Assembly (NCBI RefSeq): GCF_003991225.1
Contig: NZ_JTFC01000031.1
Location: 496,001-560,000, forward strand
Length of the DNA: 64,000 nt
DNA from: Candidatus Kurthia intestinigallinarum
GTDB taxonomy: Bacteria > Bacillota > Bacilli > Bacillales_A > Planococcaceae
Direction: 5' to 3'
The translations under genes and the position numbers were made by a program. Within the stretch, counting starts at the first letter, position 1, and each line of letters opens with the position of its first letter. The notes beneath the pieces were generated by a model. That model made no database searches, was not told the DNA's origin, and worked only from the letters and a program-made list of their open reading frames with translations. Positions 1 to 64,000 of this stretch are shown here, one piece after another.

Positions 1-1
1 T

Positions 2-463
2 GTTTTAATTTTTTTAGAGGATGCCTATCCGTTCGTACCGAAAGAAAAAGTATATGATTTAGCAATTTATTTAAACGGACTCATTAAAGGCTTCGGTGAA
101 TTTTTCTTTAATAAGCAAATTCCGTATCAATTTGCTGACGTGGCGTCGCATATTATGCACTGTCTAGATGCTCTAGCACAGGCAGAACTAGCCGTTTTTG
201 TGAACGCGGAATTATATGAAAGTAATCGTAAATCCCCCTTCCACTTTAAGCCTGAGGAAATGACGATCATCGAATTAGAAGAAATTGAGCGGTGTCTTGT
301 CTTATATGATGACCACCCATTTTATAAGGAGACCTTACTTGTATTAAAAGAGGAATTACAGCGCGACGAGCCGCGTAAAGCTCTGTTAGCAGGCATGACG
401 AATAATTTAATGCAGGAAAAAGAATTACAATGGCTCGCTACCTTACTTAAGCAAACACTTTAA
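2..463 (+). CDS. Partial C-terminal part of a probable TetR-type regulator
   Basis: The reading frame is open from base 2, so the gene begins before the window; only about 153 codons are seen. The segment is largely helical, acidic and soluble, with no membrane span and no enzyme motif. Its length and composition fit the ligand-binding C-terminal domain of a TetR/AcrR regulator, but the DNA-binding N-terminus lies outside the window, so this assignment is an inference. A GTG at 140 could be mistaken for a start; the frame continues upstream without a stop and no ribosome site precedes it. The gene ends directly before a strong hairpin terminator. Confidence 0.5.
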   Translation, partial: VLIFLEDAYPFVPKEKVYDLAIYLNGLIKGFGEFFFNKQIPYQFADVASHIMHCLDALAQAELAVFVNAELYESNRKSPFHFKPEEMTIIELEEIERCLVLYDDHPFYKETLLVLKEELQRDEPRKALLAGMTNNLMQEKELQWLATLLKQTL

Positions 464-502
464 AAAAAGAGAAATCGCGCAATTGCACGATTTCTCTTTT
501 TT
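464..502. terminator. Bidirectional intrinsic terminator
   Basis: Stem AAAGAGAAATCG pairs with CGATTTCTCTTT around a short loop, with an A run on the left and a T run on the right. It can therefore stop the partial gene on the plus strand and the small membrane gene (505-669) on the minus strand. Confidence 0.85.
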
Positions 503-504
503 AG

Positions 505-669
505 TTAACTGCGTACTTTTTTAAACACTGTGTACCCAAAACCAACAGCAACAATTAGTAACCAGACTAATAGAATACCTGTGTTTTGGAATTTAGCTGT
601 TAAAAACGTTACGACAAATGTTACCACTGCAATGATGATAAACATAAGCCATAGTTTGCCTGTATTCAC
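505..669 (-). CDS. Small two-helix membrane protein (54 aa)
   Basis: A 54-residue frame with a GTG start at 669, preceded by a strong ribosome site (GGAGGAG, 6 bases before the start). The product begins VNTGKLW and has two hydrophobic stretches, roughly residues 7-23 and 32-47, joined by a short polar turn (TAKFQNTG), with a basic tail (FKKVRS). This is the layout of a small membrane hairpin protein. It lies 11 bases downstream of the SDR gene on the same strand and ends at the bidirectional terminator, so the two are probably co-transcribed. The function is unknown. Confidence 0.65.
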   Translation of the reverse strand: MNTGKLWLMFIIIAVVTFVVTFLTAKFQNTGILLVWLLIVAVGFGYTVFKKVRS

Positions 670-680
670 AAAATCTCCTC

Positions 681-1460
681 CTATAATGAAGGTGCCTTCC
701 CACCATCAATATTGACGGCGGTACCTGACACGTATGAGGCCGCATCTGAAACGAGGAAGGTAATGACATTTGCTGCCTCTTCCGTTTTTCCAATACGCCC
801 TAAAGGAATGTCTTCGCCCATTTTAGCAGAAAATTCGTCCCACGTTAACGATGGATGCGATTGTTTCCAAATTTGTTCGATTTGTGCGCTACGAATGAGC
901 CCAATGCACACCGTATTGACACGAATGTTATATTTTCCTAAGTCCTTGCTCGCTGCATTGACAAGCGCTTGTCCTGCAGCACGACTCATCGACGTTGGAA
1001 GAGAGTTTGCACCTGGGGTTTTGCCGGCGATAGCGGTGACATTCACAATCGCTCCGCCACGTGTTTTCATATGCGGCAAGGCCATACGCATCGTATAAAT
1101 GGCAGCGAATACTTTTAGTGCGACATCTTGCTCCCAAAGCTCCTCTGACACATCATCAAAAGCCTTTGCAGCCGCGGTACCTGCATTATTAATCAAAATA
1201 TCGAGCTGTCCAAAATGCGTTACCGTTTCTGCGACAAAGCGCGCACAATCTGCCTTATTTGTCATATCTGCAACAACGGTAAACACCTCTTGACCTGTTT
1301 CATTGAAAAGATAGCGTTTCGCTTTTTCAAGACCTGCTGCATCGCGCGCACAAATGGCCACGCGTACACCTTCTTGTGATAACTGTAGTGCGGTTTGAAG
1401 TCCAATGCCTTTACTGCCACCTGTAATCATGGCGACCTTACCAGCTAAACCTAGTTGCAT
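681..1460 (-). CDS. SDR family protein with substituted catalytic residues
   Basis: Short-chain dehydrogenase/reductase fold of normal length (259 aa). The cofactor motif TGGSKGIG is at residues 13-20 and NNAG at 91-94, so a Rossmann NAD(P) site is visible. The C-terminal end has the usual SGTAVNIDGG segment. The catalytic Ser-Tyr-Lys triad is not intact: by spacing, the Ser position holds Ala143, the Tyr position Thr156 and the Lys position Arg160 (segment LPTSMSRAAG). Annotation as an active 3-oxoacyl-ACP reductase would therefore be unsafe. The start at 1460 follows a GGAGGAG site. It is followed by the small membrane gene. The substrate is unknown; it may be a non-oxidoreductase member or use other residues. 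Confidence 0.8.
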   Translation of the reverse strand: MQLGLAGKVAMITGGSKGIGLQTALQLSQEGVRVAICARDAAGLEKAKRYLFNETGQEVFTVVADMTNKADCARFVAETVTHFGQLDILINNAGTAAAKAFDDVSEELWEQDVALKVFAAIYTMRMALPHMKTRGGAIVNVTAIAGKTPGANSLPTSMSRAAGQALVNAASKDLGKYNIRVNTVCIGLIRSAQIEQIWKQSHPSLTWDEFSAKMGEDIPLGRIGKTEEAANVITFLVSDAASYVSGTAVNIDGGKAPSL

Positions 1461-1544
1461 AACAGTCTCCTCCTTCGTTTCCTATTATTATAGCAAATGA
1501 ACATGGAGAAGTTGTGAAGGAACCTTGTAGGAACTACGACGAAA

Positions 1545-2087
1545 TCATGCGGACGGCTGAACAAATGCCCATAATTTTTCAGCAACTTCCTGTGCATAGT
1601 CCTCTGCACGAACCGTACTGCCTATATCCCAGTCTGCATACGCACCATACATACCCCAGCTCAGCACAATGGCATCGAGCTTTTGCCCATGCAGTAAATT
1701 GGCAAAAATACGCTCTAGTTGGCCCTTCACTTTTTCCTCAATCATTTGTGTAAACGTATTATACCCTCGTCTACAGTGTGTATTCATCGATTCATGAATC
1801 TCTACAATTGATAAAAACATGCGCTTCATTAAATCCTTACTCAGCTGCTCCTGGCATGTAAAATACGTTTTCATGACGGCACCTGTTTGTTCCGTTAATA
1901 CACTATCTAATAGCTCATACTTATCAACAAAATGCGCATAAAACGTCGCGCGATTAATCGTCGCAAGCTCTGTGATGTCCTTCACCGAGATTTGGTCAAA
2001 ATTTTTCATTTTAATTAATTGATTAAAAGCATCAATAATGAGCTGGCGTGTACGAATCGCACGTGGGTCGGTTGTTTGCGTTGTCAT
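1545..2087 (-). CDS. TetR/AcrR family transcriptional regulator
   Basis: A protein of about 180 aa with an N-terminal TetR helix-turn-helix (residues about 10-55; ISVKDITELATINRATFYAHF is the recognition region) and a variable C-terminal ligand domain. I place the start at the ATG at 2087. An ATG three codons upstream overlaps the AAAGGA ribosome site and is less likely. The gene is divergent from the pirin-DsbA pair, and the shared intergenic region carries palindromes around the divergent promoter, so it probably represses its neighbours and itself. The ligand is not predictable; the neighbours suggest oxidative or quinone stress, which is inference. Confidence 0.85.
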   Translation of the reverse strand: MTTQTTDPRAIRTRQLIIDAFNQLIKMKNFDQISVKDITELATINRATFYAHFVDKYELLDSVLTEQTGAVMKTYFTCQEQLSKDLMKRMFLSIVEIHESMNTHCRRGYNTFTQMIEEKVKGQLERIFANLLHGQKLDAIVLSWGMYGAYADWDIGSTVRAEDYAQEVAEKLWAFVQPSA

Positions 2088-2155
2088 AATCGTCATCCTT
2101 TCAGCAACAATTTTTCAAAAGTGTTGTGTAAGCGACAAAATTTGGTAATTGTTTA

Positions 2156-2223
2156 TTGTAGCATTTGCCACTTCGCTTTATAGTATAACTATACAACAGC
2201 TGTTGCTTATAAAACAACTGTTT
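2156..2223 (+). promoter_or_regulatory. Pirin promoter with palindromic operator candidates
   Basis: A sigma-A type promoter reads TTGTAG (2156-2161), 17 bases, TATAGT (2179-2184). The -10 box sits inside the near-palindrome at 2179-2193. A perfect 12-bp palindrome CAACAGCTGTTG follows at 2194-2205, and a related one, AAACAACTGTTT, at 2212-2223. Both share an ACA-N2-TGT core and are 18 bp apart. They overlap the likely transcription start, a position suited to repression by the divergent TetR protein. Confidence 0.55.
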
Positions 2224-2248
2224 GAAACATTCAAGGGAGGCAATCACT

Positions 2249-3073
2249 ATGTTACCAATTCATACAATTCAATCCATCACATTACAACGTGGAGACGGTC
2301 GTAATTTACGCTATGTTTTGCAATTACGCGACCCAATGGACAATGATCCATTCATCATCTTAGCAGATGACAAATTTGCGCATAACACGTTTGCCGATCA
2401 CCCACATAAAGGGATGCAAACAGTGACATACGTTTTAGAAGGCAGCTTAACACATTATGATAGTAAAACAGGCGGCGGTGTTAGATTAGCAGAAGGCGAC
2501 TTCCAAATTATGACCGCAGGACGTGGCATTATTCATAATGAAAATCCAGACCCAGGCGAAGAAGTTCGCGTGCTACAACTTTGGGTGAATCTTTCATCTG
2601 ACAATAAAAAACAACCAAGTAACTATCAAGACTTACCACATGACAGCGCGCCCGTAAAAGCAATTGATGGCGGTCAAGTAACGGTCTTTGCTGGTGACGT
2701 GGATGGCACTACTTCTCCACTTGCGTTATTAACACCATTTATCTTTGCAGAAGTAAAACTTGAAAAAGGTGCTCGCTACGAGTTCCCTGTTAATGCCGGC
2801 TTTAATACGTATTTATACGGACTTGATGGTGAATTCAGTATTAACGGCGAAGCATTAAAAGCATTTGATACCGTTCACTTTGACATTACTGAAAATGAGG
2901 ATGTCATTGTCATCGAAGCAACAGAAGATGCAACGATTGTCGTCTTTAGCGGCGAGCCAATTAAAGAGCCAGTCATCGCCCAAGGTCCATTCGTTATGAA
3001 CACACAGGAAGAAATAAATGAAGCATTTGCAAGCTATCGCAACGGGACGTTTTTAGAAGGCGTACCTTACTAG
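2249..3073 (+). CDS. Pirin family protein
   Basis: A cupin-fold pirin of 274 aa. The metal ligands are present: His51 and His53 in HPHKG, His96 and Glu98 in IIHNENP, matching the spacing of human pirin. A second cupin half follows (about residues 150-240). Bacterial pirins of the YhaK/YxaG type include quercetin dioxygenases and redox sensors; the substrate cannot be told here. I chose the ATG at 2249 because AGGGAGG lies 8 bases upstream; the longer frame from a TTG at 2222 has no ribosome site. It is followed after 12 bases by a DsbA-like gene and is probably in one operon with it. Confidence 0.85.
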   Translation: MLPIHTIQSITLQRGDGRNLRYVLQLRDPMDNDPFIILADDKFAHNTFADHPHKGMQTVTYVLEGSLTHYDSKTGGGVRLAEGDFQIMTAGRGIIHNENPDPGEEVRVLQLWVNLSSDNKKQPSNYQDLPHDSAPVKAIDGGQVTVFAGDVDGTTSPLALLTPFIFAEVKLEKGARYEFPVNAGFNTYLYGLDGEFSINGEALKAFDTVHFDITENEDVIVIEATEDATIVVFSGEPIKEPVIAQGPFVMNTQEEINEAFASYRNGTFLEGVPY

Positions 3074-3085
3074 GAGGAACTGAAA

Positions 3086-3700
3086 ATGAAAATTGAATTT
3101 TATGCAGATTTTACTTGTCCATTTAGCTATATGGGAAAACGTCGTTTAGATGAGGTCATCGAAGCAAGTGACGAGCCGATTGAGTTTGAATTGAAAGCAT
3201 TCCAGCTAACACCGGAGGCACCAACTGAAAATACGATGCGTACCGTTGATTTATTAGCGAAAAAATTCGGCAAAACACCAGCGGAAACAATGGCAACAAC
3301 TGCACGCCTTCGTGATCAAGCCGCTCAGGAATACGGTCTTGAATACAATTACGACACGATGCTTGCACCAAATACGAAAAATGCACATCGCCTTGCAAAA
3401 TGGAGTGCACAGTTCGGCAAAGCACAAGATATGACAGAACGCTTCTTCGCTGCGATTTTCACACGCGGCTTAGATTTAAATAAAGAAAGTGACTTACTAC
3501 AAATTGTCGAAGAAGCAGGTCTTGATGTCGCTGCTGCAAAAGAGGTCCTTCATTCAGATGCCTATGCACAAGAAGTTGATGCAGACCGCCAAGAAGCTGC
3601 ACAAAACGGCATTCACAGTGTGCCGAGCTATGTATTCGACAATAAACTTGTAACAGGTGCTCAACCACTTTCTGTATTCTTACAAGCCATTAAAGCATAA
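3086..3700 (+). CDS. DsbA family oxidoreductase (FrnE-like)
   Basis: 204 aa with a thioredoxin-fold N-terminus and the motif CPFS at residues 11-14, then the helical DsbA insert and a cis-proline loop VPSYVF near residue 178. There is no signal peptide, so it acts in the cytoplasm. The second active-site cysteine is serine, so it may work as a monothiol isomerase or glutathione/bacillithiol-linked enzyme rather than a classic dithiol oxidase. FrnE-type proteins are linked to oxidative stress. It has a ribosome site AGGAGG and directly follows the pirin gene; both are probably controlled by the divergent TetR protein. Confidence 0.85.
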   Translation: MKIEFYADFTCPFSYMGKRRLDEVIEASDEPIEFELKAFQLTPEAPTENTMRTVDLLAKKFGKTPAETMATTARLRDQAAQEYGLEYNYDTMLAPNTKNAHRLAKWSAQFGKAQDMTERFFAAIFTRGLDLNKESDLLQIVEEAGLDVAAAKEVLHSDAYAQEVDADRQEAAQNGIHSVPSYVFDNKLVTGAQPLSVFLQAIKA

Positions 3701-3930
3701 TTAAAAAACACTTCCGATATGGAGATGTTTTTTTATTGGGTAACATGTGATGAGGAACTGATTCATGCTAAAGCCTCCTCGCTCGTAAGCTCACTACTCG
3801 TTGTAGCATCTTCTTCCGGTATGCCACTCGCATGAACTTTGCCAAAATCCACGTATTAGATAGTAGTTGAACGGTTTGCACTTTAAGCTAAATTTCATGT
3901 CCGTTCAAACGCTCTTTTCATTAACAACAC
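3701..3930. other. Intergenic region with weak hairpin and orphan coding-like segment
   Basis: Just after the DsbA-like gene there is an imperfect hairpin AAAAAACA...TGTTTTTT (3703-3733) that may terminate it. Bases 3763-3852 on the minus strand hold a 29-codon frame from GTG (VDFGKVHASGIPEEDATT...) with no ribosome site. I do not call it a gene. No other structure is evident. Confidence 0.4.
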
Positions 3931-3963
3931 AAAAAGCCCCCGACCGAAGTCGAGGGCTTTTAC
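3931..3963 (-). terminator. Terminator of the pdh operon
   Basis: GC-rich hairpin AAAAGCCC.CGAC with loop TTCG and GTCG.GGGCTTTT, just after the pdhD stop codon. T runs occur on both sides, so it may also act on the plus strand. Confidence 0.9.
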
Positions 3964-3973
3964 TTAGTTAAAA

Positions 3974-5389
3974 TTATTTTTTACCTAAGATATGGATTGG
4001 GTTACCAAGTGCTACTTCTGCAGCTTCCATAGTGATTTCACCTAAAGTTGGGTGAGCGTGGATTGTCATCGCGATATCTTCTAACGTCATGCCGCCTTCA
4101 ATAGCAGTTGCCATTTCAGCGATCATATCAGAAGCACCAACACCAACGATTTGAGCACCGATTAATAAGCCATCTTCTTTACGACCTACTAATTTTACGA
4201 AGCCTTCCGTTTCGTTAAGTGCTAACGCACGACCGTTTGCGCCGAATGGGAATTTACCTGTTACAACTTCGAAGCCTTCAGCTTTCGCTTCTTCTTCGTT
4301 TAAGCCAACAGTTGCCATTTCAGGATCTGTGAAGCAAACAGCAGGAATTGCTAAGTAATCTACGATTGATGTTTCGCCAGCGATTGCTTCAGCAGCAACT
4401 TTACCTTCGTAAGATGCTTTGTGAGCTAATTGTAAGCCAGGTACGATATCACCGATAGCATAAATATTTGGTACTGATGTACGACCTTGGTTATCAACTT
4501 TTAATAAACCGCGTTCGCCGAATTCGATACCCGCTTCTTCAAGACCCATTTCGTCTGTGTTTGGACGACGACCTACAGTTACTAATACGTAATCAGCTTC
4601 AACAGATTTTGCTTCGCCGTTTACTTCGTAGTTTACTGTAACGCCAGTTTCTGTTTCTTCAACGCCTTGTGCAAGAGCGCCAACTTCAACAGTAACACCT
4701 TTCTTTTTAAGGCCTTTTTTCACGATTTGAGTCATCGCTTTTTCGAAACCAGCTAAGATGTCTTTGCCGCCTTCAAGGATTGTTACTTCAGAACCTAGGT
4801 TAGCGTATGCTGAACCAAGCTCAGTACCGATGTAACCACCACCGATTACTACTAGTTTACCTGGTAGTTCAGTAAGGTTAAGAGCACCTGTAGAGTTAAG
4901 AACACGTTTAGAGAATTTGAACGTTGGGATTTCAACTGGACGTGAACCTGTAGCAAGGATTAAGTTTTTGAAGTTATAGTGTTGTGAACCAGTTTCAGTT
5001 GCAACTGTTAATGAGTTAGCAGAGTTTAAGTAAGCTTCACCCATAACTACTTCGATACCATTACCTTTTAATAAACCAGACACACCGCCTGTTAATTTCT
5101 TAACAACGCTTTCTTTGAATGCTTGTGCTTTAGCGAAGTCAAGTTGTACTTCTGGCACGACAACACCCATGTCTGCTGATTCTTTAGCATGTACATAGCG
5201 GTGACCTACAGAGATCATTGCTTTAGATGGGATACAACCTACGTTTAAGCAAACGCCACCTACATATTCTTTTTCAATAACTGTTACTTTTTGTCCTAGT
5301 TGTGCTGCGCGAATCGCTGCAACATACCCACCAGGGCCTGCACCAATTACAATTGTGTCTGTTTCGATTGGGAAATCTCCTACTACCAT
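3974..5389 (-). CDS. pdhD: Dihydrolipoyl dehydrogenase (E3)
   Basis: The flavoprotein E3 of the 2-oxoacid dehydrogenase complexes; it reoxidises dihydrolipoamide using FAD and passes electrons to NAD+. FAD motif GAGPGG at residues 16-21, redox-active disulfide Cys47/Cys52 in [12 protein letters not shown]-binding [10 protein letters not shown] in the middle, and the C-terminal dimer domain with catalytic HAHPTLGE. At 471 aa it is the usual length. The ribosome site overlaps the stop codon of pdhC, which points to translational coupling. It is the last gene of the pdh cluster and ends at a strong terminator. Confidence 0.97.
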
Positions 5390-5394
5390 TTGTT

Positions 5395-6738
5395 TTACGC
5401 CTCCATTAATAATAATTCAGGATCGCTCAATAAGCGTTTGATTAGATTCATAGCATTTTGAGCTGTAACCCCGTCAATCATGCGATGATCGAAGCTCAAT
5501 GATAATGCTAACACAGGTGCTGCTACAATTTCACCATCTTTGATAACTGGTTTTTCCGCAATGCGGCCAACACCAAGAATAGCAACTTCGGGATGGTTGA
5601 TTACCGGAGTAAACCATTGACCACCTGCAGAACCGATATTAGAAATTGAGCATGATGCACCTTTCATCTCATTCGATGCTAGTTTACCATTTCTCGCTTT
5701 GTCTGCCAATTCGTTAATTTCATTTGAAATAGCGAAAACAGATTTGCGATCCGCATTTTTTACGACCGGAACGAGTAAGCCACGCTCTGTGTCTGCTGCG
5801 ATACCTATATTATAATAATGTTTCGTAATAATTTCCTCTGTTTCGTCATCAAACGAGCAATTTAATGCCGGGAATTCGCGTAAAGCGCTCACAAGGGCTT
5901 TAACCACATAAGGAAGGTATGTTAACTTAATTCCTTTTTCTGCCGCTACTGCTTTAAATTTCTTACGGTGTGCAACAAGTTCTGTCACATCGACTTCATC
6001 CATTAATGTTACATGCGGTGCTGTATGTTTTGAGTTAACCATTGCTTTTGCGATAACGCGACGCATCGCTGAAATTTTCTCGCGTGTTTCTGGGAATTCA
6101 CCTTCTGAAACAACTGGTGCTTGTTTTGTTTCAGTAGCTGGTGCTTCTGTTGTTACTGCTTCTTCAGCTGGTGCTTCGGCTGCTTGTTGACCACCATTTT
6201 TAAATGCTTCGATATCTTCTTTTAACACGCGACCGTTTTTGCCAGAGCCTGTTACTTGTGTGATATCAACGTCGTTTTGACGCGCAAATTTACGAACAGA
6301 AGGCATTGCGATAACGCGGTTTGTGCCAGCAGGTTTTACAGTTTCTGCTTCAGATGCTTCTTTAGAAACTTCTTTCTTCGGTGCTTCTTCTTTTGGCGCT
6401 TCTTCTGTTTTTGGTGCTGCTTGTTCAGCTGATTGTTGAACTTGCTCTTCCGTTGCTTCCTCGTCATCTTTATGACCGTGAAGCTCTAAATCTTCATATC
6501 CTGGTGCGTCAATTTCAAGTAAAATTGTACCTACTGTTGTTAGTGTACCTTCTTCTACAAGAACTTTTTCGATTGTACCTTCTACTGGAGATGGGATTTC
6601 TACGACTGCCTTGTCGTTTTGTACTTCGGCTAAGATTGTATCCTCTTCAATTTTGTCTCCTGGTTTAACGAACCATTTAACGATTTCTCCCTCGTGAATA
6701 CCTTCACCGATGTCTGGTAAGCGGAATTTATATGACAT
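5395..6738 (-). CDS. pdhC: Dihydrolipoamide acetyltransferase (E2) of pyruvate dehydrogenase
   Basis: Core of the pyruvate dehydrogenase complex; moves the acetyl group from lipoamide to CoA. One lipoyl domain (residues 1-78, lipoyl Lys43 in NDKA), an acidic Ala/Glu/Pro linker (about 85-140), the E1/E3-binding domain (about 143-178, [15 protein letters not shown]), a second flexible linker and the catalytic domain with DHRMIDG near the C-terminus. I choose the ATG at 6738; a TTG two codons upstream is possible, as the AGGAGG lies 11 and 5 bases away respectively. A 100-base gap with a hairpin separates it from pdhB. Confidence 0.95.
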
Positions 6739-6794
6739 GTGCAATTCACCCTCCTAATATCTATTTTCAAAAAACGTTTATTTTCATGATAATA

Positions 6795-6828
6795 GAGAAG
6801 CATTTACACAATTTGCGCAAATGCTCTC
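6795..6828 (-). promoter_or_regulatory. Intercistronic hairpin between pdhB and pdhC
   Basis: On the minus strand GAGAGCATTT pairs with AAATGCTTCTC (one bulge) across a loop of about 13 bases. There is no proper U run after it, so it is not a clear terminator. A pdhC leader stem, an mRNA processing or stability element, or partial attenuation are all possible. Confidence 0.5.
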
Positions 6829-6838
6829 TTTAATTTTA

Positions 6839-7816
6839 TTAGAATTCTAAAACTTTTTTAGCTGTAGCTAACACATCTTTGTAGTTTGGTAACCAAACTG
6901 ACTCAGCTTGTGGGAATGGATAGATTGTGTCAGGTGCTGCGACACGTAATACAGGTGCTTCTAATGAAAGAATGGCACGTTCGTTAATTTCAGCAATTAC
7001 TTGTGCTGCGACACCTGCTTGTTTTTGTGCTTCTTGTACAACGATTGCGCGGTTTGTTTTTTCAACAGATGCCACGATTGTTTCAATATCAAGTGGTTGA
7101 ATCGTACGTAAGTCGATTACTTCTACTGAATGACCTTCTTTTTCTAACTCTTCTGCCGCTTTTAATGATTCGTGAACCATTGCGCCGTAAGTGATGATTG
7201 AAAGGTCTGTACCTTCACGTTTCACATCTGCTTTACCAAGCTCGATTGTGTATGATTCTTCCGGAACTTCTTCACGGAATGAACGGTATAATTTTAAATG
7301 CTCTAAAAATACAACAGGGTCATTGTCGCGAATTGAAGCGATTAATAAACCTTTTGCATCGTATGGTGTTGAGGGTACAACTACTTTAATACCTGGTTGT
7401 TGTGCAATTAAACCTTCTAAACTATCTGAGTGCATTTCTGGTGTATGCACGCCGCCACCGAATGGCGAACGGATTGTTACAGGTGCGCTTAAGTTGCCAC
7501 CTGAACGGTAACGTAAACGCGCTAATTGACCAGAGATTGAATCCATTACTTCATATACGAAGCCGAAGAATTGAATTTCAGGAACAGGACGGAAGCCTTC
7601 AAGTGCTAAACCGATTGCTAAACCACCAATACCTGATTCTGCAAGTGGTGTATCGAATACGCGACCCTCGCCGAATTCTTTTTGTAAACCTTCAGTAGCT
7701 CGGAATACACCGCCGTTTACGCCGACGTCTTCACCGAATACTAATACGTTTTCGTCGTCTTTTAACTCACAACGTAGAGCATCTGTAATTGCTTGAATCA
7801 TTGTCATTTGTGCCAT
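6839..7816 (-). CDS. pdhB: Pyruvate dehydrogenase E1 component, beta subunit
   Basis: 325 aa, typical of the E1-beta transketolase-like subunit that pairs with E1-alpha to decarboxylate pyruvate with thiamine diphosphate. Family segments seen are FGEDVG near residue 28, the TPP-contacting [12 protein letters not shown] region, [15 protein letters not shown], and the C-terminal transketolase domain ([10 protein letters not shown]). It starts 3 bases after the pdhA stop, so the two subunits are tightly coupled. It is followed by a hairpin-containing gap before pdhC. Confidence 0.96.
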
Positions 7817-7819
7817 CGG

Positions 7820-8980
<1,161 letters not shown>

Positions 8981-9007
8981 TTATTAGTACAACTAATTCA
9001 TGAACTT

Positions 9008-9036
9008 AGTATACATAATAGAATTTCGTTCGTCAA
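9008..9036 (-). promoter_or_regulatory. pdhA promoter
   Basis: On the minus strand: TTGACG (9036-9031), 17-base spacer, TATACT (9013-9008), close to the sigma-A consensus. The untranslated leader to pdhA would be about 65 bases. Confidence 0.75.
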
Positions 9037-9095
9037 TCATATAGTTAGCTTGATTTTTAAACTTTTTTCTTACTACACCATTAAAAAATCGTCTG

Positions 9096-9168
9096 TGCTG
9101 TATTACATTAATTTATAATACTGTACTATATCAGGGTCATTTTTTGTCCCAAAAATGGTAATACAGCA
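9096..9168. repeat. Spaced 11-bp inverted repeat in the pdhA-def intergenic region
   Basis: TGCTGTATTAC (9096-9106) is exactly repeated in inverse as GTAATACAGCA (9158-9168), with 51 bases between. A third partial copy, TAATACTGTA, lies between them. The arms sit between the divergent promoters of pdhA and def and could be regulator sites or the base of a stem-loop. Confidence 0.55.
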
Positions 9169-9197
9169 TTAGTACACATTTCACGAAGCTTCCGTTA

Positions 9198-9225
9198 TTG
9201 CACGATACGCTTAGTCATGTATACT
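9198..9225 (+). promoter_or_regulatory. def promoter
   Basis: TTGCAC (9198-9203), 16 bases, TATACT (9220-9225). It sits about 35 bases before the def start codon. Confidence 0.6.
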
Positions 9226-9259
9226 AAAAACATAGCGAAACGAAAGGAAGAACTGAACG

Positions 9260-9811
9260 ATGATTTTAATGAAAGACATTATTCGCGAAGGTCACCCGAC
9301 TTTACGTGAAAAAGCTACAGAATTAGCATTCCCTCTTACAAACGACGAAAAACAATTAGGCGAAGACTTATTACAATTCCTTATTAATAGTCAGGACCCT
9401 GAATTAATGGAAAAATACGATTTACGCTCGGGTATCGGCATTGCCGCCCCACAAGTAAATGTTAGTAAACGTATTTTTGCACTTCACCTACCAGATGATA
9501 AAGGTAATTTAATTAGCATGGTTGTTGTAAATCCAAAAATCGTTAGTCATTCAGTGGAAAAAGCGTATTTACCAACTGGTGAGGGCTGTCTATCTGTTGA
9601 CCGCGAAGTACCAGGCTATGTACCTCGCCCACAACGTATTACGGCGAAATTTTTTGATTTAGATGGTAATGAACATAAAATGCGTCTTAAAAATCTACCA
9701 GCGATCGCATTCCAGCACGAATTAGATCACTTAAATGGTGTGATGTTCTATGACCATATCAACAAAGAAAATCCATTCTTTGAAGCACAAGATTCACATC
9801 CACTTGATTAA
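9260..9811 (+). CDS. def: Peptide deformylase
   Basis: Removes the formyl group from the N-terminal methionine of new proteins; a metal enzyme. All three motifs are intact: GIGIAAPQ (residues 58-65), EGCLS (108-112, ligand Cys110) and QHELDHLNG (152-160, ligands His153 and His157, catalytic Glu154). Its 183 aa and the insertions after motif I fit the type 2 deformylases of Gram-positive bacteria. The ribosome site is AAAGGAAG; an internal Met4 is an alternative start. It is divergent from pdhA and ends at a shared terminator, in the same neighbourhood as B. subtilis defB/ykrB. Confidence 0.96.
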
Positions 9812-9825
9812 GTTTTATCTATATA

Positions 9826-9864
9826 AAAGGAGGACACCTACAATAGGCGTCCTCCTTTTTTTAA
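9826..9864. terminator. Bidirectional terminator between def and the HAD gene
   Basis: AAAGGAGGAC.CCT pairs with AGG.GTCCTCCTTT and is followed by a T run; the left side also has A bases. It separates two convergent genes and overlaps the stop codon region of the HAD gene. Confidence 0.9.
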
Positions 9865-10640
9865 ATTAATCCGATTTTTTTCATCGCTTTTGATAAGCCA
9901 TCATGGTCGACATGGTCCGTCACAAATGTCGCGGCGCGCTTCGCTTCATCTACACCGTTGCCCATCGCCACACTAATGCCGCGCTCTGAAAAGGCCTCAA
10001 GCATTTCTTTATCATTTAAGCCGTCACCAAAAACGACGACATCTTTTGCTTCAAAATCCGTATGTTTTAAAAACTGCTCAATGCCATACGCCTTTGAAAC
10101 GCCTTTATTAATAACATCTAATGAATATTCGTGCCAGCGGATAAAATGCAGCTCAGGAAACGCCTTACGATAATCCGCTTCAACCGCCGCATCACCGTAA
10201 AGTAAAATTTGATAAATTGGTTTTAGGCTATACGCTTTTGGCGCTACGGTCGGCATCGGATAAAATAATGAATCCATGCTAACTTGTACTTCATGCGTAT
10301 TAATAGTAGAAGACATTTTTTCGTCGTCTAAAAAGACAAGCGGACTATCTTCTTTATATGCCATGTCCACCATGCGCTCCATCGTTTCAAGCGGCAGTGG
10401 ACTTCCTGAAATTAATTTTCCTTTGTGTACAACATACTGTCCATTAAAACTCACATACGAATCTACAGCGAGCTCTTTCGCTACTTCTTCTAAAAAGTAA
10501 GGTGAACGACCCGTTGCAATCGCCACCTCATGACCATTCGCACGTGCTGCATCAATCGCTTCACGCGTTGCTTGTGGTAGCTCCTTGTTTGAATTGTATA
10601 GTGTTCCGTCGATATCAAAAAATAAAATTTTCTTTTCCAT
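9861..10640 (-). CDS. Cof-type HAD family hydrolase (YkrA-like)
   Basis: 259 aa HAD phosphatase of the Cof/YkrA type. The nucleophile motif is FDIDGT (Asp9, Asp11), motif II is ATGR near residue 43, and the C-terminal metal site is GDGLNDKEM. The type IIB cap lies between them. Such enzymes dephosphorylate sugar phosphates, FMN-like or other small metabolites; the substrate is not predictable. The ribosome site is GGAGCG. Its place between def and rpoY-rnjA matches ykrA of B. subtilis. Confidence 0.9.
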   Translation of the reverse strand: MEKKILFFDIDGTLYNSNKELPQATREAIDAARANGHEVAIATGRSPYFLEEVAKELAVDSYVSFNGQYVVHKGKLISGSPLPLETMERMVDMAYKEDSPLVFLDDEKMSSTINTHEVQVSMDSLFYPMPTVAPKAYSLKPIYQILLYGDAAVEADYRKAFPELHFIRWHEYSLDVINKGVSKAYGIEQFLKHTDFEAKDVVVFGDGLNDKEMLEAFSERGISVAMGNGVDEAKRAATFVTDHVDHDGLSKAMKKIGLI

Positions 10641-10755
10641 CTGGCACGCTCCTTCTATGTCGATATGCTCTTTACATCAAAAAAATTTTTCTGTAAAATA
10701 TTTTACTGAATTATTAGCACAAAATGGCTAATAAAATTGAGCAAACGTTTCATGC

Positions 10756-10787
10756 GCCCTGGCCATTTTTATGGAGGGCTTTTCTTT
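10756..10787 (+). promoter_or_regulatory. Terminator-like hairpin in the rpoY-rnjA leader
   Basis: GCCCT.CCAT pairs with ATGG.AGGGC and is followed by TTTTCTTT. No plus-strand gene lies upstream (the HAD gene is on the minus strand), so this would act on the 5' leader of rpoY-rnjA as an attenuator, unless the promoter lies after it. A TATAAA/GATAAT box at about 10806-10815 could be such a downstream -10 element, but its -35 is poor. Confidence 0.45.
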
Positions 10788-10860
10788 ATTTTAAAGGACT
10801 AACATGATAATATAAAGGAAATGCAATTATTTTGAACGTATTAAAGGAGACAATAACACA

Positions 10861-11073
10861 ATGATTTACAAAGTTTATTACCAAGAAAACAAGCTTGAGG
10901 TACCAGTTCGCGAAAATACTAAAAGCCTATATCTTGAAGCGGTTGACGTGCGTGAAGTACGTGAAAAACTTCAAGATCGTAACTACAACATCGAATTAAT
11001 TCAATTGCTTGAAGGTAACTACCTAGAATATGAACAAGCAAGTGAAAACTACCGTTTGGAGAAATTTGACTAG
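10861..11073 (+). CDS. rpoY: RNA polymerase epsilon subunit
   Basis: A 70-aa protein matching the RpoY/YkzG family, a small accessory subunit of RNA polymerase found only in Firmicutes. It starts MIYKVYYQE and ends YRLEKFD, the usual length and pattern. The ribosome site AAAGGAGA lies just before the ATG. The stop codon TAG is immediately followed by the ATG of rnjA, so the two are translationally coupled, as in B. subtilis and Staphylococcus. Confidence 0.93.
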   Translation: MIYKVYYQENKLEVPVRENTKSLYLEAVDVREVREKLQDRNYNIELIQLLEGNYLEYEQASENYRLEKFD

Positions 11074-12741
11074 ATGAAATTTGTCAAAAACGACCAAACT
11101 GCTGTTTTCGCACTCGGCGGACTGGGCGAAATCGGCAAAAATACGTATGCAATTCAATTCCAAGATGAAATTATCTTAATTGATGCAGGAATTAAATTCC
11201 CAGAAGATGATCTTCTAGGAATCGATTATGTAATCCCTGATTACACGTATCTAAAACGCAATGTAGACAAAATCAAAGGTTTATTCGTAACACATGGCCA
11301 CGAAGATCACATCGGTGGTATTCCTTATTTATTACGCCAAATTAACATTCCTGTTTATGGTGGTAAATTAGCACTTGGTCTTTTACGTAACAAGCTTGAC
11401 GAGCATGGTCTACTACGCACAACAAAATTAATTGAAGTGGCAGAGGAAGATGTGATTAAATTCCGTAAAACATCGGTTAGCTTCTTCCGCACAACGCACA
11501 GTATTCCAGACGCATTAGGTGTTGTTGTTAAAACACCGCCTGGTAATATCGTGCATACAGGTGACTTCAAGTTTGACTTTACGCCAGTTGGTGAACCTGC
11601 TAACTTAACAAAAATGGCTGAAATCGGGAAAGAAGGCGTTCTTTGCCTACTATCTGATAGTACGAATGCTGAACGTCCTGAATTCACCATGTCTGAACGT
11701 AAAGTTGGCGAGTCAATTGACGAAATCTTACGTAAAGTAGAAGGTCGTATTATCTTTGCGACATTCGCATCAAATATTCACCGCTTAAAACAAGTAACAG
11801 ATGCTGCTGCAGCTCACGGTCGTAAAGTTGCAGTATTTGGTCGTAGTATGGACAACGCGATTACAATCGGTCGCGAACTTGGCTATATTACAGCACCAAA
11901 AGAAACATTTGTTGATGCGCAAACAATTAACCGTTTGCCAGCGAACGAAGTCATGATTTTATGTACGGGTTCGCAAGGTGAGCCAATGGCAGCACTTTCT
12001 CGTATTGCTAATGGTACGCACCGTCAAATCCAAATCCAACCAGATGATACAGTCGTATTCTCTTCTTCACCAATTCCAGGGAATACAACAAGCGTGAACA
12101 AAATCATCAACCTGCTATTCCGTGCAGGTGCTGACGTTATTCACGGTGCGATTAATAATATCCACACATCTGGTCACGGCTCTCAACAAGAGCAAAAATT
12201 AATGCTTCGCCTAATTAAACCTAAATTCTTCATGCCAATCCATGGTGAATACCGCATGCAAAGCATGCACAAACAATTAGGGATTGATTGTGATGTTCCT
12301 GAAGATAATATCTTCGTTATGGAAAACGGTGAAGTATTAGCATTAAGCTCAGACTCTGCACATGTTGCAGGTCGTATTCCATCAGGTGATGTATACATCG
12401 ATGGTAACGGTATCGGTGATATCGGTAACATCGTTTTACGTGACCGTCGCATTCTTTCAGAAGAAGGCTTAGTTATCGTTGTTGTAAGCATCGATATGGA
12501 AACAAAACGCCTTGTGTCTGGCCCTGACATTATTTCACGTGGTTTCGTTTACATGCGTGAATCAGGCTCAATGATTAATGAGGCGCAGCAAATGCTGAAC
12601 CGCAACTTGCAACAATCACTGCAAGATAAATCACCACAATGGTCTGAACTTAAAAACGAAATTACGGATATCTTAACACCGTACTTATTCGAAAAAACAA
12701 AACGTCGTCCAATGGTCTTACCGATCATCATGGAAGTCTGA
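11074..12741 (+). CDS. rnjA: Ribonuclease J1
   Basis: 555 aa metallo-beta-lactamase/beta-CASP nuclease with both 5'-3' exonuclease and endonuclease activity; central to mRNA decay and RNA maturation. The metal motif is HGHEDH (His74, His76, Asp78, His79), with further His/Asp ligands in the DSTNAE region and the C-terminal HGEYRMQ segment, and the RNase J C-terminal domain ending IIMEV. The ATG directly abuts the rpoY stop; the GGAG inside the rpoY end serves as ribosome site. It ends at a strong terminator. Confidence 0.97.
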
Positions 12742-12749
12742 TTATAATA

Positions 12750-12783
12750 AAAAGGCTTGGAATGTACATTCCAAGCCTTTTTT
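12750..12783. terminator. Terminator after rnjA
   Basis: A perfect hairpin AAAAAGGCTTGGAATG / CATTCCAAGCCTTTTT with T runs on both strands. It stops rnjA and can also stop the sulfur operon arriving on the minus strand. Confidence 0.92.
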
Positions 12784-12869
12784 GTTGCGAAAAAAACTTA
12801 TAATTATTCTTTATTTTGCAAAATATATGGTCACAGATGTTTAGGTCAGTTCTTTTTTTCATCCTCTTT

Positions 12870-13412
12870 TTACACGCGCGTGGTAATTTGTACATGTTGT
12901 GCAATATAAGTAGCCTGATGTGCGATACGTTCACGTGCCGCTGCATCCACCTCGTAATGACCATCCGCTAGCTTTGTCACTTGCTTGTCTACTACAAAGA
13001 CGGTATGCGCAATATGTGTTGCACCAAGCACTGTCACAACGGGCTTCAGTGCATAATCAATCGCTAGTAAATGCCCAATAGAGCCGCCAATCGCAATCGG
13101 CCACACTAGCTTTCCTTCTAAGCCCTTTTGCGGAATCAAATCCAGGAAGGTTTTTAAAATCCCTGTGTAAGCTGCTTTATAAATCGGTGTTAAAATGACG
13201 ACAATATCTGCCGCTTCGACCTTTGCAGTCGCCGTTTTAATCGCCTCACTACCAAAATTCGCTAAAATTAAATCCTCTGCCGGTAGCTGATGGACATATA
13301 AGATTTCTGTGTCAATGCCCTGTGCCTGCAAAGCCTGTTCCGCCTGCTGCTGCACCCCGGTTAAACGTGAATAAACTGTATTGCTGCCATTAATTAAAAT
13401 TGCTTTTGTCAT
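12870..13412 (-). CDS. NADPH-dependent FMN reductase (SsuE/MsuE-like)
   Basis: 180 aa flavodoxin-fold reductase starting MTKAILINGSNT, with the family loop TPIYKAAYTGILK and the IAIGGSIGH segment of the SsuE group. It supplies reduced FMN to a partner monooxygenase. The partner gene ends 11 bases upstream on the same strand, and the three ABC transporter genes precede that, so this is the last gene of a five-gene operon for organosulfur (or similar) uptake and oxidation. The product is cytoplasmic. Confidence 0.88.
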   Translation of the reverse strand: MTKAILINGSNTVYSRLTGVQQQAEQALQAQGIDTEILYVHQLPAEDLILANFGSEAIKTATAKVEAADIVVILTPIYKAAYTGILKTFLDLIPQKGLEGKLVWPIAIGGSIGHLLAIDYALKPVVTVLGATHIAHTVFVVDKQVTKLADGHYEVDAAARERIAHQATYIAQHVQITTRV

Positions 13413-13423
13413 GTATAGCCCTC

Positions 13424-14764
13424 CTATTGTGTAACTGCACCTAAAACATCAGATGCAGTCGGTGTTTTCAAGCCTAAGTTTCCACGTAATGTCGTGCTCT
13501 CATACTCTGTACGGAATAGTCCGCGGCGCTGTAATTCTGGAATAACAAGGTTAATAATATCGGTAAAACCTTCTGGGAAATGAGGTGGCATAATATTAAA
13601 GCCATCCGCCGCACCATTTACAAACCATTCCTCTAGCTGATCGACAATTTGCGTTGGCGTTCCGACAATTTCTCGGTGTCCACGAGCACCAGCTACGCGC
13701 TCATATACCTCACGAATCGTCACAAGATTTTCTCGAACGGCTAAATCTCGAATGACATGATAGCGCGTCTGTGGATTAGATGGGTCCGCATTCGGTGCAT
13801 CAAGTGGAAAGGCATCATCAATGTCATACTGTGAAAAATCAGAATCGGTCACACCAGACAAATACTTTAAGCCGACCTCTGGCAAAATATACGAGCTGAG
13901 CTGCTGTTGCTTAGCTCGCGCCTCTTCTTCCGTTTTCGCTACTGTAATAAACACACCCGGCATCACTTTTAAATCATCCGCATGACGGCCATATTTTCTG
14001 AGGCGTCCTTTCACATCTGCATAAAATTGCTGCCCCGCTTCAAGTGTTTGCCAAGCTGTAAAGATGACTTCTGCGGTTTTTGCGGCAAACTCTTTTCCTG
14101 CTTCTGATGAACCCGCCTGCACAAGCACTGGATGCCCTTGCGGTGTTTCCGTCTGATCCAAATAGCCCTCCACATCAAACCATTCGCCATGATGCTCGAC
14201 GCAATGCGTTTTTGCTTTATTTAAAAATTGGCCACTTTCTTTATCTAAAACGAGCGCTTCTTTTTCAACAGAATGCCAAAGCTTTTTGGTCACTTCTACA
14301 AACTCTTCTGCACGTTCATAGCGACGCGCATGTTCTAAATGATGGTCTTTACCAAATAAGGAAGCTTCTTTGCCATTCGATGATGTGACGATATTCCATG
14401 CGGCGCGACCACCCGATAAGTGATCAATGGAGCCAAATTTGCGCGCAAGATGGAAGGGCTCATTATAAGTTGTCGTTGCCGTTGAAACGAAGCCAATATT
14501 TTTTGTCACAGCTTGCAGCGCTGAAATTAATACAATCGGGTCAAACTTCAAGCCTGAGCGATCATTTTCAACAATTTCTTCACCAAAAACATCGGCGAAA
14601 AACACCATATCAAATTTCGCCTTTTCGGCTAATTGCGCCTGCTCTTTAATAAAATCAAACGTAAACGCTTCGTTTGTTTTAGCTGATGGATAGCGCCATG
14701 ACGCCAAATGATGTCCTGGTAAAAAAAAGAATGCCCCTAGCTTCATTTGTTTGGTATTCCTCAT
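13424..14764 (-). CDS. FMN-dependent monooxygenase, NtaA/SnaA/DszA family
   Basis: A luciferase-like (LLM) two-component monooxygenase of about 446 aa. The N-terminus KLGAFFFLPGHHLASWRYP and the later GRAAWNIVTS and HARRYERAEE segments are typical of the NtaA/DszA/SfnG/DmoA family, which oxidises chelators, dibenzothiophene sulfone, dimethyl sulfide and similar compounds with FMNH2. The start at 14764 (MRNTKQMKLG) is set by GGAG 9 bases upstream; longer frames lack a site. The substrate cannot be fixed; the sulfonate-type transporter and FMN reductase suggest an organosulfur compound. Confidence 0.88.
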   Translation of the reverse strand: MRNTKQMKLGAFFFLPGHHLASWRYPSAKTNEAFTFDFIKEQAQLAEKAKFDMVFFADVFGEEIVENDRSGLKFDPIVLISALQAVTKNIGFVSTATTTYNEPFHLARKFGSIDHLSGGRAAWNIVTSSNGKEASLFGKDHHLEHARRYERAEEFVEVTKKLWHSVEKEALVLDKESGQFLNKAKTHCVEHHGEWFDVEGYLDQTETPQGHPVLVQAGSSEAGKEFAAKTAEVIFTAWQTLEAGQQFYADVKGRLRKYGRHADDLKVMPGVFITVAKTEEEARAKQQQLSSYILPEVGLKYLSGVTDSDFSQYDIDDAFPLDAPNADPSNPQTRYHVIRDLAVRENLVTIREVYERVAGARGHREIVGTPTQIVDQLEEWFVNGAADGFNIMPPHFPEGFTDIINLVIPELQRRGLFRTEYESTTLRGNLGLKTPTASDVLGAVTQ

Positions 14765-14805
14765 ATACAACATCTCCAATTCATTTACTTGGTATTTAAA
14801 CATAC

Positions 14806-15813
14806 TTAATACGGATTAAATTCATTCGTATACATCGATTTCGTATCAATGTCTCCTGCTGGTAAATCATCTACACGCTGTAATGGCTCGATCCAGCGAC
14901 TGAAGTCCTCGTCCGTAAATGTACCACCCTTTGTCGCAATACCTGTGCCACTCCAATATTGTAAATTTTCAATTGGCTCATCACGATCACGTTTTTCCAT
15001 AATCGATTCTAAGCGCTCGACCACTTTATCGCGCTCAGTCGTATTCATCCACTCGATGGCCTTCGCCACACCTTGTGTAAAATCTTTTACCTCATCTGGA
15101 TTCTCTTTAATAAACTCGGTCGTAAAGAAGTAGCTACCGGCATTATAAGCCTTTGAAAAAGCATCCATATCACGGAAAATGAGTTGCGTTTTTTTACGTT
15201 CTACAGCCTTATCACGAAATACACCATTCAGTGCGGCGACATCGACCTGCCCGTTAATAACAGCCTGCTCCGCATTCACTTGTGGCATCGTCACGAACTC
15301 AATTTTTTCAATATCCGCATCACTAACGCCCGATGTATGTAAGTATTCTCGAATGGCCATCTCATAATGCGCTCCCCGAATATTAACGGCCACTTTTTTA
15401 CCAATCAAATCTTCGGGCTCTTTAATCGTTGTGCCCTTTTTGCCGAAGAAGCCAAGAAAGACTTTTTCATTACTACCATACGATGTCACGACCGATTTCA
15501 CTTTGACACCCTTGGCGATGGATTTTAAAATCGCGCCGTTAAAGGACATCCCGTAATCTAACTGCTTCGTCGCCACAAATTGAATGCTTTCCGGTCCACC
15601 CGTATAAGCTCCCTGATAATCGAGCGACACTTTTTTAAAGTAGCCTAAATCCTGCGCCACCTCTGCTGGGTTTACAATGCCTGTCTCTCCTTGATAACGC
15701 AGTGGATATTTACCATCCGCCGCCTTTGATGTAGCGTCCTCTGTCTTGTCACCACAAGCGCTAAGTGACACCGCCACTACTGCTGCGCTCAGCAATGCTG
15801 CAAATTTTTTCAT
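14806..15813 (-). CDS. ABC transporter substrate-binding lipoprotein, sulfonate/nitrate type (SsuA-like)
   Basis: 335 aa. A lipoprotein signal peptide with lipobox LSAC (Cys20) anchors it to the outer face of the membrane. The mature part has the NMT1/SsuA periplasmic-binding fold, with segments such as GPESIQFVATKQLDYG and EQAVINGQVDVAAL that fit the aliphatic sulfonate, taurine or nitrate binding group. It lies between the permease gene and the monooxygenase gene. The exact ligand is unknown; the neighbourhood points to a sulfur compound. Confidence 0.88.
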   Translation of the reverse strand: MKKFAALLSAAVVAVSLSACGDKTEDATSKAADGKYPLRYQGETGIVNPAEVAQDLGYFKKVSLDYQGAYTGGPESIQFVATKQLDYGMSFNGAILKSIAKGVKVKSVVTSYGSNEKVFLGFFGKKGTTIKEPEDLIGKKVAVNIRGAHYEMAIREYLHTSGVSDADIEKIEFVTMPQVNAEQAVINGQVDVAALNGVFRDKAVERKKTQLIFRDMDAFSKAYNAGSYFFTTEFIKENPDEVKDFTQGVAKAIEWMNTTERDKVVERLESIMEKRDRDEPIENLQYWSGTGIATKGGTFTDEDFSRWIEPLQRVDDLPAGDIDTKSMYTNEFNPY

Positions 15814-15825
15814 TATTGATTCCCC

Positions 15826-16638
15826 CTATTTCACTGGTTGTTTCCATTTTGAAAAATGCTTTTCGATTGCCAGTAATGTTTGGTTAATGACAATTCCTAA
15901 AAGTGAGATTGTTAAAATTCCCGCATACATCTCAGGAATTTGGAAATTGTATTGTGTGAAGGTGATATAATAGCCAAGCCCCGCCTTTGCGCCAATCATC
16001 TCTGCGGCGATTAGTACGAGGATGGCCCCTGTCCCTGCCATGCGAATGCCCGTAAAAATCGTTGGCACAGAGGCTGGTAAAATGACTTTTTTAAATAACT
16101 GAAAATCCGATAAATTCATCGATTTTGCTGACTTTATATACAGCGGGTCGACATCACGTACCGCCGCAATCGTATTTAATAAAATCGGCCAAATACATGC
16201 GAAAATAATAATGCCCACTTTTGATACTTCACCGATGCCAAGTAATAAAATAAAGACCGGTAATAGCGCAAGTGCTGCCGTATTACGGAAAAGCTCAAGC
16301 ACTGGATTAAAAAGCTCGCGTGCTAGTGGATACCAACCAATAAGTAGCCCAAGTGGTACCGCAACTGCAATTGCTATAAAGAAGCCAAGTGCTGAACGCA
16401 CAATACTCGCGCTAAAATGCTTCCATAATTCGCCGCTGACAAGCAACTGCCACCACGTTTTTGCGATTTCTGAAAATGGCGGGAAAAACACGCGGTCCAC
16501 TAAACCAATACGCGGTGCAATCTCCCATAAAGCAAGTAGTACAACTAATACAATGGATTGCTTAAATAGCTTTGTGCCTATCGTAAATCCGCTCGTTTCC
16601 TGCGCTGGTTTTGCGATAGCTTTTTTAATCGTAACCAT
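15826..16638 (-). CDS. ABC transporter permease, sulfonate type (SsuC-like)
   Basis: 270 aa with about six membrane helices and the binding-protein-dependent permease motif (SVPTIFTGIRMAGTGAIL region, contacting the ATPase). The N-terminus is a short cytoplasmic tail before the first helix (QSIVLVVLLALWEIAP). It is placed 12 bases after the ATPase gene and 12 bases before the binding-protein gene. The product forms the channel of the uptake system. Confidence 0.92.
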   Translation of the reverse strand: MVTIKKAIAKPAQETSGFTIGTKLFKQSIVLVVLLALWEIAPRIGLVDRVFFPPFSEIAKTWWQLLVSGELWKHFSASIVRSALGFFIAIAVAVPLGLLIGWYPLARELFNPVLELFRNTAALALLPVFILLLGIGEVSKVGIIIFACIWPILLNTIAAVRDVDPLYIKSAKSMNLSDFQLFKKVILPASVPTIFTGIRMAGTGAILVLIAAEMIGAKAGLGYYITFTQYNFQIPEMYAGILTISLLGIVINQTLLAIEKHFSKWKQPVK

Positions 16639-16650
16639 CCAATTCCTCCT

Positions 16651-17439
16651 TTAAATATAAGCCCCCTGGTATTCCTTCTCATGCAGCTCACTCCATACCT
16701 GATGACGAATGCTTGAAAATTCACTGCTTGAACGAAAATCAGCATCTTGTAGTCGGTGCTTCGTATCATTATCGATTATCGTTTTGACCTTTCCTGGATT
16801 CGCTGACAGCACCGCAATTCGCTGACCTAAATACACGGCCTCATCAATGCCATGTGTAATAAAGACAATCGTTTTTCCAGTCTTTTGCCAAATACGCACA
16901 AGCTCCTCCTGTAGATTTTCACGCGTTTGTGCATCAAGTGCCGCAAACGGTTCATCCATTAATAGCACCTCCGGATCATAGGCGAGGCTTCTCGCAATCG
17001 CGACGCGCTGCTTCATACCGCCTGATAATTCATTTGGATAATGATCATAAAATTGCTGAAGACCGACTAAATCCATATAATATTTTGCCTGCTGTAGCCG
17101 TTCTTTTTTCGAAATACCCTTTGCCTCTAAGCCAAACGCCACATTTTGTAGTGCCGTACGCCATGGATACAAAGCATATTGCTGAAAAACGATAGCACGG
17201 TCTAAACCCGGTCCTGTAATTTCCTGCTCGTTAATTAAAATGCGTCCTTTCGTTAGCTTCGTTAAACCACCTAACATATCTAACAATGTCGACTTCCCAC
17301 AACCCGAAGGCCCTACTACTGTTAAAAATTCACCTTCGCGAACCTTTAAGTTTACATCTGACACTGCTGTGAATGGTGGTTTGCCGTTTCGTGCTGGAAA
17401 TGTTTTTTCGACAAACTCAAACGAGATTTTATTTTTCAT
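16651..17439 (-). CDS. ABC transporter ATP-binding protein, sulfonate type (SsuB-like)
   Basis: About 262 aa with Walker A GPSGCGKST, Q-loop FQQYALYPW, signature LSGGMKQR, Walker B LLMDEPFAALD and H-loop ITHGIDEA. The set is typical of nitrate/sulfonate/taurine importers. A first ATG at 17445 is only 2 bases from the GGAAGG site; the ATG at 17439 has 8-base spacing and is preferred. It is the first gene of the operon, about 50 bases after a terminator-like leader hairpin, so expression may be controlled by antitermination. Confidence 0.92.
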   Translation of the reverse strand: MKNKISFEFVEKTFPARNGKPPFTAVSDVNLKVREGEFLTVVGPSGCGKSTLLDMLGGLTKLTKGRILINEQEITGPGLDRAIVFQQYALYPWRTALQNVAFGLEAKGISKKERLQQAKYYMDLVGLQQFYDHYPNELSGGMKQRVAIARSLAYDPEVLLMDEPFAALDAQTRENLQEELVRIWQKTGKTIVFITHGIDEAVYLGQRIAVLSANPGKVKTIIDNDTKHRLQDADFRSSSEFSSIRHQVWSELHEKEYQGAYI

Positions 17440-17445
17440 CGACAT

Positions 17446-17600
17446 CGCCTTCCTTATAATTCATAGTGGTTTAATAGGTATTGAGGTGTAAAAAAAGGCT
17501 TCCGTGCCCGAAGAAATTATTCTTCCTGTACGAAAGCCTCTGGTTGTCCAGTGAGCATTTTTTAAACGCTAAAGCCTATTAACTTGATAGGAATACTTTA
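17446..17600 (-). promoter_or_regulatory. Leader of the sulfur operon with two copies of a palindromic box
   Basis: Two similar boxes flank the leader: 17574-17595 (core CCTAT-N7-ATAGG) and 17458-17482 (AATTCATAG...AATAGGTATT). Both resemble the AT-rich ATAGGAAT-type sites used by CymR-like regulators of sulfur genes in Bacillales; this resemblance is from memory, not a search. A promoter-like TTGCGC, 17 bases, TAAAGT lies just upstream of the first box on the minus strand. Between the boxes is a conserved-looking stretch, CACTGGACAACCAGAGGC, leading into a terminator hairpin. It does not match the S-box (SAM) or T-box core. Confidence 0.5.
17490..17539 (-). terminator. Leader terminator (possible attenuator) upstream of the sulfur operon
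   Basis: On the minus strand AGGCTT.CGT...AGAA pairs with TTCT...ACG.AAGCCT, followed by seven T. It stands about 50 bases before the ATPase start codon, after a leader of at least 60 bases. Since ktrC upstream already has a terminator inside the repeat, this one most likely belongs to the leader. Confidence 0.7.
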
Positions 17601-17653
17601 ACAGCTATTCCTTTTTTGCGCAAGTAGTTTTCTGAATATTTTAAATTCGTATT

Positions 17654-17794
17654 AAAAAAGTGATTGGGCCAGAATACGTTATTTTCCTTTTTTAGCGTTC
17701 GCAACGAAAAACCGGAACCGCACCACAGCGCGATTCCGGTTTTTCTTATGCTCATATGAACGGTTGTTTTTATACATATGTCCCAGCCTCTTTT
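17654..17794. repeat. Intergenic repeat element, copy A (about 141 bp)
   Basis: The most divergent of four copies. The left end reads GATTGGGCCA and the right end TGTCCCAGCCTCTTTT; inside are the shared block CCTTTTTTAGCGTTCGCAAC and a hairpin AAAAACCGGAA...TTCCGGTTTTT (17707-17744). The right end overlaps the ktrC stop codon, so the hairpin serves as its terminator. Confidence 0.85.
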
Positions 17795-18452
17795 AATGCA
17801 TCATTTTTTTCTCAAAACGATTAATATCTGCATCTGCACCAATAACGATTAAAATATCGCCTTCATGAATTTCCTCTTCCGCCTGTGGTGACACGATAAC
17901 ATCATTACCTCGCTTGATGGCCATAATGTTAATACCATAGCGTGCACGGATATCCATACCAATAATTGTATGACCCTCTAAATGATGGGTCGCCTGAATT
18001 TCGACGATTGAGTGCTCATCCGATACTTCTAAATAATCTAATACATTATTTGATAGCATATTATTTGCGACACGAATCCCCATATCACGCTCTGGGTGGA
18101 CAACATGGTCAGCACCAATTTTACGTAGCACTTTTTCATGATAATCATTTTGTGCCTTCACCGTAATTTTTGGTACACCGATTTCTTTTAAAATAATCGT
18201 CGTTAAAATACTCGCCTGAATATCATCACCAATGGCAACAATCACATGCTCAAAATTACGAATACCTAATTGTTTTAATACCGTTTCATCCGTTGTATCC
18301 GCTGTTACGGCTTCGGTTGCAATTTGCGCAAATTCATTGACGCGCTCCGATGACTTATCAATCGCCATTACATCGGCGCCTTGACTAACAAGCTCATTTA
18401 CAATACTTCCGCCAAAGCGGCCTAGGCCAATGACAACAAATTCCTTTTCCAT
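17793..18452 (-). CDS. ktrC: Potassium uptake regulatory subunit KtrC (RCK protein)
   Basis: 219 aa cytosolic RCK protein with an N-terminal Rossmann nucleotide-binding domain (GLGRFGGS, residues 9-16; AIDKS acidic end of the second strand) and a C-terminal RCK_C domain (about 135-219). It forms a ring that gates a KtrB/KtrD channel; the C-terminal domain of this family binds c-di-AMP. The channel gene is not adjacent; a KtrD-like gene lies at 50338-51696. The neighbourhood (near rnjA, rpoY) matches ktrC/ykqB of B. subtilis, which supports KtrC over KtrA. The stop codon lies in the end of a repeat element. Confidence 0.9.
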   Translation of the reverse strand: MEKEFVVIGLGRFGGSIVNELVSQGADVMAIDKSSERVNEFAQIATEAVTADTTDETVLKQLGIRNFEHVIVAIGDDIQASILTTIILKEIGVPKITVKAQNDYHEKVLRKIGADHVVHPERDMGIRVANNMLSNNVLDYLEVSDEHSIVEIQATHHLEGHTIIGMDIRARYGINIMAIKRGNDVIVSPQAEEEIHEGDILIVIGADADINRFEKKMMH

Positions 18453-18489
18453 GAAAATACCTCGATTCTATTTTTTCACTGTCGACACG

Positions 18490-18744
18490 TTATTCAGCAC
18501 TTCGATGTCGTTCATTGCCACACTCATCTAAAGGCTTTTCTGGACGACGCTCGCATGCTTCACATGTCGGGTCATCGCATGTTACCTCTACCCATTCATT
18601 ACAAGTAGCACAGTACAATGCGTCATAGTCATCCGAAAAGCGCAGTAGCTGTATACACATTGGACAATAATCGCGTAAATCCTCTACGTCAATGAGACGA
18701 CGGTCCATCGCTAAAAAAGTCCCTTCAATCGCTGCACGATCCAA
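18490..18744 (-). CDS. Small cysteine-rich (zinc-ribbon-like) protein, 84 aa
   Basis: 84 aa with a TTG start at 18744, preceded by GGGGGAG at 6 bases. Cysteines are paired: CPMC (27-30), CATC (45-48), Cys56, CEAC (61-64) and Cys75. This suggests one or two structural zinc sites. The function is unknown. It lies 37 bases upstream of ktrC on the same strand, with no terminator between, so it may be co-transcribed with it. An upstream terminator separates it from the 41-aa gene. Confidence 0.75.
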   Translation of the reverse strand: MDRAAIEGTFLAMDRRLIDVEDLRDYCPMCIQLLRFSDDYDALYCATCNEWVEVTCDDPTCEACERRPEKPLDECGNERHRSAE

Positions 18745-18783
18745 CGCTAACTCCCCCTTATTCGTCAGTATAGTATAGCATAC

Positions 18784-18842
18784 AAAAAAGCAAGAAGTTG
18801 TCTAAAAGCCTGAAATAATCAGGTACTAGACAACTCCTTGCT
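18784..18842 (-). terminator. Terminator after the 41-aa gene
   Basis: A long stem, AGCAAGGAGTTGTCTA / TAGACAACTTCTTGCT (one mismatch), with an inner CCTGA/TCAGG stem and a T run on the minus strand. Confidence 0.85.
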
Positions 18843-18878
18843 GACGTTAGGAAAGGGTTAATTTTTTATATGAAAGCA

Positions 18879-19004
18879 CTACGATTGGTGTTCATCATCT
18901 CGACCAATACAGCGCTCACACTGCGTATGAATTGACTCTACTTTTTCTCGGATTTCACTACCACATTCACAACAAATTTTTGGTTCTCTTTGACGATTTT
19001 CCAT
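18879..19004 (-). CDS. Small zinc-ribbon protein, 41 aa (YhfH-like)
   Basis: A 41-codon frame starting at the ATG at 19004, with a strong GGAGGG site 6 bases upstream. The product (MENRQREPKICCECG...) has CCxC at residues 11-14 and CERC at 29-32, so a four-cysteine zinc knuckle is likely. Size and layout resemble the YhfH family of tiny Bacillus proteins, but I cannot confirm family membership. It lies 20 bases after the aceB stop on the same strand and before a clear terminator, so it is the tail gene of the glyoxylate transcript. Confidence 0.7.
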   Translation of the reverse strand: MENRQREPKICCECGSEIREKVESIHTQCERCIGRDDEHQS

Positions 19005-19024
19005 CAAAATCCCTCCATTTTTTG

Positions 19025-20620
19025 TTAAGCTAGTTGTTTGTATCCCGAAAGCGTAAGGAACTCTTCAAATTCATCTTGCTGCACTAAATCCTTAAAGATT
19101 TGTACGGCTTCATTAAATTTCGATGCATTGTACGCCGCTTCACCAAATTGGTCTTTTAGCTTTTGCATCTCTTCTTCAATCGTTTGCTCGACTAACTCAA
19201 GCGTAATGTCGCGTCCATCATCGAGCTTACCAGCCTCCATGCGAATCCACTGCCACACTTGTGTACGCGAAATCTCTGCAGTTGCTGCATCTTCCATTAG
19301 ATTATGAATCGGTGCTGCCCCTTGACCACGAAGCCACGACGCGATGTACTGAATGCCCACACTACAGTTAATACGTAAACCTTCTTCTGTAATTGTGCCC
19401 TCTGGTACTTCTAATAAATCTTCTGCTGACACCTGTACATCCTCACGTTTTTTATCGATTTGATTGGCATTTGGCATGTATTGATCGAATTGTTCCATCG
19501 CAACTGGTACTAAGCCTGGATGCGCTACCCATGTGCCGTCATGCCCGTCCATCGCTTCACGTTTTTTATCCTCACGTACTTTAGCGAACGCAATGTCATT
19601 TGCCGCCGGGTCATCTTTAATTGGAATTTGAGCCGCCATCCCACCAATTGCCGGAGCATTACGTTTATGACAGGTTTGAATACATAGCGATGTGTACGCA
19701 CGCATAAACGGCGATGTCATTGTCACTTGACCACGGTCTGGTAAAATAACCCCTTCTTGATTACGAAGGCGTTTGATGTAGCTAAAAATATAATCCCATC
19801 GACCACAGTTAAGACCTGCCGAATGCTCGCGTAATTCATAAAGAATTTCATCCATTTGGAACGCGCCTGTAATCGTTTCAATTAATACCGTCGCTTTAAT
19901 TGTCCCACGAGGAATATCAAGTGCATCCTGTGCAAAATTGAAGACATCATTCCACCAGCGCGCTTCTAAATGATGCTCTAGTTTCGGCAAATAGAAGTAT
20001 GGGCCTGTGCCATGCTCGAGTGCAGCTTTTGCATTATGGAAAAAATACAGACCGAAGTCGAATAAGCTCCCTGACATTGGCTCGCCGTCGATTTCAATAT
20101 GCTTTTCGATATAATGTAGCCCACGAGGACGTACAAGTAAGGTTGCATGCTCACTGTTTAAGCGATATTCTTTTCCCGCATCATTCGTAAATGAAATCGT
20201 TTCACGAATCGCATCGGCCATATTAATTTGACCATCAATCATATTTTCCCACGTTGGGCTTGTCGCATCCTCGAAGCAAGCCATAAACATCTTCGCACCA
20301 GAATTTAATGCATTGATAACCATTTTACGATCAACAGGTCCTGTAATTTCTACACGACGGTCCTGTAAGTCCGCTGGTAGTGGTGCAATCGTCCAATCTC
20401 CTTCACGAATGCTCTTCGTTTCTTCTAAAAAATGTAGCTGCTCCCCAGCATCTAGACGCGCTTGTTGCTCTTCACGCGCCTTTACTAATGCCATACGGCG
20501 CTCATTAAAGTTTTTTTGAAGTGACGCTAAAAACTGTAATGCCTCCGGTGTCAGTACGCGTGCTGTATGGTCATTTTGTTCCCCTGTAATACGGATATGT
20601 GCAGTCGTTTGTTGTTGCAT
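19025..20620 (-). CDS. aceB: Malate synthase A
   Basis: Second enzyme of the glyoxylate shunt: joins glyoxylate and acetyl-CoA to malate. About 531 aa. Typical segments are [14 protein letters not shown], the [11 protein letters not shown] motif, [16 protein letters not shown] and [14 protein letters not shown] choose the ATG at 20620 ([10 protein letters not shown]) because AAGGGGA lies 7 bases upstream; a longer frame has no site. It follows aceA with a 160-base gap that holds a large inverted repeat. B. subtilis 168 lacks the shunt; it is common in Planococcaceae and the B. cereus group. Confidence 0.96.
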
Positions 20621-20655
20621 GTGAATTCCCCTTCCCCAGTGTAAGATATAAAAAT

Positions 20656-20767
20656 AATCTATACTGCGGCTGTAAGCGATTTCCTTCATTGCATGAACCT
20701 ATCGGATACGGAGGCGCCCATATCGTCTATGCTCACGGTCAAAAAATTTAATCCCGCAGTATAGATT
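20656..20767. repeat. 112-bp element with perfect 14-bp inverted ends between aceA and aceB
   Basis: AATCTATACTGCGG (20656-20669) is exactly mirrored by CCGCAGTATAGATT (20754-20767). The 84 bases between contain a second imperfect symmetry around GGCGCC (CGATA..GGGCGCC..TATCG). In the aceA-aceB mRNA this would fold into a long stem; as DNA it looks like a small element with terminal inverted repeats, but no flanking target duplication is evident. Confidence 0.7.
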
Positions 20768-20779
20768 GCTTATGAAAAA

Positions 20780-22051
20780 TTAGAATTGTGCTGTTTCTGT
20801 TGAGCCAGCCATTGCTGTTGTAGAAGATGTACCACCTGAAATAATTTGTGATACTTCATCAAAGTAACCTGTACCTACTTCACGTTGGTGCTTCGTTGCT
20901 GTATAGCCTTTTGACTCTGAAGCGAACTCAGCTTGTTGCAGTTTTGAGTATGCTGCCATGCCATTATCTTTGTAGTCATTCGCAAGTTCAAACATTGAGT
21001 GATTTAATGCATGGAAGCCAGCTAATGTCACGAATTGGAATTTGTAGCCAAGCTTACCTAATTCGCGTTGGTATTCAGCAATTTCATCTTGTGATAAATT
21101 CGCTTCCCAGTTGAATGAAGGCGAGCAGTTATATGCTAGCATTTTTCCTGGGTATTGTTCATGAATGGCATTAGCGAATTGACGCGCTTCTTCTAATGAA
21201 GGTTTTGATGTTTCACACCATACTAGGTCTGCATAAGGTGCGTACGCTAGGCCGCGAGAAATCGCTTGCTCAATACCTGGATTTGTACGGTAGAAACCTT
21301 CTGGTGTACGTTCACCTGTTAAGAACGGTGCATCGTATGGATCAATGTCAGATGTAACCATATCTGCTGCGTCTGCATCTGTACGTGCGATGATAATCGT
21401 ATCAACGCCCATTACGTCTGCTGCTAAACGAGCTGCTACTAAGTTACGTACCGCTGTTTGTGTTGGTTGTAATACTTTACCACCTAAGTGACCGCATTTT
21501 TTCTCAGAAGCTAATTGGTCTTCTAAATGGATACCTGCTGCGCCCGCTTCGATCATGCCTTTTACTAACTCGAATACGTTTAGTGGGCCACCGAAGCCTG
21601 CTTCAGCATCTGCTACGATTGGTGCGAACCAGTCGAATTCACCGCCGCGACCTTCTGCTGTATCGATTTGATCAGCACGTTGTAGCGTTTGGTTAATGCG
21701 TTTTACAACTTGTGGTACAGAGTTTGCTGGGTATAATGATTGGTCTGGATACATTTGGCCCGCAATGTTTGCATCCGCTGCTACTTGCCAGCCTGATAAG
21801 TAAATCGCTTGTAAACCTGCTTTTACTTGTTGCATTGCTTGGTTACCAGTTAAAGCACCTAAGGCATTGATGAAAGGCTCTGTGTGTAATGAGTTCCATA
21901 AGCGAGCTGCGCCACGTGTTGCGAGTGTTTGTTCAACTAATACAGAACCACGTAATTTTAAAACGTCTTCCCCAGTGTACGGACGCTCTACACCTTCGAA
22001 ACGAGCCTCTTTCCATTGTTGCTCTAATTGCTGTGCTGTTTGATTTGTCAT
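20780..22051 (-). CDS. aceA: Isocitrate lyase
   Basis: First enzyme of the glyoxylate shunt: splits isocitrate to glyoxylate and succinate. About 423 aa. The catalytic motif KKCGHLGG (active Cys) is intact, along with the metal-binding [17 protein letters not shown] and the YNCSPSFNW segment. The start at 22051 ([13 protein letters not shown]) follows GGGAGAGG; a longer frame upstream has no site. It is transcribed first, ahead of aceB, and diverges from a LytTR regulator gene, which suggests local control. Confidence 0.97.
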
Positions 22052-22197
22052 TATAAATCCTCTCCCTCTATCTGATAAAGTTAACAACGATGTTCTGTTC
22101 TCGTGTTGCATAACAGTTATCATTTGTTGTAAACTACTATATAACAAAGATTAAAAATTTGTATCATTTTTTGGATAAAATACCCATTATTCATGAT

Positions 22198-22228
22198 AAA
22201 ACGGTATAATGCTAGATGAAACCGTTTT
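22198..22228 (+). promoter_or_regulatory. Inverted repeat over the -10 box of the LytTR gene
   Basis: AAAACGGT (22198-22205) and ACCGTTTT (22221-22228) flank a perfect -10 box, TATAAT (22205-22210). No good -35 box is found at the usual distance. This suggests either an activator-dependent promoter or an autorepression site. Other symmetric sequence in the aceA side of the region includes ATAACAGTTAT. Confidence 0.5.
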
Positions 22229-22252
22229 AATTCTACTTTAGGAGGTAAGGAA

Positions 22253-22921
22253 ATGACTGTAACAGATATGCAACTGCAGGATGTATTAGTACAATATCAG
22301 GTTCTATGGGAAGATTGGATGCCAAAGGATGCGACCATTGCGCTCGCATATGAAGAACAATATATTTATTACGCACCCAAGCATTACGACATTCGTATAC
22401 AAATTGGGACACAACCAGCTGAGACAAGTATTGCCTATCAAACCATTACGAAAAAACAAAAAGTCGCACAGCTTATCGAAGATCAAGAGACAAAAACTTC
22501 TTACTACGGTGTGGGCTATCCGATTACCATTCAAGAGCGCGATGCTGCTTTAGTCGTCGTCTTACCTCCATCTTATGCAAAACATCAAAGCCCGACGCTA
22601 AAATTTGTGACAGGTCGCCTCGAAGACGAATGGATGCCTGTAGCTGTCTCAACCATTGCCTATTTTGAAAGCTACAATAAGAAAAACTGGTTTTATATAG
22701 AAGGACAGCAATACCAGGTGTCCTTAACAATGAAGGAATTGTCCGAGCGCTTACCTGAAGAATTTATTCGGATACACCGTTCATTCATCGTAAATATTCA
22801 TAATATTTCAAAAATTTCACGTGATATTACATCCAATCTCGTTATCGTGACACGTGATGGTACGCATTTACCGGTAAGTCAAAGTTATGTTGCCGACTTA
22901 CGAAAAGCACTCGAATTTTAA
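22253..22921 (+). CDS. LytTR-domain DNA-binding regulator divergent from aceA
   Basis: 222 aa. The C-terminal third (about 130-222) is a LytTR DNA-binding domain: FIRIHRSFIVNI, the SRDITSNLVIVTRDGTHLPV strand pair and the terminal SYVADLRKAL helix. There is no receiver domain; the N-terminal about 125 residues form an unrecognised sensor, perhaps PAS-like. The ribosome site GGAGG is good. Placement back-to-back with aceA suggests it controls the glyoxylate shunt, perhaps sensing acetate or acetyl-CoA status, which is an inference. It ends at a very strong terminator. Confidence 0.85.
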   Translation: MTVTDMQLQDVLVQYQVLWEDWMPKDATIALAYEEQYIYYAPKHYDIRIQIGTQPAETSIAYQTITKKQKVAQLIEDQETKTSYYGVGYPITIQERDAALVVVLPPSYAKHQSPTLKFVTGRLEDEWMPVAVSTIAYFESYNKKNWFYIEGQQYQVSLTMKELSERLPEEFIRIHRSFIVNIHNISKISRDITSNLVIVTRDGTHLPVSQSYVADLRKALEF

Positions 22922-22970
22922 CTAAAGCGAAAAACCTTGCTACGGCGCGGTTTTTCGCTTTAGTTTTTTT
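22922..22970 (+). terminator. Terminator after the LytTR gene
   Basis: A perfect 15-bp stem, CTAAAGCGAAAAACC (22922-22936) with GGTTTTTCGCTTTAG (22949-22963), followed by seven T. Confidence 0.95.
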
Positions 22971-23030
22971 CATGTTTACATATTTTTATTTGTGTAATAC
23001 AACTGTTAGATTCTTTTTTTCATAAAGGAG

Positions 23031-23152
23031 TTGAAAATTTACGTCAATTTTGTATAATAAATAACGTTTGAGTAAACTTTAAGTTTTGTTAAAGTAAACT
23101 TTCTTTACTAAAAGTATGGTTAAAGTAAACTTTATCTACTAGAAGTTTACCT
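23031..23152 (+). promoter_or_regulatory. pot operon promoter with four operator copies
   Basis: Promoter TTGAAA (23031-23036), 16 bases, TATAAT (23053-23058). Downstream lie repeated palindromic boxes of the form AAAGT-N2-ACTTT: a partial copy at 23069-23080, perfect copies at 23091-23102 and 23122-23133, and an inverted degenerate copy at 23141-23152. Spacings of about 22, 31 and 19 bp keep them roughly on one helical face. They are likely sites for the XRE-cupin regulator encoded next. Confidence 0.65.
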
Positions 23153-23177
23153 ATAGTAAATGACGAGGAGCAACGAC

Positions 23178-23720
23178 ATGCAAATCGGTAAAAAAATAAA
23201 ACGTCTGCGCCTAAAAAAAGGCCTCACGCAAGAGGAACTTGGTGAACGCACAGATTTAAGTAAAGGATATATTTCGCAGCTTGAACGCGATTTAAACTCC
23301 CCATCAATTGAAACACTCTTTTCATTATTAGAAGTACTTGGTTCAACACCAAAGGAATTTTTTGATGATGATGTGACAGAGCAAAAAGTTGTTTATATGG
23401 AAGAAGATCAAACACTTTATACCGATGAAGAAAAACATTTTCATCTTCAGTGGCTGATTCCAACATCAAATGAAAAAGAAATGGAGCCAGTGCTTTTAAC
23501 ATTGGAAGCACATGGTGAGTTCAAGCACTTTGAGCCATCCCAATCGGAAACATTTATTTATGTCGTCGAAGGTCGTCTACGCCTCCAACTTGGTAAAGAG
23601 CATTATATCGCTACAAAAGGGAATGCCCTTTACTTTGAGGCTTCTGACCATCACCAATTATTTAATGACCATGACGGACAAACAAAAATTTTACTCGTCG
23701 CAACAGACTCATATTTGTAA
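23178..23720 (+). CDS. XRE family regulator with cupin domain (polyamine operon regulator)
   Basis: About 180 aa: helix-turn-helix of the XRE type (residues 3-58; LTQEELGERTDLSKGYISQL) and a C-terminal cupin (about 105-178) that likely binds a small ligand. PuuR-type regulators of this layout sense polyamines. The start is placed at the ATG at 23178, where GAGGAG precedes by 8 bases; an in-frame ATG at 23160 lies before that site. It heads the operon with potABCD and is preceded by an array of palindromic boxes, so it probably represses the operon and itself. Confidence 0.88.
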   Translation: MQIGKKIKRLRLKKGLTQEELGERTDLSKGYISQLERDLNSPSIETLFSLLEVLGSTPKEFFDDDVTEQKVVYMEEDQTLYTDEEKHFHLQWLIPTSNEKEMEPVLLTLEAHGEFKHFEPSQSETFIYVVEGRLRLQLGKEHYIATKGNALYFEASDHHQLFNDHDGQTKILLVATDSYL

Positions 23721-23735
23721 TTAGGAGGCTCTCTT

Positions 23736-24836
23736 ATGGACACGATTATTCGTTTTGACAACGTATCAAAAACATATGACGACGGTACAGTCGTTTTAAA
23801 GGACATCAGCTTCGAAATGGAGCGTGGAAAGTTCTACACATTACTAGGTCCCTCTGGCTGTGGTAAAACAACCATTCTACGCTTAATTGCAGGCTTTATG
23901 GAACCCTCACAAGGCACAATTTATTTTAACGGCAATAAAATCAACAATGTGCCCGCCAATGAACGTCAAGTAAATACGGTTTTCCAGGACTATGCACTTT
24001 TCCCTCATTTAAATGTTTTTGAAAATGTCGCATTCGGCTTGCGCATTCAAAAGTTAAAAGAGAAAGTGATTAAGGAACGCGTAGAAGAAGCACTTCGCTT
24101 CGTAAACTTAGCTGGCTATGGCTCACGCGAAATCCAAGAAATGTCAGGTGGTCAGCGCCAACGTGTTGCAATTGCACGCGCCATCGTCAATGACCCTGAA
24201 ATTATTTTATTAGATGAGCCATTATCAGCACTTGATTTAAAACTACGTACAGAAATGCAATATGAGTTACGTGAATTACAACAACGCCTTGGTAAAACAT
24301 TTGTTTTCGTTACCCACGACCAAGAGGAAGCACTTGCGATGAGTGATGAAATCTTCGTGTTAAACCAAGGAACGATCCAGCAAAGTGGCTCTCCTGTCGA
24401 TATTTACGATGAACCAATCAACCGCTTCGTTGCGGATTTCATTGGCGAATCAAATATTGTCGAAGGCATTATGGAGCGAGACTTTGAAGTATCGTTTATC
24501 GGCAAAACATTTGAATGTGTCGACCAAGGGCTAAATCCACATGAAAAAGTAGACGTTGTTATTCGCCCAGAGGATTTAGAAATTACAACGGTCGAAAATG
24601 GGAAAATCCCGGTAACCGTTGATACACAATTATTCCGCGGTGTTCACTACGAGCTATCTACTTATGACGACAATGGCAATGAATGGCTTATCCACTCGCT
24701 GAAAAAAGCTGATGTTGGTGCAAAAATCGGCTTAGACTTCGAACCAGATGCCATTCATATTATGCGTCCAAATGAAACTGAAGAAGAGTTTGACGCACGC
24801 CTAGAATCATACGGGGACGAAGAACATGCAAAATAA
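23736..24836 (+). CDS. potA: Spermidine/putrescine ABC transporter ATP-binding protein
   Basis: 366 aa ATPase of a polyamine importer: Walker [10 protein letters not shown], signature MSGGQRQR, Walker [12 protein letters not shown]-loop VTHDQEEA, and a C-terminal TOBE domain (about 270-350) as usual in the PotA/MalK group. It starts 15 bases after the regulator and overlaps potB by 11 bases. It drives uptake of spermidine or putrescine together with PotB, PotC and PotD. Confidence 0.95.
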
Positions 24837-25650
24837 GCGTAGCGGTAGCTTAACGCTCGTACCTTATTATGTATGGATTGCCTTATTTGTTATCGCACCA
24901 ATCATTTTAGTAGGCTACTATTCCCTACTCGATTTAGAAGGCAACTTCACATTCGAAAACTATAAAAACTTTTTAACACCTGTTTATTTAAAAATGACAT
25001 TGAGTTCCTTCTGGTATGCCTTCTTAATTACCTTGTTCTGTCTAGTTGTGTCGTACCCAGCTGCATTCATTATTTCGCGTCTTAAAAATAAACAACTCTG
25101 GCTCATGCTAATTATTATTCCATCATGGATTAACTTATTATTAAAAACATATGCATTTATCGGTATCCTCGGTCAAAGCGGTCCAATTAATGCATTCTTA
25201 TCAGCAATCGGACTTGAAAAACAACAAATGCTATTTACGAGTGCAAGCTTTGTATTCGTATCCGTTTATATTTTCATTCCATTTATGATTTTACCGATTT
25301 TTAACTCAATTGATAAACTAAGCCCTGCCCTATTAGACGCCTCTCGTGATTTAGGTGCTTCTCGCCTTTATACACTACGCCGCGTCATGATTCCACTAAC
25401 AATGGATGGCATTAAAGCAGGCATTCAGGCAGTCTTTATCCCTGCATTATCCCTGTTTATGATTACGCGTCTAATCGCTGGTAACCATGTGATTACACTG
25501 GGTACCGCCATTGAGCAGCAATTCCTTGTGACGCAAAACTGGGGTATGGGTTCGACAATCGCCGTATTCTTAATTATCTTTATGTTTATCATCATGGCCT
25601 TCACTGGCGAAAAGAGAAAGAAAGGAGCGTCTCGTCGTGACAAAAATTAA
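24826..25650 (+). CDS. potB: Spermidine/putrescine ABC transporter permease PotB
   Basis: 274 aa with six membrane helices and the EAA-type loop [17 protein letters not shown] that contacts PotA. The start ATG lies inside the end of potA, and the end overlaps the start of potC by 14 bases, a coupled arrangement. The C-terminal tail is basic ([14 protein letters not shown]). Confidence 0.95.
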
Positions 25651-26428
25651 TACAGGCTCTAAAGTCTATCTAGCACTTGTTTTTATCGTGCTATACGCGC
25701 CGATTTTCTTCTTAATTTTCTATTCGTTTAATAGTGGTGACTCGATGACAAACTTTAAATCATTTACACTCGATCATTATAAAGATGTCTTTGCGGATTC
25801 GCGCCTTGTCGTTATTTTATTAAATACCGTTGTTGTAGCGCTCTTGTCTGCATTAATCGCTACAATTATTGGTACAATGGGTGCTATTGGCATTCAAACG
25901 ATGCGTAACCGCAAGCTACGCAATACTGTATTATCACTAAACAATATTTTAATCGTTAGCCCAGATGTTATTATCGGGGCATCTTTCTTAATTTTATTCA
26001 CAATGGTTGGTATCAAGCTTGGTTTTATCTCTGTACTACTTAGCCATATCGCCTTTAGTATTCCAATTGTTGTAATTATGGTATTACCAAAAATGCAAGA
26101 AATGTCGAATACCTTAATCGATGCAGCACTTGATTTAGGTGCTTCGAAAAAAGAAGTACTAACGCGCGTCATCTTACCATATATTCAACCGGGTATTTTC
26201 GCTGGATTCTTTATGGCATTGACGTATTCACTCGATGATTTCGCCGTAACATTCTTCGTTACAGGGAATGGCTTCTCGACGCTGTCTGTTGAAATTTATT
26301 CAATGGCACGTGCCGGTGTTTCATTAACGGTCAATGCATTAAGCGGTATCGTCTTCGCTGTAACGATGCTCCTTGTACTTGGTTATTACTTCGTCACAAC
26401 ACGTAAAGTGAAAGGAGTGCGCAAATAA
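25637..26428 (+). CDS. potC: Spermidine/putrescine ABC transporter permease PotC
   Basis: 263 aa, six helices, EAA loop DAALDLGASKKEVLTRV. It uses a GTG start (25637) inside the potB end, with AAAGGAG upstream. The stop codon overlaps the ATG of potD by one base (TAATG). It completes the membrane channel with PotB. Confidence 0.95.
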   Translation: MTKINTGSKVYLALVFIVLYAPIFFLIFYSFNSGDSMTNFKSFTLDHYKDVFADSRLVVILLNTVVVALLSALIATIIGTMGAIGIQTMRNRKLRNTVLSLNNILIVSPDVIIGASFLILFTMVGIKLGFISVLLSHIAFSIPIVVIMVLPKMQEMSNTLIDAALDLGASKKEVLTRVILPYIQPGIFAGFFMALTYSLDDFAVTFFVTGNGFSTLSVEIYSMARAGVSLTVNALSGIVFAVTMLLVLGYYFVTTRKVKGVRK

Positions 26429-27504
26429 TGAAAAATCTTGTGAAAGCAATCATTGCGATTGCCGTTGTATGCGCCGCACTCATGTATCTCGTCAATTCAC
26501 TTGATAAAACATCCTCACAAGGCGGAACAGATATTTTAACGGTTTATAACTGGGGCGAATATATCGACCCTGCATTACTGAAGAAGTTTGAAAAAGAAAC
26601 AGGCATTCAAGTTATTTACGAAACATTTGATTCAAATGAGGCGATGATTACGAAAGTAGATCAAGGCGGTACAAATTACGATATCGCCATTCCATCTGAA
26701 TATACGATTGAACAAATGAAACAAAAAGATTTACTGCTACCAGTAGATCACAGTAAAATACCGAATTTAAAAAATATTGATGAGGATTTTTTAGATTTAG
26801 ATTTCGATAAAAAAAATGAATACTCTATCCCCTACTTCTGGGGAACAGTCGGTATTGTATACAATCCAAAAATGCTGAAAAAAGACTTAGATTTCACATC
26901 GTGGGATCAATTATGGGACCCTTCCTTAAAAGGCGAAGTATTGCTTGTTGATAGTGCACGTGAAGTCATGGGGATGAGCTTAAACAGCATGAATTTATCA
27001 CTTAACTCAACGGATTCTACAGAATTAAATAAGGCGACAGATAAATTAATCAAATTATCACCAAATGTAAAAGCAGTTATTGGCGATGAAGTGACACAGC
27101 TAATGGTCAACGGCGATGCGCCTGCTGCTCTTACATGGTCAGGACAAGCCGCAGATATGATGTATGATAATGAAGACTTAACATACAGCGTTCCAAATGA
27201 AGGCTCTAACTTATGGTTTGATAATATGGTTATTCCAAAAACGTCTAAAAACGTTGAAGGCGCACATAAATTTATTAACTTTATGCTAGACCCTGAAAAT
27301 GCAGCACAAAATGCCGATTATGTCGGCTATTCAACACCAAATAAAGCAGCACTGAAATTATTAGACCCTGAAGTCATTCATGATGAGCGCTACTACCCAT
27401 CAGCGGAAGTACGCAAAAATCTACACGTTTATAAAGACTTAGGAAAAGAAAAAATTGGTGAATACAATGAATTGTTCTTAAAATTCAAAATGTCGCTTCA
27501 ATAA
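26428..27504 (+). CDS. potD: Spermidine/putrescine-binding protein PotD
   Basis: 358 aa. The mature region (from about residue 38) has the polyamine-binding fold with NWGEYIDPALLKKFEKETG, the YDSNEAM-like ETFDSNEAM segment and PYFWGTVGIVYN. The N-terminus is a basic hydrophobic segment (KNLVKAIIAIAVVCAALMYL) without a proper lipobox: the cysteine is preceded by AVV rather than L-A/S-G/A. It may therefore be held by an uncleaved helix or processed atypically. It is the last gene of the operon; a terminator follows. Confidence 0.94.
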   Translation: MKNLVKAIIAIAVVCAALMYLVNSLDKTSSQGGTDILTVYNWGEYIDPALLKKFEKETGIQVIYETFDSNEAMITKVDQGGTNYDIAIPSEYTIEQMKQKDLLLPVDHSKIPNLKNIDEDFLDLDFDKKNEYSIPYFWGTVGIVYNPKMLKKDLDFTSWDQLWDPSLKGEVLLVDSAREVMGMSLNSMNLSLNSTDSTELNKATDKLIKLSPNVKAVIGDEVTQLMVNGDAPAALTWSGQAADMMYDNEDLTYSVPNEGSNLWFDNMVIPKTSKNVEGAHKFINFMLDPENAAQNADYVGYSTPNKAALKLLDPEVIHDERYYPSAEVRKNLHVYKDLGKEKIGEYNELFLKFKMSLQ

Positions 27505-27510
27505 TCAACG

Positions 27511-27541
27511 AAAAAGCACCGCAATTGTGGTGCTTTTTTTG
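27511..27541 (+). terminator. Terminator of the pot operon
   Basis: AAAAGCACC / GGTGCTTTT hairpin with a seven-T tail right after potD. Confidence 0.92.
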
Positions 27542-27634
27542 TTGCATACAGAAGCAAAAATCCATATCAATAAAAGAAAATAAAAGTTCAAAATACGATA
27601 TTTTAAATTAAAATAGATTTTTTTGCATTTTTCG

Positions 27635-27694
27635 TTTTACTTTTATACCAAATTCTTATAGAATCAAAATTGATAGTGACACTATCAATTTTGA
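27635..27694 (+). promoter_or_regulatory. Promoter with a perfect 31-base palindromic operator
   Basis: TTTTAC (27635-27640), 16 bases, TATAGA (27657-27662), followed by a palindrome at 27664-27694 with 15-bp arms and a single central base; the core is ATAGTGACACTAT. The palindrome covers the expected transcription start of the KstD-like gene. Such long TetR-type operators fit the TetR gene at 29942-30580. As RNA it could also form a hairpin just upstream of the ribosome site. Confidence 0.7.
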
Positions 27695-27713
27695 ATTTTA
27701 AGAGGTGTTTTTA

Positions 27714-29339
27714 ATGACGACGCATCCAACAAATTGGGATCAAACAGTAGATGTTATTGTTCTTGGTACAGGAGGTGCCGCTTTATCTGCAGCTTTATCT
27801 GCAGCCGAAGAAGGCGCTAGTGTTTTAGCACTTGAAAAAACGAATCAAATTGGTGGTTCTACCGCTTTCTCTGGTGGTGTGCCATGGATTCCAAATAATC
27901 CTTACATGAAAGAGGCTGGCTATGAAGATTCAGCAGAAGCAGCCGCTACTTTTATTAAACGTTTAGCACTAGGTCGCGCAGATGACCATATGATTGATGT
28001 TTTTGTAGACAATGCACCAAAAGTGATTGAATTTTTACGTGAGCATACGCCGGTTAAATTTAAAACGCCTGCTGGCTATCCAGAATATTATGCGCATATG
28101 CCTGAAGGACTTAAAAATGGGACGCGCTCATTAGACCCCCTACCATTTGACTTAAATGAAATTGGCGAATGGGGCGACGTCTTACGTCAAAATCCTATTT
28201 TCCCGCCACTGACATTAGAAGAAGGTGGCGCTGTTGGTGGCATTGACTTTGAAGTCGTAGCTGACCGCATGGAGAACAATATCGTAACGATGGGGCGCGC
28301 ATTAATCGCTTCACTACTAAAAGGTTGTTTAGACCGCGGTGTCACTGTACAAACAGAGATTGCTGGTAAAGAGCTCATTGCTGATGAAGATGGCACAATT
28401 ATTGGTCTTGTAGCCGAAACAGTGAATGGTGATAAAAAATACATTCGTGCAAACAAAGGGATTGTTTTAGCTTCAGGTGGTTTCGAGTGGAATAAACAGC
28501 TTGTTAAGTCATTCTTGAAAGCAGAAATTTCAACCCCAGTTACACCTCCTGGCAACGAAGGCGATGCGCTTTTAATGTCAATGAAGGCTGGTGCAGCACT
28601 GGATAATATGAGTGAGGCTTGGTGGTATCCTGCAATGGTCGACCCAACGTTCGAGTACGAGGACAATGTGATGGCACAGTTAGGTGGCGGTCGTGAAGGT
28701 CCAAACTCAATTATCGTTAACAAATACGGCAAACGTTTCGTGCACGAGGCAACGACATACAATGATATGCCACGTGCGATGTTCGAGTATGATCCAGTAG
28801 CAGTAGAATTCCCGAACAAAGGTCCTGTTTGGATGGTTTTTGACCAACAACTAAAAGATTCAAAATTGATTATTACGATGTCACCTGGCGATCCAATTCC
28901 AGACTGGCTTGACCAAGCACCTACGATTCGTGAGTTAGCAGAAAAAATCGGTGTCGACCCGGATGGCTTAGAAGCGGAAGTAGAAAAATGGAATGGCTTC
29001 TGTGAACAAAAAGAAGACACAGACTTCCACCGCGGTACAATCCAATTCGAAGGCCTCACAACTGGTGGCGGTAGCCCTGAAAATAACTTAGGAAAAATCG
29101 AGCAAGCACCATTTTACGCCGTGCCTGTTTACTTAAGTGCCCTTGGAACGAATGGTGGCCCGCGCATTAATGAGCATGGTCAAGTCATGACATATGCGAA
29201 CGAGCCGATTAAAGGCTTATACGCGGCCGGCAATGCTTCTGCCAATCCATTAGGCCCTATTTATCCAAGTGCTGGCGGTACAATCGGTCCTGCTTTAACA
29301 TTCGGTTTCTTAGCCGGCAAACATGCCGCAACACACTAA
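27714..29339 (+). CDS. FAD-dependent dehydrogenase, 3-ketosteroid dehydrogenase/fumarate reductase-like
   Basis: 541 aa flavoprotein. The N-terminal FAD site is GTGGAALSAALSAAEEG (about residues 16-32), followed by GGSTAFSGGVPWIPNN, a hallmark of the KstD group, and the C-terminal FAD-binding SAGGTIGPALTFGFLAG. Related enzymes introduce double bases into 3-ketosteroids or act on other enone-type substrates; the true substrate is unknown. The start at 27714 is set by AGAGGTG upstream; a GTG 9 bases earlier is part of that site. It is the first gene of a two-gene operon with an SRPBCC protein, controlled by a palindromic operator. Confidence 0.87.
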   Translation: MTTHPTNWDQTVDVIVLGTGGAALSAALSAAEEGASVLALEKTNQIGGSTAFSGGVPWIPNNPYMKEAGYEDSAEAAATFIKRLALGRADDHMIDVFVDNAPKVIEFLREHTPVKFKTPAGYPEYYAHMPEGLKNGTRSLDPLPFDLNEIGEWGDVLRQNPIFPPLTLEEGGAVGGIDFEVVADRMENNIVTMGRALIASLLKGCLDRGVTVQTEIAGKELIADEDGTIIGLVAETVNGDKKYIRANKGIVLASGGFEWNKQLVKSFLKAEISTPVTPPGNEGDALLMSMKAGAALDNMSEAWWYPAMVDPTFEYEDNVMAQLGGGREGPNSIIVNKYGKRFVHEATTYNDMPRAMFEYDPVAVEFPNKGPVWMVFDQQLKDSKLIITMSPGDPIPDWLDQAPTIRELAEKIGVDPDGLEAEVEKWNGFCEQKEDTDFHRGTIQFEGLTTGGGSPENNLGKIEQAPFYAVPVYLSALGTNGGPRINEHGQVMTYANEPIKGLYAAGNASANPLGPIYPSAGGTIGPALTFGFLAGKHAATH

Positions 29340-29360
29340 CACGCGAAAGAAGGAATCAGC

Positions 29361-29816
29361 ATGCCACAAGGAACATATACAGTAAACGTACCATTAAATA
29401 TCGAACAAATTTGGGATTTCGTACAAGATATGAATAACTGGGCACCACTTGTACCCGGCTATATCGCACACGAAATTAAAAGTGAGCGCGAATCAACATG
29501 GGAATTTAAAGGCGACCTTGGCTTTATGAAGAAAAAAGTAAAACTAGGCGTCGACATTAAAGAATGGAATGAACCTTCAGAAGTTATTTTTGACTTAACA
29601 GGGTTATCGGATAATTTTAATGGTGGCGGTTACTTCAAAGCAGAGCGCATCGATGATTACAACACAACGATGACAGGTCATTTAGACATTACTGCTGGCG
29701 GTAAAATGGGCGCGATGATTAACCAAATTCTTAAAAAATTCGTGCCAACAACAACGGAAGAGCTAACAAATGCTATCGTTGAAAAAATGCTAGAAATCAA
29801 TAAAGTTCACTTATAG
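29361..29816 (+). CDS. SRPBCC family protein (CoxG-like)
   Basis: 151 aa with the START/SRPBCC helix-grip fold: VPLNIEQIWDFVQDMNNWAPLVPG at the start, then strands such as GDLGFMKKKVKLGV and a long C-terminal helix. It resembles CoxG/YesL-like carbon monoxide dehydrogenase subunit G or polyketide cyclase type proteins, which bind hydrophobic ligands. It follows the KstD-like gene by 21 bases; probably binds the same class of lipid-like substrate (inference). The convergent TetR gene lies beyond a repeat element. Confidence 0.82.
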   Translation: MPQGTYTVNVPLNIEQIWDFVQDMNNWAPLVPGYIAHEIKSERESTWEFKGDLGFMKKKVKLGVDIKEWNEPSEVIFDLTGLSDNFNGGGYFKAERIDDYNTTMTGHLDITAGGKMGAMINQILKKFVPTTTEELTNAIVEKMLEINKVHL

Positions 29817-29820
29817 ATGC

Positions 29821-29961
29821 AAAAAGAGACTGGGACAAACCACGTCATTTTCTTTTTTTAGCGTTCGAAACGAAAAACCGGAACCACGCCACAGCGTGAT
29901 TCCGGTTTTTTTTATGCTCATAGGAGAGGTTGTTTTTACACTTATGTCTCAGCCTCTTTTT
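29821..29961. repeat. Intergenic repeat element, copy B (141 bp)
   Basis: Ends AAAAAGAGACTGGGACA and TGTCTCAGCCTCTTTTT are inverted repeats of each other with few mismatches. The centre holds TTTTTTTAGCGTTCGAAAC and the hairpin AAAAACCGGAA...TTCCGGTTTTT (29873-29910). The right end supplies the last codons (E-A-E-T-stop) of the TetR gene. Confidence 0.9.
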
Positions 29962-30580
29962 CATTATTTTTAATAACATGCTCAATTAAAAAATCTTTTA
30001 CCGTATAGAGCTCTTCAACAGCTGGCATATAGCTCGCTATGCTTTTTGTTGAGGCATGCAGTGAATACTTTTTAATCGCGGTCCCAAATAAATTAATAAT
30101 CGTCGTGACAATTTTAGGGCTTTCTAGATTTCTTCGAATGCTACCGTCCTGCTGCCCTTGCTCTAATATTCTCGTAATGAGTGCAGGTATTAAGCGAAAG
30201 ACGCGCTGAATTTGTGCGAGCACTTCATCCTCTACATCATAAAATGCCACATATAACTCAAATGTTTCAAGAATTTTCGTCATTTCAAAATTTTCCTCTG
30301 ATAGATAATCTATGTATGCCTCTAAAATCAAATTCAGTTTTTCAAGCGGTGAAATGCCTAAGTTTTCAATATGTTCAAAACGTGGTATTTGATCTTTATA
30401 AAGCTGTGAGACGATTTCAAAAAGAATGAGCTCTTTGCGCGGAAAATGACGAAAAACAGTCGCGACACCAATTTCCGCTTCATCTGCTATATTTTGCATC
30501 GTCGTTTGTTCAAAGCCCTGCGTCGCAAATAGTATCCTGCCCGCATCCACAATCTTTTGTCGTCGTTCAATTTTTTTCAT
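29942..30580 (-). CDS. TetR/AcrR family transcriptional regulator
   Basis: 212 aa with an N-terminal TetR helix-turn-helix (TTMQNIADEAEIGVATVFRHF, residues about 26-46) and a helical ligand domain. It lies between the KstD-SRPBCC operon and an MFS pump gene, so it most likely controls one or both; the 31-base palindrome at 27664-27694 is the best operator candidate. The C-terminal residues EAET and the stop codon come from the end of a repeat element, so the ancestral C-terminus may have been replaced. The ribosome site is GGAGGAG. Confidence 0.87.
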   Translation of the reverse strand: MKKIERRQKIVDAGRILFATQGFEQTTMQNIADEAEIGVATVFRHFPRKELILFEIVSQLYKDQIPRFEHIENLGISPLEKLNLILEAYIDYLSEENFEMTKILETFELYVAFYDVEDEVLAQIQRVFRLIPALITRILEQGQQDGSIRRNLESPKIVTTIINLFGTAIKKYSLHASTKSIASYMPAVEELYTVKDFLIEHVIKNNEKEAET

Positions 30581-30649
30581 AATGTCTCTCCTCCTTATTC
30601 TAAGGTATCCTTCCTTACTATACCCGTCATCTACGACTTTATACTGAAT

Positions 30650-30699
30650 TAATTCGCACTCCTTGCGGCAATGGTTCCAGCAAGGATATAATCGAATTA
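30650..30699 (+). promoter_or_regulatory. MFS pump promoter inside nested inverted repeats
   Basis: Promoter TTGCGG (30663-30668), 18 bases, TATAAT (30687-30692). TCCTTGC (30660-30666) mirrors GCAAGGA (30680-30686), and TAATTCG (30650-30656) mirrors CGAATTA (30693-30699). The two symmetries are nearly but not exactly concentric and cover the whole promoter, as expected for a repressor site. Confidence 0.55.
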
Positions 30700-30739
30700 G
30701 ATGAAAAGCTTGAATTCAAGAAATAGTAAGGAGACGCGT

Positions 30740-31909
30740 ATGAACAAACATAATCGCTTTGCACTCTTCCTACTCATGTTTATTATGTTTATTACTATGA
30801 GTAGTATCGGATTAATTATTCCGATCATGCCTGCTTATTTAAAAACATTTGGCGCGGCCGGTCAAGTACTCGGCTTTCTAATCGCTATCATTGCCTTTGC
30901 GCAATTTATTTTTTCTCCACTAGCCGGCAATCTTTCTGATCGTATTGGTCGTAAAAAACTAATTGTCTTTGGCTTAGTGATGACGGGGATCGCACAAATT
31001 GGCTTTGCACTATCAGGCCATTTAGTTGAATTATTTTTATGGCGCTTCTTAACAGGTGTTGGGTCAGCCTTTATTATGCCATCCGTTATGGCCTATGCAG
31101 CCGACATTACAACGCTTGAAGAACGGGGAAAAGCGATGGGACTGATTGGCGCTGCTATCTCATTTGGCTTTATGATTGGACCTGGTATCGGTGGTGCCTT
31201 ATCGAATGTTAATATCCATTTTCCGTTTTATTTCGCGGGTGGCGCAGCCATTGTAACAGCCATTTTGTCTGTGATTTTCTTACCGAAAACCGCACTGACT
31301 GTTGCAGCAGCATCAGAAGCCTCTAATAATATCGTAAAAGAAATTATGCGCTCCGTTAAAAAGCCTTATTTTATTATGCTTGTCATTGTCTTTATTTTCT
31401 CATTTGGGATTTCAAACTTCCAAGCAACCCTATCAATTTATTTAACATACAAATTTGATTACTCACCGAATGATATTGCCATTTTAATGACTATTGGTGG
31501 TTTTGCTGGGGTTATTATTCAAGGTGTACTACTTAGCCGACTGTTCAAACGATTTGGTGAACTACGCATTGTGCTCTGGAGCCTTGTAGTTGCAGCCATT
31601 TCCTTTATTTTAATGATTTTTGTCAGCGGCTACTTTATTATTATGCTTGTCGCAACCATCTTCCAAATCGCGACGACACTTATTCGCCCAGCAATCAATA
31701 CACTCGTATCAAAATCTGCTGGCAATGAGCAAGGCTATGCAGCCGGCATGAATACCGCCTATATGTCTCTTGGAAACGTCATTGGGCCAGCACTTGCTGG
31801 TACACTCGTTGACTGGAAGCTAGACTCACCATTTGTATTAGGCGCTATTATTTTATTTATAGGCTACCTTGTTTTATATAGCTGGTCACGAAAACAACCA
31901 GCACTTTAA
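30740..31909 (+). CDS. MFS drug efflux transporter (tetracycline/NorA-type)
   Basis: About 389 aa, twelve predicted membrane helices. The motif between helices 2 and 3 is GNLSDRIGRKKLI (motif A), and the antiporter motif C region reads GFMIGPGIGGAL. This is a proton-driven exporter of the DHA1 family; substrates unknown. The ATG at 30740 has AAGGAG 8 bases upstream; an upstream ATG at 30701 has none. It is divergent from the TetR gene and close in sequence type to the second MFS gene at 44258, both with GIGGAL/GVGGFL motif C. Confidence 0.88.
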   Translation: MNKHNRFALFLLMFIMFITMSSIGLIIPIMPAYLKTFGAAGQVLGFLIAIIAFAQFIFSPLAGNLSDRIGRKKLIVFGLVMTGIAQIGFALSGHLVELFLWRFLTGVGSAFIMPSVMAYAADITTLEERGKAMGLIGAAISFGFMIGPGIGGALSNVNIHFPFYFAGGAAIVTAILSVIFLPKTALTVAAASEASNNIVKEIMRSVKKPYFIMLVIVFIFSFGISNFQATLSIYLTYKFDYSPNDIAILMTIGGFAGVIIQGVLLSRLFKRFGELRIVLWSLVVAAISFILMIFVSGYFIIMLVATIFQIATTLIRPAINTLVSKSAGNEQGYAAGMNTAYMSLGNVIGPALAGTLVDWKLDSPFVLGAIILFIGYLVLYSWSRKQPAL

Positions 31910-31915
31910 CAAATT

Positions 31916-32055
31916 AAAAAAGAGACTGGGACAAAACATGTCATTTTCCTTTTTTAGCGTTCGCAACGAAAAACCGGAATCGCGCCACCGCGCGATTCCG
32001 GTTTTTCTTATGCTCTTATGAGAGGTGATTTCTACACGTATGTCAAAACCTCTTT
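31916..32055. repeat. Intergenic repeat element, copy C (140 bp)
   Basis: Starts AAAAAGAGACTGGGACAAAA and shares CATGTCATTTTCC and TTTTTTAGCGTTCGCAAC with the other copies; hairpin AAAAACCGGAATCGCG...CGCGATTCCGGTTTTT at 31969-32006. The right end (TGTCAAAACCTCTTT) is the most degenerate of the right ends. It lies between two convergent genes and serves as a terminator for both. Confidence 0.9.
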
Positions 32056-32067
32056 CTATCGATTCTT

Positions 32068-33198
32068 TTATGCTTTCCCGTTAAATTGACGTAAAAATCC
32101 GGCAACATACGCGACATTCGTATCAAGTAATGCTTCATCTGGACTCATCTGAGCATCATGTAAGCCATATGGCGTGTTGGCACCTGCCCAGAACATTGCG
32201 CCTGGTAATTCTTTTAAGAAGAAGCCAAAATCTTCCCCCGTCATGGCCGCATCACATTCATAGGCCTCTACACCGTCACACTGTGCTGCGTAATCAAGTA
32301 ATGCACGTGCACAATCCTCATCATTGGACACCTGGTAATAGCCAGAGCCCCAGTCAATTGTCACCTCACAATCATAAGCAATCTCGGTTGCCTTACATAG
32401 CTTTACTATACGTTCTTTAATTAACGTCATCGATTCCGCTGACATTGTACGAATAGTGCCTTCAAGGCGCGCATTTTCAGCAATAATATTTTGCACAACA
32501 CCACTCGTCATTTTACCAATCGTTACAACACCACTATCAAGTGGATCGACATTACGGCTAACAATCGTCTGCAATTGTAAAATTAAATTGGCTGCAACAA
32601 CCGTCATATCCTTCGTTAAATGTGGACGTGCCGCATGACCGCCCTGACCTTTTAAGTCGATAAACAGCTCGGATGTATTCGCAAACAGCATCCCTGGACG
32701 CGTCGCAACAGTTCCCACTGGATACTCTGGTGCAACATGGCATGCAAATAAATAATCGGGTAATAAATCGGGGCGCTCTGCCTTCATAAATTCAAGCATT
32801 GGTTTCGCACCACCCGGACTCTCCTCTGCAGGCTGGAAGTAAATAATAATCGTATTATCCGGTTGCTGCTTCGCAAAATCTTGTACAAGACCGAGCGCAA
32901 TCGTCATATGACAATCATGTCCACAAGCATGCATAAACCCTGGATGTGTCGATGCAAATTCAAGTCCTGTCTCTTCTGTAATAGCGAGTGCGTCAATATC
33001 CGTGCGCCAGCCAATTTTTAGCTGTGGGTTTTTCCCATCAATCGTCAAAATAATCCCTGTACGCCATGTATCCACATGAAAATAGGGTTGCATATATTCA
33101 TTAATTACTTCTAATAAATATGCCTGTGTTTTAAATTCCTGAAAGCCAATCTCAGGAATTTGATGTAATGCGCGTCGAATTTCTCGTAGTTCCTTCAT
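32068..33198 (-). CDS. ykuR: N-acetyldiaminopimelate deacetylase (YkuR family, M20)
   Basis: About 376 aa, M20-type amidohydrolase of the lysine/diaminopimelate pathway: removes acetyl from N-acetyl-LL-diaminopimelate. Metal-site segments HACGHDCHM and AEESPGGAKPM are clear, as is FHVDTWRTGI near the start. I place the start at 33198 (MKELREIRRALHQIP), with GGGGATG upstream; length then equals the B. subtilis homologue. It follows dapH by 61 bases in the same direction, as in B. subtilis. Confidence 0.93.
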   Translation of the reverse strand: MKELREIRRALHQIPEIGFQEFKTQAYLLEVINEYMQPYFHVDTWRTGIILTIDGKNPQLKIGWRTDIDALAITEETGLEFASTHPGFMHACGHDCHMTIALGLVQDFAKQQPDNTIIIYFQPAEESPGGAKPMLEFMKAERPDLLPDYLFACHVAPEYPVGTVATRPGMLFANTSELFIDLKGQGGHAARPHLTKDMTVVAANLILQLQTIVSRNVDPLDSGVVTIGKMTSGVVQNIIAENARLEGTIRTMSAESMTLIKERIVKLCKATEIAYDCEVTIDWGSGYYQVSNDEDCARALLDYAAQCDGVEAYECDAAMTGEDFGFFLKELPGAMFWAGANTPYGLHDAQMSPDEALLDTNVAYVAGFLRQFNGKA

Positions 33199-33259
33199 GT
33201 TCTCATCCCCATTATTAAAAAAAGCCATCTCAAAAAACCATTGAGACAGCTTTTATTTA

Positions 33260-33973
33260 TTAGATTTTACGTAAATCTTGCATAATTTCTGTTTTTGATT
33301 TTGTTTTTTCATCGATTTCTTTAATGACTTTTGCTGGAACACCTGCAACAACTGTATAAGCTGGTACATCTTGTGTCACAATCGCGCCAGCCGCAACAAC
33401 TGCACCTTCGCCTACTTGTACACCTTCTAAAAGAACGGCATTTGCGCCAACCATTACATTGTTGCCAAGCACAACCGGATCTGCACTTGGTGGTTCAATA
33501 ACGCCTGCTAACACAGCGCCTGCTCCAACGTGACAATCTTCCCCAACTGTTGCACGACCACCTAATACAGCATTCATATCGATCATTGTACGTGCGCCGA
33601 TTTCTGCACCAATATTAATTACTGCACCCATCATAATAACTGCATTGTCACCGATAGCTACTTCGTCACGAATAATTGCACCTGGTTCGATGCGCGCATT
33701 GATTCCTTTTAAATCAAGTGTTGGTACTGCTGAGTTACGACGATCATTTTCAATAACATAATCTTCGATAATGTTGTTGTTCGCCTCTAACACTGCTTCG
33801 ATTTCTTTCCAGTTACCGAATACAACAGCTGTATTCCCTTCACCGAAAACTTGGCTATCTGTACCAAAATCAAGTGCCGCTACACCTTCACCTTTTACAT
33901 AAACTTTTACGGGTGTTGCTTTTTCTGCATTTGCTAAGTATGCAATAATTTCTTGTGCATTTAATTTTTCCAT
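33260..33973 (-). CDS. dapH: Tetrahydrodipicolinate N-acetyltransferase
   Basis: 237 aa left-handed beta-helix (hexapeptide repeat) acyltransferase: repeats such as [25 protein letters not shown] and [16 protein letters not shown] run through residues 90-200. It acetylates tetrahydrodipicolinate on the acetylase branch of diaminopimelate and lysine synthesis. The ribosome site TAGGAGG is strong. An 18-bp palindrome lies just upstream of it. It forms a unit with ykuR; no lysine riboswitch is seen in front. Confidence 0.95.
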
Positions 33974-33994
33974 CGTGACAAATTCCTCCTATGT

Positions 33995-34012
33995 AATGAA
34001 ATATATTTCATT
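33995..34012 (-). promoter_or_regulatory. 18-bp perfect palindrome in the dapH leader
   Basis: AATGAAATATATTTCATT, between a -10-like TACAAT (34015-34010, minus strand) and the dapH ribosome site. Two further ATGAAAT/GAAAT half-sites lie upstream on the minus strand. It could be a repressor site or a short leader hairpin. Confidence 0.5.
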
Positions 34013-34068
34013 GTACATGATTTCAGGAGAAATTTCATTCTAAATTGTTCGAAAAATCATATTATTTG

Positions 34069-34965
34069 CTATTTATTATTCGAATAATCATATAAACACT
34101 GTGCTTGTTGCTTCACAATGTTGGTAAATGCTTGCACTTGGCGTAATTGAAGTGATGATTCATAGCCAATTAACCATGTATCACGTGTAAGCTCAAAATC
34201 CTTTGAATCCGCATTTAAGTTAATACGATTAATATTTTCCGTACCACTTAGTGTGATCGACGGTAAAATCGCATAGCCAATGCCGTTAAGGGCCATTTGC
34301 TTACATGTCTCAATTTGGTCGACTAAAATTTGATGTTTTGGATTTGACGTAAAATGCCGTTGCCACCATTGTTGAATCTCCTGAAAGTAATTCGAGTCAC
34401 TTTTAAATTGAATAAATGGGCGCTCTGTTTCAAATACTTCCTCAAGCGTTTCAATCTCCGTATCAACTAAATAGAGCGTATCGCGGAATAAATGCTCTTT
34501 CGGACCCTTCCAATCCGTATTACCACGAATAATACCAATATGTGCTTCTCCTTCATAAATCGCGCGCAAAATTTCAGAGCTCCACCCTGTAATAAGCGAT
34601 ACTTTCGCATCTGGATACTGCGTCACAAATTCCTTTAACACTTTCGGTAGCCACGTATGGCCCACAATCGAGGCACAGGCGATTTTTAGCGTACCATGTA
34701 CTTTTGAATTCAGTGCCTGAAGGGTTTCAAATACTTCCTCGCGACGCATAATCATTTCATTTGCATATTGAATCACAAGCTCTCCTGCAGGCGTTGCAGT
34801 TAGCCCCTTTTGTGAACGTAAAAATAATTTAGCGCCCCAATCCTTTTCAATTGTTTGTAGACGCTGTGACAGTGCTGGTTGCGATAAGAAAAGTCGCTCT
34901 GCAGCGCGGCGCATATTGCCTTCTTCAGCGAGGATTTTCATAATTTCTGCTTCAGATGTAGTCAT
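34069..34965 (-). CDS. ccpC: LysR family regulator CcpC
   Basis: 298 aa: LysR helix-turn-helix at the N-terminus (MRRAAERLFLSQPALSQRLQTIE, residues about 18-40) and a LysR substrate domain. The N-terminal sequence and its position between darB (ykuL) and dapH (ykuQ) match CcpC (YkuM) of B. subtilis, a citrate-responsive repressor of aconitase and citrate synthase. In B. subtilis flavodoxin genes ykuN-ykuP separate it from dapH; these are absent here. The ribosome site is AAGGAGG. Confidence 0.88.
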   Translation of the reverse strand: MTTSEAEIMKILAEEGNMRRAAERLFLSQPALSQRLQTIEKDWGAKLFLRSQKGLTATPAGELVIQYANEMIMRREEVFETLQALNSKVHGTLKIACASIVGHTWLPKVLKEFVTQYPDAKVSLITGWSSEILRAIYEGEAHIGIIRGNTDWKGPKEHLFRDTLYLVDTEIETLEEVFETERPFIQFKSDSNYFQEIQQWWQRHFTSNPKHQILVDQIETCKQMALNGIGYAILPSITLSGTENINRINLNADSKDFELTRDTWLIGYESSLQLRQVQAFTNIVKQQAQCLYDYSNNK

Positions 34966-35009
34966 GCTTAAATTCCTCCTTGCTTCATGACTTCATTTTA
35001 ACAGAGTAC

Positions 35010-35037
35010 AAAAAAAGAGGCATCAATTGATGCCTCT
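35010..35037 (-). terminator. Terminator after darB
   Basis: The perfect palindrome AGAGGCATCAATTGATGCCTCT (two 11-base halves) with a T run on the minus strand, located between darB and ccpC. Confidence 0.9.
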
Positions 35038-35042
35038 GATCG

Positions 35043-35480
35043 TTACGATTGATATACATATTTTTTTAATTGTTTTAAAATGACACGTCTCGTCATAATG
35101 CCAACAAATCGCCCTGCATCATCTACAACGCATAAAAATGCATGGTTGATAACAAGCTCCAATGCTTTACTGAATGTCTCATGTACATTTAACGTCGCAA
35201 TATTTTCATCCATGACTTCATCAACTACTTTGTCAGCTAATTTATCGTATTCGATGCGCTCTAAACCTAAGATGGAATCCATAATCATGCGCGCACTGAT
35301 TAGGCCACAAAAACGGTATGTTGGATCGAGTACGGGAATTGCTGAGTAACCACTCTTTGTTAAAACAAGTAGTGCATGCTCGACATTATTACCGAGCTGC
35401 ACATGCGCTACTTTCTCAGCAGGAATGATAAACTCTTCTACGGGCATTTCTAAAAATTCTTTCTTACTTAAAGAAATCAT
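35043..35480 (-). CDS. darB: CBS-domain c-di-AMP receptor DarB (YkuL/CbpB)
   Basis: 145 aa made of two CBS motifs (about residues 15-65 and 80-140), including AHVQLGNNVEHALLVLTKSGYSAIPVLD and FVGIMTRR. Size, sequence type and position upstream of ccpC match YkuL, now called DarB, which binds c-di-AMP and in its free form stimulates the (p)ppGpp synthetase Rel in B. subtilis. It is separated from ccpC by a terminator. Together with KtrC/KtrD in this window, it belongs to the potassium and c-di-AMP network. Confidence 0.88.
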   Translation of the reverse strand: MISLSKKEFLEMPVEEFIIPAEKVAHVQLGNNVEHALLVLTKSGYSAIPVLDPTYRFCGLISARMIMDSILGLERIEYDKLADKVVDEVMDENIATLNVHETFSKALELVINHAFLCVVDDAGRFVGIMTRRVILKQLKKYVYQS

Positions 35481-35653
35481 ATCCCTCTACCCCTTCTATC
35501 TATTCTAGGAAGTTTTACAACCTATCTTCTAATTTATCATATCATACAATAAGACATTTATACTAACTAAAACGTTTTCAAGCAGCCTTTTTATACAGTT
35601 ATTAGATTTTTTATGCATATCTATACACTATAGGAATTTCCAAATAATCATGT

Positions 35654-35700
35654 AAAAAAGAAGCTAAGGCATATGCTTCTATGCCCTAACTTCCTTTTTA
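35654..35700 (-). terminator. Terminator after ppk
   Basis: Minus-strand hairpin GGAAGTTA.GGCATA / TATGCC.TAGCTTC with a following T run, directly downstream of the ppk stop. Confidence 0.85.
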
Positions 35701-35708
35701 TTTACATG

Positions 35709-37823
35709 CTATTCCTCATCATTTAATACACGGTATGCCTGTTTTAAAAATGTTTCTTGACTATTAATTAATTTGTCATTTGCGGAAGCTCTCTTATAAT
35801 GATAAACACCATTCGCATCTTGAATACGTGCTTTCATATTGTCCGAAAGCTCTAAATCAATCGTATCTAAAATACGTTGCTTAATTCCCTTGTCATAAAT
35901 CGGGAATAAAATCTCCACACGCTTAATCATATTACGCGTCATCATATCAGCAGAAGATAAATACAGCTTATTTTCACCATTATGATGGAATAAATAAATG
36001 CGCGAGTGCTCTAAGAAGCGTCCGACAATACTCGTTACCGTAATGTTGTCGCTTATTCCTGGAATTCCTGGGCGTAGGCAGCAAATGCCTCGAATAATTA
36101 AATCAACTTTCACCCCAGCCACCGAGGCCTCATACAATTTCATAATTAAATCCTTATCTGTTAACGAGTTCATTTTCGCACGAATTTGGCCGTTGCCATA
36201 TTGTTGCTGGAAGGCAATCTCTTCATCAATTAATGCTAAAAATTCATCACGAATATCGAATGGTGATACGACTAGATGTTCAAAATTCGGTTTTTCTGTA
36301 TAGCCACTTAAATAATTAAAGAAATTCGTCGCATCCGCACCGATTTTTTTATTTGTCGTAATGATGCCCATATCCGTATAAATTTTTGCCGTCGCATCAT
36401 TATAGTTTCCGGTACCAAGATGGACGAAACGTTCGATATGTCCTTGGCGCTTACGAACAACTAATGTAATTTTAGAATGCGTTTTTAAATTATGCATACC
36501 ATAAATTACGAGACAACCTGCCTGCTCAAGCTCCTTGGCCCAGTGAACATTATTTTCCTCGTCAAAACGAGCCTTCAATTCTACTAACACCGTCACTTGC
36601 TTGCCATTCTCTGCGGCCTGCTTTAATGCACGAATAACCGGCGAATTTCCACTAACACGATACAAGGTTTGCTTAATGGCTAGTACATCGGGATCCTCTG
36701 CCGCTTCCGTAACAAAATCAACAATCGGCTGGAATGATTCATATGGATGGTGGAAAAATAAATCTTCTTTTAATGCCTTTTCAAATAAATCTTCATCTGA
36801 TTCAAGTGATAGCGGCACCTGTGGAATAAAACTTTCGTATTCAAGCTGCTCACGACCCTCTGCGATTTTTTTACAGAAACTAAATAAAAACGTTAGATCA
36901 AGCGGTCCATCTAAACGGAAAACCTGCGCATCCCAGTCCTCTAGCTCTTCTAGAAGATATTTCAGCATATCGTCATCCATCTCGCCTGAGCGCACTTCAA
37001 TACGTGTTGTTGCGCCCCATTTACGTTTTTTTAATTCCTTTTCAATTTCCACAAGTAAATCACGTGCGCCCTCTTCATGAATTGTTAAATCGGCATTACG
37101 TGTTAGGCGGAATCCTTGCACAGACTTCACCTTATAACCTCGAAACATTTCATCGATATTTTGAACGATTACGTCTTCTAACAGCACGCCATGAATTTCA
37201 TGCTGTGCACTCGGTAATTGAATGAAACGATCAAGAACAGATGGCACTTGCACAATCGCCATTTTTTTACGCAATTCCTCGTCCTCTTCCTCTTCGCGCT
37301 CTAATAGTACAATTAAATTCTGTGTTTTATTTAATAGCGTCGGAAATGGACGATACGCATCAACCGCAATCGGTGTTAGTACCGGAAAAATGGTTTCATC
37401 AAAATAGTTTTGGATAAATTCATGTTGTTCTACCGTTAACGAATCCATCTTTCGAATAAATACTTGCTCACGTGGTAGCTGCTGAAAAACTAGCTCTTTA
37501 TACACATCAATTTGACGTGTAATTAATTGTCGTGTGCGCGCTTCAATACGCGCGAGCTGTTCTTTCGGTGTTAAGCCTGCTTTATTTTCAGGCTTATGAA
37601 ATCCGGCCTTTACCTGGTCCTGTAACCCTGCAACACGTACCATGAAAAATTCATCTAAATTCGAGCTAAAAATAGCTAGAAAACGTAGACGCTCAAGTAA
37701 TGGATTTCGTTCATCCTCCGCTTCCTCTAAAACACGTTCATTAAATGCTAACCAACTTAGTTCACGATTATTATAATATTTTGGTTGCGCAATCTCTTGT
37801 AATGTAGCTAACTTTTGGTCCAT
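35709..37823 (-). CDS. ppk: Polyphosphate kinase
   Basis: 704 aa PPK1: makes inorganic polyphosphate from ATP. N-terminal domain (YYNRELSWLAFNERVLEEA), middle head domain, and two C-terminal domains with the catalytic histidines in KTHSKITLVVRK and VHLGTGNYN. It is transcribed after ppx with one base between the genes (stop and ATG nearly touch), so synthesis and degradation enzymes are made together. It ends at its own terminator. Confidence 0.97.
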   Translation of the reverse strand: MDQKLATLQEIAQPKYYNNRELSWLAFNERVLEEAEDERNPLLERLRFLAIFSSNLDEFFMVRVAGLQDQVKAGFHKPENKAGLTPKEQLARIEARTRQLITRQIDVYKELVFQQLPREQVFIRKMDSLTVEQHEFIQNYFDETIFPVLTPIAVDAYRPFPTLLNKTQNLIVLLEREEEEDEELRKKMAIVQVPSVLDRFIQLPSAQHEIHGVLLEDVIVQNIDEMFRGYKVKSVQGFRLTRNADLTIHEEGARDLLVEIEKELKKRKWGATTRIEVRSGEMDDDMLKYLLEELEDWDAQVFRLDGPLDLTFLFSFCKKIAEGREQLEYESFIPQVPLSLESDEDLFEKALKEDLFFHHPYESFQPIVDFVTEAAEDPDVLAIKQTLYRVSGNSPVIRALKQAAENGKQVTVLVELKARFDEENNVHWAKELEQAGCLVIYGMHNLKTHSKITLVVRKRQGHIERFVHLGTGNYNDATAKIYTDMGIITTNKKIGADATNFFNYLSGYTEKPNFEHLVVSPFDIRDEFLALIDEEIAFQQQYGNGQIRAKMNSLTDKDLIMKLYEASVAGVKVDLIIRGICCLRPGIPGISDNITVTSIVGRFLEHSRIYLFHHNGENKLYLSSADMMTRNMIKRVEILFPIYDKGIKQRILDTIDLELSDNMKARIQDANGVYHYKRASANDKLINSQETFLKQAYRVLNDEE

Positions 37824-37824
37824 A

Positions 37825-39363
37825 TTATCCTTCCTCTTCTATAAAGTGTAGTTCAATCGTTTTTTTGATCAATCGCTCTAAATGCTTGGCCTGGCGATTT
37901 GCACGGTATTGCTCAGCTAACGAATTGCTGTTTGTGTAAATATGCATCTCAACGACTTCCCCTTTGTCGAACAGACGCACCTTACGTACAACATTACGTT
38001 TTGTCGCATCGAGCGCATACGTAAATTTTAAAATCGAGCCTAGCTCAAATAATACCTTCAATTCATCTTCCGAGAACCATTGCTCAAAAGGCGCCGCATA
38101 GCGCTTGAAATTATCTTTATTTTTATACGAGGCCATCAGCGCTAGACGCACGCGCTCCTTATGATTTAAGCCATCGATAGCGCGATTCGATAAAATGTAA
38201 AAGGTATGCTGACTTGCCGCGTCTTTATCAATGTATTCGCCTAAGAAATATACTTTTGCAGCATTTGATAATAAACGTAAATTTTGGCGTTCAAAATCAA
38301 CAGCGCCAATATCACCTAGTTGCTTGTACAACATTTCCGCTAAGTATTCATGATGCTTGATTTGCCCTTGATCTTTACCAAACTCTGCACATAAAAATTT
38401 GGCCGTCGTCGAGAAAACATCATAGCGATCAAAGGCATGTGGATTTTGCTTTAGGATGCGGTGAATGACAAGACCTTCACGCAGTCCTTTGCGACTGAAC
38501 TGAAATTTTTGTGCCCCCACTATATCCATTAACGCATGGAACACCTCAATAACCGGGCCGATAATATCCGCACGGTCACTAGATAAGCCATCTAATTTTT
38601 GAAGTTGCTCTAGTGGCATTGATGTAAGTGTTTCAGCAATTTCTAAAAAGTCTTTTCGTGTAATACGATACTGATGAACACCCGACAGCGGATAGTTATT
38701 ACGATGTTGATCAAAAGTGGCCATATTACGCGCACTACCGCCGATTCCAATGACTGGTAAATTTAAATCCTTCAGCCACGGAATCGTACTGAACTGCGCG
38801 ATGGCAAAATCATACACACTTTGGCGTTCATCCGCCGTCAGTACCTCCCCTGCAACGAACTGTTGCTTCAGTGATACCGAACCAAATGGTAAGCTAATTG
38901 ACTGCATCAATTCTTTCTCATCAAAATACGTTAGCTCCGTACTACCGCCGCCCATATCAATCGTCACACCAGATGGAGTAGAAGTTGTATACACAACCGC
39001 AAAGTAGCCATAAAAAGCTTCTTGGCGTTCCGATAAAAGCTCAATATCCACGCCAACAACTTCTTTCATGCGTGCTAATATCGCCGCCCCATTTTGTGCT
39101 TGGCGAATAGATGCTGTCGCAATTGCGCGAACATGCTCCACATTATAATCCTCTAATATTTCATTAAATGAATGTAAAATTCCTTCTAACCGTTCAATGC
39201 CCTCTTCTACTAAAATACCTGTATCATCAATAAAACTTCGTAATCGCGCAACCGCTTTTACGTTTTCAATTTCCTTTAATCCTCTAAGCTGTTCATAGTG
39301 ATAGATAACTAGACGAACAGTGTTCGAACCGATGTCGATAATGGCTGTTTTATACTCTGTCAT
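37825..39363 (-). CDS. ppx: Exopolyphosphatase (Ppx/GppA family)
   Basis: 512 aa of the ASKHA fold: phosphate-binding loops IDIGSNTVRLVIY near the N-terminus and VTIDMGGGSTELTYF at about 130, plus the C-terminal HD-like helical domain (DGLSSDRADIIGP, HHEYLAEMLYKQLGDI). It releases phosphate from polyphosphate ends. It heads a two-gene operon with ppk. The upstream region has a run of three AGTATAN heptamers (39401-39420, minus strand) near the likely promoter. Confidence 0.93.
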   Translation of the reverse strand: MTEYKTAIIDIGSNTVRLVIYHYEQLRGLKEIENVKAVARLRSFIDDTGILVEEGIERLEGILHSFNEILEDYNVEHVRAIATASIRQAQNGAAILARMKEVVGVDIELLSERQEAFYGYFAVVYTTSTPSGVTIDMGGGSTELTYFDEKELMQSISLPFGSVSLKQQFVAGEVLTADERQSVYDFAIAQFSTIPWLKDLNLPVIGIGGSARNMATFDQHRNNYPLSGVHQYRITRKDFLEIAETLTSMPLEQLQKLDGLSSDRADIIGPVIEVFHALMDIVGAQKFQFSRKGLREGLVIHRILKQNPHAFDRYDVFSTTAKFLCAEFGKDQGQIKHHEYLAEMLYKQLGDIGAVDFERQNLRLLSNAAKVYFLGEYIDKDAASQHTFYILSNRAIDGLNHKERVRLALMASYKNKDNFKRYAAPFEQWFSEDELKVLFELGSILKFTYALDATKRNVVRKVRLFDKGEVVEMHIYTNSNSLAEQYRANRQAKHLERLIKKTIELHFIEEEG

Positions 39364-39514
39364 GTTGGCACGTCCTTTACTGTAATAGCTGCTATTCTCT
39401 CTATACTATATACTGTATACTTTTTCTATAAACATTGATATGATGGATATTGACTATTAAATTGAATGCTCTGAATTTTCTCAGTTATTTCCCGATGAGA
39501 AAGGTGGGCTTTTC

Positions 39515-39949
39515 ATGACGAATTTATTTAGCAATAATGACTTAGCTTTAGCTGTTTTCACCGTCAATAAACATGCCAAAACAGCAATTGATAACCGAGG
39601 ACTTTACGCTTTAAAACGTAACGCCATTTGTGAATTACTTCGCACAAAACGCGCAAAGAAAATAGGGTTACATTTTGTAGAAAACCCAAAATTCAGCAAA
39701 CAACAATCTACCGTATTAATTCAATGTGCAGATTATTATTTTCATACACCGCCGAAAAAAGAGGATTTTCGGCAGTTGCCCCATCTTGGACAATTAGATC
39801 GACAATACCGAAATCCTAAGCGTCAAATGAGCCTGAACGAGGCAAAGCGTATTCTTCACTTATTTACAAAAACCTCACCAGAAATGATACCAAAACAACC
39901 GCAAAAAACGAGAATGACTAATTCTTCTAGTTATTTTTACGGGTATTAA
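39515..39949 (+). CDS. ykyB: YkyB family protein
   Basis: 144 aa, matching the YkyB family of Bacillales: segments AVFTVNKHAKTA, KKIGLHFVENPKFSKQQSTVLIQ and DYYFHTPPKKEDF are characteristic. The function is unknown; it is basic and cytoplasmic with no membrane segment. As in B. subtilis it sits next to cheV, here convergent with it across a strong terminator. The ribosome site is AAAGGTGG. The C-terminus (after residue 120) is variable. Confidence 0.9.
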   Translation: MTNLFSNNDLALAVFTVNKHAKTAIDNRGLYALKRNAICELLRTKRAKKIGLHFVENPKFSKQQSTVLIQCADYYFHTPPKKEDFRQLPHLGQLDRQYRNPKRQMSLNEAKRILHLFTKTSPEMIPKQPQKTRMTNSSSYFYGY

Positions 39950-39960
39950 CATCCTATACG

Positions 39961-39998
39961 CATACAAAAACCCGCACTTCGGTGCGGGTTTTTGTATG
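39961..39998. terminator. Bidirectional terminator between ykyB and cheV
   Basis: The perfect hairpin CATACAAAAACCCGCAC, loop TTCG, and its mirror image; a stable UUCG tetraloop with T runs on both strands. Confidence 0.95.
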
Positions 39999-40060
39999 TG
40001 CCGAACCTGATAACGAAACATTACACAGCCGTTCTTATTTCGTTCTACCGTAACTCATTT

Positions 40061-40963
40061 TTATAGAATGTATTGATCGATTTTTAAAATAAGTTCAGCA
40101 ATTTCAGGTTTACTAATTTGCTCTTCTGCACCAACTTCAAGACCCTTATGTCGCAAGTCATCTGTGATTAAACTTGAGAAAATAATAACCGGTAACTTTT
40201 GTAATTGTGCACTTGATTTAATTTTTTTCGTTAAATGATGGCCATCCATTTGTGGCATCTCAATATCCGTTACAATTAATTGGACATAATCCGCAATATC
40301 ACCACGCGTCGCACTAAACTCTAAAAATTCATAAGCATCTTTACCATTTTCAAAGAACTCAATATTCGTATACCCCGCTTCTACAAGCGTATCATTTAGA
40401 AGTTTACGTAATAGCGGTGAATCTTCCGCGACAATAATTTTCTTATCGCTACGCTCACGCTCGCCTAATTTTTTCACAGACTCAATTTGAATACCTGATT
40501 CAGGATTAATATCTACCATAATGCGCTCAAAATCTAGTAATAATAACATACCATCTTCACGCTTAATAACACCAATTACCTGTGAGCCACCACCTTGATA
40601 CATATCAGACGGTTTTTCAATTTGATCCCATGAAATACGATGGATTTTTGTGACATTATCGACATGGAAAACAACTTTTTGTTTATTAAATTCCGCGACA
40701 ATATACTTTTGTTGCTCACTATAATTTTGTGTTGGAACGCCGAGTACTTTTTGCATATCAACAACCGGTAACACTTCTCCGCGTAGCTGCACAATACCTT
40801 CTACATGTGGGTGTGCGTGCGGAATAAATGTTACTTCAATCGGTTGAATAATTTCTTTTACTTTAATAACATTAATCCCGAATTTGTTAGAAGCCACTTC
40901 AAATTCGACAATTTCAAGCTCATTTGTACCACTCTCTAACAAAATACCTTTGTTACTTTCCAT
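40061..40963 (-). CDS. cheV: Chemotaxis coupling protein CheV
   Basis: 300 aa: an N-terminal CheW-like domain (about 15-155; IVEFEVASNKFGINVIKVKEI, GIVQLRGEVLPVVDMQKVL) and a C-terminal response-regulator receiver (about 172-300) with phosphorylation site IVTDIEMPQMDG. It couples chemoreceptors to CheA and takes part in adaptation. Presence implies motility and chemotaxis genes elsewhere. It has a GGGGG ribosome site and a sigma-A promoter upstream. Confidence 0.96.
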   Translation of the reverse strand: MESNKGILLESGTNELEIVEFEVASNKFGINVIKVKEIIQPIEVTFIPHAHPHVEGIVQLRGEVLPVVDMQKVLGVPTQNYSEQQKYIVAEFNKQKVVFHVDNVTKIHRISWDQIEKPSDMYQGGGSQVIGVIKREDGMLLLLDFERIMVDINPESGIQIESVKKLGERERSDKKIIVAEDSPLLRKLLNDTLVEAGYTNIEFFENGKDAYEFLEFSATRGDIADYVQLIVTDIEMPQMDGHHLTKKIKSSAQLQKLPVIIFSSLITDDLRHKGLEVGAEEQISKPEIAELILKIDQYIL

Positions 40964-41005
40964 TGAAAAATCGCCCCCTCAGGCATAATTTATTACACCC
41001 ATTGT

Positions 41006-41034
41006 ATCATATGGCACATAGACAACATAGCCAA
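41006..41034 (-). promoter_or_regulatory. cheV promoter
   Basis: Minus strand: TTGGCT (41034-41029), 17 bases, TATGAT (41011-41006), about 40 bases upstream of the cheV start. No sigma-D style promoter was noticed. The remaining bases up to 41212 are AT-rich and show nothing else. Confidence 0.6.
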
Positions 41035-41212
41035 ATATCACGATTAACCTCTAAATAAACACATCGTATTTACCATATATTTTTATCTATTACCCGATTT
41101 CGGATAATAAATATGCGTCTTCTGTAAATTTCAAATATTTCCTAAGGGACTTTTTAATAATAGCGTAAATCCACAAAAAGAATGGTCCTTCCAAATGACT
41201 TTTACAAAACAT

Positions 41213-42076
41213 TTACATTTCATAGTAATCAATTAATGCCTGTGTACCATTTTGGTCATACCCTTTTGCTGAAAGCTCATCATACATCGCTTTCGCCATT
41301 GCTAAGCCGGGAAGCTTAAGCTCCATTCGCGAAGCTTCATCCAGCGCAATGCCCATATCCTTAATCATATGCCTAATATAAAAGCCTGGCTCCTTATCAC
41401 CTTGCAACATACGCGGTGCTAAGTTACTTAGTGACCATGAGCCCGCTGCACCTGTCGCAATCGATTGTAAAACCCGTTCCATATCAAGACCGGCCTTTTT
41501 ACCATAAGCAAGCGCCTCACAAACGCCAATCATATTTGTCGCAATAGCAATTTGATTACACATTTTTGTATGCTGTCCTGCACCCGCCTCGCCTTGTAGC
41601 ACAATATTTTGACCAATAACTTCAAATAATGGTGTTACTTTCTCAAAAGCTTGTTTTGAGCCCCCTACCATAATGGATAAGGTGCCATTTTGCGCGCCAA
41701 TATCGCCACCTGACACGGGTGCATCTAGTGCCTCCATGCCAAATGCTTGTGCAGCATCGGCAATTTTCTTCGCCAGTGCGGGCTGAGAGGTTGTCATATC
41801 AACAACGATTTTCCCTTGCTGTGCCGCTTTAAAAATACCATGATCACCAAAATAAACTTCCTCTACATCTTTCGGATAACCTACTACTGTAAAAATAACA
41901 TCCCCCTGCTCTGCTGCTGCTTGTGCGGTATCATACCATGTAGCACCTAGCTCCACTAGCGGCAGTGCACGCTCCTTTGTACGCGTATACAAATGAACCG
42001 TATGCCCCGCCTTTAAAAAATTCTTAATCATGCCTTGACCCATAACCCCTGTACCAATAAACGCAATATTTGTCAT
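41213..42076 (-). CDS. ykwC: NAD(P)-dependent beta-hydroxyacid dehydrogenase (YkwC-like)
   Basis: About 287 aa of the 3-hydroxyisobutyrate/6-phosphogluconate dehydrogenase family: cofactor motif GTGVMGQGM near the N-terminus, substrate motif DAPVSGGDIGAQNGTL, and catalytic Lys in GAGQHTKMCNQ. The substrate is a beta-hydroxyacid such as 3-hydroxyisobutyrate or tartronate semialdehyde. Three ATG codons follow each other after AGGGGGA; the third (42076) has the best spacing. Its neighbourhood near cheV matches ykwC of B. subtilis. It follows the YfcC gene but a terminator lies between. Confidence 0.87.
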   Translation of the reverse strand: MTNIAFIGTGVMGQGMIKNFLKAGHTVHLYTRTKERALPLVELGATWYDTAQAAAEQGDVIFTVVGYPKDVEEVYFGDHGIFKAAQQGKIVVDMTTSQPALAKKIADAAQAFGMEALDAPVSGGDIGAQNGTLSIMVGGSKQAFEKVTPLFEVIGQNIVLQGEAGAGQHTKMCNQIAIATNMIGVCEALAYGKKAGLDMERVLQSIATGAAGSWSLSNLAPRMLQGDKEPGFYIRHMIKDMGIALDEASRMELKLPGLAMAKAMYDELSAKGYDQNGTQALIDYYEM

Positions 42077-42106
42077 CATCATTTCCCCCTTTTGCATTTA
42101 TTGTAT

Positions 42107-42143
42107 CAAAAAAGAGCAGCTGCCTAATAGCGCTGCTCTTTCA
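42107..42143 (-). terminator. Terminator after the yfcC-like gene
   Basis: AAAGAGCAGC / GCTGCTCTTT hairpin with six T on the minus strand; it separates the carrier gene from the dehydrogenase gene. Confidence 0.85.
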
Positions 42144-42152
42144 TAAAAAAAT

Positions 42153-43547
42153 TTAGAATGGACCGTAATTAATAAAGTGTGCCACAACTAAAATGATAAT
42201 GCTGACAATCACTTGGATAACGAAGAATGGGAAATACCAGCGTACCCATTTATTCCACGGAATACCGGCAACTGCAAGTGCGGCGATTAAAGCACCGTTT
42301 GTAGGGAATAATAAAGCAGCAATCCCGTCCCCTAATTGGAACGCAAGTACAGCTGTTTGACGCGTCACATCGACTAAATCTGCAAGTGGTGCCATGATTG
42401 GCATCGTTAATGCTGCTTGACCACTTTGTGATGGTACAAGGAAGTTGATAATCATTTGAATGAACATCATCGCCACAGCAGTTAACGCAGATGGCACACC
42501 TTGTAATAAATCACTCATATAATGAAGCATCGTATCAAGTAAGCCACCATTTTGGAACACAACTAATACCGCTTGTGCTAAACCGATAATTAACGCACCA
42601 CCGATTAATTCACTCGCACCTTTCACAAAATTATCTGCGATGCCTGATGGACTTAAACCACCAACAATACCCATGATAATACCTGCTAATAAGAATAACC
42701 CTGCTAGCTCTGGAATGTACCAATCATACAGTTTCACACCTAAAATTAACACAACAAAGTTTAATAAAAAGACGATTAGTACAAGCTTATGACGACCTGT
42801 CATTTTAATATCTTTATCTTTATCTTTTGGACTAAATTTTTCGAACTTGCCATAAATACCAAGTTCCGGATTTTTTTGAACTTTTGACGCATGACGGTAA
42901 ATGAAAATCGACGCCATAATGACAAAAATCGCAAATACGACTAAACGTAAGCCCATGCCTGAGAAGGTTGGTAATTCTGCAATACCCTGTGCTACAGCTG
43001 TTGAGAATGGGTTAAGGAAACCAGCTGTAAAGCCCATCCAAGCCCCCATGACAACAATCGCAAAACCAGTCACTGCATCAAAGCCTAATGCAATTGTTAA
43101 TGGCACGATTAATGCCACATACACCGCTACTTCATCACTCATACCCATTGTTGAACCACAAACTGCAAAGAATAATACGAACACTGGAATCATCAGTTTT
43201 TCTTTACGTTTCATTTTTTCAGCAAATGTCACGATAAACGTATCCAGTGCACCAGTTGCATTCATAATACCGAATACACCACCGATGATTAATACGAAGA
43301 AAATCGTACCGGCACCGTTCACCATACCCTGGTGAATACTTGTAAAAATATCTAAGAATCCTACCGGGGTATTTTCTATAAATTTAAATGACTCTGCAAT
43401 AATGACGCTATGGCCATCTTGATCTTTTGTATCATAATGACCTGCTGGTACGATGTACGTTAAAATAGCTGAAATCACAAGTAATGCAAAAATTAATACA
43501 TATGCATTGACGCCACCAGCAAGGCCTTTCTTTTCTTTTTTATTCAT
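42153..43547 (-). CDS. YfcC family membrane carrier
   Basis: 464 aa, about twelve hydrophobic helices. N-terminal KKGLAGGVNAYVLIFALLVISAILTYIVPAG is typical of the YfcC/ArcD-like branch of the DcuC (C4-dicarboxylate) superfamily, and the segments PSQSGQAALTMPIMAPLADL and GFLNPFSTAVAQGIAELP are also family marks. Members move amino acids or short dicarboxylates; the substrate is not known. It has its own promoter (43612-43640) and terminator. Confidence 0.87.
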   Translation of the reverse strand: MNKKEKKGLAGGVNAYVLIFALLVISAILTYIVPAGHYDTKDQDGHSVIIAESFKFIENTPVGFLDIFTSIHQGMVNGAGTIFFVLIIGGVFGIMNATGALDTFIVTFAEKMKRKEKLMIPVFVLFFAVCGSTMGMSDEVAVYVALIVPLTIALGFDAVTGFAIVVMGAWMGFTAGFLNPFSTAVAQGIAELPTFSGMGLRLVVFAIFVIMASIFIYRHASKVQKNPELGIYGKFEKFSPKDKDKDIKMTGRHKLVLIVFLLNFVVLILGVKLYDWYIPELAGLFLLAGIIMGIVGGLSPSGIADNFVKGASELIGGALIIGLAQAVLVVFQNGGLLDTMLHYMSDLLQGVPSALTAVAMMFIQMIINFLVPSQSGQAALTMPIMAPLADLVDVTRQTAVLAFQLGDGIAALLFPTNGALIAALAVAGIPWNKWVRWYFPFFVIQVIVSIIILVVAHFINYGPF

Positions 43548-43611
43548 ATGTTATTGTTCTCCTCTTAATACACCTTTTCAAAAGACGTAAACTATCTTAA
43601 AAACAGAAATA

Positions 43612-43640
43612 ATTATACACAACACTATATTTTTATACAA
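43612..43640 (-). promoter_or_regulatory. Promoter of the yfcC-like gene
   Basis: Minus strand: TTGTAT (43640-43635), 17 bases, TATAAT (43617-43612), about 65 bases before the start codon. Confidence 0.65.
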
Positions 43641-43692
43641 GCCTTTCAACTCATTTGTCATAAATTAAATTTACATTACAGGAGGACTGCGC

Positions 43693-44175
43693 ATGCTTAC
43701 ATTTACTGACTATGAATCACACTATTTCGAGGAAGTTTTTTCATTATATAAGGAAAATACCCAATATTTCTTATTATCTGGTGGCCAGGAAGCGACGCTT
43801 GAGGATGTGCATGCAGACCTCAACACCCGTCCAGAAGGAGTGGCACCTTGGCAGCATCATTACATATTAATACATTTTCAGGAAGAACTTGTTGGTGTGC
43901 TCGTATATGTTGACGATTACCCAACAGTAAACACCATCTATATTGGCTTATTGCTACTATCCCCGCGCATTCAGGGACAAGGAATAGGCTCCTTTATTAT
44001 GCAGCAATTAAAAGAAGAGCTAGCCCCTGGATACAAATTCCGCCTAAGCGTACTCGCGGAAAATACACAGGCTCTGCAATTTTGGAAGCACCATGACTTT
44101 AAGAAGGTTGATGAAAAGCCATTCACACTGCATGCAAAAACACAGCAAAGTTTTATTTTAGAATTCCAAAAATAA
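43693..44175 (+). CDS. GNAT family N-acetyltransferase
   Basis: 160 aa GNAT fold. The acetyl-CoA loop is SPRIQGQGIGSFIMQQL (about 96-112), followed by LSVLAENTQALQFWKHHDFKK, the usual beta-5 to alpha-4 region. The substrate is unknown. The ribosome site AGGAGG is strong. No terminator separates it from the MFS gene downstream, but the latter has its own MerR-type promoter. Confidence 0.87.
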   Translation: MLTFTDYESHYFEEVFSLYKENTQYFLLSGGQEATLEDVHADLNTRPEGVAPWQHHYILIHFQEELVGVLVYVDDYPTVNTIYIGLLLLSPRIQGQGIGSFIMQQLKEELAPGYKFRLSVLAENTQALQFWKHHDFKKVDEKPFTLHAKTQQSFILEFQK

Positions 44176-44190
44176 ATGAAGATTTCCTTC

Positions 44191-44221
44191 TTGACTCTCT
44201 AGTTACTCTAGGGTTTATAGT
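44191..44221 (+). promoter_or_regulatory. MerR-type promoter with 19-base spacer
   Basis: TTGACT (44191-44196), 19 bases, TATAGT (44216-44221). The spacer holds an imperfect inverted repeat ACTCTCTAGT-T-ACTCTAGGGT (7 of 10 pairs). A long spacer with a symmetric site between the boxes is the signature of MerR activators, and a MerR gene lies in the operon. Confidence 0.75.
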
Positions 44222-44257
44222 TACGCTTAGAACTTTTAAAAAAGGAGGAATCTTCAT

Positions 44258-45451
44258 ATGAAGAAAAAGCTGGCATTAAGCCTTGTATTAATGAATTTAT
44301 TTTTAGCCTTCGTTGGCATCGGATTGGTTATTCCCGTCATGCCAACCATTATGAACGAGCTTGGCATCACCGGCTCTACTGTCGGATTGATGGTTGCAGC
44401 ATTTGCGATTGCCCAGCTCATCTTCTCGCCAATCGCTGGTAAATGGACGGACACGATTGGTCGTAAAAAAATGATTGTTGTTGGCTTAATCATTTTTGCT
44501 ATCTCTGAATTTTTCTTTGCTATCGGGACAAACGTTGAAATGCTTTTCATATCACGTATTTTAGGCGGGATTAGCGGTGCCTTTATTATGCCTGCTGTCA
44601 CAGCCTTTATTGCTGACATTACAACAGTGACAGAACGCCCACGTGCACTTGGATTAATGTCTGCCGCGATTTCAACAGGCTTTATCATCGGCCCTGGCGT
44701 TGGTGGTTTCCTTGCAGCATTTGGTACACGCGTGCCATTTTTCGTTGCGACAATGATGGCCTTAATCGCTGCCGTATTATCATTTATTACATTAAGAGAG
44801 CCAGAGCGCCGACAAAATGCGGCGCCAATCGCACAAAAGCATGATGATAAAAGTATTAAACGTGTATTCTCAAAAGTGTATTTCATTCCATTTGCGGTAT
44901 TATTTATTTCAACATTTGGACTAGCCGCATTTGATTCATTCTTTAGCTTATTTACAAATCATAAATTTAATTTCACACCAACGGATATTGCGATTTCGAT
45001 TACAGTTGGTGCCATCTTTGGCGCAATTGCTCAAGGTATTTTATTTGCACCACTGACACGAAAACTTGGCGAAATCCGCCTTGTACGCTGGTGCCTCGGT
45101 ATTTCAGCCGTTGTCGTTTTGTTAATGACCCTTGCACCAACGCATTTCACTGTCATGCTTGTGACATTTTTTGCGTTTATCGGCTTTGATTTGATTCGCC
45201 CGGCCATTACTACGTATTTATCAAAAATTGCGGGGCATGAGCAAGGTTTTGTTGGAGGGATGAACTCGATGTTCACGAGTCTCGGTAATATTATTGGCCC
45301 ATTACTTGGTGGGATGCTATTTGATTTAAATGTTAATTTACCATTCCAATTTGCCGCAGTTGTACTTATCCTTGCTTTATTGATAACATTTAAATGGGTA
45401 ATGCCAAAATTTGTACAACAAACTGTAGGTGAGGTAATTGAAGAAAGATAA
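44258..45451 (+). CDS. MFS multidrug efflux transporter (NorA/Blt type)
   Basis: 397 aa, twelve helices, DHA1 family. Motif A is GKWTDTIGRKKMI and motif C GFIIGPGVGGFL. It is close in type to Bmr/Blt/NorA drug-proton antiporters. The ribosome site is AAAGGAGG. The gene overlaps the following MerR regulator by 14 bases, and the promoter has the MerR layout, so this is a self-contained drug-responsive efflux operon similar in logic to bmr-bmrR. Confidence 0.9.
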   Translation: MKKKLALSLVLMNLFLAFVGIGLVIPVMPTIMNELGITGSTVGLMVAAFAIAQLIFSPIAGKWTDTIGRKKMIVVGLIIFAISEFFFAIGTNVEMLFISRILGGISGAFIMPAVTAFIADITTVTERPRALGLMSAAISTGFIIGPGVGGFLAAFGTRVPFFVATMMALIAAVLSFITLREPERRQNAAPIAQKHDDKSIKRVFSKVYFIPFAVLFISTFGLAAFDSFFSLFTNHKFNFTPTDIAISITVGAIFGAIAQGILFAPLTRKLGEIRLVRWCLGISAVVVLLMTLAPTHFTVMLVTFFAFIGFDLIRPAITTYLSKIAGHEQGFVGGMNSMFTSLGNIIGPLLGGMLFDLNVNLPFQFAAVVLILALLITFKWVMPKFVQQTVGEVIEER

Positions 45452-46286
45452 TCTTTATACAATTGGTGATGTCGCAAAATTAATGAATATTTCGATTTAC
45501 ACATTGCGTTATTACGATCAAATCGACTTATTTAAGCCTGCTTTCACAGACCCCAAAACGAATTATCGCTACTATGAAGATACACAGCTTTTTCAGCTTG
45601 ATTGGATTAAGTCACTACGTTCAATAGGAACGCCGCTTGAAAAAATCCATGAAACATATCAAATTTCAACCGCAGAACAGCTTCATTTCTTAGATGAGCA
45701 AGAGCAAGTCGTCAATGAGCAGCTAAGTGAGCTTACTGCCGTACAAAAAAATATCGCACAGGTACGTCAATATTTAACACAGCAGCTTGATGACCATCAG
45801 TTGAATGAGGTCTATGTGCTAGAGGCACCTGTTACACGTATTTTAGTAAAGCCACTGACGAAAAAAGGCATTAATCCTCGCGCTATTGAAAATAGCTCCT
45901 ATAGCGATATGAAACATTTTCTAGAAGAGCAGCATCTTGGCATTCATGGTGGATATGGTGGCATCTTTCCTTACCGTGCAGATTACGCGTCCGTTGAGGA
46001 GATGGATTACCATACATTATTCACGCCGCTTTTTAGCGACAAATGGGTAACAGAGATTGCAGAAGGAATGGACATCGGCAAAATTCCAGGTGGGCGCTAC
46101 GTTGCAATTCGTTTTGAATTCAGTCCATCCGCCTATGTAATAAACTATCAAAAACTATGTGCTTATATAGAAGAAAGGCATTTAAAGCCTAAAAGTATTT
46201 ACGAATTTTTCACGATGACACAGTATGCACCCGAAGCAAAATCCGTTTTCATTATCGAGCTACGTATTCGTTTAGATAAAGCATAA
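45438..46286 (+). CDS. MerR family multidrug-type regulator (BmrR-like)
   Basis: 282 aa with a TTG start (45438) inside the MFS gene end and GGTGAGG just upstream. The N-terminal MerR winged helix-turn-helix (YTIGDVAKLMNISIYTLRYYDQIDLF) is followed by a dimerisation coiled coil (about 80-120) and a C-terminal GyrI-like effector domain (about 125-282) of the BmrR type that binds drugs. It probably activates its own operon from the 19-base-spacer promoter. The ligand is unknown. Confidence 0.9.
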   Translation: MKKDNLYTIGDVAKLMNISIYTLRYYDQIDLFKPAFTDPKTNYRYYEDTQLFQLDWIKSLRSIGTPLEKIHETYQISTAEQLHFLDEQEQVVNEQLSELTAVQKNIAQVRQYLTQQLDDHQLNEVYVLEAPVTRILVKPLTKKGINPRAIENSSYSDMKHFLEEQHLGIHGGYGGIFPYRADYASVEEMDYHTLFTPLFSDKWVTEIAEGMDIGKIPGGRYVAIRFEFSPSAYVINYQKLCAYIEERHLKPKSIYEFFTMTQYAPEAKSVFIIELRIRLDKA

Positions 46287-46293
46287 CTGCATT

Positions 46294-46338
46294 AAAAAAG
46301 GTCGAAACCCCTTTAGAACGGGATTTCGGCCTTTTTAG
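46294..46338 (+). terminator. Terminator of the MFS-MerR operon
   Basis: AAAAAGG.CGAAA.CCC / GGG.TTTCG.CCTTTTT hairpin directly after the MerR stop. Confidence 0.9.
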
Positions 46339-46385
46339 CATAAAAAATAGGCAGCGTATGCTACGGTGCCTATCGTTTATCATCA

Positions 46386-46568
46386 TTAATCTAATTTATC
46401 GTAATCGTTTACATCATTTGTTGTATGGAATTGATAAAGATTTAGAAGTTGATCAAGTTTTTCGCTTAAGCGGATGGTTTCATCATTCAAAAATCCTTTT
46501 TCCAGGCCTGACTGAATCATTTTTTCACGAGTGATTTCTAATTTTCTTAAAAGCGTATCAGACATCAT
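46386..46568 (-). CDS. Spo0E family aspartyl-phosphate phosphatase
   Basis: 60 aa, two-helix Spo0E-like protein. The family signature around LSEKLDQLLNLYQ (residues about 34-46, S..LD..LN.Y) is present. Such proteins dephosphorylate Spo0A~P and delay sporulation. It is preceded by GGGAGGATG; the start may be Met1 or Met2. It is strong evidence that the organism is a spore former. Which Spo0E paralogue it is cannot be told. Confidence 0.88.
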   Translation of the reverse strand: MMSDTLLRKLEITREKMIQSGLEKGFLNDETIRLSEKLDQLLNLYQFHTTNDVNDYDKLD

Positions 46569-46677
46569 TTGTCCATCCTCCCTCTATATACTTCGTTAAA
46601 ATAGTTTACGTAACGTTCATTATTATACTATTATTTCCACATTTTCGGAGATGAAATTTACGACAAAATTCGACAAA

Positions 46678-46866
46678 TCAGCTTCTACCTTCAACAGAAT
46701 ACACATAAGAAACATTGCCACCCTGCTTGGCAATCCCTCTAAAATGTTTAAAATCTTCTCTTTTAATGACAATTTCTCTAATTTCATAGAATTCATTTTT
46801 ATCTACATCAATCGAAGCGATTTTGCCATTTTTCAAGTCATCTAGCATAGAATTATAATCCTTCAT
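46678..46866 (-). CDS. Small hypothetical protein, 62 aa
   Basis: 62 aa, no family recognised. AAGGAAG lies 9 bases before the ATG at 46866, so translation is plausible. The product is charged and soluble (MKDYNSMLDDLKNGKIASIDVDK...), with a predicted helix then strands (YEIREIVIKR, VSYVYSVEG). There is no membrane segment. It is divergent from the ykvS-like gene and convergent with nothing; about 110 bases separate it from the Spo0E gene downstream. Confidence 0.6.
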   Translation of the reverse strand: MKDYNSMLDDLKNGKIASIDVDKNEFYEIREIVIKREDFKHFRGIAKQGGNVSYVYSVEGRS

Positions 46867-46970
46867 TGTAAATTACTTCCTTTTTTGTTTTTTTTAATAG
46901 TTTTTATTTTACTTTTTCTAGAAATTCATGCACAATATTTACAATATTATTGCAAAGGGGGCTGTTGAAT

Positions 46971-47165
46971 ATGACAGAAAGAGTAGAACTGGGAAATATC
47001 ATTGAGTTTGGTGATGGCTTACAAGGTATTGTAGAAAAAGTAAATGAGAACTCTGTAATTGTTAATTTAACATATATGAGCAATTTTAGTAGCCTTGATT
47101 TAGAAGAGCGTACTGTAATCAATCATAAGCGCTATAAAGTCATTGCAGAGCACGCAGCTAAATAA
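46971..47165 (+). CDS. ykvS: YkvS family protein (DUF2187)
   Basis: 64 aa small KOW-like beta-barrel protein: EFGDGLQGIVEKVNENSVIVNLTYM and LEERTVINHKRYKVI match the YkvS/DUF2187 family of Bacillales. The function is unknown. The ATG at 46971 has GGGGG 9 bases before; an earlier TTG (46950) has no site. A terminator follows at 47209-47242, directly in front of the CPBP gene. Confidence 0.88.
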   Translation: MTERVELGNIIEFGDGLQGIVEKVNENSVIVNLTYMSNFSSLDLEERTVINHKRYKVIAEHAAK

Positions 47166-47208
47166 TTTCTTGCTATCGGTATCATTTAATCCTACAATAG
47201 CTGTAATG

Positions 47209-47242
47209 AAGTACCGTCCTTATGAGACGGTACTATTTTTTT
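47209..47242 (+). terminator. Terminator between ykvS and the CPBP gene
   Basis: AGTACCGTC / GACGGTACT hairpin (47210-47234) followed by ATTTTTTT. The ribosome site AGGAGG of the CPBP gene starts right after the T run, so read-through would place the hairpin next to the site and could limit translation. Confidence 0.85.
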
Positions 47243-47255
47243 AGGAGGACTTTAT

Positions 47256-47855
47256 ATGTTACGGCGCTATCATCTTGTTTTTATATTGTCATTGATTGCT
47301 GTTTTTGCACTAATGACAGTTAGCTTTCAAAATCCCGCACTCTTTTGGTTTACATATACGTTTTCAATGCTGTTATGTGTCGCATTTAGTAAAACGTTTT
47401 CGGAAGTTTTTGATGAGCTATCAACTGCTAACTATTTAGTATTAGGCATTCCAAGTGGTATTATCGGTTACTTTATTATTTTAGGGTTTTATCAACTTCT
47501 ACCCCATACTGCGGCGACAAACGTACAGACATTTCTTGTGACGTTTTCCCCACATTCTCTTTTTGAATATATTTTGCTTATTCTGATTATTGCTGTAGCT
47601 GAAGAGCTCTACTGGCGTGGCTTTGTTCAACAATACTTAAAACAGTTTATGCGTGATGTATTCGCTATTATTGTGGCTTCATTCGCATTTGCTATTCCAC
47701 TCGCAATCAATGGCTTTTATATGCCTAGTGTTGCCGCCTTCTTTAGTGGTATTGTAATCGGCTTTCTTTATGAACGCACTAAAAGTATGCCGGTCATTAT
47801 CATCATTCACATTGTGATGCTAACACTTCTTTTCTTATTATTACCACTATATTAA
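47256..47855 (+). CDS. CPBP family membrane protease homologue, motif 2 altered
   Basis: 199 aa with about six membrane helices. Motif 1 EELYWR (Glu116, Glu117, Arg121) of the CPBP/CAAX Abi family is present and a late His lies in IIIIHIVM. The usual second motif F-x3-H is not intact: the segment SFAFAIPLAIN has Leu149 where His is expected. It may be inactive or a divergent non-proteolytic member. The family processes prenylated or peptide substrates and in Gram-positives is often tied to bacteriocin immunity; no bacteriocin gene is seen nearby. Its ribosome site AGGAGG abuts a terminator. Confidence 0.8.
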   Translation: MLRRYHLVFILSLIAVFALMTVSFQNPALFWFTYTFSMLLCVAFSKTFSEVFDELSTANYLVLGIPSGIIGYFIILGFYQLLPHTAATNVQTFLVTFSPHSLFEYILLILIIAVAEELYWRGFVQQYLKQFMRDVFAIIVASFAFAIPLAINGFYMPSVAAFFSGIVIGFLYERTKSMPVIIIIHIVMLTLLFLLLPLY

Positions 47856-47920
47856 GATGCTAACCTACATCATTTTTACTATTTTATGGAATTTATTCAA
47901 CAGAATTTTATTTTCTACTT

Positions 47921-47961
47921 AAAAAGGAGAAATCGCATTTTATCGCGATTTCTCCTTTTTG
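47921..47961. terminator. Bidirectional terminator between the CPBP and MarR genes
   Basis: Perfect AAAAAGGAGAAATCGC / GCGATTTCTCCTTTTT stem separating two convergent genes; similar in sequence to the terminator at 464-502. Confidence 0.93.
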
Positions 47962-47974
47962 CTATCCATAAAAC

Positions 47975-48424
47975 TTAGTACGATAAATCTTTAATCGATA
48001 AGCCTAATTTTTTTAGCAATTGAATCGCTTGGTTTTTTTCCTCTTCATCAAGAGAGCTCACTAAATGATTTAGTTGCACTTCATGACGTGGGAAAAGTTC
48101 GGCCATAAAATCACTGCCCTTTTCTGAGATTTCTGCGTATGTGACGCGGCGATCATTTGGGCATGCAAGACGGTATAAAAAACCTCGCTTTTCAAGTTTA
48201 TCAATCACGTACGTAATCGAACCACTTGCTAATAAAATTTTATTGCCGATTTGCTGTAATGGTTGGCGGCCTTTATGGTAAAGCAACTCTAGTACCGCAA
48301 ATTCTGTTGGGTTTAAACCATTCTCTTGGAAAAACTGGTTTGTCACTTCATTGATTGCTTTATTTGCTCGTGACAGCACAATATATAATTTAAGAGATTG
48401 TTTGATTTCTTCTGAAGAAGTCAT
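47975..48424 (-). CDS. MarR family transcriptional regulator
   Basis: About 149 aa winged helix regulator: LNPTEFAVLELLYHKGRQPLQQIGNKI, then SGSITYVIDKLEKRGFLYR (recognition helix) and DRRVTYAEISEKG (wing). Such proteins sense phenolics or oxidants. AAAGGA lies 8 bases before the ATG at 48424; the ATG three codons upstream overlaps that site. It is divergent from the radical SAM gene, which may be a target, though no clear palindrome was found between them. Confidence 0.88.
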   Translation of the reverse strand: MTSSEEIKQSLKLYIVLSRANKAINEVTNQFFQENGLNPTEFAVLELLYHKGRQPLQQIGNKILLASGSITYVIDKLEKRGFLYRLACPNDRRVTYAEISEKGSDFMAELFPRHEVQLNHLVSSLDEEEKNQAIQLLKKLGLSIKDLSY

Positions 48425-48562
48425 TCGTATCATCCTTTATTTTTTCACATTAAATTTATTATAGCGATTATTAAATTGCTTTGTCAAAACGAGTTTGTAA
48501 CAATCCCCTATTGTTGATACACTAAGCATATCTCTCACACTAATTTAAAGGAGTTTCTACAA

Positions 48563-50299
48563 TTGAAAACTGTACTCGCAACATTGAATGCCAAATATAT
48601 TCATACGAATATTGCCATTCGTTATTTAAAAGCTTACGCTAGACCAGAATTTGACCCAGAGCTAGCTGAATATACGATTAAGGACCCTTCGTTTAATATC
48701 GTTTCAGATTTGTATCAAAAGAAGCCTGATATCGTCGGCTTCAGCTGTTATATTTGGAACATTGAAGAGACGATTCATGTAATCCGTATGCTACGCAAAG
48801 TAAGTCCACATACGAAAATTATCTTAGGCGGTCCTGAGGTGTCTTATGACGTTCATGATTGGTTACGCCGTTTAGATGGTCTAGTTGACTACATTTTAAT
48901 GGGTGAAGGCGAAATTTCATTCAAAAAATTACTACAACACTTACATGGCGAAATCTTACTTGAGGAAGTTCCAGGGGTTTGTTATTTAGAAGATGGTAAA
49001 GTAAAAATTCATGCTGCCGCGCCAAAAGCAGATTTACGTACAATGCCTAGTATTTATCGTTTTGACGAAGACAAACGCCATATCCCAGGTCGCGTTGCGT
49101 ATATTGAGACGAGTCGCGGATGTCCATTTAATTGCCAGTTTTGCCTTTCTTCTATTGAAGTAGGGGTTCGTTACTTTAACCGTGAAAATGTGAAGGCAGA
49201 TATTCGATATTTAATGGAAAATGGTGCACGTACGATTAAATTCGTCGACCGTACATTTAATATTAGCCGTAGTTATGCGATGGAAATGTTCCAATTTTTA
49301 ATTGATGAGCATAAGCCAGGGGTTGTTTTCCAATTTGAAATTACAGCAGACATTATGCGCCCTGAAGTCATTGAATTCTTAAACGCCAATGCGCCAGCTG
49401 GCCTATTCCGTTTTGAAATTGGTGTGCAATCAACAAATGATGAAACAAATGATCTCGTAAAACGTCGTCAAAACTTCGAGAAATTAAAGCGTACCGTGAC
49501 GATGGTTAAAGATGGTGGCAAAATCGATCAACATCTTGATTTAATTGCTGGTCTCCCTGAAGAAGACTATATGAGCTTCCGTAAAACCTTCAATGATGTC
49601 TTTGCCATGCGTCCAGAGGAATTACAGCTGGGCTTCTTGAAATTACTGCGTGGTACAGGTCTACGAATCGATGCCGAAAAATATGGTTACGACTATATCG
49701 ACCTAGCACCCTACGAAATTTTCTCAAACAATGTTCTCACATTTGATGAAATTTTACGCATTAAACAAACCGAAGATATTTTAGAGAAATATTGGAATGA
49801 CCATCGTATGAATCGTACAATCGAATATTTAGTAAAAGAAGTATTTGATTCACCATTCGATTTCTTCCAAGAATTCGGCACGTACTGGGATGAGCAGGGC
49901 TGGTCAAAAATAGGTCACCAACTAGAAGACCTATTTACCCGCCTATTAGGATTCCTCGAAAAACGTGGTGGTGTGGATACACGTATCGTCGAAAACTTTA
50001 TGCAGCTAGATTACTTCGATGCACAGCGCTTCTTCCCACGCAAGATTTGGTGGCAAAATGCACTCGCAAAAGAGGATGCTCGTCCACTTTACGACCAATT
50101 GCTACAAGCAGAAGATAAAGTACAGCGCTTTAACCTGTCTGAAAAAGATTTATTTAAACACACATTAATCGTGCCTTGTCACATTGATGTGGAGGCTGCA
50201 CATAATGGCGACTTTATTGCGAAGGAAAGTTACTTATTAACGTACTTCGAGCCATCAGGTAAAACGCACTTCCGCATGATTGAAAAACAATTAGGTTAA
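48563..50299 (+). CDS. B12-binding radical SAM protein (DUF4080 type)
   Basis: 578 aa. N-terminal cobalamin-binding Rossmann domain (about 1-135; GFSCYIWN and ILGGPEVS segments), then a radical SAM barrel with the cluster motif CPFNCQFC (Cys187, Cys191, Cys194), then a C-terminal helical DUF4080 region. It uses a TTG start after AAAGGAG. Cobalamin-dependent radical SAM enzymes perform methylations or rearrangements; the substrate of this widespread Bacillales protein is unknown. The gene stands alone and ends at a terminator shared with ktrD. Confidence 0.9.
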   Translation: MKTVLATLNAKYIHTNIAIRYLKAYARPEFDPELAEYTIKDPSFNIVSDLYQKKPDIVGFSCYIWNIEETIHVIRMLRKVSPHTKIILGGPEVSYDVHDWLRRLDGLVDYILMGEGEISFKKLLQHLHGEILLEEVPGVCYLEDGKVKIHAAAPKADLRTMPSIYRFDEDKRHIPGRVAYIETSRGCPFNCQFCLSSIEVGVRYFNRENVKADIRYLMENGARTIKFVDRTFNISRSYAMEMFQFLIDEHKPGVVFQFEITADIMRPEVIEFLNANAPAGLFRFEIGVQSTNDETNDLVKRRQNFEKLKRTVTMVKDGGKIDQHLDLIAGLPEEDYMSFRKTFNDVFAMRPEELQLGFLKLLRGTGLRIDAEKYGYDYIDLAPYEIFSNNVLTFDEILRIKQTEDILEKYWNDHRMNRTIEYLVKEVFDSPFDFFQEFGTYWDEQGWSKIGHQLEDLFTRLLGFLEKRGGVDTRIVENFMQLDYFDAQRFFPRKIWWQNALAKEDARPLYDQLLQAEDKVQRFNLSEKDLFKHTLIVPCHIDVEAAHNGDFIAKESYLLTYFEPSGKTHFRMIEKQLG

Positions 50300-50340
50300 A
50301 TAAAAAACAGGAACCCAGTTGGATTCCTGTTTTTTATTTA
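50297..50340. terminator. Bidirectional terminator between the radical SAM gene and ktrD
   Basis: A long stem TAAATAAAAAACAGGAA / TTCCTGTTTTTTATTTA (17 bp) with loop CCCAGTTGGA. It includes both convergent stop codons (TAA). Confidence 0.93.
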
Positions 50341-51696
50341 ACCAATAATCACACGCTCTTTTGGGTAATGGAATTTTGGTTTTTCTGATTTGCCTCCAAG
50401 TGAATACAAGAAGGAAATCAAGCCAACTCGTCCTATAAACATGAGTAACATAATAATGATTTTCCCAAAGGAGGACAGGTCTTCGGTCAGTCCGAGAGAC
50501 ATTCCACATGTACCGAACGCAGAAGTGATTTCAAAAACAATTTGAATCAAGGTTGCACTCTTTTCAGACAATGCAAGTATCATTGTTGAAATGAGCACCA
50601 TCATACACGCTAATAAAATAACGGCAAACGATCGATATACATCAATTAAATAAATTTCACGTTTGAAGATTTTAATATCTTCCTTACCACGCGCAAAGTT
50701 GTATAAAAATAATGCAGCAATCGCAAAAGTTGTCGTGCGAATACCACCACCTACTGAACTAGGAGAGGCCCCAATAAACATGAGGAAGCTTAAAAACATA
50801 TCCGTTGATTCATGGAATTGCGTAACATCTACCGTTGTCAAGCCAGCTGAGCGTGTCGAATTCGACTGAAACATTGCGGCAAATAAAGCCTCATGCCAAC
50901 TCATCCCTTTGAATGAATGGAATGATTCAATTAATAATACGACAAGTGTTCCCACTACAAATAGCACGCCATATGTAACCGTTGTGATTTTTGCAAATAA
51001 TGAAAAGCGGAACACCTCATTATGCTTACGCTTTAAAAATGCTTTTACTTCCACTAATACTGGAAAGCCAATCGCGCCAAGTGTAATTAAAATCATATGC
51101 ACAACTTGTACAAAATAATCATTACGAAACGGTGCCATCGATGTTCCTGTAATATCAAACCCACCATTTGTCGTCGCAGACACAGCACCAAAAATACCAT
51201 GTAGTAACGCTTGTCCAAATGTATCATGGTACGGAGTGAAATAAAAATAACATGTTAAAATTATCGCACCTACTGCTTCAATACTTAATAAAATTTTAAT
51301 AATTTCTTTAATTAAATGCACAACACCAGATAAATTATATTGATTGTGATCGACCATAATCAGCTGGCGCTCTCGCAAGCCAATTTTTTTCCCGACAACG
51401 AGCCATAAAAATGTACCCGCTGACATAATACCAATCGCGCCGAGTTGTAAAACAACGAGCAACATGATAATGCCAAATAATGAATACGTTTCAGAAACAT
51501 TAATCGTCGTGAGTCCGGTTACGCTAACCGCACTAACAGCTGTAAATAAGCTATCAAGCCAGGATACATGAACACCTGGCTTATGTACGCCCGGTAAACT
51601 CAATAGGATAAAGGAAACTGTCATCGCCGCAAAATAATATAAAACGATTACTTGGAAAGGTGTTGCACGTTTTTTTATCTTTTTTATACTTCCCAT
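50338..51696 (-). CDS. ktrD: Potassium uptake channel subunit KtrD (KtrB/TrkH family)
   Basis: About 452 aa with the fourfold M1-P-M2 layout of KtrB/TrkH: filter-type segments VSVTGLTT, SATTNGGFDITGT, STRSAGLTTVD and FGTCGMSLGLT, each with the expected glycine. It moves K+ (with Na+ coupling) across the membrane and needs a cytosolic RCK ring. The only RCK gene in the window is ktrC at 17793; the pair being unlinked matches the KtrCD system of B. subtilis rather than the linked KtrAB operon. The start at 51696 follows AAAGGA; a TTG six codons upstream lies within that site. Confidence 0.9.
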   Translation of the reverse strand: MGSIKKIKKRATPFQVIVLYYFAAMTVSFILLSLPGVHKPGVHVSWLDSLFTAVSAVSVTGLTTINVSETYSLFGIIMLLVVLQLGAIGIMSAGTFLWLVVGKKIGLRERQLIMVDHNQYNLSGVVHLIKEIIKILLSIEAVGAIILTCYFYFTPYHDTFGQALLHGIFGAVSATTNGGFDITGTSMAPFRNDYFVQVVHMILITLGAIGFPVLVEVKAFLKRKHNEVFRFSLFAKITTVTYGVLFVVGTLVVLLIESFHSFKGMSWHEALFAAMFQSNSTRSAGLTTVDVTQFHESTDMFLSFLMFIGASPSSVGGGIRTTTFAIAALFLYNFARGKEDIKIFKREIYLIDVYRSFAVILLACMMVLISTMILALSEKSATLIQIVFEITSAFGTCGMSLGLTEDLSSFGKIIIMLLMFIGRVGLISFLYSLGGKSEKPKFHYPKERVIIG

Positions 51697-51858
51697 AAAA
51701 TCGAGTCCTTTCAATTAGTTAACGTCATAATATCCTATTGTAGGAGAAAAGTTTGTAAAAAGATAGACTGTCTTATCCGAAAGAATTGTCAATATATTAT
51801 TCCCTATAGTTACATATACAACCATAAAAAAATACTAGAATAAAATGTATCGGTTCAT

Positions 51859-51891
51859 AAAAAAAAAGGAATCGCGCCCGCGCAATTCCTT
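51859..51891 (-). terminator. Terminator after the terC-like gene
   Basis: Minus-strand stem AAGGAAT.GCGC / GCGC.ATTCCTT followed by eight T, just after the stop of the TerC gene. Confidence 0.88.
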
Positions 51892-51916
51892 CTTCACTTA
51901 TGCTTATTATTTATTT

Positions 51917-52687
51917 TTAGTGTTGTTCTTTTTTCGCACTACGAACACCCATAATATAACCACCAACAGCTAATAACACAAGTACTGTCCAGAAGATAGC
52001 TTTCCATGTAAATGAATGTGGGAAATGCTCATCTAATACACCAATGTCTTTATGTGCTAATGTCATCACTGTTAATTTTACACCAACCCAACCTACGATT
52101 AAGAAAGCAGCTGTTTCAAGTTGTGGGTATTTTTGAAGTAATTTAACGAATGCTTGTGCAGCGAAACGCATAATGACAAGCCCGATAATACCACCTAAGA
52201 ACATAACGGTGAATTGACCACCATTAATACCGCCAATTTCCCACTCACCCCAATGAGGAAGTGTGACAGCTAATGCTACTGCTGCAAGCATTGAGTCAAT
52301 TGCGAATGCTAAATCGGCTGCTTCTACTTTTACAACCGTCATCCAGAAGCCAGAGCCTTTTTTCACTGACTTTCCTTCTTCATCTACATGCTCATCATCG
52401 TCATGCCCTTTCCGCAGATCATATAAATTCTTCGCGCTAATGAATAGTAGATACGCAGCACCGATTGCTTGTACCCACCATAATTCGACGATTAATGTAA
52501 TCATGAATAATGCAGCGAAACGCATAACGAATGCACCTAGTAAGCCGTAAAATAATGCTTTTTTCTGTTGTGCTGGTGGTAAGTGTTTTACCATTACAGC
52601 CATTACAACGGCGTTATCAGCTGCTAATAACCCTTCTAATGCAACTAGCACAAGTAGTACCCAACCATATTCCAATAATAGTTCCAT
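51917..52687 (-). CDS. ykoY: TerC family membrane protein, manganese exporter type (YkoY-like)
   Basis: About 256 aa with seven or so membrane helices. The TerC marks ALEGLLAADNAVVMAVM near the N-terminus and AIDSMLAAVALAV in the middle carry the conserved acidic residues. A histidine-rich acidic loop (DDDEHVDEEGKS, residues about 96-110) may handle metal. The ATG at 52687 follows GGAGGAG. A yybP-ykoY riboswitch and its terminator precede it, so expression should rise with manganese; TerC proteins of this type are linked to Mn2+ export and metallation of secreted enzymes. Confidence 0.9.
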   Translation of the reverse strand: MELLLEYGWVLLVLVALEGLLAADNAVVMAVMVKHLPPAQQKKALFYGLLGAFVMRFAALFMITLIVELWWVQAIGAAYLLFISAKNLYDLRKGHDDDEHVDEEGKSVKKGSGFWMTVVKVEAADLAFAIDSMLAAVALAVTLPHWGEWEIGGINGGQFTVMFLGGIIGLVIMRFAAQAFVKLLQKYPQLETAAFLIVGWVGVKLTVMTLAHKDIGVLDEHFPHSFTWKAIFWTVLVLLAVGGYIMGVRSAKKEQH

Positions 52688-52716
52688 TTGGATTTCTCCT
52701 CCTTTTTTGAACAAAC

Positions 52717-52753
52717 AAAAAGAGACCCATGCCTAAATAAAGGCAAAGGTCTC
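52717..52753 (-). terminator. Riboswitch expression-platform terminator
   Basis: GAGACC...GCCT pairs with AGGC...GGTCTC, followed by TTTTTG on the minus strand. The 5' arm (GAGACCTTTGCC) is also the 3' end of the aptamer, so metal binding can sequester it and prevent termination. Confidence 0.88.
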
Positions 52754-52868
52754 ACTTAGCAAAAAAGTTTTGCTCTTATAACCGATGATCTCTCTATAGA
52801 TCATGTACTGACGATTATAAGGATAGGAACACGTCCTATAGCTACTCCCCCTTGACCGAAGTCAAAAG
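52741..52868 (-). promoter_or_regulatory. yybP-ykoY manganese riboswitch
   Basis: On the minus strand the leader contains the conserved AAGGGGGAGTAGC near its 5' side and ends in GTGAGACCTTTGCC, the two best-conserved blocks of the yybP-ykoY family. Between them are helices, including GATCTATAGAGAGATC and TTATAATCG/CGGTTATAAG. The aptamer is followed by a terminator and the ykoY-type TerC gene, exactly the classic context. The known ligand of the family is Mn2+; the switch turns the gene on. Confidence 0.93.
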
Positions 52869-52892
52869 TTTATTCTGTTTGTTGTTACTGTT

Positions 52893-52922
52893 ATTATAAC
52901 AACATCTATTTCAAAAAGTAAA
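52893..52922 (-). promoter_or_regulatory. Promoter of the riboswitch-terC transcript
   Basis: Minus strand: TTTACT (52922-52917), 18 bases, TATAAT (52898-52893). The transcript would start about 20 bases before the aptamer. The region from 52923 to 53101 is very AT-rich and shows no other structure. Confidence 0.6.
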
Positions 52923-53101
52923 TAAAAAAATACCGCTTTTGAAAATTTACATTTTTTTCAATTAAATTAAGTCCCGATACTATATAATTGTAACCATTTA
53001 ACATATAAATACCTATCATCTAAAAACAATTATCATATTTTATTGATGTCATTACTAAATTTGTTATACTTAATTATAAGAAAATGATTCAGGAGGATTT
53101 T

Positions 53102-53764
53102 ATGAGTGACATCCCTTTATTAACAAAAAATATGGACATGACATTAGAATTTTTTTTCTCGCAAAAAACAAGTTTATTTGTCATAAGCGATTGTCATTAC
53201 AATCATTTTAAGGCGCAAGTATTTCACTATGCCCCTTTATTAACAACAATCGACTATGAAGCAATTAGCCATATTCAAACATGGGATATACTTCGAGATA
53301 CTTACTTCATGTTAATGATTCCAAAAGATCAATACTTTGAAGAACCACTTACTAGCATGATTTTTAATGTCCGCCACCTGATTTTAAAACATGTACGAGA
53401 AAACGTAATATTCCCAACAATATTTGAAGCCATTCAACAACAACCTTCACGTGCTTATATCGCAGCAATTTCCATAACACGCTATTTAACGTATTGGTTA
53501 AGCGATATTTTCAAAAACTCATCATTACCGAATGAAGTACTACAAAATGAAGCATTACGTAATATGGATATTCGTCCACTCTTTGAAGAAAAATATAGTG
53601 CAATCGAACCTGTGCCTTCTGCAATCACAAATCTACAGGGGCGTATGTTGCGAAAAATCATTCAGTATTCGAATACACATGAGGAAGCATTAACAGTTCA
53701 ATTACAGCAAGCTTTAGTAGATGCTCGTACACAATGGTCTATTTTTGAAAATCATCATGTTTAA
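53102..53764 (+). CDS. Unrecognised protein, 220 aa
   Basis: I do not recognise this protein. CAGGAGG lies 5 bases before the ATG at 53102. The product is soluble and helix-rich, with an aromatic, tyrosine- and phenylalanine-rich N-terminal half (KNMDMTLEFFFSQKTSLFVIS) and a C-terminal half rich in Gln, Asn and Arg. No metal, nucleotide or membrane motif is evident. It ends 16 bases before a TPR gene in the same direction and is probably co-transcribed with it, so they may work together. Its codon use looks like its neighbours; no sign of recent transfer. Confidence 0.8.
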   Translation: MSDIPLLTKNMDMTLEFFFSQKTSLFVISDCHYNHFKAQVFHYAPLLTTIDYEAISHIQTWDILRDTYFMLMIPKDQYFEEPLTSMIFNVRHLILKHVRENVIFPTIFEAIQQQPSRAYIAAISITRYLTYWLSDIFKNSSLPNEVLQNEALRNMDIRPLFEEKYSAIEPVPSAITNLQGRMLRKIIQYSNTHEEALTVQLQQALVDARTQWSIFENHHV

Positions 53765-53780
53765 AGAAAGTAGGGATTAT

Positions 53781-55127
53781 ATGCAAACGAAAGAGTATGA
53801 AAAAATCATTCAATCCCTTGAGCAACTGTTCTGTGAAGGTGCCTATGAACAGGCAAAAAACCAAGCATGTCATTATTATCAACTCGCTGCTGAAGAAAAA
53901 AATGATTTTGTTGAGCTTCACATGCTGCGCTACATGATGATGGCTAGTTCCAATTTAGGACAATATGAAATTTTATTGCACTTCTTTGAACGCTACGAAT
54001 ACCTCTGTCATGAGCTAGATGATGAGCAAAGCAAATTATTTTTAAATTTATATTTAACGTTTATTTATAACTATCAAGGCTATTACGAACAATCAATGTA
54101 TGTACTAAAACGAGCATGTCGAATGGCCCTGAAAAAAAAGAACCAGCTCGCAATCGTCGAATCATTTAGTAACGCGTGTCATACAGCAACACTATTAAAA
54201 GATTATTCCCATGCGATTCAATATGCACTCATTGGTATGGCCCATCTTAGCGATGATATCAAGCATCCTATTTTGGCGATGCGGATTGAAATGAATTTAA
54301 GTGAAGCACTTATTTATGACGGACAACTTACGTTAGCACAGCGCTATATACAGCGTAATCGAACCATTATTGAAGAACCTTGCTATACGCCATTTGCGAG
54401 TGACCAAGCAACATACTATCGTCTAAAAGCGCTACTAGCACAACAAGACCAGCAGCTACTTGCAGCAAAGGTGTATTTAAAGCAAGCATTAGCGATTTTA
54501 TTACGTAACTCACATATGGCTGATTTAGTTAACGTGATCCACGCAAATCTGCTATTAGCAAAAACATGTGCAGATGATACGTACGCCAGTGCAATGGATC
54601 ATGTCCTCACAACACTAACGACGAACACATATCATCAGCGCATTGATGATATTACAACATTGAATGTTCAGCGCCATGTAAAGCGCGATAAGATGGCTAC
54701 CCAACTATTTGATGATGCCATGGGCTCATACCGTGCTAAAGGTGTATTTCAAATTGTCAATGATTGGTTAGCACAACACGATCATGTCGATTGTGCTGTG
54801 ATGACCATTGATACGCTCGATGAGAAGGATGCACGCTTTCAACAACTGATACAGCAAATCCATCTACTCATGGCGAATCAGCATAGTATGGTCGGCTTTA
54901 ATTACCAACAAATTTTACTGTTCTGGCGTAATCAGCCCCGTACACATATTACAGCTCAGCTTTTGCAAATTGAACAACTTATTCAGAGCAATGGCTTAGT
55001 CGCAACAATTGGTCAAAGCTCAAGTAATAATGATACGATTTATGCGAAAGAGCTGCATAACTTTGCCTATGCGCAGCTCTATTATATGCGTGAATTAAAT
55101 ACACAAATTAATATGGAACAAAATTAA
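53781..55127 (+). CDS. TPR-repeat protein with a degenerate GGDEF-like C-terminus
   Basis: About 448 aa. Residues about 1-300 are helical hairpins of the TPR type (YEQAKNQACHYYQLA, YYEQSMYVLKRACRMA, HAIQYALIGMAHL). The C-terminal 113 residues (336-448) resemble a GGDEF domain by pattern: hydrophobic CAVMTID start, an I-site-less middle, then GFNYQQILLFW (372-382) in the place of the GGDEF loop and VATIGQSSSNNDTIYAKELHNFAYAQLYYMRE in the place of the last strand and helix. Catalytic residues are absent, so it would be a sensor or scaffold rather than a cyclase. The ATG at 53781 follows TAGGGA. This domain call is by eye. Confidence 0.7.
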   Translation: MQTKEYEKIIQSLEQLFCEGAYEQAKNQACHYYQLAAEEKNDFVELHMLRYMMMASSNLGQYEILLHFFERYEYLCHELDDEQSKLFLNLYLTFIYNYQGYYEQSMYVLKRACRMALKKKNQLAIVESFSNACHTATLLKDYSHAIQYALIGMAHLSDDIKHPILAMRIEMNLSEALIYDGQLTLAQRYIQRNRTIIEEPCYTPFASDQATYYRLKALLAQQDQQLLAAKVYLKQALAILLRNSHMADLVNVIHANLLLAKTCADDTYASAMDHVLTTLTTNTYHQRIDDITTLNVQRHVKRDKMATQLFDDAMGSYRAKGVFQIVNDWLAQHDHVDCAVMTIDTLDEKDARFQQLIQQIHLLMANQHSMVGFNYQQILLFWRNQPRTHITAQLLQIEQLIQSNGLVATIGQSSSNNDTIYAKELHNFAYAQLYYMRELNTQINMEQN

Positions 55128-55266
55128 AATGAGATTGGGACAAAACATGTCATGTTCCTTTTTTAGCGTTCGCAACGAAAAACCGGAACCGCGCTTTTAC
55201 GCGATTCCGGTTTTTCTTATGATCATAGGAGAGATTGTTTTTAGACGTATCTCCTAGCCTCTTTTT
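55127..55266. repeat. Intergenic repeat element, copy D (140 bp)
   Basis: Starts AAAATGAGATTGGGACAAAA, shares CATGTCATGTTCC and TTTTTTAGCGTTCGCAAC, and holds the hairpin AAAAACCGGAACCGCG / CGCGATTCCGGTTTTT (55178-55215). The right end reads TATCTCCTAGCCTCTTTTT. It fills the gap between two convergent genes exactly, from stop to stop. Confidence 0.9.
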
Positions 55267-55810
55267 AGTTATTCTTTTCAACGAATTCAACAAAGTTTGT
55301 TGTCACCATGTCTAAAAAATTCACCGTGTTATCATCCGTTAAATTGCCTTGTTCATCAAATTTTGTATGCGCTGCACCAACAACCACTTGGTTTGCACCA
55401 GCTAAAAATGGGGAGTCAATACCAGGTGAGCGTAAGACATCATATAAATGTGCTTGTGCTTTTACAGTGCCTAATGCACCCATTGAAGCCCCCATTACTA
55501 ATGATGGCTTTCCGACCATTACACGATTAACACGTGATAGCCAGTCAATAGCATTTACCAAAACGCCTGGCATCGTACCATTATACTCAGGTGTGAACCA
55601 AATCACTGCATCTGCTGCCGCTACTTTTTCTTTAAAGCTTTTTACTTCTTGAGGTGCATCATTTTCAATATCTTGATTATACAAAGGAATATTTTCCAAT
55701 GTCAGTACTTCCATTTCAAATTTATGCTCAAATTGTTTTGCTACAAAATTTGCGAGTGCTTTATTTAATGAATCTTTGCGAACTGAACCTACAATACCTA
55801 CTACTTTCAT
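55265..55810 (-). CDS. NAD(P)H-dependent FMN reductase (azoreductase/ChrR-like)
   Basis: 181 aa flavodoxin-like reductase: FMN phosphate loop GSVRKDSLNKALA near residue 8 and the flavin-contacting FTPEYNGTMPGVLVNAIDWLS at about 71-91, typical of the YieF/AzoR/YhdA group that reduces quinones, azo dyes or chromate. It stands alone; its stop codon lies at the end of repeat copy D. The natural substrate is unknown, with quinone detoxification the most likely role. Confidence 0.9.
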   Translation of the reverse strand: MKVVGIVGSVRKDSLNKALANFVAKQFEHKFEMEVLTLENIPLYNQDIENDAPQEVKSFKEKVAAADAVIWFTPEYNGTMPGVLVNAIDWLSRVNRVMVGKPSLVMGASMGALGTVKAQAHLYDVLRSPGIDSPFLAGANQVVVGAAHTKFDEQGNLTDDNTVNFLDMVTTNFVEFVEKNN

Positions 55811-55907
55811 ACTTTACGACCTCCATTTTATCTCAATTTCAAGATGATTGTATCGCTTCATGTAATATTTTTCAATTATTTTGACTTATAAAAGTCAAAA
55901 TACCATA

Positions 55908-55943
55908 AAAAAAGATACTTTCCTAAGTAGGAAAGCACCTTCT
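55908..55943 (-). terminator. Terminator after prfC
   Basis: Minus-strand stem GCTTTCCT / AGGAAAG with flanking AAGG/CTTT pairs and a seven-T tail. Confidence 0.85.
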
Positions 55944-55948
55944 TTTAC

Positions 55949-57523
55949 TTATAGTAAGCTATATAGCTCAACTTCTGGATATTTATCTTCGAACCAACGC
56001 ATCGCGAATTGGTTTTCAAATAAGAATACTTTATTGCCAAAACGATCATTTACTAAAATTGATCGTGGACCAGTCATTGAATCTTTGATTACTTCTTCAT
56101 TACGAATCCAGCGCGCCATTTTTTGGCCGATATGTTCCATAATAACATCCACATTGTATTCATTTTTCATTCGGTTTTCAAATACTTCAAATTGTAATTG
56201 ACCAACCGCACCAAGAATGATGTCTTCTGTAAATAATGTTTTATAGTACTGAATTGCACCCTCTTGTACAAGCTGGTCAATCCCTTTATGGAAGTGTTTT
56301 TGTTTCATAACGTTTTTCGCACTTACACGTACGAATAACTCTGGTGTGAATTGTGGTAGTTTTTCGAATTGGAATTTCTTTTTACCACCAACGATTGTAT
56401 CACCAATTTGGTAGTTCCCTGTATCATATAAACCGATAATATCCCCTGCTACGGCTTCATTTGCTGTTTCACGATCATCCGCTAAAAATGTTGTTGCTTG
56501 TGTTACTTTAAATGATTTGCCTGTGCGGTTCATCGTAATATTCATACCGCGTGTAAACTTACCAGAAACGATACGTACAAAGGCAATACGGTCACGGTGA
56601 GCTGGATTCATATTTGCTTGAATTTTAAATACAAAACCTGAGAAGTCTTTATCTGTTGGCTCTACAATTGTTTCTTGTTCTGTTAAACGAGGTTGTGGCC
56701 CTGGCGCAAATTTTAAGTATGTTTCTAAAAATGTTTGCACACCAAAGTTTGTTAACGCAGAACCGAAGAATACAGGTGTTAATTGACCTTTTTCAATCGC
56801 TTCTTCAGAGAAGTCATTTCCTGCTTCGTCTAATAATAAAATGTCATCTAATGCTTGTGTATAATAAGACGTTTTTGTCATATCATTTTCAACATCAATT
56901 GTTCCTTCATCATTTAATGGAATAAAGCGGTCTTCTTCTTCCGTACGGAATTGTTCAATACGACGATTATAACGATCGTAAATTCCTAAGAATTCTTTAC
57001 CCATACCGATTGGCCAGTTCATTGGATATGCATTGATACCTAATACTTCTTCTAAGTCTTCAATTAGTTCCAATGGTTCTCTACCTTGACGGTCTAATTT
57101 GTTAATGAATGTGAAAATAGGAATACCACGCATACGACAAACTTGGAAAAGTTTTTTCGTTTGTGCTTCAATCCCTTTCGCAGCATCAATAACCATGACT
57201 GCACTATCGACAGCCATTAACGTACGATACGTATCCTCAGAAAAGTCTTGGTGCCCTGGTGTATCTAAAATGTTAACTCGGCAACCATCGTAATCAAATT
57301 GCATTACAGAAGATGTTACTGAGATACCACGTTGTTTTTCGATTTCCATCCAGTCAGATGTCGCAAATTTCCCTGTTTTTTTACCTTTTACAGTACCCGC
57401 ATCGCGAATTGCGCCACCGAAGTATAAAAGTTTTTCTGTAATTGTCGTTTTACCAGCATCGGGGTGAGAGATAATGGCAAAGGTACGACGTGAAAGAATA
57501 TCTTGTTCTAAATTCGTAGTCAT
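55949..57523 (-). CDS. prfC: Peptide chain release factor 3
   Basis: 524 aa translational GTPase that recycles RF1/RF2 from the ribosome. G1 loop SHPDAGKTT (about 19-27), the switch region [15 protein letters not shown]3 DTPGHQDF, G4 NKLDR, followed by domains II and III with the RF3-specific C-terminal region ([16 protein letters not shown]). The ribosome site is AAAGGAG. It is a single gene with its own terminator. RF3 is not universal in Firmicutes, so its presence is informative for the lineage. Confidence 0.96.
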
Positions 57524-57672
57524 GTTGTTCTCCTTTATTTTAAATCAATATACGATTAATCATTCAATTTATAACTGCTACTTGTACACCTACATAAGAT
57601 ATCACCTATTAGTTTAAATTCAAATGCTCGTGTTCTATTACTTAACTTATCAAGTATATCAAAAATGAAAGC

Positions 57673-57714
57673 ATGAAAAAAGAGGATGTGCTTCGAATAC
57701 ACTATCCTCTTTCA
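57673..57714 (-). terminator. Terminator after the glucosaminidase gene
   Basis: Minus-strand stem TGAAAGAGGAT / ATCCTCTTTTTTCA with a long loop and T run inside the 3' arm. Confidence 0.85.
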
Positions 57715-57719
57715 TACAA

Positions 57720-58970
57720 TTACGCTTTTGTAACATTTAGCACTTGGCCAATTTTAATCGTTGATGATTTTAAACCGTTCCATTTTTTTAAATTCGTTAC
57801 AGTCGTACCATACTTTTTCGCAATTTTTGTTAACGTGTCGCCTTTTACTACTTTGTATGTCATGTTTGCTTTTGCTGTTAATTTTAATTTTTGACCAATT
57901 TTAATCGTTGATGATTTTAAACCATTCCATTTTTTTAAATTTGTTACAGTCGTACCATACTTTTTCGCAATTTTTGTTAACGTATCGCCTTTTTTCACTG
58001 TATGAATTGTCGCTTTTTTAGACGTTTCTGTCACATTAATTGATGTATCTTTACCTGCTGGTGTTACAGTCGTATTTGTCGATGACGTATCTTTTTCATC
58101 CACTGTAGGTACTGTTTTTGAAACATATAAGGTTTGACCAACAAAAATCGTTGTCGTTTTTAATGAATTCCAGCTTGTTAGATTTTTCACTGTTGTACCA
58201 TATTTTTTTGCGATTTTCGTTAACGTATCACCTTTTTTCACAACATAGGTTGTACCTTTTGAAATCGAATTCCCTGTTTGTGTCACGGTCGTATTTGAGC
58301 TAGTAGAACCTGTTGTTAATGGTGCATCGAATTGTGTTAAATCATAGCGTGCGATTAAGTCGTTTAATTTTGTGTTGTAACGAGTATCTGTTGCATATGT
58401 ACCTGTTAAGGCTTTCGTTGCGTCTTTATATGTTTTTGCGTTTTCACGCCACGCTTTACTATAATATTTTGCGTTCCAGCTAACACCGTAACGTAATTTT
58501 TTTGCATTATCTTCTAATGATTCTTTGTAAGAAGGATATTTACGGAATTTTGCTGTGATTGTGTAGTACTGCCCCTTACCGTTATCTTCTAATGTTTTCA
58601 TATTCACATATTGCCCGTTATAGTCACCTTTAATGCCGAATAAGTTATAATTTGGTGCTGAAGCTAGCGCGCTTCGACCATAACTACTTTCTAAAATCGC
58701 CTGTGCCATCATAACCGAGCCATAAATGCCATATTGTTGAGAAAGCGTCACAACATCTGGTGAAACTTGATCAATAAAACTTTCGACAGTGGCTGTTGCA
58801 CTTTTCGCTTTTGCTAAAACTTTTGTGTTTTCCTCAGCTGTATTTGCCGTTAAGTTGCTTACTGTTGATTCTTTTTGCACAGCTGTTGTTGCCTGAACAG
58901 TTGAAGCAAGTGTTGCGGTAGTCACAACGGTTGCCATTGCTGCTGCAAGCCATTTGCCTTTTTGATTCAT
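57720..58970 (-). CDS. Secreted glucosaminidase with three LysM domains
   Basis: 416 aa cell-wall hydrolase. Signal peptide (residues 1-27, KGKWLAAAMATVVTTATLAS), a short linker, then a family 73 type glucosaminidase domain (about 65-215; MMAQAILESSYGRSALAS holds the catalytic Glu, and YNLFGIKGDYNG follows). Three LysM repeats follow at about 238-282, 325-368 and 372-415, each beginning with a KKGDTLTKIAKKYG-type motif. The last two are nearly identical even at DNA level. It cuts the glycan chain of peptidoglycan and binds the wall through LysM. Confidence 0.93.
   Translation of the reverse strand: MNQKGKWLAAAMATVVTTATLASTVQATTAVQKESTVSNLTANTAEENTKVLAKAKSATATVESFIDQVSPDVVTLSQQYGIYGSVMMAQAILESSYGRSALASAPNYNLFGIKGDYNGQYVNMKTLEDNGKGQYYTITAKFRKYPSYKESLEDNAKKLRYGVSWNAKYYSKAWRENAKTYKDATKALTGTYATDTRYNTKLNDLIARYDLTQFDAPLTTGSTSSNTTVTQTGNSISKGTTYVVKKGDTLTKIAKKYGTTVKNLTSWNSLKTTTIFVGQTLYVSKTVPTVDEKDTSSTNTTVTPAGKDTSINVTETSKKATIHTVKKGDTLTKIAKKYGTTVTNLKKWNGLKSSTIKIGQKLKLTAKANMTYKVVKGDTLTKIAKKYGTTVTNLKKWNGLKSSTIKIGQVLNVTKA
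57748..57993. repeat. Tandem LysM-coding direct repeat
   Basis: Bases 57748-57846 and 57895-57993 match at 96 of 99 positions, offset 147 bp, within the last two LysM domains. The near identity at silent positions indicates a recent duplication or gene conversion. The first LysM domain is clearly older. Confidence 0.9.
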
Positions 58971-59012
58971 GTAACTATTCCCTTCTCTATAACCTTTTTC
59001 TGTTACTATTAG

Positions 59013-59041
59013 ATAACATTAGAATACCATTAATGTTTCAA
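59013..59041 (-). promoter_or_regulatory. Promoter of the glucosaminidase gene
   Basis: Minus strand: TTGAAA (59041-59036), 17 bases, TGTTAT (59018-59013), about 40 bases before the start codon. Confidence 0.55.
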
Positions 59042-59057
59042 ATTGGGTAGGACACTA

Positions 59058-59104
59058 AAAAAATGACATAAACATCACATAATTGTAATGTTTATGTCAT
59101 TTTT
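59058..59104 (-). terminator. Terminator after murE
   Basis: AAAAATGACATAAACAT / ATGTTTATGTCATTTTT, a perfect 17-bp stem with a T run, between murE and the glucosaminidase promoter. Confidence 0.93.
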
Positions 59105-59113
59105 CGACAATAA

Positions 59114-60586
59114 TTATTTAGCGTATTTTTTTGCCGCTTCATCTAAAGCGATTTGGGCATCGCTATGCGGATACTTTGTGTTTTCAATGATTTGATAATC
59201 TTCATGGCCTTTACCTGCAAAGAGGATTAAATCCCCAGGTTCAGACATTTGTACAGCATGACGCACCGCTTCTTCACGGTCCCCGATACATGTATAATTT
59301 TTATGTTCCATCCCTTTTTCAAGGTCGCCCATAATTGAATCATACGCTTCGTAACGTGGATCATCTGTTGTTAATATAACATATTCAGCTTTTGACGCTT
59401 TACGTGCCATGTCTGGACGTTTCGATTTATCACGGTTACCACCTGTACCAATCACAAAAATCATCTTGTTCTTTTTGTATGGCATTGCGGCATCGATTGC
59501 TTTCTCAATTGCGTCTGGTGTATGTGCATAGTCAACGAAAATATCGATTGGTAAATCACCTGTTGGTACACGTTCCATACGACCTTTAATCGCTGTTAAG
59601 CTTTCTAATTGCTCGATAACATCATCGATTGGATAGCCTTTTGCGTAAAGTGCTGCAACGGCTGCAAGTGCATTGTAGACGTTAAATTCACCTAATAATT
59701 TTAATTCCACATGGCGTTCGCCTTCAGGAGTTAACATCGTGAATTCTGTATGTTCATTATGATACGTAATATCCACACCACGGAAGTCTGCTGTCTCATC
59801 GTGAAGTGCATAGCGCCAAATCGGGAATGGTGTTAGCGTTTCGTATTTTTCGCTCCAAGCATCGTCTGAGTTTAACACGACATGTTTATCTTTTGTTAAA
59901 TCTTGGCCAAGTTGTGAGAATAACATGCCTTTTGCATTCCCGTAGTTTTCCATTGTTCCATGGAAATCTAAATGGTCCTGCGTGAGGTTTGTAAAAATCG
60001 CGACATCAAAGTCAATACCTGTTACACGTCCTAATACAAGACCGTGTGAGGAGACTTCCATAATCATCGCACGACAATGCTCTGATTTTGCACGGAAAAT
60101 CATTTGTTGGGTAGAAAGTGCATCACTTGTTGTATTTGAAGATTGATATAATGTGCCATTAATATCAAAACCAATTGTTCCTTTTAATGCTGATTTAATA
60201 CCTAATCCAAGAAGCATTTTTTCAATCATATTCGATACAGTCGTTTTACCGTTCGTACCTGTAACACCAATCATTGTTAAATCTTGTGATGGGTAGTCAA
60301 AGAATTTCGCCGCTAAAATACCTAGCGTACGATCTGTACTGCGGACGATAACTTGCGCCACATCACCTGTTAAATCTAGTTCGCGCTCGGTAACAACGAC
60401 TGTTGCGCCGCTATCAACAGCTTGTTGTGCATAATCATGCCCATCTACTGTATAGCCCTTAATACAAATAAAAATTGTTTTTTCTTCTACTGCACGTGAA
60501 TCAATCGCCATATTACGCACTTCTTCTGGAAGTGTACCGACGATACGTTTTTGCGCTAAGCGATGTAATAGTTCTGTAGTTTGCAT
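59114..60586 (-). CDS. murE: UDP-N-acetylmuramyl-tripeptide synthetase (MurE)
   Basis: 490 aa Mur ligase that adds the third amino acid to the peptidoglycan precursor. ATP loop GVTGTNGKTT (about 105-114), the carbamylated-lysine and EVSSHGL region in the middle domain, and C-terminal FAGKGHEDYQ. The residue 3 recognition motif reads DDPR (408-411); DNPR is the form in diaminopimelate enzymes, while lysine-adding enzymes usually lack the Arg. The start at 60586 is set by GAGGAGG, which lies in the end of the upstream M42 gene. It stands outside the usual dcw cluster, so it may be a second MurE paralogue. Confidence 0.9.
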   Translation of the reverse strand: MQTTELLHRLAQKRIVGTLPEEVRNMAIDSRAVEEKTIFICIKGYTVDGHDYAQQAVDSGATVVVTERELDLTGDVAQVIVRSTDRTLGILAAKFFDYPSQDLTMIGVTGTNGKTTVSNMIEKMLLGLGIKSALKGTIGFDINGTLYQSSNTTSDALSTQQMIFRAKSEHCRAMIMEVSSHGLVLGRVTGIDFDVAIFTNLTQDHLDFHGTMENYGNAKGMLFSQLGQDLTKDKHVVLNSDDAWSEKYETLTPFPIWRYALHDETADFRGVDITYHNEHTEFTMLTPEGERHVELKLLGEFNVYNALAAVAALYAKGYPIDDVIEQLESLTAIKGRMERVPTGDLPIDIFVDYAHTPDAIEKAIDAAMPYKKNKMIFVIGTGGNRDKSKRPDMARKASKAEYVILTTDDPRYEAYDSIMGDLEKGMEHKNYTCIGDREEAVRHAVQMSEPGDLILFAGKGHEDYQIIENTKYPHSDAQIALDEAAKKYAK

Positions 60587-60590
60587 AAAA

Positions 60591-61649
60591 TTAGTCCTCC
60601 TCATCGATCATTGGAGAAGTAACATAAGCGTATAATAAAGCAGCTGTATGGCGTAAAGAGTCTACATGTGTACGTTCAAAAGCATGTGATGATTCAATGC
60701 CTGCACCGAATAATGCATGGCGCACATCAAAGCCTGCGCGAATTGCTGCCGATGCATCCGAACCATAATGTGGATAAATATCGAGCTTATACTCAATATT
60801 ATTGGCATTAGCAAGAGCTACTAACTGACGAGTCAATTCATAATGGTAAGGACCACTAGAATCTTTCGCACAAATTGAAACCGTATATTCATCAGATTGT
60901 TGGCCATCGCCAATTGCACCCATATCGACTGCAATATACTCTACGGTTTGCTCTGGTACGCTTGCATTTCCCCCGTAACCGATTTCTTCGTTGTTTGAAA
61001 TATAAAAGTGAGTTGTGTAAGGGAGTTCAATTGACTCGTTTTTAATCAATTTTAATAATTGAATAAGAAGTGTTGTACTCGCTTTGTCATCTAAATGGCG
61101 AGATTTAACAAAGCCTGATTCCGTAAACTCAAAACGGTTATCAAATGAAATAAAGTCGCCTACTTCAATACCTAATGCACGCGTATCTTCTGCTGATGTT
61201 GTCTTCGCATCAACACGTACTTCAATATGCTTTTCGTCGCGTGGTAACGTGCCCATTTCACTGTAAACATGGACAGATGTTTCGTGCATTAATATAGTAC
61301 CACGAATTGCTTCACCTCGTGCGGTATGAATTGTACAATATTCACCTTCTACCGCATTCCAGCGGAAACCACCTACCATTGATAATGCAAGGCGACCAGA
61401 AGATTTTACTTCCTTCACCATGGCACCTAATGTATCCGTGTGCGCTGTTAATAAACGATGACGGTCATCATTTTTCCCTTTAACAGTCGCAATAAGCGCA
61501 CCTTTATTTGTTTGTACATATGATACACCAATGTCATCTAGCATACTCGCCATCAATTTCATGATTTTGGTCGTATAACCCGATGGACTTGGTGTATTTG
61601 TTAACGTTTCTAATAGTTGAATGGTTTCTTTTTCATTAAAAATTTGCAC
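60591..61649 (-). CDS. M42 family metallopeptidase (aminopeptidase)
   Basis: 352 aa cytosolic dizinc aminopeptidase/glutamyl aminopeptidase type. Metal and catalytic segments are AHTDTLGAMV (His, Asp), HLDDKAS (bridging Asp), NNEEIGYGG (catalytic and metal Glu), VDMGAIGDG and SSHAFERTH (last His ligand). It precedes murE with only 4 bases between stop and start, so the two are coupled; a peptidase and a peptidoglycan ligase together hint at peptide recycling, which is speculation. Confidence 0.92.
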   Translation of the reverse strand: MQIFNEKETIQLLETLTNTPSPSGYTTKIMKLMASMLDDIGVSYVQTNKGALIATVKGKNDDRHRLLTAHTDTLGAMVKEVKSSGRLALSMVGGFRWNAVEGEYCTIHTARGEAIRGTILMHETSVHVYSEMGTLPRDEKHIEVRVDAKTTSAEDTRALGIEVGDFISFDNRFEFTESGFVKSRHLDDKASTTLLIQLLKLIKNESIELPYTTHFYISNNEEIGYGGNASVPEQTVEYIAVDMGAIGDGQQSDEYTVSICAKDSSGPYHYELTRQLVALANANNIEYKLDIYPHYGSDASAAIRAGFDVRHALFGAGIESSHAFERTHVDSLRHTAALLYAYVTSPMIDEED

Positions 61650-61780
61650 AGTAGAAAATCTCCTTTATTTTTAAATAGTAGAAAGGCGTAAATATATTCT
61701 TCCATCATATCAAAATATGCCTTTTTCCGACAGAGAGAAATCATGGTATGATAGTATCATCAAGTATTCGAGGTGTCTTT

Positions 61781-63370
61781 ATGAAGAACTCTACTAGTTT
61801 ACGTAGAAGAAATCAATTCTTGCTATTTCTTTATACACTTGGCATGTTTTTATTTACATTTCTATGTATGATTCGTGGACTAGATTATCCACTTGCCGCT
61901 CCAATTATTTTTGTTATAATCGGCGGTATTTTTTCGATTATTTTTGCAACAAAAAAATTAAGCGAGCCTTTAAATGCTGCTCTTATCATTCTTTTATTAA
62001 ATATAACGGGTGTCGTGACACTAATTAATACCGATAATCCTTTTTACGTTTTATTCCTAATTTTTGACTTATTGCTTATTTCGCTTTATTTTTCATTCAT
62101 ACTCAACGTTGTCATGCTCATTGTGACGTTTCTTGAAACTGGTTTGTTAACGTATTGGTTATTTCCAGAGCTATGGCGCGCCTTATCTAGCGAGCAACTC
62201 TTTTGGCTCCTCATCTCAATTTTATTTCTTATTACGTTTAGCCTCGTTCAAGCACTGTATTTACACGCATCAAATCGATCAATCGAACGAAAAAATGTTT
62301 CAATGGAAAAAGAGTTTGAATCAAAAGAAGGCTATTTAAAATTGTTTTTTGAGAACGCAAAAGATAGCATTGCTGTTTTTGATTTAGATAATAAAGTCAT
62401 TGCCGCCAATCCCGCTTTTGTAAAGCTCTATGGCTGGTCCTTAGAAGAAAGCATCGGTCAACAAATTCCGATGGTTCCGCCAGATTATTATGAAGCTTCG
62501 AAAAAACGTATTACGAATATGGTCGCTGGTGAAAGCTTTGACTTACTCCAAACAAAAGATATGAAAAAAGATGGCACTATTTTTGATGCTGAAGTAACAT
62601 TGTCACCTATTTTCGATGCAAATGGACAAGTTATTGCGACGTCCGTTATTACACGTGATGTTTCGTATCGTAAGGAAGCGGAGGAATTACGTGTGCAGTC
62701 TGAAAAATTAAAAGTGGCGGGTGAAATTGCAGCGGGTGTTGCGCATGAAGTGAAAAATCCACTATCCGTTATTTCAGGCTTCGTTCAAATGATGAATGAA
62801 GATGTCAATTCGCCCTATACTTACTATACGAAATTAATTAAATCTGAGATTGACCGTATTAATTTAATTATTAGCGAATTCTTAGTGCTATCTAAACCAC
62901 ATGCCCAAGATGCAAAAGATTTTAATATTGAGCATATACTACAAGATATGCTTGCGCTCTTTAAACTTGAAATGGATGTTAAAAACATTACAATTCATGA
63001 GGTTTGGGATGCACCAAATGCTATTATCAAAGGGGATGCTAACCAAATTAAACAGGTGTTTATTAATATTTTCAAAAATGCGATTGAAGCCATTGAAGCA
63101 GAAGGTCATATCGATTTTGCGATGACAACCACTACTACGCACGTCGTTGTAAAAATTTCAGACAACGGCATTGGTATGAAAAAAGACGTTGTTGATAACA
63201 TTTTCCAACCATTCTATACAACGAAAGAAAAAGGAACAGGTCTTGGCATGATGATTACTGAAAAAATCATTCATGAGCATAAAGGAGATATTAAAATTAA
63301 AAGCACATATGGTGTAGGTACGGAATTTACAATTCTATTACCACTCAGCACAATTTTTTATAACAATTAA
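61781..63370 (+). CDS. PAS-domain sensor histidine kinase (sporulation-kinase-like)
   Basis: About 529 aa. Five or six N-terminal membrane helices (residues about 12-165) with short loops, then a PAS domain (about 185-300; YLKLFFENAKDSIAVFDLDNKVIAAN), a HisKA domain with phosphorylation site GVAHEVKNPLSVISGF, and a HATPase domain with N box FINIFKNAIEAI, G1 DNGIGM and G2 GTGLGMMI. There is no adjacent response regulator, so it is an orphan kinase. The architecture resembles the sporulation kinases KinB/KinD/KinE that feed Spo0F. The start at 61781 follows GAGGTG; the upstream frame lacks a site. Confidence 0.9.
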   Translation: MKNSTSLRRRNQFLLFLYTLGMFLFTFLCMIRGLDYPLAAPIIFVIIGGIFSIIFATKKLSEPLNAALIILLLNITGVVTLINTDNPFYVLFLIFDLLLISLYFSFILNVVMLIVTFLETGLLTYWLFPELWRALSSEQLFWLLISILFLITFSLVQALYLHASNRSIERKNVSMEKEFESKEGYLKLFFENAKDSIAVFDLDNKVIAANPAFVKLYGWSLEESIGQQIPMVPPDYYEASKKRITNMVAGESFDLLQTKDMKKDGTIFDAEVTLSPIFDANGQVIATSVITRDVSYRKEAEELRVQSEKLKVAGEIAAGVAHEVKNPLSVISGFVQMMNEDVNSPYTYYTKLIKSEIDRINLIISEFLVLSKPHAQDAKDFNIEHILQDMLALFKLEMDVKNITIHEVWDAPNAIIKGDANQIKQVFINIFKNAIEAIEAEGHIDFAMTTTTTHVVVKISDNGIGMKKDVVDNIFQPFYTTKEKGTGLGMMITEKIIHEHKGDIKIKSTYGVGTEFTILLPLSTIFYNN

Positions 63371-63409
63371 AAAAACACTTCCAGGTAGTATTCTCTGGAA
63401 GTGTTTTTT
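63369..63409. terminator. Bidirectional terminator between the kinase and aldehyde dehydrogenase genes
   Basis: AAAAAACACTTCCA / TGGAAGTGTTTTTT hairpin separating two convergent genes. Confidence 0.93.
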
Positions 63410-63411
63410 AG

Positions 63412-64000
63412 TTAGCGCATAATTGTTTTTACTAATGCGACTTTCTTTTTATACGGTGGGAATAATACATTATTTGCGAGTTTTGTTGAACGTTTCAAAA
63501 TTGATTTTGGATGTGTGAAACAGTCAAAGCTTGCGCGGCCATGATAATTTCCCATACCCGATTCACCTACCCCACCAAATGGTAAATGTAGTGAGCCAAC
63601 ATGTGTAATCGTATCATTAATGCAACCGCCACCAAATGGTAAGTTTTCTAAGAAATAATCAACAGCCTTATCAGACTCAGAGAATAGGTACGCTGCAAGT
63701 GGTTTTGGTTTCTTTTTAATTAAACGGATTGCCGTTTCTAAATCTTCGTACACTAAAATCGGCATAATCGGGCCAAAAATTTCATCTTCCATAATCGGAC
63801 TATTCCATTTTACATCTTGTAAAACAGTAGGAGCGATGTACAGGTCTTCAGGATCTTGTTGGCCACCAATCAATACCTCACTCTGCATTTGCTGTAGCAA
63901 TGCGCTTAATCGGTCAAATTGACGTGTGTTAATAATCCGACCGAAGTCTTTTGAATTTTGGGGGTCTTTGCCGTAAAATTTTGTCAGCGTTTTTTTCAAT
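63412..64000 (-). CDS. Aldehyde dehydrogenase, C-terminal part (cut by window end)
   Basis: The last about 195 residues of an NAD(P)-dependent aldehyde dehydrogenase; the catalytic Cys and Glu regions lie beyond the window end. Visible segments include MEDEIFGPIMPILVYEDLETAI and LPFGGVGESGMGNYHGRASFD, the conserved end of the fold. The C-terminal extension (KLANNVLFPPYKKKV) resembles class 3 fatty aldehyde dehydrogenases (YwdH/Hfd-like), which are membrane-associated. A TTG at 63999 is not the true start. Confidence 0.9.
   Translation of the reverse strand, partial: LKKTLTKFYGKDPQNSKDFGRIINTRQFDRLSALLQQMQSEVLIGGQQDPEDLYIAPTVLQDVKWNSPIMEDEIFGPIMPILVYEDLETAIRLIKKKPKPLAAYLFSESDKAVDYFLENLPFGGGCINDTITHVGSLHLPFGGVGESGMGNYHGRASFDCFTHPKSILKRSTKLANNVLFPPYKKKVALVKTIMR

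Follow-up and report, generated by a model that had tools for sequence, protein, structure and literature searches.

The window, by which we mean the whole stretch of 64,000 nucleotides analysed here, contains a five-gene operon whose leader is, as judged by sequence comparison, one copy of an RNA that recurs before sulfur genes in many Gram-positive bacteria. We think it likely that this leader is a sulfur-regulon transcription attenuator under a CymR-controlled promoter, in which a small hairpin, P2ext, competes with an intrinsic terminator and is helped by a trans-acting factor. The element probably decides between an early stop and read-through into the genes. Sulfur control in Firmicutes is usually described in terms of CymR, the S-box and the T-box. 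A further RNA layer in about 29% of the sampled Bacilli (116/398) would alter our view of how these organisms turn to sulfate, sulfonates and other organosulfur sources, and an attenuator family would point to an unidentified RNA-binding regulator, for which a concrete candidate is at hand.

Operon layout and CymR-type boxes

The operon (ssuBCA/monooxygenase/reductase), which belongs to a genome of the genus Kurthia, combines an Ssu/Tau-type ABC transporter with a monooxygenase and an FMN reductase (Table 1). The potassium-channel-type gene upstream ends with its own terminator (17707-17744). The predicted promoter lies upstream of the leader and overlaps box 1, a CymR-type operator. Its position and spacing are kept in four Kurthia leaders, with the elements TTGCGG/TATAGT and TTGCAT/TATACT in relatives and a spacer of 17 nt in the sequences inspected. 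The transcription start site is inferred, as no start has been mapped. Inspection by eye revealed no good promoter downstream of the leader terminator.

The first-pass annotation had described two palindromic boxes bracketing a leader that contains CACTGGACAACCAGAGGC and a full terminator about 50 bases before the first gene. This layout was confirmed on the minus strand: CACTGGACAACCAGAGGC lies at about 17536-17553, and the seven-T tract of the terminator (17490-17496) is followed after 44 nt by the first gene, which starts at 17445.

Table 1. Predicted features of the locus in the order of transcription
Feature	Coordinates	Strand	Basis or remark
Sigma-A promoter (predicted)	17595..17623	-	-35 TTGCGC, 17-nt spacer, -10 TAAAGT
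Box 1, operator of CymR type across the inferred start site	17572..17594	.	18.98 bits, second-best site of the window
Leader RNA of ~99 nt, terminator included; member of the putative attenuator family	17490..17588	-	R2 match
P2ext, putative antiterminator hairpin GCU-CA-CUGG-ACAA-CCAG-A-GGC	17536..17556	-	Covariation across relatives; folding
Intrinsic terminator	17490..17541	-	-23.8 kcal/mol; pairing in 97.5% of the terminator cells of relatives
Box 2, second CymR-type box, 8 bp past the T tract	17459..17481	.	19.2 bits, best site of the window
ABC transporter ATP-binding protein, Ssu/Tau type	16651..17445	-	NCBIfam matches under equivalog cut-offs
ABC permease, Ssu/Tau type	15826..16638	-	NCBIfam search
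SsuA-like substrate-binding lipoprotein	14806..15813	-	TIGR01728, 71 bits, under cut-off
NtaA/DmoA-family FMN-dependent monooxygenase	13424..14803	-	TIGR03860, 543 bits, over cut-off
SsuE-type NADPH-dependent FMN reductase	12870..13412	-	TIGR03567, 195 bits, over cut-off

The boxes were scored with a symmetric matrix from seven distinct cysK-upstream boxes of eight Kurthia genomes. The third-best site of the 64-kb window reached 11.05 bits, and none of 60 shuffled windows held a site with the score of box 1 or box 2. The two boxes are not chance occurrences. This test is only semi-independent, because the cysK boxes were picked after the CC-N13-GG shape had been seen. Such a box, or one a single step from it, precedes cysK in all eight Kurthia genomes, and the spacing is also that of the published B. 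subtilis cysK site (PMC11487621).

The genome encodes one clear CymR (L088, 139 aa; NF047409, 236.7 bits against a cut-off of 195), whose gene adjoins a NifS-like desulfurase gene. In the same genome, similar boxes also lie before a gene for a MetN-type transporter and before a fragment of an SfnG-like gene. The earlier suggestion of a CymR-like site thus has computational support: CymR is encoded, and both boxes match the CymR-type boxes of the genus. The locus shares box form, CC-N13-GG spacing and the presence of a CymR gene with the CymR operators of cysteine-metabolism genes but differs in having two boxes that flank a putative attenuator. Membership of the operon in the CymR regulon is suggested by the regulator gene and the operator resemblance; CymR binding itself is inferred, without binding or expression data.

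In the four Kurthia leaders, boxes 1 and 2 are 113, 113, 118 and 117 bp apart (as helical phasing for a conceivable DNA loop, 10.76, 10.76, 11.24 and 11.14 turns at 10.5 bp per turn), and box 2 starts 6-8 bp past the T tract. In K. massiliensis and genome G089 box 2 scored lower, at 9.6 and 9.9 bits, yet was still second in the leader.

A broad CymR-like pattern was tried and rejected as too loose, giving 184/207 matches against 136/143 for its reversed control. The SfnG-like frame (L134:1508-1801) behind its CymR-type box is only a fragment that then breaks, through either gene decay or a fault in the assembly. With its three in-frame stops, an Rrf2-family gene (L090; G000:C175:150107-150463) is a decayed relative of the CymR/IscR group. 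The closest non-Kurthia relatives of the operon's ATPase are mostly actinomycetes (Microbispora, Streptosporangium, Sphaerisporangium and Sinosporangium; 62-65% identity), with Firmicutes relatives at no more than 54%. Given these actinomycete relatives, the operon may possibly have been acquired by transfer.

P2ext and the terminator as alternative helices

The leader folded at -41.7 kcal/mol against a shuffle mean of -26.2 (z -4.36), and none of 200 shuffles did as well. A generic terminator scan of the leader reported none, though folding shows the terminator clearly; the 8-nt loop limit and short stem of the scan are unsuited to so long a hairpin. P2ext is a 7-bp hairpin, GCU-NA-CUGG-ACAA-CCAG-A-GGC, with the general form GCY-NA-4 bp-ANAA-4 bp-A-GGC. 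The 5' arm of the terminator begins with AGAGGC, which is the 3' arm of P2ext. Since the GGC that pairs with GCU in P2ext belongs to this AGAGGC, the two structures are mutually exclusive. The leader thereby fulfils the criterion for an attenuator, namely two conserved, mutually exclusive helices with a common arm, one of them an intrinsic terminator. That termination depends on conditions is an inference, without Term-seq or in vitro transcription data.

The leader is present in four of the eight Kurthia genomes, the same four that hold an orthologous binding protein at an identity of at least 56%; K. massiliensis additionally has a paralogue of this protein at 44%. GCTMACTGG..CCAGAGGCTTTC is kept in the Kurthia leaders, and the upper terminator stem is swapped for a different but still paired sequence. 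The structure could not be judged from Kurthia alone, because only four sequences were at hand and P2 never varied among them. The pattern CTGGN{3,6}CCAGAGGCTTTC occurred in 8 of 261 family genomes, four times as a Kurthia leader and four times without a hairpin-terminator. A direct DNA search with the leader found 18 of 151 family genomes, outside Kurthia mostly as short or coding matches. A narrow, Kurthia-only origin was our first reading and was abandoned after the covariance search.

Covariance model R1 was made from the four Kurthia leaders. The alignment A4 (80 distinct family sequences, 86 rows) was drawn from the best 100 R1 hits without 14 judged to be chance (L183, L202, L205, L210, L212, L213, L226, L244, L245, L254, L256, L257, L258 and L261); the main matches of L253, L255, L259, L260 and L262 did not pass the E threshold, and additional tandem matches came in. 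Model R2 was built from A4. The wider set A5 (65 distinct sequences, 66 rows) took as input 21 of 23 inspected R2 loci (without L264 and L265), 20 regions, and L056, L049 and L048; L053, a near-copy of L049, was kept out.

P2ext was paired in all 559 cells of A4. Both sides had changed in four of its pairs (28 cells, against a mean of 3.7 in shuffles, with this level reached in 0 of 500). Sliding the partner by one column as a control left 0-1 pairs and at most 7 cells with changes on both sides. The terminator was paired in 97.5% of cells, with such changes in six of nine pairs. In A5, P2ext was paired in 99.3% of 449 cells and had changes on both sides in six of seven pairs (95 cells against 32.4 in shuffles, 0/500), with 97.9% of terminator cells paired. 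The first-pass annotation had proposed a covariance check on homologous leaders, and this check found covarying structure besides the terminator.

Pairing of the inner stem is partly selected, because R1 and R2 were built on the P2 inner stem and the terminator and so favour paired matches; the shuffles do not control for relatedness of the sequences. The three outer pairs of P2ext, which lie outside both models, nevertheless covary, as GC/UA/AU at the base, CG/UA and UG/CG/UA. These outer pairs use the same GGC as the terminator. Outer pairs and a GGC common to both helices are, as far as an alignment can tell, the signature of an antiterminator set against a terminator. The unpaired A residues of P2ext were present in 83 and 86 of the 86 rows of A4, and each A of the NA/A motif in 65 of the 66 rows of A5. 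In the columns of both alignments P2ext is a single hairpin with a loop of 4-6 nt.

Distribution and target genes of the RNA family

R2 matched the window leader at 17588-17489 (79.9 bits, E 6.9e-17); this leader was itself in the set from which both models descend. At E<=0.1, R1 found matches in 91 of the 261 family genomes, some of them due to chance. R2, run at E<=0.01, matched 116 of the 398 Bacilli genomes and 61 of 146 genera. The element extends to Clostridia, with copies in Ruminiclostridium cellobioparum, in a Lachnospiraceae MAG and in a Clostridiales MAG, where it precedes a metK-like gene.

An explicit hairpin test required the three outer pairs, the NA/A loop and the four inner pairs. 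It was passed by 82 of the best 100 R1 family hits, compared with 1 of 2000 shuffled leaders and 1 of 300 random upstream windows. Among these best 100 hits, sulfur genes lay downstream of 76 of the 82 hairpin-positive and 2 of the 18 hairpin-negative ones (Fisher p 7e-12). The gene classes in this count are our own cluster labels, with representatives checked. The largest clusters downstream of the same 100 hits were sumT (17), cysH (15), SsuE-like (12) and ABC ATPase (11), followed by sulfate-binding protein (8) and luciferase-like monooxygenase (7), then MetI-like, MetQ-like, SsuA-like and CysC. Representatives scored above NCBIfam cut-offs for CysH, uroporphyrinogen-III methyltransferase, SsuE, sulfate-binding protein, a PRK08247-type methionine biosynthesis enzyme and CysC; those of the MetQ-, SfnG- and ssu-ABC-like clusters fell below. 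The hairpin-positive exceptions were genes not clearly linked to sulfur, namely a CitMHS permease (L203), threonine synthase-like genes (L229, L240) and one sigma-70-region-4 protein (L234), together with two arylsulfotransferase-like genes.

Behind the inspected R2 hits lie cysH and genes for sulfate binding, sulfonate transport and monooxygenases, besides TauE-like and MetE-like ones, with names assigned by eye except in clusters with NCBIfam-checked representatives. The element also stands before an annotated ssuD in Cytobacillus oceanisediminis and is found in Niallia taxi. R2 counted six matches in the window's own genome. Further copies read there are a divergent pair before cysH and a sulfate-binding gene (L286), one before sumT (L255/L287) and two in L134. 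The recurrence before many other sulfur operons goes beyond what the first-pass annotation had proposed. Tandem copies occur in L211 and L259, and an opposite-strand copy in L217.

Some matches were of a different kind. In L200 and L234, an element with a GUCC/GGAC outer stem precedes the sigma-70-region-4 protein, a target that is not sulfur-like. In genomes of family f3 (L300, L301) a MarR-type regulator gene lies behind the element and is possibly a lineage-specific sulfur regulator. Hairpin-like matches beside phage-like genes in small genomes of family f26 (L285, L305) look phage-borne or unrelated, reflecting either chance or phage use of the signal. Two weak R2 matches on the minus strand of the window, at 35011-35084 (24 bits) and 33216-33290 (19 bits), are probably ordinary terminators.

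Rfam 15 gave no match in the window at the gathering threshold and none for the leader (17440-17620) at E<=1, the S-box (SAM-I), T-box and PyrR binding site models included. Nor did it match the elements of 20 further loci, where its three hits, a SAM riboswitch and two Bacillaceae-1 RNAs, lay outside the elements. No description of the attenuator family was found in the open-access literature searched, with subscription papers mostly outside the scope of the search. The initial suggestions that the leader is neither S-box nor T-box, and that it may be an undescribed leader RNA, are thus borne out: the first by the absence of an Rfam match, the second computationally, by the covarying structure, the class-wide family and that same absence.

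Proposed switch, its alternatives and a candidate factor

Our proposal builds on the promoter, boxes, terminator and P2ext identified from sequence above. When cysteine is plentiful, CymR at box 1 would repress initiation. Polymerase that escapes would transcribe the leader of about 100 nt, in which the terminator would win over P2ext and transcription would stop. Stopping is taken as the default because the terminator is far stronger (-24 to -28 kcal/mol, against -5.5 kcal/mol for P2ext alone). When sulfur is scarce, a trans factor would stabilise P2ext and allow read-through into the operon. The same difference in strength means that the switch needs a helper, and none has been identified; it would most likely be an RNA-binding protein recognising the conserved NA/A internal loop and the adjacent stem. 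As box 2 starts 6-8 bp past the T tract, CymR bound there would stand in the way of polymerase close to the stop point, possibly as a roadblock. Which way the switch works, whether a trans factor exists and of what kind, and what box 2 does are all inferred, without expression, binding or termination data.

Of the alternatives, a small-molecule riboswitch, in which a sulfur metabolite is bound by the hairpin, with or without the sequence upstream of it, survives best, and we regard it as unlikely. Association with a single pathway and class-wide spread are riboswitch-like features, and the conserved unpaired A residues could make a binding site. However, conservation in A4 and A5 begins at the hairpin and covers only about 21 nt. 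The upstream columns are variable, and the sequence there is the end of the preceding reading frame in 4 of 69 cases tested (likewise, by eye, in L281). No aptamer conserved beyond the expression platform was found in either alignment, and we know of no riboswitch aptamer as small as about 21 nt.

It is less probable still that the terminator alone matters, as an insulator or fixed attenuator under CymR, and that the hairpin is incidental. CymR-type boxes by themselves could regulate the operon, and the ssuB-like gene of genome G064 (L022) has such a box without the leader element. Against this, P2ext covaries independently, its three unmodelled outer pairs included; its NA/A residues are nearly invariant, and the hairpin is almost absent from random upstream windows and shuffled leaders. 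Ribosome-mediated attenuation through a leader peptide (ATG CTC ACT GGA ... TAA, 13 codons across the hairpin) can practically be set aside despite a K. massiliensis frame with the same LTGQPEAF core when translated by eye, as it has no run of cysteine or methionine codons, the window ATG lacks a ribosome site, a 1-nt loop insertion in G089 breaks the frame and keeps the stem, and loop length differs between relatives while the stem pairs.

The attenuator proposed here resembles several known systems. S-box and T-box leaders likewise use terminators to control genes for sulfur or amino acids in Firmicutes, but the window leader has no aptamer or specifier domain. In the RAT systems of BglG/LicT, a small protein-bound hairpin overlaps the 5' arm of an intrinsic terminator and termination is the default. 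The predicted arrangement here is alike in the overlap and the default, whereas its sequence and internal-loop pattern appear to differ from those of RAT, and its genes serve sulfur rather than sugar; no PTS genes were seen next to the elements inspected. ANTAR targets consist of two hexaloop hairpins that form a protein-dependent antiterminator in competition with a terminator. The window element shares this competition but is one hairpin with a loop of 4-6 nt and so does not fit the ANTAR definition.

Two candidates of Naville & Gautheret (2010) are also terminator-based and lie before sulfonate transporter operons in bacilli: the ABC-leader, an attenuator candidate before an alkanesulfonate transporter operon, and a second before a sulfonate ABC operon and an unknown gene (PMC2965389). 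The portion of that paper available to us covers a few Bacillus loci and gives neither mechanism nor family. Both candidates may be members of the attenuator family, an identity put forward without alignment comparison. In B. methanolicus, 'PyrR binding sites' are annotated beside SAM riboswitches at ssu and metN (PMC4342826). These too are hairpin-terminators before sulfur operons, but no PyrR match was obtained in the window at E<=1; we can only guess that the annotations are really the attenuator element.

A factor for the hairpin should be findable, since the hairpin is small, modular, present in tandem and repeated upstream of numerous genes in a single pathway. When reading frames close to elements were clustered, a protein of about 100 residues formed the only unnamed cluster in at least nine genomes. 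Its family spans about 90-130 residues, with the conserved pattern LPDL.F...C......N.G.Y.TID...Y..G......RR ... FG.GGL...L..F, and had no Pfam, NCBIfam or PDB-sequence match; two sub-threshold Pfam hits were regarded as chance. In the window's own genome (L134), the gene for an 89-residue member follows a CymR-type box scoring 13.64 bits, a promoter-like pair and, in tandem, two hairpin-terminators; the outer stem of one of these is GGU/GCC, again compensatory. Control of its own gene through the element would be typical of an antiterminator protein. We suggest only tentatively that the small protein is an antiterminator that binds P2ext, controls itself via the element and forms a second layer beneath CymR, in a new sulfur RNA system of Firmicutes. 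The unknown gene of the Naville & Gautheret candidate may be the gene for this protein (PMC2965389).

The association of protein and element is mostly circular, because nine of the ten chromosomal loci were taken for holding an element; only L134 was chosen otherwise, by its CymR-like box. In a loose hairpin-terminator test, 8 of the 10 had an element no more than 700 nt before the PDL motif of the protein. The two failures were L169, which is cut at the locus end, and L289, which fails the test itself. The background was 229 of 3000 windows, taken from analysed loci of which many bear elements. None of six plasmid relatives examined (13 records) had an element directly upstream, and two of the six had a strong R2 match within 8 kb.

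On two Priestia megaterium plasmids (L307, L311) a relative of the protein lies in a hydroxyarylic-acid decarboxylase operon, not a sulfur operon, between the genes for subunits B and C and with long gaps on both sides; in L307 a terminator-like hairpin without P2ext stands upstream of it. The family may serve more than sulfur. Riboflavin kinase genes adjoin the gene of the unknown protein in L227, L289 and L308, and in L227 and L289 they lie behind the element. Such neighbours fit a supply of FMN for sulfur monooxygenases.

Follow-up and report, generated by a model that had tools for sequence, protein, structure and literature searches.

The four copies of a short repeat found in the 64,000-nucleotide stretch of Kurthia DNA analyzed here, referred to as the window, belong to a family that we interpret, with a probability of roughly 0.83, as a non-autonomous MITE of the IS1182 family that targets and replaces terminator stem-loops and supplies a hairpin of its own, likely restoring termination. 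The original prediction of a MITE-like family of portable terminators is upheld by ends shared with an insertion sequence (IS), by the replacement of terminators and by the location at gene ends, and termination itself is what these features lead us to expect.

A repeat search of the window yielded one four-copy family, with members at positions 17646, 29812, 31908 and 55117 (162 nt in register) that are 81–83% identical to the reference copy. The common layout anticipated for them was recovered: inverted ends, CCTTTTTTAGCGTTCGCAACG block and CCGGAA hairpin all appear in the alignment of 4/4 window copies. In an alignment of 64 copies from the host genome and one relative the conserved unit extends from GAG to CTC, and 131 bp, the length of 42 of the aligned copies, is the modal value. 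The mobile unit reads GAG(G/A)CTGGGACA...TGTCCCAGCCTC and contains a strong bidirectional hairpin in its middle. Beyond GAG and CTC the copies are unrelated except for a run of A to the left and one of T to the right, both variable in length and in their impurities. As these outer runs differ between copies, the terminal repeat as first drawn contains some target sequence, and the flanking AAAAA/TTTTT are mostly target; the predicted repeat thus stands, but its ends had to be redrawn to the 131-bp unit.

Searching the 3.93-Mb genome for a 27-base core with no more than 3 mismatches returned 130 matches (75+55), and a reversed-pattern control returned 0. The earlier estimate of dozens of copies per genome was right about a multi-copy family, but too low. 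Length-conserved copies are present elsewhere in the genome, conservation spans the unit from GAG to CTC, and the flanks of the copies share no homology. The family is therefore short, non-coding, conserved in length and dispersed in about 130 copies with unrelated surroundings, as expected of a MITE. It was found in 8/8 Kurthia genomes searched, the one named genome with a match being that of Kurthia senegalensis, and a search of plasmids and phages at distant sensitivity returned no copy of the element.

Each element consists of a left end, GAG(G/A)CTGGGACAAAAC, a left linker with the conserved CCTTTTTTAGCGTTCGCAACG block, the hairpin AAAAACCGGAA(C/T)CGCGC....GCGCGATTCCGGTTTTT, a right linker starting with TTATGCTCATATGAG, and a right end, TATGTC(CC/AA)AGCCTC. 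In copy C the left terminal inverted repeat lies at 31922..31937 on the + strand (GAGACTGGGACAAAAC; consensus GAGGCTGGGACAAAAC) and equals the left end of a K. gibsonii IS1182 element over 16 bases except for one G/A difference, and the right one lies at 32037..32052 on the same strand (CGTATGTCAAAACCTC; consensus TATGTCCCAGCCTC, as in the IS). Note that the CCTTTTTTAGCGTTCGCAACG and TTATGCTCATATGAG blocks (consensus positions 28–46 and 87–100) are conserved outside the ends and the hairpin. The right ends fall into two subtypes, TGTCCCAGCC and TGTCAAAGCC, and in the related genome G003 the left end has a variant that contains TTTTACA or TTTGACA. Both kinds of variation may mark subfamilies or different transposases.

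Folding identified the internal, bidirectional terminator-like hairpin at 17707..17744 in copy A (–24.7 kcal/mol on the + and –33.5 kcal/mol on the – strand; z of –5.6 and –7.2 against shuffles) and at 31969..32006 in copy C (–34.7 and –37.4 kcal/mol; z about –8). Its counterparts lie at 29873..29913 in copy B, where a T run is included, and at 55178..55215 in copy D; none of the four was assigned to a single strand. With A5 and T5 flanking a GC-rich stem in both directions and z values from –5.6 to –8.4, the hairpin has the layout of a bidirectional intrinsic terminator. A simple consensus terminator scan of positions 29700–32200 called no terminator, probably owing to a limit of the scan, which would pair the T run into the stem. 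The hairpin is also the best-conserved segment of the element, with a mean column identity of 0.92 versus 0.81–0.87 elsewhere. Of its 17 base pairs, 10 never vary and compensatory changes are too rare for selection on pairing to be visible, so that covariation speaks neither for nor against a role as RNA. From its sequence, the hairpin would be expected to terminate transcription in the cell. That the element is instead a structured RNA gene or a cis-regulator, its inverted ends pairing as RNA, seems hardly credible to us: the full 151-nt stretch does fold better than shuffles (z –3.5), but most of this energy comes from the hairpin, and both ends match a transposon. An Rfam search gave no match at the gathering threshold; weaker matches (leucine leader, Pseudomonas P31 and others) belonged to unrelated families and were set aside as chance matches to a hairpin.

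The copies are not distributed evenly with respect to genes. As judged by a simple ORF caller on 44 copies and 1393 gene junctions, 29 copies lie at convergent junctions, 15 at tandem and 0 at divergent ones, whereas the junctions as a whole comprise 165 convergent, 1066 tandem and 162 divergent cases. The enrichment at convergent junctions (29/44 versus 165/1393) has a p value of 3e-16. A stop codon is found within 30 bp for 39 of the 44 copies, and 0/44 are located inside an ORF. An ordinary MITE might arrive at such a distribution by random insertion into AT-rich intergenic DNA, copies in promoters and operons being purged and a redundant old terminator being lost later. This would require no special mode of transposition, and a study on pneumococcus reports that BOX, RUP, SPRITE and IS are likewise enriched at convergent genes, which is read there as tolerance (PMC3049150). 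The sites without the element nevertheless make this explanation unlikely.

For the analysis of these sites, 800 kb of the host genome were compared with 800 kb of G003. The two are about 80% identical, and the comparison is one between species and not between sister strains. At 12 sites the element is present in one species and absent in the other, and in 12/12 cases a terminator-like hairpin occupies the empty site where the other species has the element, with energies from –14 to –39 kcal/mol. When the element was removed by script and the flanks of the occupied sites were joined, the strong hairpin was mostly gone; the exceptions are two of the 12 pairs that keep a second, adjacent hairpin and a third whose joined flanks are nearly as stable as the empty site. 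The clearest of the pairs sets ATCGGGTTAATTTAAA[element]ATATAGATAAAACTTA against ATCGGATTAATTTAAA-AAAAGGAGGACGCC...GGTGTCCTCCTTTT-ATATAGATAAAACTTA: from either side the sequences agree until the A/T run of the stem is reached, the stem-loop is lost and the basal A/T pairs are retained. Empty sites in relatives with target duplications had been proposed as a check; the empty sites were found, for 12 pairs and for window copies A to C, but target-site duplications of at least 3 bp, which are usual for MITEs although not universal, were present in 0/64 copies. The bases that immediately border the element on its two sides are complementary more often than in shuffles (p 0.002, 64 copies), as the residue of a stem predicts. 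Loss of an inverted-repeat target without duplication is the pattern of stem-loop replacement of the IS1272 type, seen here in a comparison between species; as the empty sites are from a species about 80% identical, replacement in one step is what we infer. Random insertion with later loss of the terminator is opposed by insertions that start and stop at the base of the replaced hairpin, by the missing duplications, and by the improbability of independent secondary deletions ending at identical boundaries. A further site, G000:C175:235553-235692 versus G003:C7:396553-396691, has the element in opposite orientations in the two genomes, which may reflect independent insertion, inversion or the replacement of one copy by another.

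The four copies in the window all lie on the + strand. Copy A (17660..17790) is flanked by two genes of the – strand, on one side by the start of the gene for an ABC-transporter ATPase and on the other by the stop codon of a TrkA-type gene, 2 bp away. Its site is empty in G004, with a hairpin instead, and is also occupied in G003. The region around it (window 17500–18452 versus G003:C7:122512-123309) is about 96% identical in G003, while other loci reach 79–83%; this suggests a recent exchange between the species in which the element was carried along. Copy B (29826..29956) has a CoxG-like gene (+) on one side and a TetR gene (–) on the other. The TetR stop codon is 15 bp inside the copy, within the right terminal repeat (window 29941–29956), so that the element encodes the last residues of the protein, and in three other genomes (G005, G006 and G007) the CoxG gene is followed by a plain hairpin where the host has copy B. 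Copy C (31922..32052) separates convergent genes for an MFS transporter and an M20 peptidase; the site is empty in G003 and G004, which have plain hairpins there. In G005 about 650 bp with IS-like ends lie between the same two genes (L061:2628-3279; right end CCAGCCTC), apparently a decayed IS. Copy D (55131..55261) is also found between convergent genes, for a 468-aa protein without a Pfam match and for an FMN reductase, with stop codons 2 and 3 bp away, and it gave no informative empty site because the left neighbor is not conserved. Separately, window positions 57729–58236 contain three 118-nt direct repeats within one minus-strand ORF, probably a repeated protein domain.

The ends of the element lead to a candidate partner. 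In the host genome, several contig ends carry fragments of an IS1182-family transposase, enclosed by the ends GAAGAGGCTGGGACAAAAC and TATGTCCCAGCCTCTT. Such fragments are to be expected when a multi-copy IS collapses in a draft assembly; no intact transposase gene was recovered from this assembly, the IS being collapsed at contig ends. The fragment matches the DDE transposase model NF033551 over positions 243–486 with 249 bits, to be read against a cut-off of 270 that applies to the full-length protein, and the full-length homologue is annotated as IS1182 family. Beyond its coding sequence the host IS has the same terminal sequence as the element and a terminator-like hairpin just inside each end. 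A full-length IS of 1983 bp is present on the K. gibsonii plasmid pND2a (NZ_CP147848.1). Its transposase is 95% identical to the host fragment over 301 aa, its ends match the consensus of the element over 16 bases on the left and 14 on the right, and it begins a few bases past the stop codon of a recombinase gene and finishes just ahead of a convergent gene. The element accordingly shares its terminal inverted repeats with an autonomous member of its lineage. G005 contains a 179-bp sequence made up of both ends of an IS of this type from which the transposase has been deleted, and this deletion derivative links the IS and the MITE. Farther afield, related ends, GAGGCTG(G/T)GACATAA, are found in ISSau3 and in the IS1182 elements of S. 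epidermidis and L. plantarum, and those of the L. salivarius IS1182 element are more distant.

At one intergenic site the MITE (G000:C175:381090) in one species corresponds to the end of an IS1182 copy (G003:C7:254752-255067) in the other, which points to a target that the two would share. The same site bears on a further explanation, in which a domesticated terminator family owes its spread chiefly to gene conversion or ectopic recombination and its persistence to selection, its IS-like ends being a relic. The strong conservation of the hairpin and the presence of copy A in G003 within a region of unusually high identity would fit this explanation; yet the flanks offer no homology usable for conversion, the ends have kept their match to an IS that the genus carries today, and one site is occupied by the IS in one species and by the MITE in another. 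We therefore regard domestication as very improbable and retain the IS1182-family MITE that replaces terminators.

IS1272, an IS1182-family element of staphylococci, replaces stem-loops including terminators without target duplication (PMC5678879, PMC4923244). IS1272 and TnSha1 of Staphylococcus resemble the Kurthia element in the transposase family and in that many of their targets are intrinsic terminators whose stem-loop is removed; they carry a transposase or genes (TnSha1 3 kb) and have few copies, whereas the Kurthia element is gene-less, measures 131 bp, is present in about 130 copies and brings its own terminator. The pND2a IS is similar to the MITE in its matching ends, in the hairpins inside them and in its site between stop codon and convergent gene, but it carries a transposase and its internal hairpins differ in sequence from that of the MITE. 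SPRITE of Streptococcus pneumoniae (PMC3049150) is also a dispersed repeat resembling a Rho-independent terminator, located near gene 3' ends, strongly enriched at convergent genes and without an established target duplication; it differs in its AAAA/TTTT terminal repeats, in its number of about 30 copies per genome, and in that no empty site was available for it and the text consulted names no partner IS. The pneumococcal BOX and RUP are non-autonomous and intergenic with inverted ends, as is the Kurthia element, but they produce target duplications and are not terminator modules. The open-access literature yielded nothing on point about terminator-bearing MITEs of the IS1182 family or about repeats in Kurthia, nor a description of a high-copy MITE that puts a terminator of its own in place of the resident one, although ISfinder may list such an element. 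MITEs, terminator-like repeats such as SPRITE and the stem-loop replacement of IS1272 are each already known.

Copy number, ends shared with an IS, hairpin replacement, absence of duplication and gene-end position are established at the DNA level, and on this basis a mechanism can be proposed. The transposase of an IS1182-family element would act in trans, recognizing the GAGGCTGGGACA ends and then excising or copying the element. Insertion would occur at palindromes with the potential to fold into a stem-loop; in practice these would be the intrinsic terminators that closely follow stop codons. The target stem-loop would be removed, so that the basal A/T pairs alone stay. The A5-GC-stem-T5 hairpin of the element, readable on both strands, would then take over termination for one or both neighboring genes. 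As termination is likely restored at the site, insertion would be nearly harmless, which would explain the high copy number. Targeting alone could account for the positions of the copies, and the internal hairpin for the tolerance of so many. As hairpins are found at both ends of the parent IS, the terminator device may derive from the IS.

A paired-end pattern with a spacer of 84–114 bases occurred in 4 of 299 Bacilli genomes, with 0 for reversed-pattern controls. One of the four, G298 from another Bacilli family, contains 39 exact GAGGCTGGGACA sequences (control 0) and its own high-copy family of short elements (loci L174–L186) with GAGGCTGGGACA ends and a different core, 134 to 185 bp in length, in which the arms are conserved and the central hairpin varies between copies. 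This kind of element, with shared ends but other cores, thus recurs outside Kurthia in other Bacilli families. That IS1182-type elements with GAGGCTGGGACA ends repeatedly spawn, across Bacilli, MITEs that put a mobile terminator in the place of a resident one is a generalization whose odds we consider evenly balanced. If it is true, a transposon would have partly standardized termination at gene ends in such genomes, and the internal terminator would have evolved as a device to make the targeting of terminators tolerable. MITEs are usually regarded as passive debris. The target of the Kurthia MITE is a functional signal, which the element removes and apparently restores, and this provides a concrete reason for its abundance. 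With it, stem-loop-replacing transposition, reported for the staphylococcal IS1272, extends to a high-copy MITE of a different Bacilli family, and the approximately 130 sites of the element form a natural set for comparing native and substituted terminators between related species.
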